From the NCBI GenBank assembly GCA_029239875.1, contig JARBUD010000029.1, positions 1-64,000 on the forward strand: a stretch of 64,000 nt of DNA, written 5' to 3'. Source of the DNA: Xanthobacteraceae bacterium. Its GTDB lineage: Bacteria > Pseudomonadota > Alphaproteobacteria > Rhizobiales > Xanthobacteraceae. Below, in pieces: positions 1 to 64,000 of the stretch (position 1 is the stretch's first letter; each line of letters opens with the position of its first letter). A program made the translations under genes and the position numbers. The notes below the pieces were generated by a model, which worked only from the letters and a program-made list of their open reading frames with translations, was not told the DNA's origin and ran no database searches.

Positions 1-120
1 ACCGGCGCCCGACGCAACGACGACCTCCGCACCCAAACCCACATACCGCTTAACCGTGTCGGGCGACGCGGCGACCCGTGGCTCCAAAACAGAGCTCTCC
101 TTGACGACTGCAATACGCAT
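1..120 (-). CDS. pntA: NAD(P) transhydrogenase subunit alpha, N-terminal part (cut by window edge)
   Basis: The first 40 codons are visible, reading from the ATG whose complement is at 118-120. The peptide begins MRIAVVKE and continues with an RVAASPDTVKRY segment, the typical N-terminus of the alpha subunit of the proton-translocating Re/Si-specific NAD(P)+ transhydrogenase. This subunit binds NAD(H) on the cytoplasmic side of the inner membrane. It lies 8 bp downstream of the aa3 oxidase subunit IV gene on the same strand, a common neighbour in Rhizobiales, so the two are probably co-transcribed. The rest of the gene lies outside the window. Confidence 0.85.
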   Translation of the reverse strand, partial: MRIAVVKESSVLEPRVAASPDTVKRYVGLGAEVVVASGAG

Positions 121-128
121 GGTGGGTC

Positions 129-422
129 TCAGGAAGTGACGATGAGGACGAGAACGAGCACGCCGAGCAGGCCGAACAGCAGTTTCGGCTGGCCGCTCTT
201 GGAGGCGAGGCCGACGGCGGTCACCGCCACGGAAGCCAGCGTGCCGAGGGTGAACAGGCCCCAATGACCATTGGCGCCGCCAATGCCGAACGCCACCATG
301 AAGCAGGCGAGAGCCATCGTGCTGACCAGCGTCAGCTTGGCGAAGAATTGATACGTGCCCTGGTGCTCGGCGTAGTCGTTGCCCTCAGCCGTGGCGTATT
401 CCGGCGCTCCATGGTCAGCCAT
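129..422 (-). CDS. aa3-type cytochrome c oxidase subunit IV
   Basis: A 97-residue inner-membrane protein. A short polar N-terminus rich in acidic residues (about 1-25, with the NDYAEHQGTY stretch typical of the family) is followed by three hydrophobic segments at about 28-48, 52-70 and 78-96. This fits the small bacterial aa3 oxidase subunit IV, which packs against the catalytic core without being part of the redox centre. A GGAGGG ribosome site precedes the ATG, and a TATTAT box (complement of 443-448) could be its -10 element. The next gene on the strand is pntA. Confidence 0.8.
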   Translation of the reverse strand: MADHGAPEYATAEGNDYAEHQGTYQFFAKLTLVSTMALACFMVAFGIGGANGHWGLFTLGTLASVAVTAVGLASKSGQPKLLFGLLGVLVLVLIVTS

Positions 423-510
423 ACGAGACCCCCTCCAAAGGGATAATACAAGCGAGCCTCCGCTTTAGCGGAAGACTCCCGATGCGGCAACGGCAGGTTA
501 CAGGCCAGCT

Positions 511-1887
511 TCAGCGGAGTCCGGCCCGTTCGAGCGCGGCTCCTTGACGCGCCGCCACCTCGTCCACCGCGAAGCCGGCGATGGCCTCCTCGAACAGCGC
601 GTGGAAGTTCAGCGCCGCCTTCAGGTGCAGGAACACCCCGCCGAGGCCGATGGCGGCGCGGTCCATGAAGACGAACTCGCGCGGCACCCGCACCGGCCCC
701 TTCTCCTTCAGCGCCCGGTGCACGCGAAACGCCTCGCGCCGCCCATACTCGCCGGGCGCCACCCCATCGGCAATCGTGCGGGTGCGATCATCGAGCAGCG
801 GGCCGTAGATGAAGCCGGCCCAGATGTTGAGGATGTCGATCAGCTCGCGCTTCAGCCCGCGGAAGCCCCAGGTCTCGTAGGCGTGGACGATGCGCGCCTC
901 GTCGCCCTGCTGCAGGCCGCGATAGAGGTCGACCACGCCGCCGACGAAGCTCGGCGGGAAGATACGGATGCAGCCATAGTCGAGCAGGTTGATGCCGGCC
1001 GCCTCGCCCATCTCCTCGAACACGGTGTAGTTGCCGAGATGGGGATCACCATGGATGACGCCGAAGCGCGAGAAGGGCAGCCACCAGGCGGCGAACATGG
1101 CGCGGGCGATGCGGTTGCGCACTTCCAGCGGCTCGCCGGTGAAGTCGAGCAGCCGCCGCCCCTCCAGCCAGTCGAGGGTGAGCAGCCGGCCGGTGGAGAG
1201 CTCGGCATGCACACGCGGCACCCGCACCTCCGGCTCGTCCGCCAGCATGAAGGCGTAGAGCGCGGCATGGGCGGCCTCGCGGCGATAGTCGAGCTCCTCG
1301 CGCACCCGCGCGCCGATCTCCTGCGCGATCTCGGTGGTGTCGATCGCCGGCTCCATGCGCCGGTGGATGGCGAGCAGCACGTCGAGCTGGCTGAGGTCCG
1401 CCTCCACCGCGGACTGCATGTCGGGATATTGCAGCTTGACGGCCAGCTCGGTGCCGTCGAGCGCGCGGGCGCGATGCACCTGACCGAGCGAGGCCGCCGC
1501 CGACGGCTCCTTGTCGAAGCTCTGGAAGCGGGGCATCCAGTCCGGCCCGAGCTCGGCCATCATGCGGCGCTTGACGAAGGCCCAACCCATGGGCGGCGCC
1601 TGGTTCTGCAAGGTGGCGAGCTCGGCCGCATATTCGGGCGGCAGCGCGTCGGGGATGGTCGCCATCAGCTGGGCGACCTTCATGATCGGGCCCTTCAGCC
1701 CGCCCAGCGCCGCCGCGAGAGCGGCCGCATTGCCGGGGCGACGGCCTTCCAGGCCGAACAGGCGCGCGCCGGCGATGCGCGCGGCGACGCCGCCGACACT
1801 GGTGCCGACGCGCGCATAGCGCGCGGCGCGGGCGGTCAGGCGGTTGGCTTCGCGGTCACGGAGATCGGGTTTCTCGGAATCGGACAA
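511..1887 (-). CDS. ABC1/AarF/UbiB-family atypical kinase
   Basis: 458 residues, the usual length for this family of kinase-like ATPases. Visible landmarks are the N-terminal KVAQLMATIPDALPPEY segment (about 70-90; the classical KxGQ motif reads KVAQ here), the nucleotide-site lysine in AVKLQYPDMQ, the ELDYRREAAH helix, HGDPHLGNY as the catalytic loop and LLDYG in place of the DFG motif. Family members assist ubiquinone biosynthesis or other membrane-lipid processes, but the sequence does not show which. It has no predicted C-terminal membrane helices, unlike E. coli UbiB, so I leave the symbol blank. Confidence 0.8.
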   Translation of the reverse strand: MSDSEKPDLRDREANRLTARAARYARVGTSVGGVAARIAGARLFGLEGRRPGNAAALAAALGGLKGPIMKVAQLMATIPDALPPEYAAELATLQNQAPPMGWAFVKRRMMAELGPDWMPRFQSFDKEPSAAASLGQVHRARALDGTELAVKLQYPDMQSAVEADLSQLDVLLAIHRRMEPAIDTTEIAQEIGARVREELDYRREAAHAALYAFMLADEPEVRVPRVHAELSTGRLLTLDWLEGRRLLDFTGEPLEVRNRIARAMFAAWWLPFSRFGVIHGDPHLGNYTVFEEMGEAAGINLLDYGCIRIFPPSFVGGVVDLYRGLQQGDEARIVHAYETWGFRGLKRELIDILNIWAGFIYGPLLDDRTRTIADGVAPGEYGRREAFRVHRALKEKGPVRVPREFVFMDRAAIGLGGVFLHLKAALNFHALFEEAIAGFAVDEVAARQGAALERAGLR

Positions 1888-1964
1888 GGCGGCCCTCGAC
1901 TGTTGCCTTCTACTTATGCCCGGCCGGCCGTCCTACAACGGGCCGGGCCATCACGCCGCAGCCA

Positions 1965-2501
1965 TCACGCCGCAGGAGTCTGCGTCGGCGCGGGCGCCGG
2001 TGGGCGGCGGAACAGGCGCTGGAGCAGCAAGAGGCCGAGCACCGCGAGCGGGGTGATGAAGTCGGTATAGAGGATCGGCCCGGCATTGCCCGCCGCCATG
2101 TCGCCGGTCTGGCTGATCTGGACGAGGTGGCCGATGCCCGCCCCGCCGAGGAAGCCGAGCATCACCACGCCCACCGCGGCGCGGAAGCCGGGCGAGGGCA
2201 GGAAGGCGCCGATGACGCCGGCCAGCCCGATGCCGAGATTGGCCATGCCGACCTCGAACTGGAACGGGCTCGGCGCCCAGCCGATGGACGCGGCCGCCTG
2301 ATCGGCGAAGAAGACGTGGCCCATGAATCCCCACAGCCCCATGATCCCGACCGGGAACAGCAGGATGTAGCGCAGGAGCTGGCCGACCACCTTGCGGAAG
2401 GTGATAGGCCGCGGCCCGCGCACGAGCATGACGACGGCGACGAGAACAGCGGCGAGCCACGCCAGCAGCGGGAACCAGAAGACCACGGCAACCTCCCCCA
2501 A
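1965..2501 (-). CDS. DUF6790-type four-helix membrane protein
   Basis: 178 residues with hydrophobic spans at about 5-27, 45-65, 90-112 and 145-165. The FMGHVFFADQAAASIGW and PFQFEVGMANLGIG segments are characteristic of DUF6790 integral membrane proteins, whose role is unknown. The C-terminus is Pro/Ala-rich. The gene lies 77 bp downstream of the convergent-looking kinase upstream region and is followed on its 5' side by a palindromic repeat, so it is probably transcribed alone. Confidence 0.65.
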   Translation of the reverse strand: MGEVAVVFWFPLLAWLAAVLVAVVMLVRGPRPITFRKVVGQLLRYILLFPVGIMGLWGFMGHVFFADQAAASIGWAPSPFQFEVGMANLGIGLAGVIGAFLPSPGFRAAVGVVMLGFLGGAGIGHLVQISQTGDMAAGNAGPILYTDFITPLAVLGLLLLQRLFRRPPAPAPTQTPAA

Positions 2502-2538
2502 GAGCCTGGTCGGTAAATCCCGATTCCACCCCGATGGG

Positions 2539-2646
2539 CCTCATCCTGAGGTGCCCGGCCGAAGGTCGGGCCTCGAAGGATGCTCGTCCGGGTGCGCCGT
2601 CGCGACCGTCCTTCGAGGCTCGCTTCGCTCGCACCTCAGGATGAGG
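2539..2646. repeat. Intergenic palindromic repeat, family A, copy 1
   Basis: A 108-bp near-palindrome whose ends are CCTCATCCTGAGGTGC and its complement GCACCTCAGGATGAGG. Internal arms contain CCTCGAAGGATG and its complement around a variable centre. Closely related copies occur at about 3752, 24198, 50783, 56713 and 60948, and a half copy at 42239. As RNA it would form a long hairpin on either strand. Confidence 0.9.
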
Positions 2647-2692
2647 TCGGTCGATGGAAGAATCTTTCAGCCAGGCACAGAAGAGAGGGAGC

Positions 2693-3640
2693 TTAGCCGC
2701 CGTTGGCGATGCGCTCCAGCGCGCTGGCGACGGCGTCGCGGTGTTCGGTCAGCGCCTTGTAGGCGAGCTGCTCGGCATCGAGGCCGAGGATCTGCTCGCG
2801 CAGCGAGGCGGCGAGCGCCCTGCCCTCCGGATGGCGGCGGAAGGCGTCGAACGGATCGACATGGATGCGCACGGTGAACAGCATGTCGCCGGAAACCGGC
2901 ATGCGCCGCAGCGTCTGCCGCTCGCAGCGCACGAAGGCCTCGGGCGCGAGATTGGCCGGGTCGTCGAACCAGTCGCGCGGGCGCTCCTTGGATTCGGGAT
3001 GGTGCAGCTCGTCGTCCGGATAGATCGACCAGTTCAGCCGCCAGACCGGCTGGTCGACCTTCAAATTCTCGAAGATGCGGTTCATCACCTTGGCGAGCTT
3101 GGACTGATAGCCCGGCACCGCCTCGTGCAGCCCGTCCAGCGTCTGGCCGAAGCGGTCGGCGAGCGACCAGGCGGAAGGGAAGCACAGCACCGCGGCGACG
3201 AGACGGTAGCCGGCATCGGTACGCGTCAGAATCAGCAGGTCGTCGGAGATGAGATGGCCGGCGATGGCGAGCGGCGCTTCGCTGTCGTCGTCGAGGTCGA
3301 AGCTGCGGCCGGTCGGCAGCACGGTGATGCGACGGCCCTCCAGCCGGTAGAGGTCGGGATAGCGCGTCGTGATGTGGTCGACGACCAGCTCCAGCGCCTC
3401 GCGCTGGGAGGCGCGCGTGCCCGGCTCCTCGCGCAGGACGAGATCGCGCTTGTCGCGGATCAGCGCCTCGCGCTGGGCGAGGCTGGCGGCGAGCTTGGCG
3501 TCCGGCTCGATCCACTCGGCGAGGTCCAGCGGCGCGAGGCCGACGGAGAACGCCTTGCGCGAACCGTCGAAGGGCGTGTGGGCGAAGGGAGCGGAATCGG
3601 CTTCGGCAAGCGTCGGGGCGGCAAGGTTCATCGGCTTCAT
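2693..3640 (-). CDS. DUF3445 haem-dependent oxidative N-demethylase-like protein
   Basis: 315 residues matching the DUF3445 family along the whole length. Diagnostic blocks are CFPSAWSLADRFGQ (about 170), NRIFENL (about 205), VWRLNWSIYPDDELHHP (about 220) and RCERQTLRRMPVSGDMLFT (about 255). Characterised members are haem-dependent oxidative N-demethylases or their subunits that act on methylamines. I chose the ATG at 3640; a second ATG two codons inside is also possible. Repeats flank the gene on both sides, suggesting a single-gene unit. The substrate cannot be read from sequence. Confidence 0.8.
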   Translation of the reverse strand: MKPMNLAAPTLAEADSAPFAHTPFDGSRKAFSVGLAPLDLAEWIEPDAKLAASLAQREALIRDKRDLVLREEPGTRASQREALELVVDHITTRYPDLYRLEGRRITVLPTGRSFDLDDDSEAPLAIAGHLISDDLLILTRTDAGYRLVAAVLCFPSAWSLADRFGQTLDGLHEAVPGYQSKLAKVMNRIFENLKVDQPVWRLNWSIYPDDELHHPESKERPRDWFDDPANLAPEAFVRCERQTLRRMPVSGDMLFTVRIHVDPFDAFRRHPEGRALAASLREQILGLDAEQLAYKALTEHRDAVASALERIANGG

Positions 3641-3751
3641 GCGGCTCGAGGGTCCGGGCGTTCGCCCGCGGCATAGCCTAGCTTAGAACGTGTGCAGCAT
3701 GCTCGTCAGCCCAATCTTTCGCCAGCGCCCATTCCCGTTTCCATGAGCAGA

Positions 3752-3858
3752 CCTCATCCTGAGGTGCCCGGCAAAGCCGAGCCTCGAAGGATGCTCGCCC
3801 GGACACGCTTAGAACGATCATCCTTCGAGGCTCGCTGCGCTCGCACCTCAGGATGAGG
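3752..3858. repeat. Intergenic palindromic repeat, family A, copy 2
   Basis: Same ends and internal arms as copy 1, with a different centre. It sits in the 234-bp space between the DUF3445 gene and the stop codon of the metallo-hydrolase gene. Confidence 0.9.
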
Positions 3859-3875
3859 GTGCTCCATGGCGCACC

Positions 3876-4889
3876 CTAGAAATCCAGCTGATACGTCACC
3901 GGCAGCCAGCGATACGCATCCCCGCGGCGCTCGACATAGCCGATGGATGGGAACGAGGTGTGATAGCCGGCCACCGCCACGCGATCGGTGGCGGCCATGT
4001 CGTAGATCCTGCGCCGCGTGGCGACGCCGGCCTGCTTGTCCTGGTCGAACAGGGCGTGCCATTCCGGACGCGCCAGCGAGGCGACCTCGTGATGGGCGCA
4101 GTCGCCCCAGGCCAGCAGCCGCTTGCCCTCGCTCTCGATATGAAAGGCGAGATGGCCGGGCGTGTGGCCGTAGGCCTCCACCGCCCGGATGCCCGGCGCC
4201 ACCTCGCCCTCGGGATCGACGAAGCGGGCGCGGTCGGCCAGCGGCTGGAGATAGGAGCGGAACATCACCGCGGTGCGGTACTCGTTGCTCTCCTTCGGCG
4301 CCGCGAGCGCGGCGTCGCCCTTCCAGAAATCGAACTCCTTCGCACCGACGACGTAGCGCGCCTTCGGGTAGGTCGGCTTGCCGTCGGTCAGCAGACCGCC
4401 GATGTGGTCGGGGTGGCAATGGGTGAGCACGACCACGTCGACCTGCTCCGGCGTATAGCCTGCCGCGGCGAGCGACTTCACCAGCCAGCCACCGGCGGGC
4501 GGCGGCACGAAGCCTTCCGCGCCGTTGCCGGTGTCGAACAGGATGAGCTCGCTCCCGGTGTTGACGAGAAGCGGCGAAAAGCCCGGCCGGAAGCGCTTCT
4601 GCGGCAGGAGGTTCGCCTGCATCAGCTGCTCGACCTCGGCCGGCGGACGGTCCTCGCCGACGATGGGCCAGGGACCGTCGATCATGGCGCCGGCGTCGAG
4701 CAGGCTGGTAACCTCGAAGGCGCCGAGCTTGAAGCGCTGGAAGCTCTGCGGCGACGGGCCTAGCGCCGGCGCGGCCGCCTCGGCGGGGAAGCAGCGCAGG
4801 ATTGCCGGCGCGGCGACGGCGGCCCCGGCGAGGATGAGCGCCCGCCGGCGGGTGAGCGGGGCGGCGCCCCGCAAAAAGGTCTGGGACAT
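3876..4889 (-). CDS. Tat-exported metallo-beta-lactamase-fold hydrolase
   Basis: 337 residues from the ATG at 4889, chosen because GGAGGAAGCG immediately precedes it; an ATG eight codons upstream is less likely. The N-terminus has a twin-arginine-type signal (LTRRRALILAG followed by an Ala-rich stretch to about 40). The zinc-binding motif THCHPDHIGG (about 155) and later Asp/His positions (GHTPGHL, WGDCAHH) are intact, so it should be an active periplasmic hydrolase. Substrates of this branch include lactones and phosphonates, but none can be assigned here. It is transcribed away from the AraC gene with 88 bp between them. Confidence 0.8.
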   Translation of the reverse strand: MSQTFLRGAAPLTRRRALILAGAAVAAPAILRCFPAEAAAPALGPSPQSFQRFKLGAFEVTSLLDAGAMIDGPWPIVGEDRPPAEVEQLMQANLLPQKRFRPGFSPLLVNTGSELILFDTGNGAEGFVPPPAGGWLVKSLAAAGYTPEQVDVVVLTHCHPDHIGGLLTDGKPTYPKARYVVGAKEFDFWKGDAALAAPKESNEYRTAVMFRSYLQPLADRARFVDPEGEVAPGIRAVEAYGHTPGHLAFHIESEGKRLLAWGDCAHHEVASLARPEWHALFDQDKQAGVATRRRIYDMAATDRVAVAGYHTSFPSIGYVERRGDAYRWLPVTYQLDF

Positions 4890-4902
4890 CGCTTCCTCCG
4901 GA

Positions 4903-4920
4903 GCCCGCTTCAAGGCGGGC
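4903..4920. promoter_or_regulatory. 18-bp dyad in the divergent promoter region (candidate operator)
   Basis: GCCCGCTTCAAGGCGGGC has perfect 6-bp arms. It lies 14 bp upstream of the start of the exported hydrolase and 58 bp upstream of the AraC gene, where an operator for the divergent regulator would be expected. It could also simply be a leader hairpin. Confidence 0.35.
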
Positions 4921-4977
4921 CTCTTTCATGTTCCACTGCGCGGCGTCGACGATGGACGCAGCGTCTGGAGGCTAGCC

Positions 4978-5808
4978 ATGGCTCCGCCGGGCCGCTTGTA
5001 TGAACGTGCTGGCGCGCCCGCGCCTGCCCCGCTGGGCCCGCTCTGGCATCTCGATGGCGAGCGCACCTGCTTCGTCGGCCCGCTCACCTATAACGCCCCG
5101 CACCAGCACGGCGCGCCGGTGTTCCTCGCCGGCCTCTACGGCGCCTTCGGCCTGAAGATCGCCGGCGGACCATGGCGCCGGTGCCGCACGGCGGTCGTCC
5201 CGGCGGGCGTGGTGCATGAGCTCGACGTCGGCGGCGATCCGATCGGCGTGCTCTATATCGAGCCGACGCTGGCGGGAGCCGCGGCGCTCGCCGCCCTCAC
5301 CGCCTCTACAGAGGAGACGAACGGCGCCCTCGTCGGCACGGGTGGCGAGGTCGCGGTGATGCGCGAATTATGGGAGAGCGCCGGCAGCGTCGACTTTGCC
5401 GGTGCCGCGCTCGACGACCTGCTCGGCTTCGCGACCAGGCACGCGCGGCGACATATCGATCCACGCATCGCCCTTGCGCTCGCCGCGCTGGAATCAGCGG
5501 ACGGCGCGGCGAGCGTCGCGCAAGCCTGCGCGCAGGCGGGCTTATCGCCGAGCCGCTTCCAGCACCTGTTCACGCGCGAGGTCGGCGTACCCTATCGCCG
5601 CTACCGGGCGTGGAGGCGCTTGCGCGCGGCCATAGCAGCGGTGGCGGACGGCGCGAGCTTCACCCGGGCCGCCCATGAAGCGGGCTTCTTCGACCAGGCG
5701 CATTTCGGCCACGACTTCCGCCGCACGTTCGGCGCCCCGCCCTCCTGGAGCCTCGACGGCGTGCGGCTGTCGAAGGACGCCGCGCGCCGCCGGATCGTCA
5801 CCAGCTGA
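4978..5808 (+). CDS. AraC-family transcriptional regulator
   Basis: 276 residues from the ATG at 4978. The same frame is open back to 4525, but that part is the antisense of the neighbouring hydrolase. The N-terminal half resembles a small cupin sensor (APHQHGAPVF-like region and a proline-rich PAGVVHELDV loop). The C-terminal 100 residues form the double helix-turn-helix, with ASVAQACAQAGLSPSRFQHL and the second HTH ending in FDQAHFGHDFRRTFGAPP. It probably controls itself or the divergent exported hydrolase. The ligand is unknown. Confidence 0.8.
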   Translation: MAPPGRLYERAGAPAPAPLGPLWHLDGERTCFVGPLTYNAPHQHGAPVFLAGLYGAFGLKIAGGPWRRCRTAVVPAGVVHELDVGGDPIGVLYIEPTLAGAAALAALTASTEETNGALVGTGGEVAVMRELWESAGSVDFAGAALDDLLGFATRHARRHIDPRIALALAALESADGAASVAQACAQAGLSPSRFQHLFTREVGVPYRRYRAWRRLRAAIAAVADGASFTRAAHEAGFFDQAHFGHDFRRTFGAPPSWSLDGVRLSKDAARRRIVTS

Positions 5809-5817
5809 GAAGGAGGC

Positions 5818-7662
5818 TCACGCCTCCTCCATCGCCTCCAGCTCGGCGATCATGCGCTCGATCAGGCCGAGGCCCGTCTGCCAGAAGGCCGGGTCGCGCG
5901 CATCGAGCCCGAACGGCTTGAGCAACTCCGAGTGATGCTTGGTGCCGCCCGCCGCCAGCATGGCGAGATAGCGCTCGGCGAAGCCCTCCGAGGCGTTCTC
6001 GTAGACGGCGTAGAGCGAGTTCACCAGGCAGTCGCCGAAGGCATAGGCGTAAACGTAGAAGGGCGAGTGGATGAAGTGGCCGATATAGACCCAGTAGGCC
6101 TCGTAGCCCGGCCCGAGATGGATGGCTTCGCCCAGGCTTTCGGCCTGAACCTCCATCCAGATCTTGCAGATCTGTTCGGCGGTGAGCTCGCCATTCTTGC
6201 GCTCGGTGTGGATACGCCGCTCGAAGGTGTAGAAGGCGATCTGGCGCACCACCGTGTTGATCATGTCCTCGACCTTCGAGGCCAGCATCGCCTTTCTCGC
6301 GCGCGCGTCCGGGGCCGCCGCCAGCAGGCGCTGGAAGGTCAGCATCTCGCCGAACACCGACGCCGTCTCGGCCAGCGTCAGCGGCGTCGGTGCCATCAGC
6401 GCGCCGTTCGGCGCGGCCAGCACCTGGTGCACGCCATGGCCGAGCTCATGGGCGAGCGTCATCACGTCGCGCGGCTTGCCGAGATAGTTCAGCAGCACAT
6501 AGGGGTGCGCGGAGGGCACGGTCGGGTGCGCGAAGGCGCCCGTCGCCTTGCCCGGCCGCACGCCGGCATCGATCCAGCTCTTGTCGAAGAAATTGCGGGC
6601 GATGTCGGCCATGCGCGGAGAGAAGGTCGAATAGGCGCCGAGCACGGTGTCGCGCGCCTCGTCCCAGCCGATGGTGCGGGTCTCGACCTTCGGCAGCGGC
6701 GCGTTGCGGTCCCAGTATTCCAGCTTGTCCTTGCCGAACCACTTGGCCTTCAGCTTGTAGTAGCGGTGCGCCAGCCGCGGATAGGCGGCGTGGACGGAGG
6801 AGACCAGCGCATCCACCACCTCGCGCTCGACCCGGTTGGCGAGGTGGCGTGAATCGGCGATGTCCTCGAAGCCGCGCCAGCGGTCGGAGATTTCCTTGTC
6901 CTTGGCCAGCGTGTTGGTGACGAGGGTGAACAGGCGCAGATTCTCGCCGAACACCTTGGACAGCGCATCGGCCGCGGCCTTGCGCTTCTCCTCCTCCGGC
7001 TCCTGCAAAAGGTTCAGCGCCTGCTCAAGCGGCAGGTTCTGGCCGTCGATCTCGAAACGCAGCCCGGCGATGGTCTCGTCGAACAGCCGGTTCCAGGCCG
7101 AGCGGCTGGTGACGCCCTTCTCGTGGAAGAGCTGCTCGATGCGGTCCTCAAGCTGGTAGGGCTTCTCGGCGCGGACGTCGTCGATCCACGGCCGGTACTT
7201 GCCGAATTCCGGCGCGGCCAGCGCCGCCTCCATCTTCTCGTCGTCGAGCCGATTCAGCTCCAGCGTGAAGAACAGGAGATGGGTGGAAGCGTCGGTCAGC
7301 TTCTCCTGCACGTCGCCATAGAACTTGGCACGCACCGGATCGGTGGTGTCGCCGGAATAGACGAGGCCCGCATAGGAATAGAGCCGGCCGAGCCGGTCCT
7401 CGATCTTCTCGTAGCGCGCGACGATCAGCGCCATCTGGCCGCCGGCGTCGGCGGCGTCGAGGACGCCGGCGAGCTTGCCCCTGTAGGCTTCCTCGAAGGC
7501 GGCGCAGTCGGACGCGACCTCGGTGAGATCGGCCTGCAGCTCGGGCGAGTCGATCGCCGTGTAGAGATCGGAAAGGTCCCATTGCGGGAGGTTGCCGAGG
7601 GCGAAGGCGGTGGCGTCCGGGGTTCCGGGCGAGAAGACAGAACGGTCAAGGCGGCGCAGCAT
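5818..7662 (-). CDS. pepF: M3 family oligoendopeptidase F
   Basis: 614 residues from the ATG at 7662, preceded by GGAG; an in-frame extension to 7830 lacks family similarity. The zinc metallopeptidase signature LAHELGHGVHQ lies near residue 400, with the ENASEGF and HSPFYVYAYAFG blocks in the C-terminal third, as in oligoendopeptidase F of Rhizobiales. It is a cytoplasmic enzyme that degrades short peptides. Its stop faces the AraC stop 9 bp away (convergent). Confidence 0.88.
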   Translation of the reverse strand: MLRRLDRSVFSPGTPDATAFALGNLPQWDLSDLYTAIDSPELQADLTEVASDCAAFEEAYRGKLAGVLDAADAGGQMALIVARYEKIEDRLGRLYSYAGLVYSGDTTDPVRAKFYGDVQEKLTDASTHLLFFTLELNRLDDEKMEAALAAPEFGKYRPWIDDVRAEKPYQLEDRIEQLFHEKGVTSRSAWNRLFDETIAGLRFEIDGQNLPLEQALNLLQEPEEEKRKAAADALSKVFGENLRLFTLVTNTLAKDKEISDRWRGFEDIADSRHLANRVEREVVDALVSSVHAAYPRLAHRYYKLKAKWFGKDKLEYWDRNAPLPKVETRTIGWDEARDTVLGAYSTFSPRMADIARNFFDKSWIDAGVRPGKATGAFAHPTVPSAHPYVLLNYLGKPRDVMTLAHELGHGVHQVLAAPNGALMAPTPLTLAETASVFGEMLTFQRLLAAAPDARARKAMLASKVEDMINTVVRQIAFYTFERRIHTERKNGELTAEQICKIWMEVQAESLGEAIHLGPGYEAYWVYIGHFIHSPFYVYAYAFGDCLVNSLYAVYENASEGFAERYLAMLAAGGTKHHSELLKPFGLDARDPAFWQTGLGLIERMIAELEAMEEA

Positions 7663-7857
7663 GGTCACTCCGGCGGAAGGGGGCGTCGCGGTAGGAATGT
7701 GTGGCTCGTGAAGTCGTCGCACTGATATCGTGCGGGCGGCCCGGCTATCAACCGCCACCGCGTTCAATGCGCATGCGGGGCTCGCGTTCCCTGTCGCGTC
7801 AGCCTTGTCGCCGGGCAGGCGGCGCGGCATGGTGCCGGCGATTTCCGGAGAACGTCC

Positions 7858-8571
7858 ATGTCACCTCTGCGCGTGCTCGCCGGCCTCGCGGCGCTTCTCG
7901 TCGGCCTCACCGCCGCCGAGGCGGCGCCCAAACGCATCATCATCGTCCGCCACGGCGAGAAACAGGCGCCGCTGACGCTGTGCAGCGTCGGCAAGGAGCG
8001 GGCGCAGGCGCTGGCGGCGCAGTATCTCAGCCCGACCAGCCCGATGAGCCTGCTCAAGGGCGAGACGCCGGCGGCGATCATGGCCATCACGCTGCACACG
8101 CTGGAGACGGCGCGGCCGATCGCCAGGGCGTGGGACATGAAGATCGCCACCAATCCGCTGATGCTGACCCCGATCCGCAACACGCCCTATTTCAACAGCC
8201 TGATCAACGTGCAGAACCGCAAAGTGGTGGACGACCTGCTCACCAATCCGCGCTGGCACGGCAAGACGGTGGTGATGGTGTGGGAGCATTTCCACATCGC
8301 CAGCGCGGCGCTGGAGAAGGAATTCGCCGGGCAGCAGGTGACGCTGCGCCAGCTCATGCATCTCGACCGTATCAAGGGCGCCAAGGTGCCCGATACCTGG
8401 CCGGATTCGAACTACAACTTCTTCTGGGTTCTCACCTACAGGAAACCGAGCGACACGGTGCCGGCCTCGTTCAAGGTGATCCGGCAATATTTCGCCGAGC
8501 CCTACGCCAACCTGCCCTCCAACGACTGGGGCGCGCCCGAGCCGCTGCCGCCGGGCAGCGGCTGCACCTGA
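7858..8571 (+). CDS. Secreted histidine-phosphatase-fold protein
   Basis: 237 residues with a signal peptide (about 1-22, ending AAEAA). RIIIVRHGEKQ (about 25) is the catalytic RHG motif of the phosphoglycerate-mutase-like superfamily, and VVMVWEHFHI supplies the second conserved His (WEH). The protein is probably periplasmic and acts on a phosphoester that cannot be named. GGAGAA precedes the ATG and an intrinsic terminator follows the stop. Confidence 0.75.
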   Translation: MSPLRVLAGLAALLVGLTAAEAAPKRIIIVRHGEKQAPLTLCSVGKERAQALAAQYLSPTSPMSLLKGETPAAIMAITLHTLETARPIARAWDMKIATNPLMLTPIRNTPYFNSLINVQNRKVVDDLLTNPRWHGKTVVMVWEHFHIASAALEKEFAGQQVTLRQLMHLDRIKGAKVPDTWPDSNYNFFWVLTYRKPSDTVPASFKVIRQYFAEPYANLPSNDWGAPEPLPPGSGCT

Positions 8572-8580
8572 CAAATGAAG

Positions 8581-8610
8581 GGGGCGCCCCATAGGAGCGC
8601 CCCAAGTTTT
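8581..8610 (+). terminator. Rho-independent terminator of the histidine-phosphatase gene
   Basis: GGGGCGC and GCGCCCC arms around a 9-nt loop, followed by AAGTTTT, starting 9 bp after the stop codon. Confidence 0.75.
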
Positions 8611-8633
8611 GGTCCAACCAGAGGTCGTTGCGG

Positions 8634-8900
8634 TCAGTCGAAGGCGCGTTTCGTCCGCTGCCAGGGCGAATTGTAGCCCTGATAGAGCGGGCCGAAGAAC
8701 ATCTGCTGCTTCGACACGCCCTGCGTCTGCCGGACCTGCTGGCGACGCACGCGCTCATGCTCACGGCGCTGCATCGTCTCGTAGCTGTCGCCGAACCGCG
8801 CTTCATTGCGCGGGCCCGACGAAATGGCACTGGCCGGAACCGCCATCGTCACGACGGCGGCGGCGGCAAGAGCCGTGATGCCCAACTTTCTCACGATCAT
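8634..8900 (-). CDS. Small secreted protein of unknown function, EcfG-type promoter
   Basis: 88 residues. The first 25 form a signal peptide (LGITALAAAAVVTMAVPASA). The mature part is polar and Arg/Gln-rich (ERVRRQQVRQTQGVSKQQ), then aromatic (FFGPLYQGYNSPWQR). No family is recognised. A GGAGGCAGAC ribosome site precedes the ATG, and a perfect EcfG-type promoter lies 34-59 bp upstream. That points to induction in the general stress response and a role in the periplasm or envelope. Confidence 0.65.
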   Translation of the reverse strand: MIVRKLGITALAAAAVVTMAVPASAISSGPRNEARFGDSYETMQRREHERVRRQQVRQTQGVSKQQMFFGPLYQGYNSPWQRTKRAFD

Positions 8901-8933
8901 GTCTGCCTCCCGTGGTCGGTGGGTTGCCGGGAT

Positions 8934-8959
8934 AACGGCTCAGGGTGAACTCGGGTTCC
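8934..8959 (-). promoter_or_regulatory. EcfG-type (general stress response) promoter
   Basis: On the minus strand GGAAC, 17 bp, CGTT matches the alphaproteobacterial EcfG sigma factor consensus exactly. It lies just upstream of the 88-residue secreted protein gene. Confidence 0.7.
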
Positions 8960-9011
8960 CTGACCGGAATCGTGCGACGGCGTTTTGCGGCCGGCAGCCG
9001 AATGCGAAGCA

Positions 9012-9037
9012 GGAACTCGGGAGAGCCGAAAGCGGTT
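9012..9037 (+). promoter_or_regulatory. EcfG-like promoter, possibly giving a leaderless mRNA
   Basis: GGAAC, 17 bp, GGTT: one mismatch from the EcfG consensus. The expected start of transcription is within a few bases of the ATG at 9046, and that ATG has no ribosome site. Confidence 0.5.
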
Positions 9038-9045
9038 AGCCGGGC

Positions 9046-9303
9046 ATGGACACGACCAACACACCCCCTGCCCTGATCCCGCCGCTGCGGTTGCGCGTCG
9101 GGAGCGGGCTTGTCGACATCGCGACGCTCGACGAGGCCCTGCGCTTCGCCGAGGAGAATCCGCACCCGAAGGGCGATTACGAGGGCATGGTCCGGCGGCT
9201 GCAGGGCGCGCACGAGACCGAGGACCTCATCGAGGCGGGCAATGCCTTCCGCTGGTGGGCGGAATCGAACGCGCTGGTGGTGGAGCCCGGCCTGCCGGAA
9301 TAG
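9046..9303 (+). CDS. DUF982-like small protein
   Basis: 85 residues, cytoplasmic, no membrane segment. The arrangement VDIATLDEALRFAEENPHP, then MVRRLQGAHETEDLIEAGNAFRWWA resembles the DUF982 family, common in Rhizobiales and of unknown role. There is no Shine-Dalgarno sequence before the ATG, and a GGAAC-N17-GGTT box ends 8 bp upstream, so the transcript may be leaderless and stress-induced. An inverted repeat follows the stop. Confidence 0.6.
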   Translation: MDTTNTPPALIPPLRLRVGSGLVDIATLDEALRFAEENPHPKGDYEGMVRRLQGAHETEDLIEAGNAFRWWAESNALVVEPGLPE

Positions 9304-9320
9304 CCGGCCCCGCCTTCTGC

Positions 9321-9357
9321 AAAAAAGCGAACCCCCGCGCCGCGAACGGCACGGGGG
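9321..9357 (-). terminator. Intrinsic terminator of the KGG-repeat gene
   Basis: On the minus strand the arms CCCCCG and CGGGGG plus inner GCCG/CGGC pairs form a strong stem, followed by a TTTTTT run (complement of 9321-9326). The stem could also stop transcription of the DUF982 gene from the other side. Confidence 0.7.
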
Positions 9358-9382
9358 CTTCCGAAGCCGTCGCAACGACGGG

Positions 9383-9625
9383 TCAGTGCTGGCCGCCCTT
9401 GCGGCCGGCCTCGCTGGCGCGTTGCGGATCATTGGCGAAGTTGCCGGAGCCGCCGCGCTGCTGCCCGCCCTTCTCATGCTGGCCGCCCTGCTGGCGGTTT
9501 TCGCTGCCGGACTGGCTCTGCTGGTGGCTGTGCTCGCCACCCTTGCGGCCGGCCTCGCGGGCGCGTTCGCGATCCTCGGCGAAATTGCCGGAGCCACCGC
9601 GATGCTGTTCGTTCTGGTTGGCCAT
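9383..9625 (-). CDS. KGG-repeat stress protein (GsiB/Con-10 type)
   Basis: 80 residues, highly hydrophilic and rich in Gly, Gln and Arg. Two copies of the stress-induced KGG repeat are present: RGGSGNFAEDRERAREAGRK at about 9-28 and RGGSGNFANDPQRASEAGRK at about 57-76, each ending KGG. A Gln/Ser/His linker joins them. Such hydrophilin-like proteins accumulate in desiccation and osmotic stress. GGAGGTCTAG precedes the ATG, and a near-consensus EcfG promoter lies upstream. Confidence 0.8.
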   Translation of the reverse strand: MANQNEQHRGGSGNFAEDRERAREAGRKGGEHSHQQSQSGSENRQQGGQHEKGGQQRGGSGNFANDPQRASEAGRKGGQH

Positions 9626-9662
9626 CTAGACCTCCATTCCGTGACGTCGCCCCCTCGGAAGC

Positions 9663-9687
9663 AACATTGCGAACGGCGTTGGGTTCC
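9663..9687 (-). promoter_or_regulatory. EcfG-like promoter of the KGG-repeat gene
   Basis: Minus strand GGAAC, 16 bp, TGTT; one mismatch from CGTT. It starts 38 bp upstream of the ATG. Confidence 0.5.
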
Positions 9688-9883
9688 GGAAAATTTCCAT
9701 TGCTTTACAAGGTGGTAACCCGTTGGAGCGGTGCGCGGCAATCGGTTCCTGAATGCCGCTGCGGCACCCGTCCCTGACCGCGGATGGGCAACCGATCCGA
9801 CCAACCTTCGACATCCGAGGAGCCGCCGCGCTTTGCTATCGAGAGGCACCGGCAACCCTGCCGCCGTGCTCTGGAGACGAAGA

Positions 9884-10105
9884 ATGCGTGTGATCCTCAT
9901 CGCCCTGGCGCTCGCCGCAGCGCCCCTGTCCATCGGCGCTGGCCACGCCCAGGAGGGCGACATGGCGAAGTACTGCAAGGCCGACATCGACCGCCTGTGC
10001 AAGGGCATCGCGCCCGGCGGCGGACGCCTGCTCCAGTGCCTCAAGTCTCACAGCAAGGAGATGTCGGTCGGCTGCGCCCAGGCGCTGCAGAAGCTGAAGG
10101 GCTAG
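9884..10105 (+). CDS. Secreted Cys-rich repeat protein
   Basis: 73 residues from the ATG at 9884 (preceded by GGAGACGAAG); an in-frame upstream extension is not supported. Signal peptide about 1-22 (ending GHAQ). The mature part has four cysteines in the order KYCKADIDRLCKG and LLQCLKSHSKEMSVGC, matching the short cysteine-rich repeat seen in alphaproteobacterial periplasmic proteins. Two disulfides are likely. The function is unknown. Confidence 0.7.
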   Translation: MRVILIALALAAAPLSIGAGHAQEGDMAKYCKADIDRLCKGIAPGGGRLLQCLKSHSKEMSVGCAQALQKLKG

Positions 10106-10145
10106 GGTCTCGGACGACCCGCTCGGCGCAGGCCGCTGGAAGGAA

Positions 10146-10220
10146 TGGTGGGCGCGACAGGGATTGAACCTGTGACCCCCTCGATGTCAACGAGGTGCTC
10201 TCCCGCTGAGCTACGCGCCC
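10146..10220 (-). tRNA. tRNA-Val (anticodon GAC)
   Basis: 75 nt including an encoded CCA. The acceptor stem GGGCGCG pairs with CGCGCCC. The D-arm is TAGCTCAGCGGGAGAGC, the anticodon loop is TTGACAT in a CCTCG/CGAGG stem, and the T-loop is GGTTCAATCC. GAC reads GUC valine codons. Confidence 0.95.
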
Positions 10221-10319
10221 ATTCCAAGGCTCTCAAACGAGCGGGGCTCCCCTATATCGAGAAGCCCGCCGGTGCGCAAGCCGTCCGCAACGGCCGCGCA
10301 CAGCCAGCGTGGCGGCGCC

Positions 10320-10679
10320 TTACGCCGCCAGCATTTTCCCGACCTCGTTGACGAGGTCGCGCAGGTGGAACGGCTTCGACAGCACCTTGGCGTCCTTGGG
10401 CGCCTGGCTGCCGGCGTTGAGCGCCACGGCGGCGAAGCCGGTGATGAACATGACCTTGATGTCCGGGTCGAGATCGGTGGCGCGGCGCGCCAGCTCGATG
10501 CCGTCCATCTCCGGCATGACGATGTCGGTCAGCAGCAGTTCGAACGGCTCCTCGCGCAGCCGGTCATAGGCGGAGCGGCCATTGTCGAAGTCGACGACCT
10601 CGTAGCCCGCATTCTGGAGCGCCTTGACCAGGAAGCGGCGCATGTCGTGGTCGTCTTCGGCGAGCAGGATCTTGAGCAT
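10320..10679 (-). CDS. cpdR: Response regulator CpdR, proteolysis adaptor
   Basis: 119 residues consisting of a single receiver domain. Acidic residues EDD at 8-10, the phosphoacceptor Asp52 in LLLTDIVMPEMDG and Lys in VLSKPFHLRDL (about 102) are all present. The C-terminal LAA tail, needed in Caulobacter CpdR for its own ClpXP turnover, is conserved. Unphosphorylated CpdR localises or primes ClpXP to degrade cell-cycle proteins, and phosphate comes from CckA via ChpT. The start at 10679 gives the usual family length. Confidence 0.9.
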   Translation of the reverse strand: MLKILLAEDDHDMRRFLVKALQNAGYEVVDFDNGRSAYDRLREEPFELLLTDIVMPEMDGIELARRATDLDPDIKVMFITGFAAVALNAGSQAPKDAKVLSKPFHLRDLVNEVGKMLAA

Positions 10680-11012
10680 CCCGGGCATCCTGATTCTCTT
10701 GGAGCGGCCGGCGCGGCCCCGATCGCGGGAGAAACGCGAATCGGCGCCCAGCACCTGCCGCTGGCACATCCCATTTCGGTACCTCGGGGCCTCTTAGCAC
10801 ATCGTGAACGGCGGGGGCGCCTCAACTCCGAGGGTGGTTAAGCGTTGCCGATGTGCATCGCCTCGCGCGCACGTGTTCGCAGATTCTGCCCACATGCCCG
10901 CGCGGCCGCATTCCGCGGCGGGAAGGCGCGTGTTAGGACTGGCCCATGCCGGGGCGCGGGCAGCGCCCCCGACCGATGAGAGCAGGCAAGAGCGGGTTCA
11001 GGTCTGAAGAGG
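10680..11012. other. Intergenic region between cpdR and the N-formylglutamate amidohydrolase gene
   Basis: 333 bp containing both divergent promoters. I see no open reading frame with a credible start, no strong hairpin and no complete CtrA full site (a single GGTTAAGC at about 10837). Confidence 0.5.
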
Positions 11013-11894
11013 ATGATGGCCGTCATATCCGAGATGATCGACCCGGCGTTCGAGATCGTGCAGCCGGCTTCGCTCTCCGCGCCGTTCCTCTTCAACTCGC
11101 CCCACAGCGGCGTCATCTACCCGCGCGCCTTCGTCGAGCAGTCGCGGCTGGAACTGCCGGTGCTGCGCCGCTCCGAGGACACGCTGGTCGACACGCTGTT
11201 CAGCGACGTGACGCGGCTCGGCATGGGCTTCATGCGCGCGCATTTCCCGCGCTGCTATCTCGACGTGAACCGCGAGCCCTACGAGCTCGACCCGCGCATG
11301 TTCGAGGGCCGGCTGCCGGCCTATGCCAATACCCGCTCCATGCGGGTGTCGGGGGGGCTCGGCACCATCGCCCGCATCGTCGGCGAGGCGCAGGAGATCT
11401 ACGGCCGCCGCATCCCGATCGACGACGCCATCACCCGTATCGAGACGCTCTACAAACCCTATCACCGGGCGCTCAGGCAGCTGATGGTGCAGATGCAGCG
11501 CGGCTTCGGCCTCGCCGTGCTGGTCGACTGCCATTCCATGCCGTCCGGCTGCCAGCGCGACCAGCGCGTCGACATCGTCATCGGCGACCGCTACGGCACC
11601 AGCTGCGCGCCGATCATCCCCGACATCATGGAGGAGGAGCTGCGCCGCCGCGGCTATGCGGTGGTGCGCAACAAGCCCTATGCCGGCGGCTTCATCACCG
11701 AGCATTACGGCAATCCGGCCTCCGGCATGCACGCCGTGCAGATCGAGATCAACCGCTCGCTCTACATGCACGAGGCGAGCTATCAGCCCTCGGAAAATTT
11801 CGAAAATGTGCGCAGCGACCTGCTGGATGTGGCGCTGGCGCTGTCCCGGATCGCCCATCTGGAGCTCGCGCCGGTACGGACGGCGGCAGAATAA
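11013..11894 (+). CDS. N-formylglutamate amidohydrolase family protein
   Basis: 293 residues. NSPHSGVIYP (about 28-37), CYLDVNREPYELDPRMF (about 87), VDCHSMPSG (about 171) and GGFITEHYG (about 227) are the conserved zinc/substrate blocks of the FGase family, which hydrolyses N-formylglutamate to glutamate and formate in histidine breakdown or related amide turnover. GAAGAGG precedes two adjacent ATGs. In Rhizobiales the gene is commonly linked to cpdR and hisN, as here. Confidence 0.85.
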   Translation: MMAVISEMIDPAFEIVQPASLSAPFLFNSPHSGVIYPRAFVEQSRLELPVLRRSEDTLVDTLFSDVTRLGMGFMRAHFPRCYLDVNREPYELDPRMFEGRLPAYANTRSMRVSGGLGTIARIVGEAQEIYGRRIPIDDAITRIETLYKPYHRALRQLMVQMQRGFGLAVLVDCHSMPSGCQRDQRVDIVIGDRYGTSCAPIIPDIMEEELRRRGYAVVRNKPYAGGFITEHYGNPASGMHAVQIEINRSLYMHEASYQPSENFENVRSDLLDVALALSRIAHLELAPVRTAAE

Positions 11895-12179
11895 TTCCGA
11901 TTTATCAGCGATTTAGTTCGACGCTCGCAAAAATTTTATCGGGCGATGCGAAAGGTCGCACAACAGCCTTGCAATTTGGACATGAGAGCTATACGAATTC
12001 TGCACGCTCGGTTCCGGGCCGTTGATCCTCTACCGCTTGTTCGGGTTTGACCGCGAATGGCGCGGCAGGGGAAAACGTCGGCCTCTTGATCGGGCGACCC
12101 TTCTGGGCGTTGAGACGGCAGCGAAGACGACCACGCAAGATGGCAAAGCCACGGCGGGCGCATTTTCGGTCCGGCGCAC

Positions 12180-12275
12180 AAAAGAAAGAGACCGCTGACC
12201 TTTCGGCAGCGGCCCAAGTCTAGGGAGGAAACGCCCAAGGAGGGCTGTACGGAGCGACGCCAATCGCTGCGTACG
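12180..12275 (-). ncRNA. Small RNA with anti-Shine-Dalgarno motifs, tandem copy A
   Basis: About 96 nt. In order it has a first hairpin (arms GTACG.AGCGA and TCGCT.CGTAC around TTGGCG), a short hairpin GCCCTCCTTGGGC exposing UCCUU, a single-stranded GUUUCCUCCCUAGACUUG segment, and a terminator stem GGCCGCTG/CAGCGGTC with a GAAA loop followed by TCTTTCTTTT. The CCUCC motifs are complementary to ribosome binding sites. The design and the position beside an inositol-monophosphatase-family gene resemble the alphaproteobacterial suhB/mmgR (alpha-r8) sRNA class; the class assignment is inferred. Confidence 0.75.
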
Positions 12276-12281
12276 AAGCGG

Positions 12282-12310
12282 AAGATGTAGGTGCATTGCG
12301 GAATAATCAA
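12282..12310 (-). promoter_or_regulatory. Promoter of sRNA copy A
   Basis: On the minus strand TTGATT, 17 bp, CATCTT. The predicted start lies about 7 nt downstream, directly before the first hairpin. Confidence 0.5.
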
Positions 12311-12703
12311 GGCAGGCACTGGGATTTTCTGGCATACCAAATACAAATCAGACTCAGTGTTGCATTAATGTCGCTCCGAGAGGTGCGGCAGCACCTATGA
12401 GGGCGACGACTTCCGCTGCGGCGGGCGCTGGTTGAGCCGACGGGGGGTCGCGGCTCGCCGGCGCCCGTTTGCATTTGGCGGGATCGATTTCGCCCAGGCG
12501 CGGGCGCGTCTCGCCGCCGGCACCCTCTCCTCTCCGTATGCACGGTTCTCATGCATCGCTCGATGCCGCTCGCGCGCCTCGCCGGCGATCTGCGTGCGAA
12601 GGGGCGATCGCCCACGGCGCCGGACGAGCCGGCCCGATAGCCAGAAGGCAAGGGTCGCAAGCTGGATGGATGGCGCGTACCCGCCACGATCAGGCGAGGC
12701 CCT
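12311..12703. other. Spacer between sRNA copies A and B
   Basis: 393 bp with no gene I can support. Open frames here have no family features, no ribosome site and Arg-rich composition typical of shadow frames in GC-rich DNA. Confidence 0.5.
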
Positions 12704-12803
12704 GAAAAAGAAAGGGGCCGCTAGCCTTTCGGCAGCGGCCCAAGTCTAGGGAGGAAACGCCCAAGGAGGGCGGCGGCAGGCGACGCCAATCGCGCTGCCG
12801 CAA
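12704..12803 (-). ncRNA. Small RNA with anti-Shine-Dalgarno motifs, tandem copy B
   Basis: About 100 nt, same architecture as copy A. The core from GCCCTCCTTGGGCG through TTTCCTCCCTAGACTTGG to GGCCGCTGCCGAAAGG is identical. The first hairpin uses different arms (GCGGCA.GCGA and TCGC.TGCCGC) around the same TTGGCG loop. The terminator is GGCCGCT/AGCGGCC followed by CCTTTCTTTTTC. Confidence 0.78.
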
Positions 12804-12810
12804 TGCAATA

Positions 12811-12839
12811 TCCATATCCATGCGACATGCGCGTGACAA
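12811..12839 (-). promoter_or_regulatory. Promoter of sRNA copy B
   Basis: Minus strand TTGTCA, 17 bp, TATGGA. Confidence 0.5.
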
Positions 12840-13063
12840 GCGGGAAACGAAAGAAACGAAACCGACTTTTGGTCGCAGGGGGCGCGAATGTCGACAAACG
12901 CGCCTCTCACGCGCCTGTGATCACCGCGCCTCGCGAGACTGCCTATTTCGGAAGCGAGCGTCTCGGGCAGGTCACCGAGGCAGAAGTCCGCCACTCGCTA
13001 GCGCAGACATCTCGTTGCGGAATCGGTCGCCGGAAAGCGCCGAGCCACGCCGTTCCAGGCCCT

Positions 13064-13162
13064 GAAAAGAAAGAGGCCGCTGACCTTTCGGCAGCGGCCC
13101 AAGTCTAGGGAGGAAACGCCCAAGGAGGGCGGCGGCAGGCGACGCCAATCGCGCTGCCGCAC
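13064..13162 (-). ncRNA. Small RNA with anti-Shine-Dalgarno motifs, tandem copy C
   Basis: About 99 nt and nearly identical to copy B through the first hairpin, the UCCUU hairpin and the UUUCCUCCC linker. The terminator GGCCGCTG/CAGCGGCC is followed by TCTTTCTTTTC. This copy is divergent from hisN, with its start about 240 bp from the hisN ATG. Confidence 0.78.
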
Positions 13163-13168
13163 CGCAAT

Positions 13169-13197
13169 AATATGGCAGCTTGCCTTCCCGATAGCAA
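13169..13197 (-). promoter_or_regulatory. Promoter of sRNA copy C
   Basis: Minus strand TTGCTA, 17 bp, CATATT; the predicted start is about 7 nt downstream at the foot of the first hairpin. Confidence 0.55.
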
Positions 13198-13403
13198 CGG
13201 CGAAGCTGCTCATTTCTTCATCTTGCCGGAATAGCAGCCATGCGCTGAGCGCGGGGCGATCCGCTTCACCACCGCTGGCGGCCACGCAGATCTCGCGCAG
13301 ATGCCGTTTGCGAGGGCGCGGAGATTGCCGAGCCCGCCGCCGCCCGATATGCGTTGGCCGGACCGGCGCCGGCGGCCGGCAGTGGCAGCGAGGGGGCGTG
13401 ACG

Positions 13404-14189
13404 ATGGGCGCGGTCGACTTCGAGACTTTCGTGCATGAGCTCGCCAGCGTCTCCGGGCAGGCCATCCTGCCCTTCTTCCGCACCGCGCTCGGCGTCGAGG
13501 ACAAGAGCCGCGGCGCCGCCTTCGACCCCGTCACGGCGGCCGACCGCGCCGCCGAGCAGGCCATGCGGGCGCTGATCCGCCGCACTTTCCCCAGCCATGG
13601 CGTGCGCGGCGAGGAGTTCCCTGACGACGGCACCGACGCCGACTATGTCTGGGTGCTCGACCCGATCGACGGCACCAAGTCCTTCATCTGCGGCCTGCCG
13701 GCCTGGGGCACGCTGATCGGCCTGTGCCACAACGGCCAGCCGGTCTACGGCATGATGCACCAGCCCTTCATCCGCGAGCGCTTCTACGGCGACGGCGCGA
13801 CCGCGCGCTACCGCGGCCCGGCCGGCGAGCGGCGGCTTTCCGTGCGCTCCTGCGCCACGCTCGAGGAGGCGGTGATGCTCACCACCAGCCCGCTACTGAT
13901 GAACGAGGAGAACCGCGCCCGCTATGTCGAGGTGGAGAAGCGCGTGCGCCTGCCGCGCTATGGCGGCGACTGCTATGCCTATTGCATGGTCGCCGCCGGC
14001 AATGTCGATCTCGTCATCGAGACCAATCTCAACGATTTCGACATCCTGCCGCTCATCCCGATCATCGAGGGCGCCGGCGGCATCGTCACCAATTGGGAAG
14101 GCGGCAGCGACCTCGCCGGCGGCCGCGTCGTGGTGGCCGGCGACCGGCGCGTCCACGAAGCCGCGCTGAAGGTGCTGGCGGGCGGCTGA
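13404..14189 (+). CDS. hisN: Histidinol-phosphatase, inositol monophosphatase family
   Basis: 261 residues from the ATG at 13404. The metal-binding motifs are intact: EEFPDDG (about 71-77), VLDPIDGTKSFICGLP (about 90) and the C-terminal DFDILPLIPIIEGAGG (about 212). The GDCYAYCMVAAG block and the compact length favour HisN, the IMPase-family histidinol-phosphate phosphatase of Rhizobiales, over SuhB. The linked FGase gene is consistent. It is cytoplasmic and Mg-dependent. The stop codon TGA abuts the opposing gene's stop (TGATCA). Confidence 0.8.
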   Translation: MGAVDFETFVHELASVSGQAILPFFRTALGVEDKSRGAAFDPVTAADRAAEQAMRALIRRTFPSHGVRGEEFPDDGTDADYVWVLDPIDGTKSFICGLPAWGTLIGLCHNGQPVYGMMHQPFIRERFYGDGATARYRGPAGERRLSVRSCATLEEAVMLTTSPLLMNEENRARYVEVEKRVRLPRYGGDCYAYCMVAAGNVDLVIETNLNDFDILPLIPIIEGAGGIVTNWEGGSDLAGGRVVVAGDRRVHEAALKVLAGG

Positions 14190-15161
14190 TCAGGCCGCCT
14201 TGCTCTCCGCGGGCGCCGGGCTGCCCGGAATGAAGGCGTCGAAGGCGGCCAGCAGCGGCTCGCGGAAGATGTCGCGCTCCTGCAGCAGCTCGTGCCGCGC
14301 GCCGGGGATGACCAGATGCGCACCGGCGATCAGCCGCGTGCCCAGATGCTCGATGGTCGGGGTCGAGACGATGCTGTCCTGCCCCGCCGCCACCATCAGC
14401 AGCGGCTGGCGGATCTTGCGTGCCGTGGCCGGATCGGCCAGCGTCTCCATCACGTCATAGGCCGCCTTGATCCAGCCGATGGTCGGCGGGCCGACGTCGA
14501 GCTGCGGCTGCTCCATGGTGATGGTCAGGTTGCGCGCGAAGCGGGCGGCGTCGGAGGTCAGCCGGTTGCCGTCGAAATGCAGTTCGCTCAGCCGCCGCCG
14601 CCCGCGCGGCACATAGGCCTTGCCGAGGCCGAGGCGGGCCAGCAGCCGCGCGGCCCGTCGTGCCGTGGCCTCGTGCTTGACCAGCGAGATGTCCAGCATC
14701 GGCGCGATGAGGAACATGCGCTCGAACAGCGTGCCGCCGCGCCGCGCGTGGTCGAGCAGGATGGTCGCGCCCATGGAATGGGCGAGGGCGAAATAAGGGC
14801 CCGGCAGCTCCGGCGTCACCGCCTGCTGCATGAAGGCGTCGATGTCGAGCTGGTACTCGGCGAAATCGCGCACATGCCCCTTCATCGGGTTGCGCAGCAG
14901 CCGCTGCGAGCCGCCCTGCCCGCGCCAGTCCAGCGCCGCCACGGCAAAGCCTCGGCGCAGCAGGTCGCGCACCGTCTCGAAGTATTTTTCGATCTTCTCG
15001 GTGCGCCCGGGAAAGACGCAGACCGTGCCCCGGCACTTCCCCCCCACTGGCCAGCGGGCAAAGCGTAGCCGCACGCCGTCGGCGGCGGTGACGGTGCCGC
15101 ACACCGCGCCTTCCGGCACAGGGTTCTCGAAGGTGCTGTAGAGGATCATCTCGGACGGCAT
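14190..15161 (-). CDS. Alpha/beta hydrolase, lysophospholipase-like
   Basis: 323 residues from the ATG at 15161. LDWRGQGGSQR (about 85) and the nucleophile elbow ALAHSMGATI (about 128) fit the monoacylglycerol lipase/PldB-like group, with Asp in VAAGQDSIV and His in GARHELLQE completing the triad. There is no signal peptide, so it is cytoplasmic or membrane-peripheral. The substrate is probably a lysophospholipid or monoglyceride, inferred from family. It converges on hisN with no gap. Confidence 0.78.
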   Translation of the reverse strand: MPSEMILYSTFENPVPEGAVCGTVTAADGVRLRFARWPVGGKCRGTVCVFPGRTEKIEKYFETVRDLLRRGFAVAALDWRGQGGSQRLLRNPMKGHVRDFAEYQLDIDAFMQQAVTPELPGPYFALAHSMGATILLDHARRGGTLFERMFLIAPMLDISLVKHEATARRAARLLARLGLGKAYVPRGRRRLSELHFDGNRLTSDAARFARNLTITMEQPQLDVGPPTIGWIKAAYDVMETLADPATARKIRQPLLMVAAGQDSIVSTPTIEHLGTRLIAGAHLVIPGARHELLQERDIFREPLLAAFDAFIPGSPAPAESKAA

Positions 15162-15284
15162 GTTTCTGTGAGAGGACGGGCAAGACGACGGCACAAGAAC
15201 TCAGGCTTATACCTGAGCGAAGACGCACCACAATGTGAGAAGACTGTCACAATCCGTTCACAAAAAGGTCAGCGGCGGGAGGGA

Positions 15285-15644
15285 TCAATACCGCTTGTCG
15301 CCGAAGCCGATGACCTTCATGCCGCTGATCGCGCCGGAGGCGCCGTCCATCACCACCTGCACCCGCTCGCCGCGCGGCCCGTTGGCCTCCAGCAGGATGG
15401 TCGCGCCGCGCCGGCGGATCACCGAGATGTTGGTGAAGCCGCGCCCGGCCAGCAGACGGGTGGCGGCGGCGCCGTCGATGGGCCCGCCCGCCCCACGTGT
15501 GGCCGGCGGTGCGTCATAGGGGGCGTAGGCACCAGGCGGCGGACCATAGCCCTGCGCAAGCGCGGCCGTTCCGCCGGCAAGGCCGGCCGGCAGCTGCCCG
15601 AGCAGCAATCCCGCAATGACGATCACAAGCACCGCCCGTGCCAT
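15285..15644 (-). CDS. Small secreted protein, PepSY-like C-terminus
   Basis: 119 residues from the ATG at 15644 (preceded by GGAGGTATCG), with a hydrophobic signal peptide about 1-30. A Pro/Gly/Tyr-rich linker is followed by a C-terminal region, LAGRGFTNISVIRRRGATIL and RVQVVMDGASGAISGMKVI. That resembles the beta-alpha-beta layout of PepSY-type periplasmic domains but is not a clear match. The function is unknown. Confidence 0.6.
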   Translation of the reverse strand: MARAVLVIVIAGLLLGQLPAGLAGGTAALAQGYGPPPGAYAPYDAPPATRGAGGPIDGAAATRLLAGRGFTNISVIRRRGATILLEANGPRGERVQVVMDGASGAISGMKVIGFGDKRY

Positions 15645-15782
15645 CGCCCGCGATACCTCCGATCCCGCGACTATCGAACCAATTTCACTAGGCGCCAAGC
15701 GCTGAACATGGGCCGAGCCGGACGTTCATCCGCCGTTCATCTTGGGCTCGCCGGCACTCCTGCTTTTCCCGTCTGCGAACCC

Positions 15783-15810
15783 CTTGCGCGGCCGATGCGC
15801 CTTCCTATCT
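15783..15810 (+). promoter_or_regulatory. RpoH (heat-shock) type promoter of hsp20
   Basis: CTTG, 17 bp, CCTATCT closely matches the alphaproteobacterial RpoH consensus. The predicted start near 15817 coincides with the first hairpin of the thermometer leader. Confidence 0.6.
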
Positions 15811-15816
15811 CGAAGA

Positions 15817-15904
15817 TGTACCGGCCATTCGGCGGTACGTGAACCGGGTCCGGCTCAGTCGAGAGGGCCCAAGATCTGCATGTCGCTTAAAGTGAGGATA
15901 TGCC
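15817..15904 (+). promoter_or_regulatory. ROSE-like RNA thermometer in the hsp20 leader
   Basis: Three consecutive hairpins can be drawn: GTACC.GCC/GGC.GGTAC; GGGTC..CTC/GAG..GGCCC; and a final one pairing UCGCUU with GUGAGGA, which holds the Shine-Dalgarno GAGGA. The last has the ROSE signature UYGCU, with a G bulged opposite the Shine-Dalgarno. ROSE elements melt with temperature to allow translation of small heat-shock genes in Rhizobiales. This is inferred from structure. Confidence 0.65.
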
Positions 15905-16384
15905 ATGCGCACGTTTGATCTTACCCCCCTGCACCGTTCGACCGTCGGCTTCGACCGGCTCTTCTCCCTGCTCGACCAGGTGGGCAACGTCGATACCAGC
16001 ACGACCTACCCGCCCTACAATATCGAGCGGACCGGCGAGAACGCCTACCGCATCACCGTGGCGGTAGCCGGCTTCACCGAGGATGATCTGAAGATCGAGG
16101 TGAAGGAGAACGGCCTCTCCATCCGCGGCGAGCGCAAGTCCGAGACGTCGGAGAAGTCCGGCGAGGTGCTCTACCAGGGCATCGCCGCGCGCGCCTTCGA
16201 GCGCCGCTTCCAGCTCGCCGACCATGTCGAGGTCCGCGGCGCCAGCCTTGCCAACGGCCTGCTGCACGTCGATCTCGTCCGCGAGATCCCGGAAGCGATG
16301 AAGCCCCGCACCATCGCGATCACCAGCGGCGCTCCCGCGCCCCGCGCGATCGAGGCGAAGGTGACCGAAGCCAAGGCCGCGTGA
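15905..16384 (+). CDS. Small heat-shock protein Hsp20/IbpA family
   Basis: 159 residues. The N-terminus MRTFDLTPLHRSTVGFDRLF is typical of class A rhizobial sHsps. The alpha-crystallin domain spans about 35-135 (NAYRITVAVAGFTEDDLKI, then GLLHVDLVREIPEAMKPR), followed by an Ala-rich tail. It is an ATP-independent holdase in the cytoplasm, passing clients to ClpB/DnaK, and clpB is also in this window. An out-of-frame ATG lies 5 bp before the start. The RpoH-type promoter, thermometer and strong terminator make this a single-gene heat-shock unit. Confidence 0.92.
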   Translation: MRTFDLTPLHRSTVGFDRLFSLLDQVGNVDTSTTYPPYNIERTGENAYRITVAVAGFTEDDLKIEVKENGLSIRGERKSETSEKSGEVLYQGIAARAFERRFQLADHVEVRGASLANGLLHVDLVREIPEAMKPRTIAITSGAPAPRAIEAKVTEAKAA

Positions 16385-16433
16385 CCCCGTCTCCCTGGTG
16401 GGAGCGGGCTTGAAGCCTGAATAGAGTGAATAG

Positions 16434-16460
16434 GCGCCCCGGGAGACCGGGGCGCTTTTA
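16434..16460 (+). terminator. Rho-independent terminator of hsp20
   Basis: GCGCCCC and GGGGCGC arms followed by TTTTA, 50 bp after the hsp20 stop. Confidence 0.8.
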
Positions 16461-16471
16461 GTTTGCGCGGC

Positions 16472-17389
16472 CTATTCCTGCGGCGCCGGCTTGGTGCCGC
16501 GCGCCACTACCGAAGCCGTGCCGGCGGGCGTGTCGCTGCCCGTGCCGACCCCGGTGCCGGTGCCGGCATCGGCCGGCTCGTCGGCAGCGGGAGCTTCGGC
16601 CGCCGGCGCTTCCGCAGTAGGCGCGGGAGCGTCATCGGCCGGCTTGTCCGCGGTCTCCTCGGGCGATGCCGGCGGCTCGGTGCCGGGCGGCACGGCGATG
16701 CCGGGAATGACCCGCACCGCCGGATCGCCGGCCGGCGCGGGAGCGCCATTGGCGGCGGCGCTTTCGGACGGATCGGCCGCGGGCGGCGTCTCGGAACGCC
16801 GTTCGGCCGGAACGGCGGCATTCGACCCGTCGGGCGGCGTCACCGGAGCGGTGACCGGCGGGGCGGCGCCCTGTGGTGCCGCGACCGGCGGCGGCGCCGG
16901 CGTCGTCACCGCGGCGAATTCCGGCGGCTTCTTCGGCGGCAGCGGCGCCATCGCCGGCGGAACCGACTGCCGCGCCACCGGCGCCTGGCCGATCGGATGC
17001 ATGGCGAGGACGCGACCGTTGAAGGCATCGATGCGCACCCGCATCCGCATGCCGCCGCGATCGGTGGCATCGACCACATAGGTGTCGCCGTCGACCCGCG
17101 CCCGCCCGATGGCGCTCATGCCCATGGAGCGCAGCATCGGCTGGATATCGGCATAGGGGAAGCGCCCCGGCGCGCGGTAGACGGGCGGGGGCGGCGCATA
17201 ATAGCCGCCCGGCGGCAGCGCCGGCAGCGGCTCGTAATAGCGCTCGACATAGACCCCGCCGAAGGGCCGGACATAGAACTGGGCCTGCGCCGGCACCGCC
17301 GTCATCAACGCCGTGCCGGCGAGCGCAGGGCCCGCGAGCATCAGCGCGAGTGCGGGTGACAGGCGCATCGGTGCGCACAGCTTCGGCAT
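16472..17389 (-). CDS. Pro/Ala-rich secreted protein of unknown function
   Basis: 305 residues from the ATG at 17389 (GGAGGC five bases before). A signal peptide spans about 1-35 (ending PAQAQ). A folded-looking segment at about 70-135 (YADIQPMLRSMGMSAIGRAR, then VDATDRGGMRMRVRIDAFNG) is followed by about 170 residues of low-complexity Pro/Ala/Glu sequence. The first part resembles PepSY-like exported proteins of Rhizobiales, the rest a cell-envelope spacer. No enzyme motif is seen. Confidence 0.6.
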   Translation of the reverse strand: MPKLCAPMRLSPALALMLAGPALAGTALMTAVPAQAQFYVRPFGGVYVERYYEPLPALPPGGYYAPPPPVYRAPGRFPYADIQPMLRSMGMSAIGRARVDGDTYVVDATDRGGMRMRVRIDAFNGRVLAMHPIGQAPVARQSVPPAMAPLPPKKPPEFAAVTTPAPPPVAAPQGAAPPVTAPVTPPDGSNAAVPAERRSETPPAADPSESAAANGAPAPAGDPAVRVIPGIAVPPGTEPPASPEETADKPADDAPAPTAEAPAAEAPAADEPADAGTGTGVGTGSDTPAGTASVVARGTKPAPQE

Positions 17390-17835
17390 CGAAGCCTCCG
17401 ATTCATCATTCGCCATACGCCCTAGCGGAACCCGCAATTGCGGCGTCGGCAAGACCTCCCCCGGCCTCCGGCGAGGCGTCTCAGCTGTCTCCCGGCGCCA
17501 CCTGCAAAGCCGCAACGGCATTGCGCCCCGGCATGGCGCACCTTACCTTTCCTTTCGCCGATGGCGCCGCCCTCGCAACAAGCGCGAAAAATCGCCGCGC
17601 CGATCGCGCGCGCGGCGCTTGTGCGCGGACGCCAATTCTGGCATCTTCGCGATTGATAGGGCAGCCATGCTGTCCTATCATCGGACAGGCCGATGCCGGT
17701 GCGACGCGCGCTGCGACGCATGGCATGGGCGATGCTAGCGTGTTTCGGCGGCATGCACGCCTTGCGGGAGAGCGCCCCGCGAGGCTCGACGTGTGCGGGC
17801 CTGCCGGACGAGCGACCCTTTAGGGAGTGACGGGA
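17390..17835. other. Upstream region of gltB
   Basis: 446 bp between divergent genes. Apart from the palindrome at 17655 I see no gene. A TGGCATCTT stretch near 17640 lacks the TTGC element of a sigma-54 promoter. Confidence 0.5.
17655..17679. promoter_or_regulatory. 25-bp palindrome in the gltB upstream region
   Basis: Arms GATAGG.CAGC and GCTG.CCTATC around CAT, with a single G/T mismatch. It lies about 160 bp upstream of gltB. As DNA it could be an operator; as RNA it is an 11-bp hairpin. Confidence 0.4.
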
Positions 17836-22566
<4,731 letters not shown>

Positions 22567-22631
22567 CCGCCTGCGCCCGCCGGCGGACCCGGCGGGAAAG
22601 GCCCAGAAAGACGGGCCGCGGCGTGAGCCGT

Positions 22632-22660
22632 GGCGCGGCCGTGTGCCGCGCCGTCATTTT
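22632..22660 (+). terminator. Terminator-like hairpin between gltB and gltD
   Basis: GGCGCGGC and GCCGCGCC arms with a 5-nt loop, then GTCATTTT. It could reduce gltD transcription relative to gltB or protect the gltB mRNA 3' end. Confidence 0.5.
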
Positions 22661-22739
22661 CCAACTGGCATGATTGATGTATCTGGCACCGGAGGGTGGA
22701 ACGCCTCCAAGGTGGCGGTGCTCCGCGAAAGAGGGCGCA

Positions 22740-24164
<1,425 letters not shown>

Positions 24165-24197
24165 GGTAGGGGTGGATCCCCGCCTCCAATGACGCAC

Positions 24198-24304
24198 CGT
24201 CATCCTGAGGTGCCCGGCGTCTCGCCGGGCCTCGAAGGATGCTCGTCGTAATACGTCAGACCCATCCTTCGAGGCTCGGCTTCGCCGAGCACCTCAGGAT
24301 GACG
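24198..24304. repeat. Intergenic palindromic repeat, family A, copy 3
   Basis: Ends CGTCATCCTGAGGTGC and GCACCTCAGGATGACG, with internal CCTCGAAGGATG arms. It lies between the convergent gltD and SGNH-protein genes. Confidence 0.9.
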
Positions 24305-24324
24305 TTCATCTGGAGTGAATCGGA

Positions 24325-25836
24325 CTAAGGCGCCGCCGGTTGCGCGGGCGCCGCCGTGCCCGTGCCGGCACCCGCCGCGGAATCCGCGGGAGCGGCCGAC
24401 ATGCCCTGCGCGGCGCTCGGCGTCGCGCCCGGCAGCTCCGTTTGCGGCATGAGCGGGACGAGCGGCTCGGTCGCGGCGGCCGGCTGCCCGGCGGGCCAGC
24501 GGAAATCGTCGGTACGCCCGGCCACACCAGGCGGCGTCGCGCCGCTGACCAGCAGATTGGCCGGCTCGGGCTTCGGCACTGCCGGGGCGGCATGCACGAT
24601 GTCCTTCGGCGCATCCTTCGCCGCAGCCGCGGGAGCGGCCGGCGCGCCGGCAAGCGTGCGGGCGCTGCCCGCCGTCCCGCCGGTCAGCTGGATGATCGAG
24701 GGCCGCGTGTCGGCGGGATCGGTGGCCGCCGTCGGCGCGTCCTCGCGGTGCATCAGGTCGTCGAGCTGCTGGTCCACGAAGAAGGCGAGCTTGCGCGCGC
24801 CGGCGCGGGTGAAGCCGACGCCGTCCGCATTGCGCAGGCGCCGGCGCTGGCCGTCGACCGCGGGACCCGAGGTCATGAACTTGCCGTTCTCGTCGACGAA
24901 GCCGTCGGTAACGTCGACGAAGATGAAGCCGGCGCGCTCCACCTGCTCCTTCAGCAGCGCATTGAGCTGGGCGATTTGCTCGTTGCGGGCCTCGTCCTCC
25001 ACCGGCGGCAGGCCGGCCACCACCACCGGGCGGCCGTGCAGCTTGAGCGCCAGCAGGAACTCCTCGAAGCGGCGGCCATAGAGCTCGCGCCAGCGTTCGT
25101 CGAGCACCTCGGCCCGCCCGGCGGGATCGTCGATCGGCTTGAGGTCGTTGGCGCCAGCCAGCACCACGATGACGTTGGGCTGTTCCTCGCCGGACGGCAG
25201 CTGCCGCGCGGTGGCGATCCAGTCATACGGGCTCGCGGGCGCGATGCCCGAACCGTCCTGCGTCTTGCCGACGACGACCGCACCCTCGCGGTCGGCGGCG
25301 AAGGCGTCCGCCAGGCCCTGCGCCAGCGTTCCCGCCTGCTCGTCGCCGATCACCAGCACGACGTCCTTGACGTCCGCGACGTCGCCGCGCGCCTCGGCCG
25401 CCGTGGCGTAGACCTTGCCGCGCGGCACCGCCGGCGCCTGCTGGACGACGGCGGGAGGCGCCGCGGCGGGGCCGCCGCCGCCATCGCCGGGATATTGCCG
25501 CAGGCGCGGGGCGCGGCGTTCGCCGCCGCCTCCGCCGCCGAACAGATCGATGAAGGGCTGGAACGGCGACCAGGCGCGGCGGGGCTGCTGGGGCTGGCTC
25601 TGATAGCGCGGCTGCTGCGCGGGGCGCGCCTGCTGGCGCGCGGCGGGGCGCTGCTGGCGGGGCTGGCTCTGGTAGCGCGGCTGCGGCGCCTGGCGTCCAC
25701 TGGGCTGGCCGACATCGGCCGGCGGGCGGAACCAGTCGCTCTGGGCCTGCGCCAGCGAGCAGCCGGCGACCATCGCACCGGCCACCGCCAGCGCCTTCAG
25801 TCCGAGCCGGTATCCGCGTGCCCGCGCGACGAGCAT
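24325..25836 (-). CDS. DUF459 (SGNH-hydrolase fold) exported protein
   Basis: 503 residues with a signal peptide of about 1-31. A 100-residue Gln/Arg/Pro linker with repeated PRYQSQP units leads into the DUF459 domain (about 155-370). There VLVIGDEQAGTLAQGL stands where the SGNH block I would be (GDE in place of GDS), VVLAGANDLKP is the GxND block, and a conserved GVGFTRAGARKLA end is seen. The Pro/Ala-rich C-terminus is disordered. The family is envelope-associated, with an inferred esterase or O-acyl-modifying role. The Ser-to-Glu change at the usual nucleophile makes hydrolytic activity doubtful. Confidence 0.75.
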   Translation of the reverse strand: MLVARARGYRLGLKALAVAGAMVAGCSLAQAQSDWFRPPADVGQPSGRQAPQPRYQSQPRQQRPAARQQARPAQQPRYQSQPQQPRRAWSPFQPFIDLFGGGGGGERRAPRLRQYPGDGGGGPAAAPPAVVQQAPAVPRGKVYATAAEARGDVADVKDVVLVIGDEQAGTLAQGLADAFAADREGAVVVGKTQDGSGIAPASPYDWIATARQLPSGEEQPNVIVVLAGANDLKPIDDPAGRAEVLDERWRELYGRRFEEFLLALKLHGRPVVVAGLPPVEDEARNEQIAQLNALLKEQVERAGFIFVDVTDGFVDENGKFMTSGPAVDGQRRRLRNADGVGFTRAGARKLAFFVDQQLDDLMHREDAPTAATDPADTRPSIIQLTGGTAGSARTLAGAPAAPAAAAKDAPKDIVHAAPAVPKPEPANLLVSGATPPGVAGRTDDFRWPAGQPAAATEPLVPLMPQTELPGATPSAAQGMSAAPADSAAGAGTGTAAPAQPAAP

Positions 25837-25932
25837 GAGCCGTTCCCCGATGGCGATATCTCACCAGAGCGGTGAACCATTATCGCGGCCGTTTCAAGAC
25901 CCCCTGACGGGGCGCGCGCGTCACGAGACGGA

Positions 25933-27315
25933 TCACGAGCCGTCGCGGGTGCGCAGGCTCTCCAGTACCTCGCCGCTCGGCATGCCGTCGGGCAGCAGGC
26001 CGGCGCTGACCTGATATTCGCGCACCGCGACGCGGGTCTTCGAGCCGATGGCGCCGTCATGCGGGCCGACGTCGTAGCCGCGCGAGGCGAGCCGCTTCTG
26101 CAGTTCCGAACGCTCCAGCCGCGACAGCGCGCGCTGGTCGTCCGGCCAGGGCTGCACGAACGGCCCGCCGCCGCGGATGCGGTCGGCGAGATGGCCGATG
26201 GCGAGCGCATAGGCGTCGGCCGGGTTGTAGCTGAGGATGGCCTTGAAATTGTCGGTCATCAGGAAGGCCGGCCCCTTGGCGCCGGCGGGCAGCAGGAGAT
26301 AGGCGGTCTCGCCCGCTGCCGGCATCGGCCGGCCCTCGGGCCGGCGCACGCCCAGCGCCGCCCATTCGCGCATCGGCTTGCGCACGTGCTTGTCGGCGAG
26401 CAGGTAGTTGAAGCCGCGCGGCAGCACGACCTCGTAGCCCCAGCTCCGGCCGGCGACCCAGCCGCCGCGCTTGAGCTTGTTGGCGGTCGAGCCCATGGCG
26501 TCGGCGACCGAATCCACCACGTTGCGGTGGCCGTCGCCGTCGAAGTCCACCGCGTCGCGCTGGAAGGCGGTCGGCATGAACTGGGTCAGGCCGAAGGCGC
26601 CGGCCCAGGAACCGCGCAGATGGCTCTCGGGGATGTCGCCCTTGTCGACGATGCGCAGCGCAGCGACGAACTCGTCGCGGAAATAGGGCTTCCGGCGACC
26701 GACGCAGGCGAGCGTCCCGGTGGCCTCGATCACCGCATAGGAGCCGCGGGCGCTGCCGTAATTGGTCTCGATGCCCCAGATGGCGGCGACGACATAAGGA
26801 TCGACGCCATAGGTCCGCCCCACCGCCTCGAACACCTGGGCGTTCTGGGCCATGGCCTCGCGACCGCGGCGGATGCGCGTCTCCGACACCAGCATGGTCA
26901 CGTAGTCGCCCGCCGTGCGGCTGAACTCCGGCTGCGTCTGCAGCTTGTCCATGATGCCCATGTCGGGCTTCAGCCCGGCCGTGTAGCGGCGGAAGCCGGC
27001 GGCGGAGACGCCGGCCTGGCGCGCCTTCGGCTCCAGCGAGGCGATGCAGCGGCTGAAATTCGCCTCGTCCCGGGCGAGCGCGGCCGGCGTCATGTCGGGA
27101 TGGGTCGAGGGCGCCGAAGCCGTCCGCGCGGGCGCCGGCCGGGCAGCCGGGGTGCGGGCCGGCGGCGCGGCATAGGCGCTCTGCCCGCTCGCGGGCGTCG
27201 CGAGCGCTCCGGTGATGTCGTCGGCGCCGGCGCAACCGGCGAGGCCGAGGCAGACCAGCACCAGGCCGGCAATGCCGCCGGCCGGGTGCCGGCCGAGGAC
27301 CGGACGAAAACTCAT
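25933..27315 (-). CDS. Lytic murein transglycosylase with peptidoglycan-binding domain (lipoprotein)
   Basis: 460 residues from the ATG at 27315. Lipobox CLGLAGC at about 24-30. A Pro/Ala linker precedes the MltB-like catalytic domain (about 85-375) with VAAIWGIETNYGS (catalytic Glu) and WAGAFGLTQFMPTAF. A C-terminal PG_binding_1 domain (about 385-455: LQKRLASRGYDVGPHDG, then VREYQVSAGLLPDG) follows. It cleaves glycan strands to 1,6-anhydro products at the outer membrane. Transcribed in the same direction as the DUF459 gene 96 bp downstream. Confidence 0.88.
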   Translation of the reverse strand: MSFRPVLGRHPAGGIAGLVLVCLGLAGCAGADDITGALATPASGQSAYAAPPARTPAARPAPARTASAPSTHPDMTPAALARDEANFSRCIASLEPKARQAGVSAAGFRRYTAGLKPDMGIMDKLQTQPEFSRTAGDYVTMLVSETRIRRGREAMAQNAQVFEAVGRTYGVDPYVVAAIWGIETNYGSARGSYAVIEATGTLACVGRRKPYFRDEFVAALRIVDKGDIPESHLRGSWAGAFGLTQFMPTAFQRDAVDFDGDGHRNVVDSVADAMGSTANKLKRGGWVAGRSWGYEVVLPRGFNYLLADKHVRKPMREWAALGVRRPEGRPMPAAGETAYLLLPAGAKGPAFLMTDNFKAILSYNPADAYALAIGHLADRIRGGGPFVQPWPDDQRALSRLERSELQKRLASRGYDVGPHDGAIGSKTRVAVREYQVSAGLLPDGMPSGEVLESLRTRDGS

Positions 27316-27591
27316 GACGCTTACCCTAACGCAATTCCGGGCCATGATTAGGCAGGCGACATGGTTTCCACGGGCTTAACGCTGCGTCCGTTTTCCGTTA
27401 CGTCAGATGCGGCGCGGCGCCGCGTGCGTATCCCAGTCGCAGGGCGGCCCTGCGCCTGCCGCAGGGACCGAAACCGTCACCTCCGCGTTATTGCGGCGGT
27501 GCATTGCACAGCGCGAGACGTTAAGCTGACTTTCATCGGATTTTCGTTTTGCTTGCCCACCCCAGCGTCAGAAGAGCGGCATAAATCCCCC

Positions 27592-28482
27592 ATGGTAAAA
27601 CCCATTCGCAAAGCGATCCTTCCCGTGGCCGGCCTCGGCACGCGCTTCCTGCCGGCCACCAAGGCCGTGCCGAAGGAAATGCTCACGGTCGTCGACCGGC
27701 CCGTCGTGCAGCACGTGGTCGACGAGGCGCGCGCCGCCGGGATCGAGCACATCGTCTTCGTCACCGGCCGCAACAAGGGCGTCATCGAGGACCATTTCGA
27801 CCGGCAATACGAGCTCGAGGACACGCTGAACGAGCGCGGCAAGACGCAGATGCTGGAGATGCTGCGCCACGAGACCATGGGTCCGGGCGCCACCAGCTTC
27901 ACCCGCCAGCAATTGCCCCTCGGCCTCGGCCACGCCGTGTGGTGCGCGCGCGACATCATCGGCAACGAGCCCTTCGCGCTGCTGCTGCCGGACATGCTGC
28001 ACAAGCCGACCAACGGAAAGGGCTGCCTCGCCCAGATGGCCGAGGCCTATGCCAAGACCGGCGGCGGCAATCACATCGCGGTCTATGAGGTGCCGCCGGA
28101 GCAGACCGACCAGTACGGCATCGTCGGGCTCGGCGACGAGGTGGCGGACGGCGTGCACAGGATCGCCGGCATGGTGGAGAAGCCGAAGAAGGACGTCGCG
28201 CCCTCCAACCTCGCCATTTCCGGCCGCTACATCCTGCAGCCGGAAATCTTCGAACTGCTGGCCACGCAGGAGCGCGGCGCCGGCAACGAGATCCAGCTCA
28301 CCGACTCCATGCTCAAGCTGGCGCGGGAGCAGGATTTCTACAGCGTGACCTTCGACGGCGCGATCTATGACTGCGGCTCGAAGCTCGGCTTCCTGATGGC
28401 GAACGTCGCCTATGCGCTCGACAATCCGGAGATCGCCGACACCTTCCGGCCCGAGCTCGACGCGCTGCTGGCGAAGAACTGA
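27592..28482 (+). CDS. galU: UTP-glucose-1-phosphate uridylyltransferase
   Basis: 296 residues from the ATG at 27592. The nucleotide-binding [20 protein letters not shown] is at about 11-30, [13 protein letters not shown] follows, and [15 protein letters not shown] (about 163) and EIQLTDSM (about 233) complete the GalU pattern. The enzyme makes UDP-glucose for exopolysaccharide and envelope glycans. The upstream 276 bp shows no clear promoter. Confidence 0.94.
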
Positions 28483-28553
28483 ACCCGGACGCGCCGGGCG
28501 CCACCACGGCGCCCGGCATCAGCCTGGCGCCGTGGACGGAAGAGACCACCAGC

Positions 28554-29450
28554 ATGCGCCTGTTCCACGGATTGTCGGCTTTTCCGCTCACCCCGACGGA
28601 TGCGGCAGGCAAGGTGCAGGAGGCGCTGCTCGGCCGCTTCCTCGACCGCATCGTCGCCGCGGGCGTCGACAGCATCGGGCTGCTCGGCAGCACGGGTACC
28701 TATGCCTATCTCTCGCGCGAGGAACGCCAGCGCGCCCTGCGCATCGCCGTCGGCCATGTCGGCGGCCGGGTGCCGCTGATCGTCGGCGTCGGCGCACTGC
28801 GCACCGACGAGGCGGCCGCGCTGGCGCAGGATGCGAGAGCGGCCGGCGCGGACGGCCTGCTGCTGGCGCCTGTCTCCTACACGCCGCTGACGGAGGACGA
28901 GGTCTTCCAGCACTTCGCCACTGTCGCCGAGGCGGGCGGGCTGCCGCTCTGCATCTACAACAACCCGACCACGACGCACTTCACCTTCAGCCTGGAGCTG
29001 ATCGAGCGGCTGGCGGCCCTCCCGCATGTGGCGGCGATAAAGATGCCGCTTCCCGCCAAGGGCGACTTCGGCGACGAGATCGAGCGGATACGCGCGCGCA
29101 CGCCGGCCGGCTTCAAGATCGGCTATAGCGGCGACTGGGGCGCCGCCGAGGCGCTGCTCGCGGGATGCGATGCCTGGTACAGCGTCGTCGCCGGCCTTCT
29201 GCCCGGCGAGGCTCTGAAGCTCACACGCGCCGCGCAGTCCGGCGACACGGCCGAGGCCGATCGCCTGAATGCGTGCTTCCAGCCCTTGTGGGAACTGTTC
29301 AGGAAGTTTGGCAGCCTTCGCGTGATGTATGCGATCGCCGAGGTGCTCGACCTTGGGGGCGCCGTCCCGCCCCGTCCCTTGCTGCCCCTGCCGCCGGCGG
29401 AACGCCGACAGGTTGAACTGACGGTGCAGGGTGCAGCGGTTGCTTACTGA
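28554..29450 (+). CDS. DapA-family (dihydrodipicolinate synthase/N-acetylneuraminate lyase) aldolase
   Basis: 298 residues with a TIM-barrel DapA layout. The Schiff-base lysine is Lys163 in AAIKMPLP and the catalytic tyrosine lies in CIYNNPTTTHF. The substrate-contact motif that reads GTTGE in true DapA is LGSTGTYAYL here, so lysine biosynthesis is unlikely and another 2-oxoacid aldolase or dehydratase is more probable. It follows galU by 71 bp on the same strand and may be co-transcribed. Confidence 0.75.
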   Translation: MRLFHGLSAFPLTPTDAAGKVQEALLGRFLDRIVAAGVDSIGLLGSTGTYAYLSREERQRALRIAVGHVGGRVPLIVGVGALRTDEAAALAQDARAAGADGLLLAPVSYTPLTEDEVFQHFATVAEAGGLPLCIYNNPTTTHFTFSLELIERLAALPHVAAIKMPLPAKGDFGDEIERIRARTPAGFKIGYSGDWGAAEALLAGCDAWYSVVAGLLPGEALKLTRAAQSGDTAEADRLNACFQPLWELFRKFGSLRVMYAIAEVLDLGGAVPPRPLLPLPPAERRQVELTVQGAAVAY

Positions 29451-29453
29451 GCG

Positions 29454-29918
29454 CTAAGGCGTCCCCGCCGGCCTCACGGTAAGCGTCGCACCTTCCACGC
29501 CGGCGACGACCACGCGCGTGCCGGCCGGGCAATCCGGGCCGGTCACCCGCCACACGGTGTCGTCGACCCTGATCTGCCCCACCCCGTCCGTGATCGGCTC
29601 GTGCAGGATGAAGTCCCGCCCGACCAGCGCATCGGTGCGGCGATTGAGGAAGGGCCGGTCGCTGACCGCATGCGCCGAGCGCGCCAGCAGCCGCCCGATC
29701 ACGACCGCCACCAGGGCCGCGACCGCGAAGAGCACGAGCTGCGCCTGCCATCCCATCGGTACGAGTGCCACGGCGAGGCCAGTGACCAGCGCCGCCGCCC
29801 CGAGCCAGATCAGATAGGCGCCGGGCACGACGAGCTCGGCGATCATCAAGAGCCCGGCCGCGATCAGCCAGAGCCAGAAATCCGTAAGCGCCTCGGCGAA
29901 GGCGGCCATCTGCCCCAT
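29454..29918 (-). CDS. NfeD-family membrane protein
   Basis: 154 residues from the ATG at 29918, preceded by GAGGAC. Membrane segments are at about 12-33, 37-52 and 58-75, then an OB-fold NfeD C-terminal domain (about 90-150: ALVGRDFILHEPITDGVGQI to VVVAGVEGATLTV). Short NfeD proteins are partners of SPFH/stomatin proteins, which fits the upstream neighbour 7 bp away. Confidence 0.87.
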   Translation of the reverse strand: MGQMAAFAEALTDFWLWLIAAGLLMIAELVVPGAYLIWLGAAALVTGLAVALVPMGWQAQLVLFAVAALVAVVIGRLLARSAHAVSDRPFLNRRTDALVGRDFILHEPITDGVGQIRVDDTVWRVTGPDCPAGTRVVVAGVEGATLTVRPAGTP

Positions 29919-29925
29919 GGCGTCC

Positions 29926-30921
29926 TCAGGCGCCCGAGCCGAACGGATTGTGACCCTGCGGCTGTGCCGGCCCGGTCGGCCCCGCCCGCCGCGCCGCCAC
30001 CGCTTCCGGCCCGAACGCCCCGCGGGCGATCTCGGCGATGCCGGCGAGCGAGCCGAGCATGGCGCTCGCCTCATAAGGCAGCACCATCAGCTTCTGGTTG
30101 GGCGCGCTCGCCATGGCCTCCAGCGCCTTCATGTACTTCTCGGCGATGTAGTAGTTGAGCGCGCCGGGATCACCCGAGGCGAGCGCACCCGACAGCATCT
30201 CGGTCGCCTTGGCGTCCGCCTGCGCCAGCCGCTCGCGCGCCTCGGCGTCGCGGAAGGCAGCCTCGCGCCGGCCCTCGGCCTCGAGGATCTGCGACTGCTT
30301 CTGGCCTTCCGCGCGCAGGATCTCCGACTGGCGCTGGCCTTCGGCCTCCAGCACCACGGCGCGCTTCTCGCGCTCGGCCTTCATCTGCCGCGCCATGGCA
30401 GAGACGAGGTCGGCGGGCGGAACGATGTCCTTGATCTCGATGCGGGTGATCTTCACGCCCCAGGGCGCCGCGGCGGCGTCGACCACCTTCAGCAACCGCT
30501 CGTTGATCTCGTCGCGATGCGACAGCAGCTGGTCGAGGTCCATCGCGCCCATCACGGTGCGGATGTTGGTGGTCGTCAGCGCGAGGATGGCGAGGTCGAG
30601 CTGGGCGACCTCGTAGCTGGCCCGCGCCGCGTCGAACACCTGGAAGAAGGCGATGCCGTCCACCGAGACGGTGGCGTTGTCGCGGGTGATCACCTCCTGG
30701 GTCGGCACGTCCAGCACCTGCTCCATCACGTTCACCCGTTTCCCGATGCGGTCGAGATAGGGGATGATGAGGTTGAGGCCCGGGGAGAGGGTGCGCGTGT
30801 AGCGGCCGAAGCGCTCGACGGTGACCTGGTAGCCCTGCGGCACCGTCTTCACCCCGGCGACGATGGTGAGGATCACCAGCGCCAGGAACACCAGAACGAA
30901 GACATTCAGTCCGAGCACCAT
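29926..30921 (-). CDS. qmcA: SPFH/Band 7 stomatin-like protein
   Basis: 331 residues from the ATG at 30921 (GGGGGAAATGCC before it). There is one N-terminal membrane helix (about 3-24). The Band 7 domain spans about 25-190 (VPQGYQVTVERFGRYTRTL, NATVSVDGIAFFQVF). A charged coiled coil rich in AEGQ repeats spans about 190-260 and a variable tail follows. Such proteins form large rings in membrane microdomains and modulate FtsH-type proteolysis. Paired with nfeD in one operon. Confidence 0.88.
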   Translation of the reverse strand: MVLGLNVFVLVFLALVILTIVAGVKTVPQGYQVTVERFGRYTRTLSPGLNLIIPYLDRIGKRVNVMEQVLDVPTQEVITRDNATVSVDGIAFFQVFDAARASYEVAQLDLAILALTTTNIRTVMGAMDLDQLLSHRDEINERLLKVVDAAAAPWGVKITRIEIKDIVPPADLVSAMARQMKAEREKRAVVLEAEGQRQSEILRAEGQKQSQILEAEGRREAAFRDAEARERLAQADAKATEMLSGALASGDPGALNYYIAEKYMKALEAMASAPNQKLMVLPYEASAMLGSLAGIAEIARGAFGPEAVAARRAGPTGPAQPQGHNPFGSGA

Positions 30922-31001
30922 GGCATTTCCCCCCGCGTGACGCGGCGGAGTGTGGCCCGGCGCATATGTCCCGCGCAAGGCGAAAGCCGGCGCCCCGTTA
31001 C

Positions 31002-31031
31002 CAAAGAAAAGGCCCGGCGCAGGGCCGGGCC
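31002..31031 (-). terminator. Rho-independent terminator of clpB
   Basis: On the minus strand GGCCCGG and CCGGGCC arms followed by TTTTCTTT, about 30 bp after the clpB stop. Confidence 0.85.
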
Positions 31032-31060
31032 TTCATTCGTCATTCGCGCGAAGCCGGCCG

Positions 31061-33679
<2,619 letters not shown>

Positions 33680-33803
33680 GTCGTCCCTCCAGACCCCTCC
33701 CCTCGCCCTCTCAAGAGGCACGAGCGGTTATCGGGATTGCGGCGCCCGTATCCCGGCCGCCGCGGCAGGCCCCTTCATGGCGACCCGCTCAGCCTCATGT
33801 AGT

Positions 33804-33819
33804 GTTGCCGATCGGCAAC
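33804..33819. promoter_or_regulatory. Perfect 16-bp palindrome upstream of clpB
   Basis: GTTGCCGATCGGCAAC, 125 bp upstream of the clpB ATG. Candidate operator; no regulator can be named. Confidence 0.3.
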
Positions 33820-33861
33820 GGAAGGGCCTTGCGAAGGGTCAAGAGAGGAAATTCCTCTTAC

Positions 33862-33955
33862 CCGTCATCCCGGCCGGAGGCGTAGCCGGAGAGCCGGGAT
33901 CGCTCTCCAATGTTTGCGCGATCCCGGATCGGCCTCCGGCCGTCCGGGATGACGG
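33862..33955. repeat. Intergenic palindromic repeat, family B, copy 1
   Basis: Ends CCGTCATCCCGG and CCGGGATGACGG, with inner GAGCCGGGATCGCTCTCC and its mirrored GCGATCCCGGATC arm. It lies directly after the ubiG stop. Related copies are at 42308 and 58119. Confidence 0.9.
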
Positions 33956-33960
33956 CGAAT

Positions 33961-34707
33961 CTAGTCGACCCCCTTCTCCGCCACCATCATGTAGTTCACC
34001 GACAGGTCGCTGGAGCGCCGCCACTCGTCGGTGAGCGGGTTGAACACCACGCCCTCGCGGTCGGTCACCTTCAGCCCGCCCGCCTCCAGCGCGAGCTGGA
34101 GCTCGTCCGGCGTGATGAACCTGTTCCAGTCATGCGTGCCGCGGGGCAGCCAGCCGAGTACATATTCCGCCCCGACGATGGCGAGCGCAAAGGAGCGCTT
34201 GGTGCGGTTCAGCGTCGCTGCGACCAGCAGCCCGCCCGGCTTCACCATTTCGCTCGCGCGGGCGAGGAACAGGTCGACATCGGCGACATGCTCCACCACC
34301 TCCATCGCCATCACCACGTCGAAGCGCGCACCTTCATCCGCGAGCGCCTCCGCCGTGGTCGCGCGGTAGGTGATGGGGACGCCGCTCTCCTCGGCGTGGA
34401 GCGAGGCGATGCGCACGTTCCTCTCCGCCGGGTCGATGCCGGTGACGGAGGCGCCCATGCGCGCCAGCGGCTCGCTCAACAGGCCGCCGCCGCAGCCTAT
34501 GTCGAGCAGGCTAAGCCCCTCCAGCGGCCGGATCGCCTTCGGGTCGAGGCCGAAATGGGCGACGATTCGCTCGCGCAGATAGGCGAGCCGCACCGGGTTG
34601 AACTTGTGCAGCACCTTCATCTTGCCGCGCGGGTTCCACCATTCGGCGGCCAGCGCGGCGAAGCGCTCGACCTCGCGGGGATCGACGGTTGTGGCGGTCT
34701 CGGTCAT
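33961..34707 (-). CDS. ubiG: Ubiquinone biosynthesis O-methyltransferase
   Basis: 248 residues from the ATG at 34707. ERFAALAAEWWNPRGKMKVLH at the N-terminus is diagnostic, the SAM site is LLDIGCGGGLLSEPLA (about 68-83), and VMAMEVVEHVADV and the NRTKRSFALAIVGAEYVLGW block follow. It catalyses both O-methylations of the ubiquinone ring. It diverges from lysC. Confidence 0.94.
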   Translation of the reverse strand: MTETATTVDPREVERFAALAAEWWNPRGKMKVLHKFNPVRLAYLRERIVAHFGLDPKAIRPLEGLSLLDIGCGGGLLSEPLARMGASVTGIDPAERNVRIASLHAEESGVPITYRATTAEALADEGARFDVVMAMEVVEHVADVDLFLARASEMVKPGGLLVAATLNRTKRSFALAIVGAEYVLGWLPRGTHDWNRFITPDELQLALEAGGLKVTDREGVVFNPLTDEWRRSSDLSVNYMMVAEKGVD

Positions 34708-34764
34708 CGGCGCACTCACGCTCGGGCAGCTTTCCAAGAGCAATTCCAGCTTCGCGCGGTGCCG

Positions 34765-34793
34765 TTGCGGGGCGGGCGCGAGGTGGATATGTA
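34765..34793 (+). promoter_or_regulatory. Candidate lysC promoter
   Basis: TTGCGG, 17 bp, TATGTA, about 75 bp upstream of the lysC ATG. Confidence 0.4.
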
Positions 34794-34866
34794 TACGCGC
34801 CTTTCGGGCCGGGAGCCTCTCCCATCGACCCGGCCCCACAGAAGAACACGGTTACGGTTTCCCGCA

Positions 34867-36117
<1,251 letters not shown>

Positions 36118-36197
36118 GATCAGGCATGGACGCGGCGCGAGTCGCGTCCTGATATCGACGCTCCGGGAACGCGGCTCCCGGAAACCGAGGACGGCCA

Positions 36198-38465
36198 ATG
36201 CGTGGCGCGCTCGGCGGCCCGCGCGTGCTTTTGAGGCGACTCCGCGAGGTCATGGCGGAGCCGGTCAGCGCGCAGGACCGCCTGGACAAGATCGTGGTTC
36301 TCATCGCGGCCAACATGGTGGCCGAGGTGTGCTCGGTCTATGTGCTGCGCGTCGACGGCACCCTCGAGCTCTACGCCACCGAAGGCCTCAACCCCACCGC
36401 CGTCCACTTGACGGTGATGCGCATCGACGAGGGCCTCGTCGGCACCGTCGCCCGCGAGGCCGAGCCGATCAGCCTGTCCAACGCGCAGGCGCACCCGGCC
36501 TATTCCTACCGGCCGGAGACGGGCGAGGAAATCTACCACTCCTTCCTCGGCGTGCCGATCCTGCGCGCCGGCAACACGCTCGGCGTGCTGGTGGTGCAGA
36601 ACCGCGCCCATCGCTCCTACACCGAGGAGGAGATCGAGGCGCTGCAGACCACCGCCATGGTGCTGGCCGAGATCATCGCCTCGGGCGAGCTTACCGCCAT
36701 GGCGCTGCCCGGCGCCGAGCCCGCCGCCCGCCGCCCGCTGCACCTCAAGGGCCTCGCTCTGTCGGAGGGCATCGGCCTCGGCCATGTCGTGCTGCACGAG
36801 CCGCGCATCGAGGTCACCAAGGTCATCGCCGACGACCTGCCCGGCGAATTGAACCGCCTTGACGAGGCGGTCGACACGTTGCGCGCCTCCATCGACATCA
36901 TGCTGGAGGACGAGGGCGTCGCCCGCGTCGGCGAGCACCGCGATATCCTCGAAGCCTACCGCATGTTCGCCCACGACCGCGGCTGGATCAGCCGCATGCG
37001 CGAGGCGGTGATGACCGGCCTCACCGCCGAGGGCGCGGTGGAGCGCGTGCAGTCGGACACCCGCGCCCGCATGCTGCGCATGACCGACCCTTACTTGCGC
37101 GAGCGCATGCACGACCTCGACGATCTGGCCAACCGCCTGCTGCGCCAGCTCACCGGCCGCGCCGGCGGCCCGGAAAAGGGCGGCCTGCCCGAGAACGCCA
37201 TCATCGTCGCCCGCAACATGAGCCCGGCGGCGCTGCTCGACTACGACCGCTCGCGCATCCGCGGCCTGGTGCTGGAGGAAGGCGCGGCGACGAGCCACCT
37301 CACCATCGTCGCCCGCGCCCTCGGCATCTCCGCGGTCGGCCATGTCGAGAACATCGTCGGCCAGTGCGACGCGGGCGACGCCATCATCGTCGACGGCGTC
37401 TCGGGCGAGGTGCATGTGCGCCCGCCGGCCGACGTCGAGGCGGCCTATGTCGAGAAAGTACGCTTCCGGGCGAAGCGGCTGGAACGCTACGCCGCACTGC
37501 GCGACGTGCCGACCCTCACCAAGGACGGCGTCGAGATTGAGCTGCACCTCAATGCCGGCCTGCTGGTCGACCTGCCGCACATCGCCGAGACCGGCGCGAC
37601 CGGCATCGGCCTGTTCCGCACGGAGCTGCAGTTCATGATCGCCTCGGCCTTCCCCCGCACCAACGAGCAGCTCAAGCTCTACCGCTCGGTGCTGGACGCG
37701 GCGGGCGAGCGGCCGGTGGTGTTCCGCACCCTCGACATCGGCGGCGACAAGGTGCTGCCCTATATGCGCGCCATCGAGGAGGAGAACCCGGCCCTCGGCT
37801 GGCGCGCCATCCGCCTCGGCCTCGACCGTCCGGGCCTCTTGCGCAGCCAGGTGCGCGCGCTGCTGCGCGCCGCCACCGGGCGCGAATTGCGCCTGATCTT
37901 CCCGATGGTTTCGGCGGTGGAGGAATTCGACCGCGCCCGCCACATCGTCGAGCGCGAGCTCACCCATCTGCGCCGCCACGGCCATGGCCTGCCCGAGCGG
38001 GTGCTAATTGGCGTCATGCTGGAAGTGCCCGCGCTGCTGTTCCAGCTCGACCAGCTTCTGCCGCGCATCGACTTCGCCTCGGTCGGCTCGAACGACCTCG
38101 TGCAGTTCCTCTACGCCGCCGATCGCGGCAATCCGCGCGTCGCCGACCGCTTCGACGCGCTCGGCCCCTCGGCGCTGCGGGCCCTGAAGCTGATCGCCGA
38201 CAAGGCCGCCGAATACGGCAAGCCGGTCACGCTGTGCGGCGAATTGGCTTCGAAGCCGTTGGAGGCGCTGGCGCTCGCCGCCATCGGCTATCGCAAGCTC
38301 TCGCTCTCCCCCGCCTCCTACGGCCCGGTGAAGGCGATGCTGCTGGAGCTCGACCTTTCCGCCGCCGCCGCCGTGGTCGCGCCGCTGCTGAACGCCGGCG
38401 CCGACGCCTCCTCGCTGCGCCCGCAGCTCAAGGCCTTCGCCGAGAAGGCAGGTCTCCCGCTGTGA
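36198..38465 (+). CDS. ptsP: Phosphoenolpyruvate-protein phosphotransferase PtsP (enzyme I-Ntr)
   Basis: 755 residues. The N-terminal GAF domain (about 20-170) senses nitrogen status in this family. The EI domains follow, with the phospho-histidine in [17 protein letters not shown] (about 355), PEP-binding [13 protein letters not shown] (about 468) and [17 protein letters not shown] (about 632). It starts the PEP-to-NPr-to-EIIA-Ntr relay that couples carbon and nitrogen signals. An ATG 18 codons downstream is an alternative start. Confidence 0.94.
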
Positions 38466-38490
38466 AACCTGCCGCTCTGAGTGCGCTCCC

Positions 38491-39584
<1,094 letters not shown>

Positions 39585-39588
<4 letters not shown>

Positions 39589-40436
39589 CCACGCGTGCCG
39601 GGCTGCTGCGCGAGATCGCCGCGGCCTTCGCCACCGCCGGGTTGGAGACGCCGGAGCGCGAGGCGCGCGCGCTGCTCAAGGGCGGTCTTGGACTCGCCGA
39701 TATCGATCTCGTCGCCCGTGCCGATATGGCGGTGTCCGAAGAGGACGCCGCGCGCCTGACCATTTTGGCCACCCGCCGCGCGGCCGGCGAGCCGCTGGCG
39801 CGACTGATCGGCCGGCGGGAGTTCTGGAGCCTCGATTTCTCCCTCGCCCCCGAGACGCTGGTGCCGCGCCCGGAGACGGAGACGCTGGTGGAAGCCGCGC
39901 TCGCCCTGTTTCCCGACAGGACGGCGCCGCTGCGCATCCTCGATCTCGGCACCGGGACCGGCGCCATCCTTGCGGCGCTGCTCAGCGAGTACCCGAACGC
40001 CTTCGGCCTCGGCGTCGACCTGTCGGAAGGCGCGGCGCGGCAGGCCCGCGACAATCTGGCCCGGCTGGGCCTGTCCGGACGTTCGGGGGTACTCGTCGGG
40101 CGCTGGGCGGAAGCGATCCACGGCCGTTTCGACCTGGTGGCCTCCAATCCGCCTTATATTCCCGCGAGGGATATCGCCGCACTGGACCGGGAGGTGCGCG
40201 AGCACGACCCGCGTCTCGCGCTCGACGGCGGACCCGATGGGCTCGACGCCTACCGCGTCCTCGCCGCCGCGCTTCCCGGCCTGCTCGCGCCGGGCGGGCG
40301 CGCGGTGCTGGAACTGGGGATCGGGCAGGAATCGGAAGTGGCGCAGCTTCTCGCCGCCGCCGGCCTTCCCGCCGACGGACCGGCGCGGCGGGACCTTTCC
40401 GGGATCGCACGCGCCATCGTGACCCGACCCGCCTGA
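39585..40436 (+). CDS. prmC: Release factor glutamine methyltransferase
   Basis: 283 residues, GTG start overlapping the prfA stop (GTGA). SAM-binding [17 protein letters not shown] (about 117-133) and the NPPY active-site motif in [12 protein letters not shown] (about 186) are present. It methylates the GGQ glutamine of RF1/RF2. Confidence 0.95.
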
Positions 40437-41023
40437 CAATACCGGCGATGCGGCAAAAAAGGGCTTGGAACGACGTAACGAAGCGATTAGTGTCCCTTGC
40501 AGGAATCGTCCTGAGACATCACCTGTCCTGCAATGGGTTTGGAAGCCGGTCGCTCTTCGTCGAGTGATCGGGCTCATCGCGGTGGTGACATTCGGGTCCT
40601 TGCGGAAAGCCCGAATGAGCGCGATGTCTCGTAGGGGCGAACGCTCCACGAGTTTATCGGTGTGGCTTCGGTTGCACGATGAAGCATGGGGTCGGCTGTA
40701 GCGCAGCGTGGCGCTCGCCGGATCCGGGCCGGAAGATGCGGCCTGGATGGATCGCGGCCGGCAGGTCCGGCGGCGGAGCATCTTCGAGAGATGCGCTCCC
40801 ATGGAAGAAGTCCGACGGTCGGTGTCGACCTGCGGCATGTCCGGAGCCTCGCGGCTTCCGGCTATGGCAGGTTTTCCCCGGCTTCAGGCGAGTTTCCCGT
40901 CATGCCGTTGCCGCTGGTCGTGTCCAGCGGTGCGGGCCGGGAAAGATCTAAGGTGATTGACCCGCCCGTTCCCCGCCCCTTGGGTTTCTCCAGCGGCGGC
41001 ACAGGCCTCAGAGACCCAGCTCG
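40437..41023. other. Long leader/intergenic region before the DUF4167 gene
   Basis: 587 bp with no protein gene I can support. It contains a strong inverted repeat CATTCGGG/CCCGAATG at 40589-40617 without a T-run, and a weak TTGGAA-N16-TTAGTG box near 40466. It may be a long 5' leader or hold an unrecognised RNA. Confidence 0.45.
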
Positions 41024-42148
41024 ATGCGAAATAATAACCAGCAGAAGCGTATGCGCAGCCGCAATAACAACGGCAACCGTCGCAGCCAGAATCCGCTTAC
41101 CCGTGTTTACGAATCGAACGGACCGGATGTGAAGGTGCGCGGCACCGCGCAGCACATCGTCGAGAAGTACCAGCAGCTCGCACGCGACGGGCAGGCGTCG
41201 GGCGATCCGGTGGCGGCGGAGAACTATCTCCAGCACGCCGAGCATTATTACCGCATCATCGCCGCCGCCCAGGCGCAGTTCGGCGTGCAGGGCCAGCCCT
41301 TCCAGCGTTCCGACGAGGACGACTACGAGGAAGACGGCGAAGAGACCGGCGCCGAGGGCCAGCCGGCCTTCCAGGCCCGCGAGCCGCAGCAGCAGGGCTA
41401 TCGCGATCGCGACGGCGGCCGCGACGGCAATTACCGCGACAACAACCAGCGCGACCGTGACGGCAACCAGCGCGGCGACCGCGATGGCAACCAGCGCGAC
41501 GGCTTCCGCGACCGGGACGGGCGCCGCGACAACCGCGAGCGCGGCCAGGATCGCGACAACCGCGACCGCGACAACCGTGATCGGGACAACCGGGACAACC
41601 GGCAGGATCGCGACAACCGCGAGCGCGGCGAGCATCGCGAGGGCGGCCGCTGGCAGCGCGACAACCGTCCCTATCGCGACAACCGCGAGCCACGTGAACC
41701 GCGTGAGCCGCGCGAGGGTGGCGAGCAGCCCTACCGCGATCCCGGCCAGCAGCCGCAGCCGCGCCTCGGGCCGGATGTGGAGGCCGAGATCGGCCTTCCC
41801 GCCTTCATCACCCAGAGCAGCGCCGCCGCGCCGGTGAGCGCCGCCCCGGAGCCGAAGGTCGAGGCCCCGAAGGCTGAATCCCGGCCCGAGCCGAAGGCCG
41901 AGGCCGCCAAGGTGGAAGCGCCGAAGGCCGAAGCGGCCCCGAGCGAGGCTCCGGCCAAGCCGGAAGGCACCGGCCGCGGACGCAAATCCGCAGCCGCCGC
42001 CGCGGCTCCCGCTCCCGCTCCGGCTCCTGTCGCGGCCGCCGCCGAGGATGGCGAGGCCCCCGCCCCGCGCACCCGTCGCCGCCGCTACCGCCGCGCCGAG
42101 GGCGAGGCCGAGGGCGCCGAGCCCGCGCCGGCCGAAGCCGGCGAGTGA
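41024..42148 (+). CDS. DUF4167 domain protein with Arg/Asp/Asn repeats
   Basis: 374 residues. The conserved DUF4167 domain occupies about 1-85 (RSQNPLTRVYESNGPDVKVRG, then AAENYLQHAEHYYRIIAAAQ). Residues about 125-245 are dozens of RDNRD/RDGNQRD units, and the remainder is Ala/Pro/Lys/Glu low complexity ending in RRRYRR. The N-terminus is also Arg/Asn-rich. The basic disordered make-up suggests RNA or ribosome association, which is inference. The family is nearly restricted to Alphaproteobacteria and is often near prmC. Confidence 0.85.
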   Translation: MRNNNQQKRMRSRNNNGNRRSQNPLTRVYESNGPDVKVRGTAQHIVEKYQQLARDGQASGDPVAAENYLQHAEHYYRIIAAAQAQFGVQGQPFQRSDEDDYEEDGEETGAEGQPAFQAREPQQQGYRDRDGGRDGNYRDNNQRDRDGNQRGDRDGNQRDGFRDRDGRRDNRERGQDRDNRDRDNRDRDNRDNRQDRDNRERGEHREGGRWQRDNRPYRDNREPREPREPREGGEQPYRDPGQQPQPRLGPDVEAEIGLPAFITQSSAAAPVSAAPEPKVEAPKAESRPEPKAEAAKVEAPKAEAAPSEAPAKPEGTGRGRKSAAAAAAPAPAPAPVAAAAEDGEAPAPRTRRRRYRRAEGEAEGAEPAPAEAGE

Positions 42149-42173
42149 GCCTTCCCTGAAACGAAATGCAAAA

Positions 42174-42200
42174 GGCCCGGCTCAGCCGGGCCTTTTTGTT
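42174..42200 (+). terminator. Rho-independent terminator of the DUF4167 gene
   Basis: GGCCCGG, CTCAG loop, CCGGGCC, then TTTTTGTT. Confidence 0.88.
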
Positions 42201-42238
42201 TGGGCGGAGCGGCGGTCCCGCCGTTCCTTTCAATGCAA

Positions 42239-42290
42239 CCTCATCCTGAGGTGCCCGGCGCGAGCCGGGCCTCGGAGGATGCTCGTCCGG
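42239..42290. repeat. Half copy of family A repeat (copy 4)
   Basis: Only the left arm (CCTCATCCTGAGGTGC through GGATGCTCGTCCGG) is present; the right arm is missing and a family B repeat starts 18 bp later. Confidence 0.8.
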
Positions 42291-42307
42291 GTACCTTCCG
42301 CATTCAA

Positions 42308-42398
42308 CGTCATCCCGGACGGCCGAAGGCCGATCCGGGATCGCGATATAGTTGGAGAGCGATCCCGGCTCTCCGCTGCGCTGCGGCCGGGATGACGG
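42308..42398. repeat. Intergenic palindromic repeat, family B, copy 2
   Basis: CGTCATCCCGGAC and GCCGGGATGACGG ends around GATCCGGGATCGCG and GAGCGATCCCGGCTC arms; inverted relative to copy 1. Confidence 0.88.
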
Positions 42399-42418
42399 CG
42401 ACGACGGCGTTCAATCGC

Positions 42419-43261
42419 TCACAGCGTGATGCGCACCGCGTCGCCCTCGGCGATCAGGCCGCCCCGCTCGATCTCGGCGAAGATGCCGCAATCGGTGTGG
42501 CCGAAGCTGCGCATCAGCGTGCCCGGCACGTCGAGGTCGCGCTTGGCGGTCACTGGGTCCACATTGGTGGCGGCGCAGCGGAAGATGCGCTGTGTCACCT
42601 TGAGCCGCACCTGGTTGCCCACCTCGATGGTGTGGCCGACGAGGTCGAACTCCTCCCACGGCTCCATGCCATCGAGATAGAGATTGCCGCGGAAGCGCAG
42701 CGGATCGACCGGCTGGCCGATGATCTCGCCCAGCGCCCGGCAGCTCGCCAGGTTGATCAGCGAGACGAAGCCCTCGGTGGTGTCGACGAAGCGGAAGCCC
42801 TCGGGCGCCGCCAGCACGCGCGGGGCGCCGCGCAGCTCGTAGCGCGAATAGCGCTGGAAGAATTCCTCGATCGCCGCCCGCCCTTCCGGCGTGTCGAGCC
42901 GGCCGCGCACCGCTTCCTTGTCGTCGAGGTCGATGACGAGTTCGCTGGTCGCGTCCTCATAGCGCGCCTTCAGCGCGGCGAGGCGCTCGTTGCGCATCAG
43001 CATGAGGAACTTGATCTTCGGCTGGAAGGCCGGCACCTCGGGAATGAAGCCCGACGGCCCGTTCTCGATGGCGTAGAGCCGGTCGCCGGGGAAATACCGC
43101 CCCGCCTCCAGCTCGACCACCTCGAGGCGCTCCGGCGTCAGCCCCTTCACCGGATAGCGGTAGAGCGAGGCGATGCTGGCGAAGTCCACCGGCGAGGGCG
43201 CGGCTTCCGGCGACGCCTCGGTGGCGGTGAAAAGATCGGTGTCGTCGGTCGATTCGCTCAT
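42419..43261 (-). CDS. MOSC domain protein
   Basis: 280 residues. The N-terminal beta-barrel MOSC_N region (about 28-90: SLYRYPVKGLTPERLEVVEL, GDRLYAIEN) is followed by the MOSC domain with the cysteine in IFRCAATNVDP (about 232) that would carry sulfur or the molybdenum cofactor. Related mARC/YcbX proteins reduce N-hydroxylated compounds. Partner electron carriers are not adjacent. Confidence 0.85.
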   Translation of the reverse strand: MSESTDDTDLFTATEASPEAAPSPVDFASIASLYRYPVKGLTPERLEVVELEAGRYFPGDRLYAIENGPSGFIPEVPAFQPKIKFLMLMRNERLAALKARYEDATSELVIDLDDKEAVRGRLDTPEGRAAIEEFFQRYSRYELRGAPRVLAAPEGFRFVDTTEGFVSLINLASCRALGEIIGQPVDPLRFRGNLYLDGMEPWEEFDLVGHTIEVGNQVRLKVTQRIFRCAATNVDPVTAKRDLDVPGTLMRSFGHTDCGIFAEIERGGLIAEGDAVRITL

Positions 43262-43454
43262 GGAAGATCACCATATAGGCTTGTGCCCGCCCCGTCAGCC
43301 GCGGCCGAGACCGCAGCGGCGGGCGGGCATACGTCGGAAAGGCGTGCATTCTGCGGCCTGTGTTTTGCCTGTCGTATTTTCCGCTTTTCCTCGGCGTGCG
43401 AATCCGTCTCAATCGTCAATGGATTTCCTCGCTGGAAACTCTAAGGAGGGGGTC

Positions 43455-43988
43455 ATGCCGCGGCTCTTCACCGCCCTCGAAATACCCGCCGACGTCGCCG
43501 ACCAGCTTTCCATGCTGCGGGGCGGCCTTCCCGGTGCCCGCTGGATCAGCCCGGAATTCTACCACGTCACGCTGCGCTTCATCGGCGACGTCGACCATGT
43601 GGTGGCGCGCGACGCCGCCGCCGCGCTCGACGAGATCGACCGCTTCGGCTTCGATCTCACCCTGTCGGGGGTCGACCAGTTCGGCAATCACAAGCCGCAT
43701 TCCATCTTCGTCGGCGTGAAGGCCAACGAGGCGCTGAATGACCTGCAGGCCGAGCACGAGCGGGCGATGAAGCGCATCGGCCTGCCGCCCGAGGGGCGCA
43801 ACTTCCGCCCGCACGTCACCCTCGCCCGGCTGCGCGACGCTTCGCCCCGGCAGGTGGCGGAATATCTGGCTCTGCGCGGCTATTTCCGCAGCCCTACCTT
43901 CGAGGTGTCGCGCTTCGTGCTCTACTCCTCGCGCGACTCCGTCGGCGGCGGCCCGTACCGGGTCGAAGCCGCCTACCCGCTGATGTGA
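43455..43988 (+). CDS. thpR: RNA 2',3'-cyclic phosphodiesterase
   Basis: 177 residues from the ATG at 43455, which has an excellent AAGGAGGGGG ribosome site; the frame upstream is antisense to the MOSC gene. Both HxT catalytic motifs are present: FYHVTLRFIG (about 37) and FRPHVTLARL (about 118). 2H phosphoesterase acting on cyclic phosphate RNA ends. Confidence 0.9.
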   Translation: MPRLFTALEIPADVADQLSMLRGGLPGARWISPEFYHVTLRFIGDVDHVVARDAAAALDEIDRFGFDLTLSGVDQFGNHKPHSIFVGVKANEALNDLQAEHERAMKRIGLPPEGRNFRPHVTLARLRDASPRQVAEYLALRGYFRSPTFEVSRFVLYSSRDSVGGGPYRVEAAYPLM

Positions 43989-44049
43989 AAGCGGAAATAT
44001 TGCGAAAAGCCACGGCCGGGGCCATCTGAAGCGGGACAAGGAGAGCTGG

Positions 44050-44430
44050 ATGGCCCGCCGTTTCGACCGCACCCTCAACCCCGAGGAGTTCGAGAACCTC
44101 GCCGACGCCGGTGACGAGCCGCGCGTGCGCGCCGGCTTCTGGCGCAAGATCGCCGGCGGCGCCTCGCGCATTCCCTTCGCCGAGGACGCCGCGGCCGCCT
44201 ATTACTGCGCGCTCGACAGCCGCACGCCGACCCGCGTGCGGGCGCTGCTGTTCGGCGCCCTCGCCTATTTCCTGCTGCCGACCGACACGGTGCCGGACAT
44301 ATTGCCGGCCCTCGGCTTCACCGACGACGCAGCGGTGATCGCCACGGCGCTCAACCTTCTCGCCGGCCATATCGGCCCCTCGCATCGTGCTGCCGCAAGG
44401 GCAGCGCTCGAGCGGCTGCGCGGGGCTTGA
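44050..44430 (+). CDS. YkvA/DUF1232 family membrane protein
   Basis: 126 residues. The DUF1232 core ALLFGALAYFLLPTDTVPDI followed by LPALGFTDDAAVIATAL lies at about 62-100, the usual short hydrophobic hairpin. Role unknown. GGAGAGCTGG precedes the ATG; 61 bp after thpR, possibly same operon. Confidence 0.85.
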   Translation: MARRFDRTLNPEEFENLADAGDEPRVRAGFWRKIAGGASRIPFAEDAAAAYYCALDSRTPTRVRALLFGALAYFLLPTDTVPDILPALGFTDDAAVIATALNLLAGHIGPSHRAAARAALERLRGA

Positions 44431-44636
44431 AAGCACAGGTATGTTTTTGCCAAATGACGGCGGAAAGCGCTTTTCGCGCCTTCAAATCGCCGCCTGCCTA
44501 CAGGCATTTGATCGGTAACCCGCCGCTTTGTACCGCTAAGGGTTCACAGCGGCGAATCGGCCGGATATCCCTTTGGCGGCCCGCGGGCAGAATCACGCGG
44601 GCGGCATCGCGGCAGATGACACGGAGGACAGAGACC

Positions 44637-45155
44637 ATGGCACGACGGATCGTGCACGCGGCACTCGCCGGCTTGGCACTGGCTTTCATCGGCGCAAGCG
44701 GCGCCGGCGCGCAGGGCGCGCCGAAGCTGGTCGGCCAGTTCGGCGACTGGGGCGTCTATGTCGATACCAGCGGCAACGGCAAGATCTGTTATGCCCTGTC
44801 CCAGCCCAAGTCCCGCGCGCCCGCCGGCCTCAACCGCGATCCCGCCTATTTCTTCATCTCGACCCGCACCGCCGAGAACGTGAAGGGCGAGATCAGCGTC
44901 GTCATGGGCTTCCCGCTCAAGGAAGGCACCGACGCCACGCTCACCATCGGCTCGGCCAGCTTCGACCTCTACACCCGCGGCACCGGCGCCTGGGTGCGCA
45001 ACGTCGCCGAGGAGACCCGCCTGCTCGACGCCATGCGCAAGGGCCGCGACCTCACGGTGAAGGGCACCTCCGGGCGCGGCAACGTCACCACCGACACCTA
45101 TTCGCTGAGCGGCATCTCCGCGGCGGTCGATCGCGCCGCGCAGGAATGCCGTTGA
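44637..45155 (+). CDS. Invasion-associated locus B (IalB) family protein
   Basis: 172 residues from the ATG at 44637 (ACGGAGGACAG before it). Signal peptide about 1-25. The mature IalB-like domain has GDWGVYVDTSGNGKICYALS (Cys about 57), PAYFFISTRTAENVKGEISV, and a second Cys at the C-terminus. It is a periplasmic protein found in nearly all Rhizobiales, named after Bartonella IalB; no invasion role is implied for this organism. Confidence 0.82.
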   Translation: MARRIVHAALAGLALAFIGASGAGAQGAPKLVGQFGDWGVYVDTSGNGKICYALSQPKSRAPAGLNRDPAYFFISTRTAENVKGEISVVMGFPLKEGTDATLTIGSASFDLYTRGTGAWVRNVAEETRLLDAMRKGRDLTVKGTSGRGNVTTDTYSLSGISAAVDRAAQECR

Positions 45156-45263
45156 GGCGGGCGCTCGTCCGCCCCTGAACCAGACTGTTGCACTTGACCG
45201 GCGGCCGGCGGCCCGGCCGCCGCATCCGCCGCCCGCCCGTGGTCACGCATCCGAGGAACCGCC

Positions 45264-46037
45264 ATGCCGGTCGAACTGCGGCTCATTCCCTGCCTCGCCG
45301 ACAATTACGCGGTGCTGCTGCGCGATCCCGTCACCGAGGCGACCGCCGTCATCGACGCGCCGGAGGTGGCGCCGATCCTCGCCGCGCTGGAGCGCGAGGA
45401 CTGGACGCTGACGCACATCCTCGTCACCCATCACCATACCGACCACATCGCCGGCGTGTTGGCGCTGAAGGAGCGCTTCGGCGCCACCGTGATCGGGCCC
45501 AAGGCCGAGCGCGACACCATCCCCGGCCTCGACTTCGCGGTGGTGGACGGCGATCCGGTGGCGGTCGGCGGACTCGTCGGCCGGGTGATGGAGACGCCGG
45601 GCCACACCAAGGGCCACATCGTCTTCCTGTTCGAGGACGAGCGCCTGCTGTTCTCCGGCGACACGCTGTTCGTGCTCGGCTGCGGCCGGCCCTTCGAATG
45701 CGACCCGCCGGTGCTGTGGGAATCGCTGGTGCGCCTGCGCGGCCTGCCCGACGACATCTCGGTCTATTGCGGGCACGAATACACCGTCTCGAACGGGCGC
45801 TTCGCCGTCAGCGTCGATCCCGACAATGCGGCGGTGGCCGCGCGGCTGAAGGAAGCCGAGGCGCAGCGCGCCGCCGGCGAGCCGACGCTGCCGACCACCA
45901 TCGGCGCGGAGAAGGCGACCAACCCGTTCCTGCGCGCCGACGACCCCGAGCTCGCCGCCCGCATCGGCCTCGCCGGTGCCGAGCCGGGCGCCGTCTTCAC
46001 CGAGCTGCGCAGCCTCAAGAACAGTTTTCGCGGCTGA
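45264..46037 (+). CDS. gloB: Hydroxyacylglutathione hydrolase (glyoxalase II)
   Basis: 257 residues. Metal motif THHHTDHIAG (about 55), FSGDTLFVLGCGRPFE (about 131) and HEYTVSN (about 170) are all as in GloB, with a C-terminal helical domain (NPFLRADDPEL). It hydrolyses S-lactoylglutathione to lactate and glutathione. A glyoxalase I-like gene lies at 60395. Confidence 0.94.
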   Translation: MPVELRLIPCLADNYAVLLRDPVTEATAVIDAPEVAPILAALEREDWTLTHILVTHHHTDHIAGVLALKERFGATVIGPKAERDTIPGLDFAVVDGDPVAVGGLVGRVMETPGHTKGHIVFLFEDERLLFSGDTLFVLGCGRPFECDPPVLWESLVRLRGLPDDISVYCGHEYTVSNGRFAVSVDPDNAAVAARLKEAEAQRAAGEPTLPTTIGAEKATNPFLRADDPELAARIGLAGAEPGAVFTELRSLKNSFRG

Positions 46038-46049
46038 GGGGCGCCCGCG

Positions 46050-46484
46050 ATGAGCGAGCTTACTGCTGCCGAGGTCATCGCCCAGCTGGGGTTGCAGCCA
46101 CATCCGGAAGGCGGGCACTTCCGCGAGACGTTTCGCGACACGCGCCGCACCGCCGACGGGCGCTCGGTCTCCACCGCCATCTATTTCCTGCTGGCGGCGG
46201 GCGAAGCCTCGCACTGGCACCGCGTCGACGCGACGGAGATCTGGCACTGGTACGCCGGCGCGCCGCTGGAACTGCGCATCGCCCTGAACGACGCCGGGCC
46301 GATCGAGACGCGCATCCTCAGCCCGGACATCGTCCGTGGCGAGGAACCCCAATGCGTCGTCCCGCACGGCGCCTGGCAGGCGGCGCGCAGCCTCGGCGAC
46401 TGGACGCTGGTCGGCTGCACCGTGGCGCCGGGCTTCGAATTCGCCGGCTTCGAGCTCGCCGCCCCCGGCTGGTCGCCGGGTTAG
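46050..46484 (+). CDS. DUF985 cupin protein
   Basis: 144 residues, single cupin barrel: HPEGGHFRETFRDTRR (about 16-31), YFLLAAGEASHWHRVDATEI (metal-site His pair) and LVGCTVAPGFEFAGFEL. It follows gloB by 12 bp, so it is probably co-transcribed. Function of the family is not established. Confidence 0.85.
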   Translation: MSELTAAEVIAQLGLQPHPEGGHFRETFRDTRRTADGRSVSTAIYFLLAAGEASHWHRVDATEIWHWYAGAPLELRIALNDAGPIETRILSPDIVRGEEPQCVVPHGAWQAARSLGDWTLVGCTVAPGFEFAGFELAAPGWSPG

Positions 46485-46487
46485 GGC

Positions 46488-47351
46488 TCAACGCCGCGCC
46501 AGCAGCGTCGCCACCGCCGCGCCGCCGACGATGAGCGCGCAGGCGATGGCGAGCGCGGAGCTCGGCGCGGCAAAGCCGGCGACGACTAGCAGAAGCGTGG
46601 AGAGCACCGGCGCGGCGTAGGACAGCACGCCGAGCAGGCGCACGTCGCCGCGCTTCATGCCGATGTCCCAGGTGTAGAAGGCGATGCCCACCGGGCCGAT
46701 GCCGAGCGCGACCACCGCCAGCCACTCGCTTCCCGCCGGCCATACCGACGGCTCGAACAGGATATGGCACAGCGCCGAAAGCGCCGCGGTGGCGAGGCAG
46801 AAGCCGGCGACCACCTCGGTCGGCACGCCGGCGAAGCGGCGCGAGGCCACCGAATAGACCGACCAGATCACCGCGCAGGCTGCCGCCGCCAGGTAGCCCG
46901 GTACATATTCCGGCGCGAAGCCGAAGCCGCCCGCCCGCGCGCCGAGCAGCACCACCGTGCCGGCGAGGCCCATCAGCGCGCCGGCGACATGCGCCGGGCG
47001 CAGCCTTTCCCCCGGCAGGAAGGCGGAGAACAGCACGATGAGCAGCGGCCAGAGATAGGCGATCAGCCCCGCCTCGGCCGGCGGTGCGAGCTTGAGCGCC
47101 GAGAAATAGAAGAAATGGTAGCCGAACAGCCCGCCTATGCCGTGCACCCACACCGGCCAGGGCTGGCGCAGCACCGACAGCCCCACCCCGCGCGCCAGTC
47201 CCGCGGCGATGCCGACCATCCCGCCGATGGTGAAGGTGAGCGCGGTCAGCAGGAAGGGCGGCACCGCGCCGGTCGAGGACGTGGCCAACGCCAGCGTCGA
47301 CCAGAGCAATATGGCGGTGAAGCCGACGAGGGTGGCGGAGGAGCGGGACAT
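46488..47351 (-). CDS. DMT-family (EamA, YddG-like) exporter
   Basis: 287 residues with about ten hydrophobic helices. The N-terminal LVGFTAILLWSTLALATSST motif and the FYFSALKLAPPAEAGLIAYL helix resemble YddG-type aromatic amino acid exporters. It converges with the DUF985 gene (3 bp between stops). Confidence 0.8.
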   Translation of the reverse strand: MSRSSATLVGFTAILLWSTLALATSSTGAVPPFLLTALTFTIGGMVGIAAGLARGVGLSVLRQPWPVWVHGIGGLFGYHFFYFSALKLAPPAEAGLIAYLWPLLIVLFSAFLPGERLRPAHVAGALMGLAGTVVLLGARAGGFGFAPEYVPGYLAAAACAVIWSVYSVASRRFAGVPTEVVAGFCLATAALSALCHILFEPSVWPAGSEWLAVVALGIGPVGIAFYTWDIGMKRGDVRLLGVLSYAAPVLSTLLLVVAGFAAPSSALAIACALIVGGAAVATLLARR

Positions 47352-47498
47352 GCGGCGGGAAACCTTCGGGTCGGGCGCTCCTTATGGCCGCTGCGCGCCC
47401 GCCCGCCAAGCTCCCGCGGGCCAAATGCCCGGATGGACGTCGTTACCGCCAGCGCTTACGCTTCGGCAGCCGTTCCGGCTCATGCGAGGAGAATTCCG

Positions 47499-47771
47499 AT
47501 GACGCGCCGAACCTCGTTTCCCGCCTCGATTCTCGCCCTGATTCTCGCCTTCGCCCTCTCCACTCCCCTGTTCGCGCAAACCGCCATCGGCATCGACGAG
47601 GCGCTGACGATCGCGCGCGCCCAGGGCATGACGACCGTCGCCAAGCTCGAGCACGAGCACGAGAAGGGTCAATCCCTGTGGGAAGCCGAGGGTCTCGGCG
47701 CCGACGGCAAGAAGATGGAGATCAAGATCGACGCCCTGACCGGCAACATCCTGAAGAAGCAGGTGAAGTGA
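47499..47771 (+). CDS. Small PepSY-domain secreted protein
   Basis: 90 residues from the ATG at 47499 (GCGAGGAGAATTCCG before it). Signal peptide about 1-26 (ending LFAQ). The PepSY fold covers the rest: GIDEALTIARAQGMTTVAKL, WEAEGLGADGKKMEIKIDAL, TGNILK. Such small periplasmic proteins may inhibit proteases or bind metals; not shown here. Confidence 0.8.
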   Translation: MTRRTSFPASILALILAFALSTPLFAQTAIGIDEALTIARAQGMTTVAKLEHEHEKGQSLWEAEGLGADGKKMEIKIDALTGNILKKQVK

Positions 47772-47816
47772 GCCGGACGACGGGGTGAGGCCGGCAACGC
47801 GGCCCCACATCCGGCC

Positions 47817-48542
47817 TCACACCATGTACTGCCCGCCATTGGCGGTCAGCGTCGAGCCGGTGATGAAGCCGGCCTCGTCGGCGACGAGGAACACCACGCA
47901 GCGCGCCATCTCCTCCGGCTCGCCGAGGCGGCCGGTGGGGATGTGCGGCAGCACGCGCTTCTCCAGCACGTCCTGCGGCATGGCCCGCACCATCTCCGTG
48001 CCGATATAGCCCGGGCAGATGGCGTTCACGGTGATGCCCTTGGCCGCATTCTCCTGCGCCAGAGCCTTAGTGAAGCCGATCTCGCCGGCCTTGGCGGCGG
48101 AATAGTTGGTCTGGCCCATCTGGCCCTTCTGGCCGTTGATCGACGAGATGGTGACGATGCGCCCGAAATTGCGCTCGCGCATGCCCTCGATCACGTTGCG
48201 GCACATGTTGAACACCGAGGTGAGGTTGGTGTTGATCACCGCGTGCCACTGCTCGGGCGCCATCTTGTGCAGCATGCCGTCGCGGGTGATGCCGGCATTG
48301 TTCACCAGCACCTCGACCGGGCCGAGCGTGGACGTCACCTCGCCGATGCCCGCCTTGCAGGCCTCGAAGTCGGAGACGTCCCATTTGAAGGCGGGAATGC
48401 CGGTTTCCGCGGTGAAAGCCGCCGCCGCTTCGGCGTTGCCGGCATAGTTTGCCGCGACCTGATATCCGGCGGCCTTCAGCGCCTTGCTGACGGCCGCGCC
48501 GATCCCGCGCGTACCGCCGGTGACCAACGCAACACGACCCAT
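47817..48542 (-). CDS. phaB: Acetoacetyl-CoA reductase
   Basis: 241 residues from the ATG at 48542 (GAGGGGGTGA upstream). SDR features are NADPH-binding ALVTGGTRGIG (5-15), VLVNNAGITRD (about 83), Ser near 139 and catalytic TNYSAAKAG (about 152). The NGQKGQMGQTNYSAAK run and the C-terminal GSTLTANGGQYMV mark PhaB. Second step of polyhydroxybutyrate synthesis. It follows phaA by 176 bp on the same strand. Confidence 0.94.
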   Translation of the reverse strand: MGRVALVTGGTRGIGAAVSKALKAAGYQVAANYAGNAEAAAAFTAETGIPAFKWDVSDFEACKAGIGEVTSTLGPVEVLVNNAGITRDGMLHKMAPEQWHAVINTNLTSVFNMCRNVIEGMRERNFGRIVTISSINGQKGQMGQTNYSAAKAGEIGFTKALAQENAAKGITVNAICPGYIGTEMVRAMPQDVLEKRVLPHIPTGRLGEPEEMARCVVFLVADEAGFITGSTLTANGGQYMV

Positions 48543-48718
48543 GTCACTCACCCCCTCTGGCGTTCCTTCCCGGGAACATATGCGGCTTGTACGTCGCTTT
48601 TTTCCGCGACGGCAAGGCAGCTTGGCCGCCTTGCCGACTTATCGTCTCACAGGCCGCGGGGGCTGTGTCTGACGTGCATCAATCACCCTCTTCGCGCCAT
48701 GGTGGCGCGCGGCACGCG

Positions 48719-49906
<1,188 letters not shown>

Positions 49907-49988
49907 CTACCTTGAGGGTGTGGCGCGGCCCCCGAGCCGATGCACGCGCCGTTATTGCTTAAGTGTGCAGCCATCGTGGTTGGCTCAA

Positions 49989-50002
49989 GTGATCCATGTC
50001 AA
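49989..50002. promoter_or_regulatory. FNR/FixK-like half-conserved box upstream of phaA
   Basis: GTGAT-CCAT-GTCAA: one mismatch per half-site to TTGAT-N4-ATCAA. It lies about 100 bp upstream of phaA. The complementary strand also offers a TTGACA -35 box, with no good -10. Confidence 0.3.
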
Positions 50003-50167
50003 TGGCGGCCAGCTTTTCTCAGGCGCCGATTCCCCGGCGGCAGGCAGGCACGGGATCATTCTGCCAGCCATGCTGCACTGCCGTGAAGACGCAATAATTC
50101 CTATAGCCGGGCGGCGGGAAACGGCTTAGTGTTTTCGATGGGGAACGATCAAGGCGACCGGATCACA

Positions 50168-50740
50168 ATGGCAAAATCCAACGAACCCGTCACCATCAAG
50201 AAGTACGCGAACCGCCGTCTCTACAATACCGGCACGAGCACCTATGTGACGCTCGAAGACCTCGCGCAGATGGTTAAGAACGGCGAAGACTTCGTCGTTT
50301 ACGATGCGAAGTCCTCGGAGGACATCACCCATTCCGTGCTGACGCAGATCATCTTCGAGCAGGAGGGCAAAGGACAGAACCTGCTGCCGATCAACTTCCT
50401 GCGCCAGATCATCCGTTTCTACGGCGACAGCATGCAGATGCTCGTGCCGCGCTATCTCGACATGTCGATCGAGAACTTCACCAAGGAACAGAACAATCTG
50501 CGCGAGCATTTCTCCAAGACGTTCGGAGTCGGCGGCTTCGGCATGATGGAGGACCAGGTCCGGCGCAACATGGAAATCTTCGACCGCGCCTTCAAGATGT
50601 TCCTGCCGAACGGCCGCGCCGATGAGGCGCCGCCCACCGCGCCCGCGGGCAATCCGGACGATTTCGACGAATTGCGCCGCCAGGTGGCGGAAATGCAGAA
50701 GCGCCTCGACCGGCTCGGCGAAGGCGGCAAGAAGGAGTGA
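50168..50740 (+). CDS. phaR: Polyhydroxyalkanoate synthesis repressor
   Basis: 190 residues from the ATG at 50168; an upstream ATG at 50141 lacks family similarity. The N-terminal DNA-binding domain IKKYANRRLYNTGTSTYVTL (about 10-29) and the PHB accumulation domain IIFEQEGKGQNLLPINFLRQ are classic PhaR, with an acidic coiled C-terminus. PhaR binds PHB granules and phasin/pha promoters. Divergent from phaA. Confidence 0.94.
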   Translation: MAKSNEPVTIKKYANRRLYNTGTSTYVTLEDLAQMVKNGEDFVVYDAKSSEDITHSVLTQIIFEQEGKGQNLLPINFLRQIIRFYGDSMQMLVPRYLDMSIENFTKEQNNLREHFSKTFGVGGFGMMEDQVRRNMEIFDRAFKMFLPNGRADEAPPTAPAGNPDDFDELRRQVAEMQKRLDRLGEGGKKE

Positions 50741-50782
50741 GGGGGCGGAAGCCTTCTGCTCGGAGCCCATTTAACAATGCAT

Positions 50783-50887
50783 CGTCATCCTGAGGTGCTC
50801 GCGCAGCGAGCCTCGAAGGATGGTCGTTACAGCGCGCCCAGACGAGCCTCCTTCGAGGCCGGCCTTCGGCCAGCACCTCAGGATGAC
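50783..50887. repeat. Intergenic palindromic repeat, family A, copy 5
   Basis: Ends CGTCATCCTGAGGTGC and GCACCTCAGGATGACG or close variants, between the convergent phaR and EAL genes. Confidence 0.9.
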
Positions 50888-50962
50888 GGGCATCAGAAGG
50901 GAATAGGCTTGGTCTGGGCCCTCATCCCGGGTCAAACCCGCGGATGACCGAAGTCCGGATAT

Positions 50963-52669
50963 TCAGCCAGCCCCGCCCGGGCTGTCCGCCGGCAGGCCGA
51001 TGAGCTCGCCCTGCAGATAGGTGCAGCCCCACTCCACCAGCTGGCTGGCGGTCTCCTCGTCCAGCACCCATTCCGCCACCGTCTCGATGCCGAGCTGGCC
51101 GGCGAGGTCGAGCAGCACGCGCACGAAGCTGCGGTCGTCCTCCGACTGCATCATGGTGGCGATGAAGCTGCCGTCGATCTTCAGCATGTCGACATGCAGC
51201 CCGCGCAGATTGCGGAATGAGGTATAGCCGACGCCGAAATCGTCCATCGCCACCTTGCAGCCATGGCCGCGCAGCCAGGCGATGCGGGCACGCATGGCCT
51301 CGATGTCGGGAATGGTCGTGCTCTCGGTGATCTCGACGATGAGCCGGTCGCTGAGCCCGGCGCGTGCGCCCTCCTCCACCAGGCCGAGCCAGGCGGCGTC
51401 ATGGATCGAGCCGGGCGAGACGTTCACCGACAGCCGGGCGGCCGGGTCGGCGCGCAGCGCGGCCAGCGCCAGCTCCATGGCGCGCCCGTCCACCAGCCGC
51501 GTCAGGCCGAAGCGGTCGGCGGCCGGTATGACCGTCGCGCCGTCATGCATCCGCCCGTCCCGCCCGGTGATGCGGGCGAGGCATTCGTGGAAGGCGACGG
51601 CGCGCGTCCGGCCGCAGGCGATGGGCTGGAAGGCGAGCGACACGCGATCCTCGTCCAGCGCGTCGACGATCTCGTCGGCGAAGCGCACATTGGCGTGCCG
51701 CTCGGCGGCGCGGTCGAGCGCCGGGGAATACATCTCCAGCGTGCCCCGCGCCGCCCGCCGGGCGCGGTGCAGCGTGTCCTGCGCATGGGCGAAGATCTCG
51801 GAGACGGTACGGCCCTGGCGCGGCGCGATCAGCCCGCCCGCCGAGACCGTGGCAGCCACCGCGCCGGCGCTGGTGCGCGGCGGCGTCAGGTTCACCGTGG
51901 CGAGGAAGCGCTGCGCGGCGCGCGCGAACTCCTCGCCCGGCTGCGCGCGCAGCAGCAGCCCGAACTTGCTGCCCGAGAAGCGGGCGAGCTCCTCGCCCTC
52001 GGCGAGCTGGGCGCGCAGGCGCAGCCAGATGACGTCGATCACCTCGTCGGCGACGAGAAAGCCATAGGCATCGTTGAGGTCGCCGAGATGGTCGACGCCC
52101 ACCAGCACGAAGCCGAACTCGCCGTCCTCGCGATAGGCGAGCGACAGCCGCTCCTCGATCAGGCCGGCAAGCCGCTGACGGTCGGTCTTCGGCTCGGTGC
52201 CGCGGCCGAGGCCCATGCGCACCGGGCGCCCCACCGCCAGCCGGCGCAGGAAGCCGTCCACCCGCACCAGCCCGCCCTCGTCGTCGAAATGGCAGACGCC
52301 GCGGTCCTCGACCCACAGGCGGCGCTGGCCGCTGCCGGGCGGCAGAGCGAGGCAGTAGACGGTCTCGAAGAAGCGGGTGTTGCCATCGCCGCCCGGCACG
52401 ATGCCGAACTGCATGGAGGCGAGCGCGGCGTCGTGGCGCGAACTGCCGGAGCCGGGCTCGATCAGCTCGGCGTAATCGCGCCCGCGCAGCGCCAGCGGCA
52501 TGCGCTCGCGGCCGAGTACTTCCTCGGCGGCGGCGCTCCAGCGCACCATGTCGTCGGAGAGGGTCCAGCGGTAGGAGGCGGCGCCGAGGGCGCGAACGGC
52601 CTCGGCCACCGACGCCGGCGGGAGCACGGCGTCGAGACCGGGTTCGGCGAGCATCTCATGCTTGGGCAT
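50963..52669 (-). CDS. Degenerate GGDEF plus EAL cyclic-di-GMP phosphodiesterase
   Basis: 568 residues. A PAS-like N-terminus (about 20-150) is followed by a degenerate GGDEF domain (about 165-310; the active-site motif reads FSGSKFGLLL, so it should not make c-di-GMP). The EAL domain (about 330-560) reads ECLAR at the signature, but keeps the metal/catalytic residues in SVNVSPGSI, VEITES, AMDDFGVGYTSF, MLKIDGSFI, ETVAEWV and YLQGELIG, so hydrolysis of c-di-GMP is expected. No membrane segment. Confidence 0.85.
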   Translation of the reverse strand: MPKHEMLAEPGLDAVLPPASVAEAVRALGAASYRWTLSDDMVRWSAAAEEVLGRERMPLALRGRDYAELIEPGSGSSRHDAALASMQFGIVPGGDGNTRFFETVYCLALPPGSGQRRLWVEDRGVCHFDDEGGLVRVDGFLRRLAVGRPVRMGLGRGTEPKTDRQRLAGLIEERLSLAYREDGEFGFVLVGVDHLGDLNDAYGFLVADEVIDVIWLRLRAQLAEGEELARFSGSKFGLLLRAQPGEEFARAAQRFLATVNLTPPRTSAGAVAATVSAGGLIAPRQGRTVSEIFAHAQDTLHRARRAARGTLEMYSPALDRAAERHANVRFADEIVDALDEDRVSLAFQPIACGRTRAVAFHECLARITGRDGRMHDGATVIPAADRFGLTRLVDGRAMELALAALRADPAARLSVNVSPGSIHDAAWLGLVEEGARAGLSDRLIVEITESTTIPDIEAMRARIAWLRGHGCKVAMDDFGVGYTSFRNLRGLHVDMLKIDGSFIATMMQSEDDRSFVRVLLDLAGQLGIETVAEWVLDEETASQLVEWGCTYLQGELIGLPADSPGGAG

Positions 52670-52790
52670 GAGCGGGCCTGGTCGGAATGCGAGAACAGAA
52701 CATGGCGTTCAGGCTTGTCGGCGAAAAGAGCCAATAATTGGTCAAGCGGCGCGCACGTCCACAGATCGGCGCCTCCGCCAGATGATATCG

Positions 52791-54053
52791 CTACTCCGGC
52801 ACCGTACCGGCACGGACGACCTGCACCGAGGTGTCGACGACCGCGTCGCCGCCCGCCTCGTCCGCGACGGTGGCCGGCGCCGACGTCGCGGTCGGCGCTG
52901 TGGCGGCGGTCCGACGCGCGGAGGCGCCGTTGGCGAGGCGCAGCTGGTCGAGGCCGAAGAACTGGATGCCGGCGACCTCGACGGTGGATGCCTGTCTCCC
53001 GCTCTGCGCCCGCATGATCATGCCGCGCAGTTCCGGCGCCATTTCGGCGAGCTGGGCGAACTTGCCGTGATTGAAGTCGTCGAGCCCCTTGACGCTGGTC
53101 ATGTCGACGACGACGGCGCCGAGCTCCACCAGGTCGCTGTCGCTCTTGTAGGCGCCGAGCCGCGGCTTGTCGCCGGCGATAAAGTCGGAGAAGGCGAGCG
53201 CCTTGTCATCATGCGAGACGATGACGATGAAGGGCTTCGGCGGCTTGCCGAGGCGCTTGAGCTGGCTCTTGAACACGTCGACGTCGATGTCGGGCGCGGC
53301 GAGGATGATGTTGCCGAGCCTCTGCAGCGGCACGTTGTGCCCGGAGATCTTGATCTGCCTGAGCGCTTCGACCGTCACCCAGTTCCCCATGGAATGGGCG
53401 AGGATGTTCACCTCCTCGGCGCCGCTGGCGAAGACGAGGCGGATGGTCTCCTCCAGCCGGTCGCGGGCGGCGGTGGCGCTGTTGTTGTCGTAGACATAGT
53501 CCGTGGTCTCGCCGCGCGAGGCCCAGGTGAACAGCACCGGCACGGCGGGCGACTTCGAATCCTCCTTCATCTGCGTCAGCCGGTACAACGCCTCGGAGTA
53601 GAGCGTGTTGTAGCCGTGGACGAAGATGAAGACGTCGCGGTCGCCGGGCGCCCGGCGCGCGAGTTCGGCCTTCAGGTCGGCGGAGAACTGCGCCTCGGTG
53701 TCGCGGTAGACCGCCTCGCGCACCACCATGTCGGTGGCGGGATTGGGCGTGCCCTGCTTGGGCCACTCGATCATGCCGGGCTTGTGGGTCGGCGGCACGG
53801 AGATGTCGACGCGGGCGAAGCTGAGCGCAGGGGTGCGCTCGCCGCTGTAGAACACGCCGGGACGAGGATCGCGGGCGCGCGACGAGGCGACGAGGATCAC
53901 ATGTTCCTTGGCGCCGGGGGCCGTGGTCTCGACCGCGGTCAGCGCCTCGGGCCCGGGGCGCGACGCGCAACCCGCCAGCAACGGCCCCGCCAATGCCGTC
54001 AGAAGGAGCCAGGCGCCGATCCGGCGCGCTCGTCCGCTTGCGTTACGCAACAC
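52791..54053 (-). CDS. DUF900 alpha/beta-hydrolase lipoprotein
   Basis: 420 residues. Lipobox LLAGC at about 25-29. DVFIFVHGYNTLYSEALYR (about 140) and nucleophile elbow ILAHSMGNWVTVEAL (about 212) define the DUF900 esterase-like domain, with LILAAPDIDVDVF-type and SHDDKAL acid positions. The Ala/Thr C-terminus is low-complexity. Lipid-anchored envelope esterase by inference. Confidence 0.83.
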   Translation of the reverse strand: MLRNASGRARRIGAWLLLTALAGPLLAGCASRPGPEALTAVETTAPGAKEHVILVASSRARDPRPGVFYSGERTPALSFARVDISVPPTHKPGMIEWPKQGTPNPATDMVVREAVYRDTEAQFSADLKAELARRAPGDRDVFIFVHGYNTLYSEALYRLTQMKEDSKSPAVPVLFTWASRGETTDYVYDNNSATAARDRLEETIRLVFASGAEEVNILAHSMGNWVTVEALRQIKISGHNVPLQRLGNIILAAPDIDVDVFKSQLKRLGKPPKPFIVIVSHDDKALAFSDFIAGDKPRLGAYKSDSDLVELGAVVVDMTSVKGLDDFNHGKFAQLAEMAPELRGMIMRAQSGRQASTVEVAGIQFFGLDQLRLANGASARRTAATAPTATSAPATVADEAGGDAVVDTSVQVVRAGTVPE

Positions 54054-54187
54054 CCACGCTCCTCAGCCCCTGTGCCACGGGTGTATCATTTCTCGCGACC
54101 ACTGGTAAGGCGCGTGCGGGGTCGGCGCCGTCCGGCACGAGCGATATCGCCGACATGGTTACCGAGGTACCACACACCCTTCAGACA

Positions 54188-54213
54188 CACGAAAGCCGGC
54201 CGCCAGGGCCGGC
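54188..54213 (-). terminator. Terminator downstream of the rpmF remnant
   Basis: Minus strand GCCGGCC, 5-nt loop, GGCCGGC, then TTTCGTGT. Confidence 0.7.
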
Positions 54214-54260
54214 TTCATGTAAGGCGGCGGATGCGCGGGCGCCGCGGCGCCCGGTCGCGA

Positions 54261-54371
54261 TCAAGCCTCGGTCTTCACCTTCAGCACCTGGCGGCCCTTG
54301 TACATGCCGGTCTTCAGGTCGAGATGGTGCGGACGGCGCAGCTCGCCGGAATCCTTGTCCTCGACGCCCTG
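54261..54371 (-). pseudogene. rpmF: 3' fragment of the ribosomal protein L32 gene
   Basis: The last 36 codons of L32 are intact ([20 protein letters not shown], then [14 protein letters not shown], stop), with the normal terminator after them. An in-frame TGA sits directly before, and the first 25 or so codons (the MAVPKRK-type N-terminus) are absent from both strands nearby. Order after mtgA matches the usual Rhizobiales arrangement, so this is the native site with its 5' half lost or replaced. Either a real deletion/rearrangement, or an assembly error. Confidence 0.8.
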
Positions 54372-54510
54372 TCAGGAGGGCCGGCGCCGGGTCGTCGTCT
54401 AATTCGAGTGGCGGCTTATACAGACTCATGCGCGCGAGCGAAAGGGGCTGGCGCAACTCTGTTACGCGGCGTCATAGACGCTTTGGCCGCGAAGGCCAAG
54501 CGGGAGGCGC

Positions 54511-55200
54511 TCACAGGCAGGCGGTCAGCTCCGGCCCCTCGCGCGGCAGCCGCGCCTGCAGATTGCCGGCGAGCCGGTTGAGCCCGGGGCCCGGCCTCGC
54601 CGCGTTGCGCCGGTACGGGTTGGGCAGCGTCACCGCCAGCAGCGCCGCCTGGCGCGGGCTGAGCTGGCCGGCGCCGCGCCCGAAGGCGCGCTGCGCGGCC
54701 GCCTCGGCCCCGAACTCACCGTTCGGCCCCCATTCGGCGATGTTGAGATAGATCTCCAGCTGCCGGCGCTTGGACATCACCGCGTTGAGATAGAGCGCCA
54801 GCGGGAACTCCAGTCCCTTGCGGATGTAGCTGCGCCCGCTCCACAGGAACAGGTTCTTGGCCAGCTGCATGGTGATGGTGGAGGCGCCGCGCGGTGCGTC
54901 GAGCCCGTCGGAATCGTCGATCACGCCCTGCAGCTCGACCATGTCGACGCCGAAATGCGAGCAGAAGCGCGCATCCTCGGAGGCGAGCACGGCGCGGACG
55001 AGGTTCGGCGAGATGGAACCCAGCGGCACCCATGTGCGGGTGACCGTCTGCCCGGTCGCCCAGCGCGCCAGCATCAGCGTCGAGACCGGCGGCACGACAT
55101 TGTAGATGAGCCCGAGCACCAGCGGCGCGGCCACGATGACCAGCGCCGCCCTCCACAGCCATCCCCGCCAGACGCCCATTCCCGCAAAACGCTCCCGCAC
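54511..55200 (-). CDS. mtgA: Monofunctional peptidoglycan glycosyltransferase
   Basis: 229 residues. N-terminal membrane helix (about 14-36), then the GT51 domain with the catalytic Glu in [14 protein letters not shown] (about 70), [16 protein letters not shown] (about 103) and [20 protein letters not shown] (about 142). It polymerises lipid II at the inner membrane. The second ATG (codon 8) is an alternative start. Confidence 0.92.
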
Positions 55201-55324
55201 TCCCTCGGCCGGGCTACCTTACCCAGCGGGGGCGTCCCGGTCGACCGCGGCGGCGCGATGCTTGACCCATCCCGCCGCCTCGGGCACGGAAGCGGCCATC
55301 GTGCCCTCCAGCCCGGGTCCGCCG

Positions 55325-56245
55325 ATGTCCGCCGCCTCCCCTGCCCTGCCCGAAGCGCTCGCCGCCACCGCCGCGGCCGTCACCGCCTATATCGACGCGG
55401 CGATCGCGCAGAGCGGCGCGCCGGGCGAACGGCTGGCCTCCGCGATGCGCCACGGCGCGCTCGCCGGCGGGAAGCGGCTGCGGCCCTTCCTCGTCGTCCA
55501 GAGCGCGGCGCTGTTCGGCGTTCCGCGCGCCGCCGCCATGCCCGCCGCCGCGGCGCTGGAATGCATCCACTGCTATTCGCTGGTGCATGACGACCTGCCG
55601 GCGATGGACAATGACGACCTGCGCCGCGGCCAGCCGACCGTCCACCGCGCCTATGACGAGGCGACCGCCATCCTCGCCGGCGACGGGCTGCTCACCCTCG
55701 CCTTCGAGATCCTCGCCCGCGACGAAGCCGGACCCGACGCCGGGGTGCGCATCGCGCTGGTCGCCAGCCTCGCCCGCGCCGCCGGGGTCGCCGGCATGAT
55801 CGGCGGGCAGATGCTCGACCTCGCCGCCGAAGGGCGATTCGCCGCCCGCGGCCCGCTCGATTTGCCGGCTGAGGAGATCATCCGCCTGCAGGCGATGAAG
55901 ACCGGCGCGCTGCTGCGCCAGGCCTGCGAGGCCGGCGCCCTGCTCGGCCGGGCGGATGCCGGGCAGCGCGAGAGCCTGGACCGCTACGCCCGCGCCGTCG
56001 GCCGCGCCTTCCAGATCGCCGACGACCTGCTCGACGTGGAAGGCGAGGCGGATACCGTGGGCAAGGCGGTGGGCAAGGACGCCGCAGCCGGCAAGGCGAC
56101 GCTCGTCGGCAAGCTCGGCATCGCCGGTGCGCGGGCCGAGCTCGCCCGTCTGGTCGCGGAGGCGCAGGCGGCGCTGGCCGGCTTTGGCAGCGCGGCAACA
56201 CTTCTCGAGGAAGCGGCGCGTTTCGTAGCGGCACGGCGCAATTAG
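55325..56245 (+). CDS. ispA: Farnesyl diphosphate synthase (short-chain polyprenyl synthetase)
   Basis: 306 residues from the ATG at 55325. GGKRLRPFLV (about 49), first Asp-rich motif DDLPAMDNDD (about 90) and second DDLLD (about 236), GKDAAAGKATLVG near the end. The insertion of two residues in the first motif is typical of bacterial FPP synthases. It supplies C15 diphosphate for quinone, undecaprenol and hopanoid synthesis. Confidence 0.9.
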   Translation: MSAASPALPEALAATAAAVTAYIDAAIAQSGAPGERLASAMRHGALAGGKRLRPFLVVQSAALFGVPRAAAMPAAAALECIHCYSLVHDDLPAMDNDDLRRGQPTVHRAYDEATAILAGDGLLTLAFEILARDEAGPDAGVRIALVASLARAAGVAGMIGGQMLDLAAEGRFAARGPLDLPAEEIIRLQAMKTGALLRQACEAGALLGRADAGQRESLDRYARAVGRAFQIADDLLDVEGEADTVGKAVGKDAAAGKATLVGKLGIAGARAELARLVAEAQAALAGFGSAATLLEEAARFVAARRN

Positions 56246-56340
56246 TACTTTGCTGATCTCGACGGAACGATGAGTTGCGCGCATTCTTATGGTGACGTAA
56301 GCGTCGCACGTCGCGATGCCTGCGTCGCCTGGAGGTTCAA

Positions 56341-56613
56341 ATGCGTGCCGCCCCGTTCGCCTTCGCCGTGCTGATCGCCGGTGCCGCCCTGATCGCCACG
56401 GCTCCTGCGCAGGCGCAGGAAACGCGCATCATCATCCGCAAGCAGCCGCCGCGCTCCTTCCTCGATCCCGGCCCGGTGGTGAAGCCCGGCACCTCGCGCG
56501 ACCTCAACTACGTCTACGCCACTCGGCCCTTCTATCCGCAGTATGGCGACGATGGCGGCATCACCGGCACGCGCTGGCCGCTGCCGAGCCGGTTCGACCT
56601 GCCGGACTACTGA
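56341..56613 (+). CDS. Small secreted protein of unknown function
   Basis: 90 residues, signal peptide about 1-26 (ending AQAQ). The mature 64 residues are Arg/Pro/Tyr-rich (RIIIRKQPPRSFLDPGPVV, NYVYATRPFYPQYGDDGG). GGAGGTTCAA precedes the ATG and a terminator follows. No family recognised. Confidence 0.65.
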   Translation: MRAAPFAFAVLIAGAALIATAPAQAQETRIIIRKQPPRSFLDPGPVVKPGTSRDLNYVYATRPFYPQYGDDGGITGTRWPLPSRFDLPDY

Positions 56614-56640
56614 TTCGCCGGCTCAGCGCCGCGCCGCATG

Positions 56641-56675
56641 AAAAAGCCCGGCTCGCGCCGGGCTTTTGCTTTTTG
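56641..56675 (+). terminator. Rho-independent terminator
   Basis: AGCCCGG, CTCGCG loop, CCGGGCT, then TTTGCTTTTT. Confidence 0.85.
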
Positions 56676-56712
56676 GCGAGAGGCTCCCGCTCCAAGCTTG
56701 TTCTGAGAACAC

Positions 56713-56819
56713 CGTCATCCTGAGGTGCGAGCGCAGCAGCTTCGAAGGATGGTCGCTGGCTCCGCCCGGACGAGCATCCTTCGAGGCCCGGCGAAAACGC
56801 CGGGCACCTCAGGATGACG
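56713..56819. repeat. Intergenic palindromic repeat, family A, copy 6
   Basis: CGTCATCCTGAGGTGC/GCACCTCAGGATGACG ends; the variable centre differs. Lies between convergent genes. Confidence 0.9.
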
Positions 56820-56852
56820 TCCATCGCAGGAGAGGGAGCTGGCGGACAGCCC

Positions 56853-57962
56853 TCAGGCCGTCCGCTCCAGCTCGGCGAGGATGGCGTCGCCCATGCCGGT
56901 CGTGCCGACGCGGGTCATGCCTTCCGACCAGATGTCCCCGGTGCGGTAGCCATCCGCCAGCACGCCGGCGATCGCCGCCTCGATGCGGTCGGCCGCCTCC
57001 TGCTCGCCGAAGGAATAGCGCAGCGCCATGGCGAGCGAGCCGACCATGGCGATCGGGTTGGCGAGGCCCTTGCCGGCGATGTCCGGGGCGGCGCCGTGCA
57101 CCGGCTCGTAGAGCGCGCGGCGGCGGCCGGAGATCTCCTCCGTCGCGCCGAGCGAGGCGGACGGCAGCATGCCGAGCGAGCCGGTCAGCATCGCCGCGAC
57201 GTCGGAGAGGATGTCGCCGAACAGATTGTCGGTGACGATGACGTCGAACTGCTTGGGCGCGCGCACCAGCTGCATGCCGCAGCTGTCGGCGAGCTGGTGC
57301 TCCAGCGTCACGTCCGCATAGTTGGCGCCGTGGACGGTGCTCACGACTTCCTTCCACAGCACGCCGGTCTTCATGACGTTGTGCTTCTCGGTGGAGACCA
57401 CCTTGTTGCGGCGGGTGCGGGCGAGCTCGAAGGCGACGCGGGCGATGCGCTCGATCTCGTAGGATTCGTAGACCTGGGTGTCGACGGCGCGCTTCTGGCC
57501 GTCGAGCAGGTTGGTGATGGTCTTCGGCTCGCCGAAATACACGCCGCCGGTCAGCTCGCGCACGATCAGCACGTCGAGGCCCTCGACCAGCTCGCGCTTG
57601 AGGCTGGAGGCGTCGGCGAGCGCGGGATAGCACACGGCCGGGCGCAGGTTGGCGAAGAGCTGCAGGTCCTTGCGCAGGCGCAGCAGGCCCGCCTCGGGAC
57701 GCGCCTCATAGGGCACGTTCGCCCATTTCGGCCCGCCCACCGCGCCGAGCAGGATGGCATCGGCGGCGAACGCCTTGGCCATGGCCTCCTCGGAGATCGG
57801 CAGGCCGCAGGAATCATACGCCGCGCCGCCGACGAGGTCTTCCTCGATGGCGAAGGAGGCGAGGCCGTGGCTGTCCAGCCAGCCGATGACGCGCTTCACC
57901 TCGGCCATCACCTCGGTGCCGATGCCGTCGCCGGGAAGGAGCAGGAGCTTGTGGGTGGCCAT
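56853..57962 (-). CDS. leuB: 3-isopropylmalate dehydrogenase
   Basis: 369 residues from the ATG at 57962. [20 protein letters not shown] at the start, [24 protein letters not shown] (about 140), [20 protein letters not shown] (about 246) and [15 protein letters not shown] (about 290). It oxidises and decarboxylates 3-isopropylmalate in leucine synthesis. leuD is 5 kb away in the same window on the same strand. Confidence 0.95.
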
Positions 57963-58118
57963 GGTTTCCTCGCATTGCCTCGTCTTTGGCGAGCGAGTGC
58001 TAATGGCAGACGCGGGCGCTGGCAAGCGGCGCCGCGCCCGCCCCGCGGCAAAAGGAAACCGCCGGCGGGGACCGGCGGCAGGTGGGGAGGAGAAGGGTCG
58101 GCGGCGACCGGCCCCTAG

Positions 58119-58210
58119 CCGTCATCCCGGCCGAGCGGAGCGAGAGCCGGGATCGCTCTCCGATTTCACGCGATCCCGGATACGGCCTCGCGGCCGTTCC
58201 GGGATGACGG
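58119..58210. repeat. Intergenic palindromic repeat, family B, copy 3
   Basis: CCGTCATCCCGGCC and CCGGGATGACGG ends with GAGCCGGGATCGCTCTCCGA and its mirror GCGATCCCGGAT. Confidence 0.9.
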
Positions 58211-58215
58211 GTTCG

Positions 58216-59787
58216 TCAGATCGTCCCGCGCGACATCTCGTTGGCGATGAACTCCGCCTGGCGGATGGCCAGCGCCACGATGGTCAGCGTCGGGTTCTCG
58301 GCGCCGCCGGTGGTGAACTGGCTGCCGTCGGAGATGAACAGGTTCGGGATGTCGTGCGTCTGCCCGTGCTTGTTCACCACGCCGTCGCGCGCATTGGCGC
58401 TCATCCGGTTGGTGCCGAGATTGTGCGTCGAGGGATAGGGCGGGGTCGGCAGGGTGCGTACCGCCCCGACCGAGTCGTACATGGCGGCGCCCTGCGTATA
58501 GGCGTGGGTGCGCATCGCGACATCGTTCGGATGGTCGTCGAAATGCACGTTGGCCACCGGCTGGCCGTACTGGTCCTTCACGTCCGTGTTCAGCGTGACG
58601 CGGTTGGTCTCCTGCGGCATGTCCTCGCCGACGATCCACAGGCCGGCCATGTTCACATAGCCGTCCATGGCCGAGGTGAAGGAGCGCCCCCACCCGCCCG
58701 GGTCGAGGAAGGCGGCCATGAACGGCACGCCGATGGAGACCGTCTCCATCTCGTAGCCGCCGACGAAGCCGCGCTTGGTGTCGAATTTCGCCTCGTCGCG
58801 CACGATGCCGGCCATGGTGGTGCCGCGGTACATGTGCACCGGCTTCTCGAAGATGGCATAGACCGAGCCGGTCATGTGGCGCATGTAGTTGCGCCCCACC
58901 TGGCCCGAGGAGTTGGCGAGCCCGTCCGGGAACATGCTGCTCGCCGAGTTCAGCAGCAGGCGCGGGCTCTCGATCGAGTTGCCGGCCACCGCCACGATGC
59001 GGGCCTTCTGGCGCTGGGTCTTGCCGTCCTTGTCGACATAGACGACCCCGGTCACCTTGCCGGAGGCATCGTGCTCGATCTTCTGCACCATGCTCTGCGG
59101 GCGCACCTCGAGATTGCCGGTGGCCTCGCCGCGCGGGATCTCGGCGATCAGCGTCGACCATTTGGCGCCCGACTTGCAGCCCTGGAAGCAGAAGCCGATC
59201 TGCTGGCAGGAGCCGCGATCGTTGCGCGGCTCGCTGTTGATCGCCATGCGGCCGGTCGAGACTTCCTTGTAGCCGATCTTCTTCGCCCCGGCCTCGAACA
59301 CCTTGAAGTTGTTGTTGCCGGGCAGGCCGGGAATGCCGTTGGTGCGGGTCACGCCCATCCGGTCCTCGGCCCTGGCGTAGTAGGGCTCCAGCTCCGCTAG
59401 CGTGATCGGCCAGTCGAGCAGGTTGGCGCCGTCGAGGTCGCCATAGGTGGTGCGGGTCTTGAACTCGTGCTCCTGGAAGCGCAGCGAGGCGCCGGCCCAG
59501 TGCACGGAGGAGCCGCCGACCGACTTCACGATCCAGGCCGGCAGGTTCGGGAAGTTCTTGTGCACCCGCCACGAGCCGGAGGTGGTGCGCATGTCGGTCC
59601 AGGCGAGCTGGGCGAAGCTGTCCCACTCGTTGTCGATGAAGTCTTCCATGTTGTGGCGGGCGCCGGCTTCCAGCATCACCACCTTCACGCCCTTGAGCGC
59701 GAGGTCGGTGCCGAGCGTGCCGCCGCCGGCGCCGGAGCCGACGATGACGACGACGGAATCGTCATTCAGATCGAAGGGTGCAGCCAT
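58216..59787 (-). CDS. GMC-family oxidoreductase (gluconate 2-dehydrogenase-type large subunit)
   Basis: 523 residues. N-terminal FAD motif VGSGAGGGTLGTDLALKG (about 16-33), VGGSSVHWAGASLRF (about 89) and the C-terminal STHNLGTNRMS and NPTLTIVALAIRQ blocks. It lacks a signal peptide, so it is probably carried out with the Tat-bearing small subunit encoded 15 bp upstream. Substrate is an alcohol or sugar acid. No cytochrome c subunit is adjacent. Confidence 0.85.
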   Translation of the reverse strand: MAAPFDLNDDSVVVIVGSGAGGGTLGTDLALKGVKVVMLEAGARHNMEDFIDNEWDSFAQLAWTDMRTTSGSWRVHKNFPNLPAWIVKSVGGSSVHWAGASLRFQEHEFKTRTTYGDLDGANLLDWPITLAELEPYYARAEDRMGVTRTNGIPGLPGNNNFKVFEAGAKKIGYKEVSTGRMAINSEPRNDRGSCQQIGFCFQGCKSGAKWSTLIAEIPRGEATGNLEVRPQSMVQKIEHDASGKVTGVVYVDKDGKTQRQKARIVAVAGNSIESPRLLLNSASSMFPDGLANSSGQVGRNYMRHMTGSVYAIFEKPVHMYRGTTMAGIVRDEAKFDTKRGFVGGYEMETVSIGVPFMAAFLDPGGWGRSFTSAMDGYVNMAGLWIVGEDMPQETNRVTLNTDVKDQYGQPVANVHFDDHPNDVAMRTHAYTQGAAMYDSVGAVRTLPTPPYPSTHNLGTNRMSANARDGVVNKHGQTHDIPNLFISDGSQFTTGGAENPTLTIVALAIRQAEFIANEMSRGTI

Positions 59788-59802
59788 GTTTGCGTCCTCC
59801 CC

Positions 59803-60339
59803 TCACAGCCAGGCGATGTCGTTGAAGCCGCGGTCGATGTAGCCGCCCTTGTCGGCCGAGGAGCCCTCGTAGCCGAAGATCGGCCAGACCTCCTCCTGGT
59901 TGTAGAGGCCTACCACCAGGCCGCCCCTCACCTTCTCGAAGAACGGCCCGCCCTCGATCTCGCGAAGGATGGCGACGCGCTGGTCCTCCCAGCCGAGATC
60001 GGCATAGGGGACGCCGTGCCTGGCCTTGGCGAGCACGTCGAGGGTGGTGACGCCTTCCTCCACCAGCGCCTTCACCGCCGGGTCCTTGGCGGCCTCCGCC
60101 TCGTAGGGCTTCATCGCGATGGCGTAGAAGCGGTCGGGGACGCGGTCGTGCGGATAGACGTCGCGCGCCATGACGATGAGGGTGCGCATGGTCTCCGGCT
60201 TCAGCGCGGTGACCTCCAGCCCCCACGCCTCGCGCGGGTTGAGCACGGCGGCCCCGCTCACCACCAGCGCGCCGGCGGCACTCAGGCCGGCGAGCACGGC
60301 GCGGCGGGACGGACCTCGCCTGTCGATCAGTGTTGGCAT
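59803..60339 (-). CDS. Gluconate 2-dehydrogenase subunit 3-like protein (Tat signal)
   Basis: 178 residues. Tat-type signal RRGPSRRAVLAGLSAAGALV (about 7-26). A domain follows with MRTLIVMARDVYPHDRVPDR, then VEEGVTTLDVLAKAR and the aromatic LYNQEEVWPIFGYEGSSADKG end. It escorts the FAD subunit to the periplasm. Two-gene operon with the GMC gene. Confidence 0.82.
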   Translation of the reverse strand: MPTLIDRRGPSRRAVLAGLSAAGALVVSGAAVLNPREAWGLEVTALKPETMRTLIVMARDVYPHDRVPDRFYAIAMKPYEAEAAKDPAVKALVEEGVTTLDVLAKARHGVPYADLGWEDQRVAILREIEGGPFFEKVRGGLVVGLYNQEEVWPIFGYEGSSADKGGYIDRGFNDIAWL

Positions 60340-60361
60340 CGTAACCTCCCAGAATTTTTAT

Positions 60362-60390
60362 GTATTATTCGAGTAGACGCGCCGTTTCAG
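60362..60390 (-). promoter_or_regulatory. Candidate promoter of the GMC operon
   Basis: Minus strand CTGAAA, 17 bp, TAATAC, just after the stop of the upstream gene and about 22 bp before the ATG. Confidence 0.5.
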
Positions 60391-60394
60391 CGCG

Positions 60395-60790
60395 TCATCG
60401 GTAGCGGCCGTGCTTCTGGAGCACTTCGATCTTGTAGCCATCGGGATCGGTGACGAAGAAGAACTTCGCCAGCAACGCGCCGTCGTGGAAGAATTCCTTG
60501 ACCGGGTTGGGATTGAGGCCGGCATCGGTGAAGCGCACATGCTCGGCGTCGAGATCTTCAACCACGAAGGCGATGTGCCCGTAGCCGTCGCCGAGCGCAT
60601 AGGGTTCGGTGCGGCCGTGATTGACGGTGAGTTCGACCTCGAAATCGGCCTCGGCATTGCGCAGATAGACCAGCGTGAAGCCGTCGAACGGCAGCCGCTG
60701 CGCAACGTCCAGCCCGAAGGCACGCTTGTAGAAATCAACCGAGCGCGCCTCGTCGAGCACGCGGATCATCGAATGAATGGCCTTCGCCAC
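60395..60790 (-). CDS. VOC-family protein, glyoxalase I-like
   Basis: 131 residues with a GTG start at 60790, chosen because GGAGG lies five bases before it. Two betaalphabetabetabeta units: AIHSMIRVLDEARSVDFYKR (His metal site) and GYGHIAFVVEDLD (second His), FFFVTDPDGYKIEVLQ (Glu). All metal-ligand positions of lactoylglutathione lyase are present, so GloA activity is plausible; other VOC functions cannot be excluded. Confidence 0.8.
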   Translation of the reverse strand: MAKAIHSMIRVLDEARSVDFYKRAFGLDVAQRLPFDGFTLVYLRNAEADFEVELTVNHGRTEPYALGDGYGHIAFVVEDLDAEHVRFTDAGLNPNPVKEFFHDGALLAKFFFVTDPDGYKIEVLQKHGRYR

Positions 60791-60880
60791 CTGGTCCTCC
60801 GCCCTAATCCTCACCCGGCGGCACTTCCGCCGATGACAGGGATGCTAGGCCGCGGCGAGGCGGGGTGGTGGTAGGCAGCT

Positions 60881-60901
60881 AGCACATCAACACGATGTGC
60901 T
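60881..60901. promoter_or_regulatory. 21-bp inverted repeat upstream of the VOC gene
   Basis: AGCACATC and GATGTGCT arms separated by 5 bp, about 90 bp upstream of the GTG start. Candidate operator. Confidence 0.35.
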
Positions 60902-60947
60902 TTAGGGGCCGGGAAGCCTCGCTTCCGCGTCCCTTTACGCCAAGCAA

Positions 60948-61054
60948 CCTCATCCTGAGGTGCGAGCGGAGCGAGCCTCGAAGGATGCTCGCTCAAGTGC
61001 GCCCGGACGGACATCCTTCGAGGCCCGGCCGTGGGCCGGGCACCTCAGGATGAG
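60948..61054. repeat. Intergenic palindromic repeat, family A, copy 7
   Basis: CCTCATCCTGAGGTGC and GCACCTCAGGATGAG ends, CCTCGAAGGATG inner arm. Between two genes on the same strand. Confidence 0.9.
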
Positions 61055-61083
61055 ATCGTCCGAAAGGAGCGAGTCGGGGCGCC

Positions 61084-61440
61084 CTACTCCGCTGCGGCCA
61101 GGTGCACCCGCGCGCTCTCGCACAGATAGCGCTCGCGCGCGGCGGCGGGGCTCACCGGAATCGGCGTCGCCGCCGCCGGGCGGACCTCCGCGAGGAAGAT
61201 CAGGCAGGAGCAGCGCAGCAGCGAGGCGAAGTTGCGCACCTCGCCATGCAGGTCCAGCACCTCGTCATGCAGCCTGGTGACGAACTTGCCCAGACTCATG
61301 CCCTGATGGGCGGCGACCTCCTCGAGCACGGTCCAGAAGGCCGCCTCCAGCCGGATGGAGGTGGAATGGCCGCCGATGCGCACCGAACGCGTCTGGCTCT
61401 CATAGGTCTCGGGCGCTTGACCCGCGAAGATGTGGCACAT
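61084..61440 (-). CDS. Ribbon-helix-helix regulator
   Basis: 118 residues. The RHH domain lies at about 18-75: SVRIGGHSTSIRLEAAFWTV, then GMSLGKFVTRLHDEVLDLHG. This matches the RHH_4-type regulators of Alphaproteobacteria. The C-terminus is Ala-rich with a short hydrophobic stretch (LLRCSCLIFL). A dyad upstream of its start could be its own operator. Confidence 0.82.
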   Translation of the reverse strand: MCHIFAGQAPETYESQTRSVRIGGHSTSIRLEAAFWTVLEEVAAHQGMSLGKFVTRLHDEVLDLHGEVRNFASLLRCSCLIFLAEVRPAAATPIPVSPAAARERYLCESARVHLAAAE

Positions 61441-61451
61441 GGGCGTCTCCC

Positions 61452-61481
61452 GGAACGTTCTGTTTTATTTTGAACGATTCC
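61452..61481. promoter_or_regulatory. Inverted repeat 12 bp upstream of the RHH gene (candidate autoregulatory operator)
   Basis: GGAACGTTC and GAACGATTCC, pairing apart from one unpaired A, separated by an 11-bp T-rich centre that would overlap the promoter of the RHH gene. Confidence 0.45.
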
Positions 61482-61547
61482 ACTCCGGGAAGCCGGCGCT
61501 GTAAAGCCGTAAAATCGTCGGGGCGCCCACCTGATCCTTCCCCCTTC

Positions 61548-61660
61548 CCTCATCCCCGGGCTTGACCCGGGGACCCGGCCTTGGTGCCGCAAGGTCGCTC
61601 GGCTGGATTCCGGGTGGCCGGGTCTGATCCCCGGATCAAGTCCGGGGACGGCCATGAGGG
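61548..61660. repeat. Intergenic palindromic repeat, family C
   Basis: Outer CCCTCAT/ATGAGGG, inner hairpins CCCCGGG.CTTGA.CCCGGGG and CCCCGG.ATCAAGT.CCGGGG. A different family from A and B. Confidence 0.8.
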
Positions 61661-61682
61661 AATGATGGGCGTCGGGGTGCCC

Positions 61683-62066
61683 TCACCGCCGCCGGCGCGC
61701 AGTGACCTCGATCTCGATCATCATCTCCGGCTGCAGCAGCCCGGCGACGATCAGCGTCGCGGCGGGACGCGCCGTGGCGAAGTACTCGCCGAAGATGGGA
61801 AACACCGTCTCGGCATATTCCGGCCGGGTGACGATGTAGCGCACGCGCACGACGTCATCGAGGCTGGCGCCGGCCTGCGCCAGCGCGGCGGCGATGTTGC
61901 GGAAGCAGCCATGGGTCTGCTCGATCAGGTCGTCGGGCAGGCGCATCGCCGCATAGTCGTAGCCGGTGGTGCCGGAGACGAAGATGTCGTCGCCGTCCAC
62001 CACCGCGCGCGAATAGCCGGCGATCTGCTCGAAGGTCGAGTTGGAGGAGATGAGCCGGCGGGTCAT
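61683..62066 (-). CDS. RidA/YjgF family protein
   Basis: 127 residues. IAGYSRAVVDGDDIFVSGTT (about 14), GASLDDVVRVRYIVT (about 65) and PAATLIVAGLLQPEMMIEIE (about 103) fit the Rid family; the Arg in RPAATLI matches the RidA catalytic Arg, so imine deaminase activity is plausible. Cytoplasmic trimer. Confidence 0.87.
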   Translation of the reverse strand: MTRRLISSNSTFEQIAGYSRAVVDGDDIFVSGTTGYDYAAMRLPDDLIEQTHGCFRNIAAALAQAGASLDDVVRVRYIVTRPEYAETVFPIFGEYFATARPAATLIVAGLLQPEMMIEIEVTARRRR

Positions 62067-62130
62067 GGGTTCACACTCGTCCCATTATCAGGAGACCGGA
62101 CCGAAGCCTGTCGGCACAACCGGTCAAGTC

Positions 62131-62229
62131 GTGGATGGCCGGGCCAAGCCCAGCCATGACGTTCCACCGTGGACGAGCGGCATTCCCGATATTCCGGCCG
62201 TCATGCCCGGGCTTAGCCCGGGCATCCAC
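62131..62229. repeat. Intergenic palindromic repeat, family C-like variant
   Basis: Outer GTGGATG/CATCCAC with inner GGCCGGGCC.AAGCCC and GCCCGGGCTTAGCCCGGGC arms, between ridA and leuD. Confidence 0.75.
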
Positions 62230-62262
62230 GCCTTCCTTCAAACGAGCCGGCCGGCTCCCGCG

Positions 62263-62868
62263 TCACACCCAGGGGCGCTCTTCGGCGAGCTTGCCCTCAT
62301 AGGCATCGATCTTCTCCGCCTTCACCTTGGTCAGGCCGATATCGTCCAGCCCGTTGAGCATGCAGTGCTTGCGGAACGGGTCGATGTCGAAGCTGATCGA
62401 GCCGCCGTCCGGGCCGGTGATGGTCTGCTTCTCCAGGTCGATGGTCAGCGTCGCGTTGGCGCCGCGCTCGGCATCGTCGAACAGCGCGGAGAGCTGCTCC
62501 GGCGTCACCGTGATCGGCAGCACGCCGTTCTTGAAGCAGTTGTTGTAGAAGATGTCGGCGAAGGAGGTGGAGATCACGCAGCGAATGCCGAAGTCCAGCA
62601 GCGCCCAGGGGGCGTGCTCGCGCGACGAGCCGCAGCCGAAATTGTCGCCGGCGATGATGATCTTCGCATTGCGATAGGCCGGCTTGTTGAGCACGAAGTC
62701 GGGATTGTCCGAGCCGTCTTCCCTGTAGCGCATCTCCGAGAACAGGCCCTTGCCGAGGCCCGTGCGCTTGATCGTCTTCAGGTACTGCTTGGGGATGATC
62801 ATATCGGTGTCGATATTGACCGTCGGCATCGGCGCCGCGACGCCCGTCAGCGTGGTGAACTTGTCCAT
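62263..62868 (-). CDS. leuD: 3-isopropylmalate dehydratase small subunit
   Basis: 201 residues from the ATG at 62868 (GGAGACGAGAGA before it). [20 protein letters not shown] (about 18), [17 protein letters not shown] (about 72), [12 protein letters not shown] (about 108). It forms isopropylmalate isomerase with LeuC, whose gene is not here. Together with leuB it covers two steps of leucine synthesis. Confidence 0.95.
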
Positions 62869-62929
62869 TCTCTCGTCTCCTGCACCGCCGCGGCGGTCGT
62901 GAATTCCTGCATGTGTGGGAAGCGGGCGC

Positions 62930-63358
62930 TCACCCCGCCTCCTCCTCGATCCGCTCCATGTCGTCGTCCGAGAGGCCGAAATGGTGGCCGATCTCGTGCA
63001 CCAGCACATGGGTGACGACGTCGCCCAGCGTCTCCTCGTGCTCGGCCCAGTAGTCGAGGATGGGCCGGCGGTAGAGGAAGATCATGTTGGGCAGCATGCC
63101 CGTGGTCGTCTCGTAGCCCTGCGCGAGGCCGATGCCGTGGAACAGGCCGAGCAGCTCGAACGCATCCTCGATCTCCATCTCCTTGAGCACCTCGTCGGTG
63201 GCGAAGTCCTCGACACGGATGACGAGGTTGCCGCACAGGGTGCGGAACTCCTCCGGCAGGCGCGCATAGGCCTCCTCGGCCATCACCTCCATCTCGGCGA
63301 GGCTCGGCGCGTTCGTCTTCAGCCAGGCGTTCGCAACGTTCACCGTCCCGGTCTCCAT
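62930..63358 (-). CDS. Zincin-like metallopeptidase family protein
   Basis: 142 residues from the ATG at 63358. [18 protein letters not shown] (about 120) is the zinc motif of the small metallopeptidase family found widely in Alphaproteobacteria; [20 protein letters not shown] and [15 protein letters not shown] are conserved core blocks. Substrate unknown. The tiny membrane protein gene stops 5 bp upstream. Confidence 0.85.
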
Positions 63359-63363
63359 CGTCG

Positions 63364-63498
63364 TCACCGCAGATAGGTGGCGAAGAGATAATAGGCGAGC
63401 ACCAGCGCGGCCAGCACCGCCAGCGAACGCCCGATGCGCCGGCCCCAGAGCTCGGTCCAATCGTCCTCGGGCGGCATCTCGTGCGGTCCCCGGCTCAC
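63364..63498 (-). CDS. 44-residue single-span membrane protein
   Basis: Begins GTG at 63498 (GAGG nearby) or ATG at 63477 (37 residues). MPPEDDWTELWGRRIGRSLA is followed by VLAALVLAYYLFATYLR, a clear membrane span with a positive-inside flank. The 5-bp spacing to the downstream metallopeptidase start suggests translational coupling. Too short for usual gene callers. Confidence 0.55.
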   Translation of the reverse strand: MSRGPHEMPPEDDWTELWGRRIGRSLAVLAALVLAYYLFATYLR

Positions 63499-63629
63499 TT
63501 TCGCGCCTCGCTGCGGTTTCCATTTCGCATCTTCATCAAAGGCTTACGCGACGTCAGGGACCGCGACAGGACGAGGTTGCCTCCCCATCTCCGGTATGGG
63601 CGACGTCCCGACATTCGAGGACGACGGTT

Positions 63630-64000
63630 ATGACATCTCTCGCATCGCGCGCGGCCGGCGTGCTGAAGACCGGCCTCATCGCGTTTACCCTGCTCGCGGC
63701 CGGCGTCGGCGCCGCTTCCGCCCACGGCTTTGGCGGTGGTGGCGGCGGCTTCGGCGGTGGTGGCGGCTTCCATGGCGGAGGCTTCGGCGGTGGTGGTTTC
63801 GGCGGTGGCTTTCATGGAGGCGGCTTCGGCGGCGGCTTCGGCGGCCTGCCCGCCGGCGGTTTCCACGGCGGCGGCTTCGGCGGCATGCCGGTCGGCGGCT
63901 TCCACGGCAGCGCCCCCTTCATCCCGCACGGCGGCATCCCGTTCCACGGCGTGCCCTTCCACAACGTCTACCACCATGGCTACAACAACTACTACGCCTA
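63630..64000 (+). CDS. Gly/His-rich secreted protein (cut by window end)
   Basis: At least 123 codons are visible from the ATG at 63630 (GAGGACGACGG before it). Signal peptide about 1-31 (GLIAFTLLAAGVGAASA). The mature part is repeated FGGG, FHGGG and GGFHGG units, turning to HGVPFHNVYHHGYNNYY. Possibly envelope or metal-binding; no family assigned. The end lies beyond the window. Confidence 0.7.
   Translation, partial: MTSLASRAAGVLKTGLIAFTLLAAGVGAASAHGFGGGGGGFGGGGGFHGGGFGGGGFGGGFHGGGFGGGFGGLPAGGFHGGGFGGMPVGGFHGSAPFIPHGGIPFHGVPFHNVYHHGYNNYYA

Follow-up and report, generated by a model that had tools for sequence, protein, structure and literature searches.

Three tandem alpha-r8 small RNA genes with separately conserved promoters and PhaR-type boxes beside hisN in an Ancylobacter-type genome

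Introduction

The alpha-r8 small RNAs (suhB/mmgR, RF00519) are a known family, as are their occurrence in several or adjacent copies and their place opposite a gene of the IMPase family. In Sinorhizobium meliloti, PhaR binds the mmgR promoter at a site of the published form WNWD2NYGCRNYGCRNH2WNW (PMC12542648, accessible text). PHB granules titrate PhaR, and loss of phaR raises MmgR, according to the excerpts of the S. meliloti literature available; further sources drawn on, also as excerpts, are PMC7143759, PMC10746234, PMC8401924, PMC10253847 and PMC10888616. In Caulobacter, SisA acts via an anti-Shine-Dalgarno (anti-SD) 10-mer on transporters among others, and adjacent alpha-r8 copies are already in print (both from the accessible part of PMC12559287).

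Here we describe a new member of this family, a triplet located in a stretch of 64,000 nucleotides from a soil bacterium of the Xanthobacteraceae (the window). Like S. meliloti MmgR and the Agrobacterium suhB element, its units score above the RF00519 cut-off, share an invariant core and linker, and have their own promoters and terminators; like the suhB element as first described in the excerpted text of PMC1273637, they are transcribed opposite an IMPase-family gene; and like S. meliloti mmgR (PMC12542648, in part), they carry a PhaR box in the core promoter, here predicted from sequence. The locus differs from MmgR/suhB in having three tandem copies with three promoters, in an extra 5' hairpin some 30 nt long (the accessible literature puts MmgR at 77 nt), and in boxes that also lie between the -10 and the start. 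Caulobacter SisA-D resemble the trio as multi-copy siblings with a common anti-SD core, separate promoters and transporters among their targets, but in the accessible part of PMC12559287 they are reported without conserved promoter motifs, whereas PhaR-type boxes occur here. In contrast to the Caulobacter CrfA sponge, no exact-match sponge site was found in the genome, all six genome sites of AGGGAGGAAAC being the antisense strands of alpha-r8 copies. A likeness extends to NfeR1 (alpha-r14), AbcR (alpha-r15) and the CcsR/cuckoo RNAs, which, in the partial texts at hand, combine CU-rich anti-SD motifs with several copies and uptake or stress functions. Assignment to the alpha-r14/cuckoo RNAs was rejected, as their loop motif CCUCCUCCC is absent from the three units, and so was a CcsR/CIN1 locus, given the separate promoters and no DUF1127 gene among the four neighbours scanned.

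Results

An earlier note, made from the letters of the window, had described three tandem minus-strand units with an identical core and suggested that they fit the suhB/mmgR (alpha-r8) class. Both statements are borne out by the repeats, the fold and the Rfam search, in which three minus-strand matches of full model length, the sole RF00519 matches in the window, all exceed the curated cut-off of 41 bits (E values 3.7e-13 to 8.4e-11 with 11900-13400 scanned alone). No Rfam family besides RF00519 rose above its cut-off in the region, whether 11900-13400 or the window was scanned. The matches coincide with three direct repeats of 105 nt at 12180, 12706 and 13065, of which the first is 77% and the last 95% identical to the middle copy. 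The alpha-r8 identity of the following units is thus well supported.

13065..13162, minus strand: sRNA copy P1, hisN-proximal, predicted transcript with estimated start (fold; RF00519 at 13059-13137, 65.2 bits)
12706..12803, minus strand: sRNA copy P2, middle, predicted transcript with estimated start (fold; RF00519 at 12700-12778, 66.6 bits)
12180..12276, minus strand: sRNA copy P3, distal, predicted transcript with estimated start (fold; RF00519 at 12174-12252, 57.3 bits)

The predicted fold runs from a 5' hairpin through a CUCCU-looped hairpin and an unpaired linker with UUUCCUCCC to a GAAA-looped terminator, and the core GCCCUCCUUGGGC-GUUUCCUCCCUAGACUU is identical across P1, P2 and P3. 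The 5' hairpin is common to P1 and P2, while that of P3 is built on another outer stem, which also pairs. The anti-SD linkers, located by fold and site search, are:

13107..13117, minus strand: anti-SD linker GUUUCCUCCCU of P1
12748..12758, minus strand: anti-SD linker of P2
12222..12232, minus strand: anti-SD linker of P3

The hairpin and unpaired UUUCCUCCC linker of RF00519 are present by model alignment and fold and, with the rest of the core, are invariant in 48 aligned Ancylobacter-type copies. The middle hairpin never varies and therefore contributes no covariation evidence. The terminator stem, however, contains six pairs with both sides changed, a score reached by none of 500 shuffles, so that a conserved structure in relatives is upheld; the 5' hairpin folds stably in 48/48 copies. 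In the relatives L040 and L055, sRNA copies carry insertions or changes inside the otherwise conserved middle hairpin, and in L015 a piece of terminator sequence is seemingly repeated directly downstream of the P2 terminator.

The trio sits between an N-formylglutamate-deformylase-like gene (end 11894) and hisN (start 13404), the latter confirming by TIGR02067 the IMPase-family neighbour noted earlier. The host genome is Ancylobacter-type, and its HisN shares 90% identity with the Ancylobacter moscoviensis protein. The neighbours scanned (n = 4) encode HisN and N-formylglutamate-deformylase-like, lysophospholipase-like and CpdR proteins. The phaR, phaA and phaB genes lie 34-38 kb from the trio, in keeping with the roughly 35 kb given before.

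13404..14189, plus strand: hisN, histidinol-phosphatase of the IMPase family, divergent neighbour (TIGR02067, 318.2 bits, cut-off 275.15)
50129..50740, plus strand: phaR (aniA), candidate repressor gene (TIGR01848, 154.6 bits, cut-off 109.45)

Each unit is preceded by a -35/-10 pair with the 17-bp spacing reported in the earlier note, and this geometry is kept at every position in 16/16 Ancylobacter-type loci.

13169..13197, minus strand: P1 promoter, -35 TTGCTA (13192-13197), N17, -10 CATATT (13169-13174), read from sequence; TTGnnn-N17-(-10) in 16/16 relatives
12811..12839, minus strand: P2 promoter, -35 TTGTCA (12834-12839), N17, -10 TATGGA (12811-12816), read from sequence; geometry in 16/16 relatives
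12282..12310, minus strand: P3 promoter, -35 TTGATT (12305-12310), N17, -10 CATCTT (12282-12287); TTGATT-N17-CATCTT in 16/16 relatives
12845..12861, minus strand: P2-specific upstream element TTTCGTTTCTTTCGTTT, kept with variants upstream of P2 in aligned relatives
12329..12340, minus strand: P3-specific upstream palindrome TTGGTATGCCAG, which most of the 16 listed relatives also have at P3, with variants

The hexamers, their conservation in 16/16 loci and the terminator covariation agree with the earlier view that each unit has its own promoter and terminator. A generic sigma-70/terminator scan returned no promoters and one of the three terminators, because the hexamers bear little likeness to the E. 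coli consensus and C residues interrupt the U tracts; comparison with relatives was used instead. The palindrome TTGGTATGCCAG upstream of P3 may be GntR-operator-like. Across 17 genomes, promoter identity between orthologues at the three positions was 0.754, 0.708 and 0.810, as against 0.566 between different positions of the same genome and 0.571 across genomes, which is background.

PhaR-type boxes were scored with a matrix of 19 PhaR sites from EMSA-efficient S. meliloti promoters, that of mmgR excluded, and 63,980 window positions were ranked. The three promoter boxes, and one upstream of phaR itself, are:

13152..13172, no strand assigned: PhaR-type box at P1, between the -10 and the estimated start, core TGCGGTGCG (score 12.95, rank 2 of 63,980)
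12793..12813, no strand assigned: PhaR-type box at P2, between the -10 and the estimated start, core TGCATTGCG (score 10.0, rank 4 of 63,980)
12286..12306, no strand assigned: PhaR-type box at P3, between the -35 and the -10, core CGCAATGCA (score 20.99, rank 1 of 63,980)
50068..50088, no strand assigned: PhaR-type box upstream of phaR itself (score 9.51, rank 6 of 63,980)

Rank 5 in the window (score 9.61) belongs to an additional PhaR-type site, at 12164-12184, that overlaps the P3 unit at its tail. The scores at P1 and P2 (12.95, 10.0) are well below those of most S. meliloti training sites (mostly 14-31, lowest 3.6), and that at P2 is also below the control-zone 99th percentile (11.0). The published 21-nt consensus has a single exact match in the window, at P3, and at least one match in 14 of 60 shuffled windows; the P1 box deviates from it at two positions and the P2 box at more than two, both ranking high by matrix. 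With one match, the exact consensus was too strict to serve as the sole test. A relaxed pattern, TGCRNYGCRSMA, has three window matches, all in the three promoters, and was not used as evidence because it was relaxed after the sequences had been seen and is at chance level window-wide (shuffle mean 3.6).

The association extends to relatives. Of 121 copies (one of 122 was left out before the count for runs of N or nearness to an end), 117 carry a YGCRNYGCR box in their promoter zone and four have none; among upstream control zones, 41 of 363 carry one. Two or more boxes occur in 50/121 copies and in 0/363 controls, and in 41 of the 44 single-copy loci. Median best matrix scores were 15.6 in these promoter zones and -4.9 in the upstream zones, 111/121 promoter zones exceeding the control 95th percentile and 106/121 the 99th. 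In a set hand-picked from the top of the order-wide RF00519 genome list (20 loci, each from a different family), a box stood at one or more copies in 18; by site, the count was 19/24 versus 4/45 controls, and five of the 45 controls had a matrix score above 10. Shuffles kept a box in all three promoters in 33 of 5000 cases; conservation at P1 and P2 could be partly that of the RNA, since these boxes overlap the estimated RNA start. As a positive control, the only Phasin_2 gene found (L118, G000 contig 8) has two PhaR-type boxes (28.8 and 11.6), and two PhaR boxes are likewise found at S. meliloti phaP1 and phaP2 (PMC12542648, in its accessible part). The two at L118 apparently flank its -35. 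Searches of one open-access library returned no paper recognised as reporting such boxes at the promoters of alpha-r8 genes outside S. meliloti, and no priority is claimed.

The triplet is present in 25/25 genomes of the genus (24 others and the host), as three matches within about 3 kb. By motif scan, 80 named hisN loci comprise 16 with three copies, 15 with two, 44 with one and five with none; several of the genus genomes are the same assemblies as named loci, and the two sets are therefore not independent. The three-copy loci (L009-L024) are 13 named Ancylobacter, strain 501b, one MAG and Bosea sp. 117; two-copy loci are mostly from Xanthobacter, Aquabacter and Azorhizobium, and elsewhere in the Xanthobacteraceae the hisN loci carry one copy or two. 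Loci scanned without a copy are L041, L048, L051, L067 and L085, all except L067 offering fewer than 750 bases before hisN. In L020-L023 the P2-P3 gap is widened to about 1.7-2.4 kb, and in L020 and L021 it holds ORFs of 80-178 aa in which no gene was recognised. Order-wide, 178/199 genomes have an RF00519 match at E <= 0.001 and 162 have one above cut-off, with a further tandem triplet in G134, contig 59; weak matches need care because the same search also gives a match in Thermus (14 control genomes).

At E <= 0.001, RF00519 matches the host genome eight times, in five cases above cut-off. Dispersed copies account for two of these five, and none of the five dispersed copies has a promoter box. 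Two dispersed alpha-r8-like copies, L004 (G000 contig 25, 111004-111084) and L008 (contig 50, 3377-3453), share near-identical upstream DNA and the exact linker and are without a PhaR-type box (scores -5.3 and -9.3). L006 (G000 contig 31, 8935-9017) is a weak RF00519 match of 33.8 bits without the CCUCCC linker, and a weak match akin to it, 81-87 nt long and perhaps a different RNA, is seen in many other genomes of the genus.

The 17 genomes also showed that terminator halves are more alike within a genome than expected (identity 0.826 versus 0.790; 0/5000 permutations). The core is slightly so (26/5000), and the 5' hairpin is not (1704/5000). The terminator loop common to the window's own copies is absent from the other 16 loci compared. 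These patterns are most simply read as sequence exchange among the copies, downstream of promoters that stay distinct. Regarding the earlier suggestion of dosage control or promoter-specific regulation, the latter is a better fit than dosage by itself, since the promoters are unlike one another and each is conserved at its position.

Candidate targets were sought as complements of the anti-SD linker at ribosome sites. In the host genome, GGGAGGAAA stands 1-9 nt before an ATG at 13 sites, and the pattern read backwards at none. Seven of the 13 genes encode solute-binding proteins (10 of the 13 proteins were scanned with Pfam): three TctC, one NMT1 (13 nt of complement), Peripla_BP_4, SBP_bac_1 and DctP. 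Control SDs of the same genome gave at least 3/19 solute-binding proteins among the Pfam families listed. In 24 other genomes of the genus, 23 with a match, GGGAGGAAAC marked 98 stretches, with one site entered twice (L174 = L283), and the removal of 10 ORFs below 60 aa left 88. Of these, 25/88 were solute-binding-like by phmmer and about 27 or more by Pfam among families listed. The control SD AAGGAGAAAC, with 5 of 54 removed, gave 1/49 by phmmer and at least three by Pfam among families listed. Counted by clusters the difference is much weaker: 14/57 (16 with two assigned by eye) versus 1/21 for the control (3/21 by Pfam, families listed).

A complement of at least 8 nt was found in 11/26 TctC genes and in 0/43 window genes (p 4e-6), and a match of at least 7 nt in 19 of the 26 TctC genes for the RNA's complement versus one for the 16S complement, which was shorter (20 vs 27 nt); TctC genes are paralogs, and these counts are therefore not independent. 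The complements at ribosome sites of many solute-binding-protein genes are suggestive of targets, as a lead and not as proof. The phasin leader contains no long exact complement to the RNA, and phasin mRNA was rejected as a target, as its duplex of -25.5 kcal/mol consists of scattered long-range pairs. The PHB link proposed in the earlier note thus gains from the PhaR-type boxes at all three promoters and finds no such support in the phasin leader.

Discussion

Considering the computed family, structure, promoters, PhaR-type boxes, copy history and homogenised terminator halves, we think it probable that the locus consists of three independent trans-acting alpha-r8 sRNA genes with their own sigma-70-type promoters and terminators, encoding PhaR-repressed, PHB-released anti-SD RNAs that restrain solute uptake. 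PhaR control of the trio promoters is a prediction drawn from the DNA. Translation would be blocked by pairing of the RNAs, via the CUCCU loop and the UUUCCUCCC linker, to Shine-Dalgarno regions, with Hfq probably taking part and with solute-binding-protein mRNAs (TctC, TRAP, ABC) presumably as the main targets. Free PhaR, in cells without stored PHB, would repress all three promoters, and PHB granules would titrate PhaR and release them. As the RNAs would repress uptake proteins and PHB would release the RNAs, stored carbon would damp further uptake. The differing upstream elements would give each copy a response to a further signal.

Several other explanations bear on separate parts of this proposal. 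That the units are a cis-acting hisN leader or a protein-coding region is extremely improbable: they lie upstream of hisN and are crossed by chance ORFs, but the RF00519 matches run on the other strand from hisN, every unit has a promoter and a terminator to itself, the core does not vary, and the loops show the conservation of an RNA. We also find it unlikely that the triplet serves dosage only, with redundant copies raising one RNA under a single common control. Identical cores, terminator halves homogenised within genomes and a PhaR-type box at all three copies would suit such a role, yet promoter identity across positions stays at background, as opposed to 0.71-0.81 between orthologues, and the upstream elements vary by position. 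It is somewhat unlikely that the alpha-r8 assignment is right while the TGC-N3-GC boxes are sites of a different regulator or stem from a constraint on the RNA 5' end. The overlap of the P1 and P2 boxes with the estimated start is consistent with that possibility, as is the shortness of the motif, which recurs in 41/363 control zones. However, the P3 box, and one of the two boxes in most single-copy relatives, lie between the -35 and the -10, outside the transcript; and another regulator would have to be reconciled with the binding of S. meliloti PhaR to mmgR at such a site (PMC12542648, accessible text) and with the same box occurring twice at the host phasin gene.

Alternatively, the RNAs might act chiefly on PHB genes (phasins), as has been suggested for S. 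meliloti MmgR, the solute-binding signal being only a habit of ribosome sites. Such a target set would agree with the higher phasin and PHB of the S. meliloti mmgR mutant, as given in the excerpted literature, and TctC paralogs may inherit their ribosome sites. We nonetheless judge it improbable, considering that the host phasin leader is without a long exact complement, that TctC ribosome sites are a far closer fit to the complement of the RNA than to that of the 16S, and that Caulobacter SisA mainly affects transporters (PMC12559287, as far as its accessible part reports).

The preferred reading, PhaR-repressed RNAs acting on solute uptake, may extend beyond this genome. Tentatively, we put forward as possible an order-wide, granule-gated uptake brake, tripled here as one RNA on three separately wired promoters. 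PhaR would repress alpha-r8 RNAs at boxes lying, in many cases, on either side of the -10, and the RNAs would repress solute-binding-protein mRNAs at the ribosome sites. In S. meliloti, 30% of the PhaR-activated module 6 are transport proteins, and a box was found in only seven activated genes (PMC12542648, from its accessible part). A double negative, in which PhaR represses the RNA and the RNA represses uptake, would explain why PhaR seems to activate transport proteins there with a box in so few activated genes.

Conclusions

If this proposal is true, carbon storage would be joined to nutrient uptake through one RNA step, and MmgR-type RNAs would gain a target class other than phasins. The locus would also be an example from nature in which a single RNA is driven by three promoters, each conserved separately, and the terminator halves remain alike.
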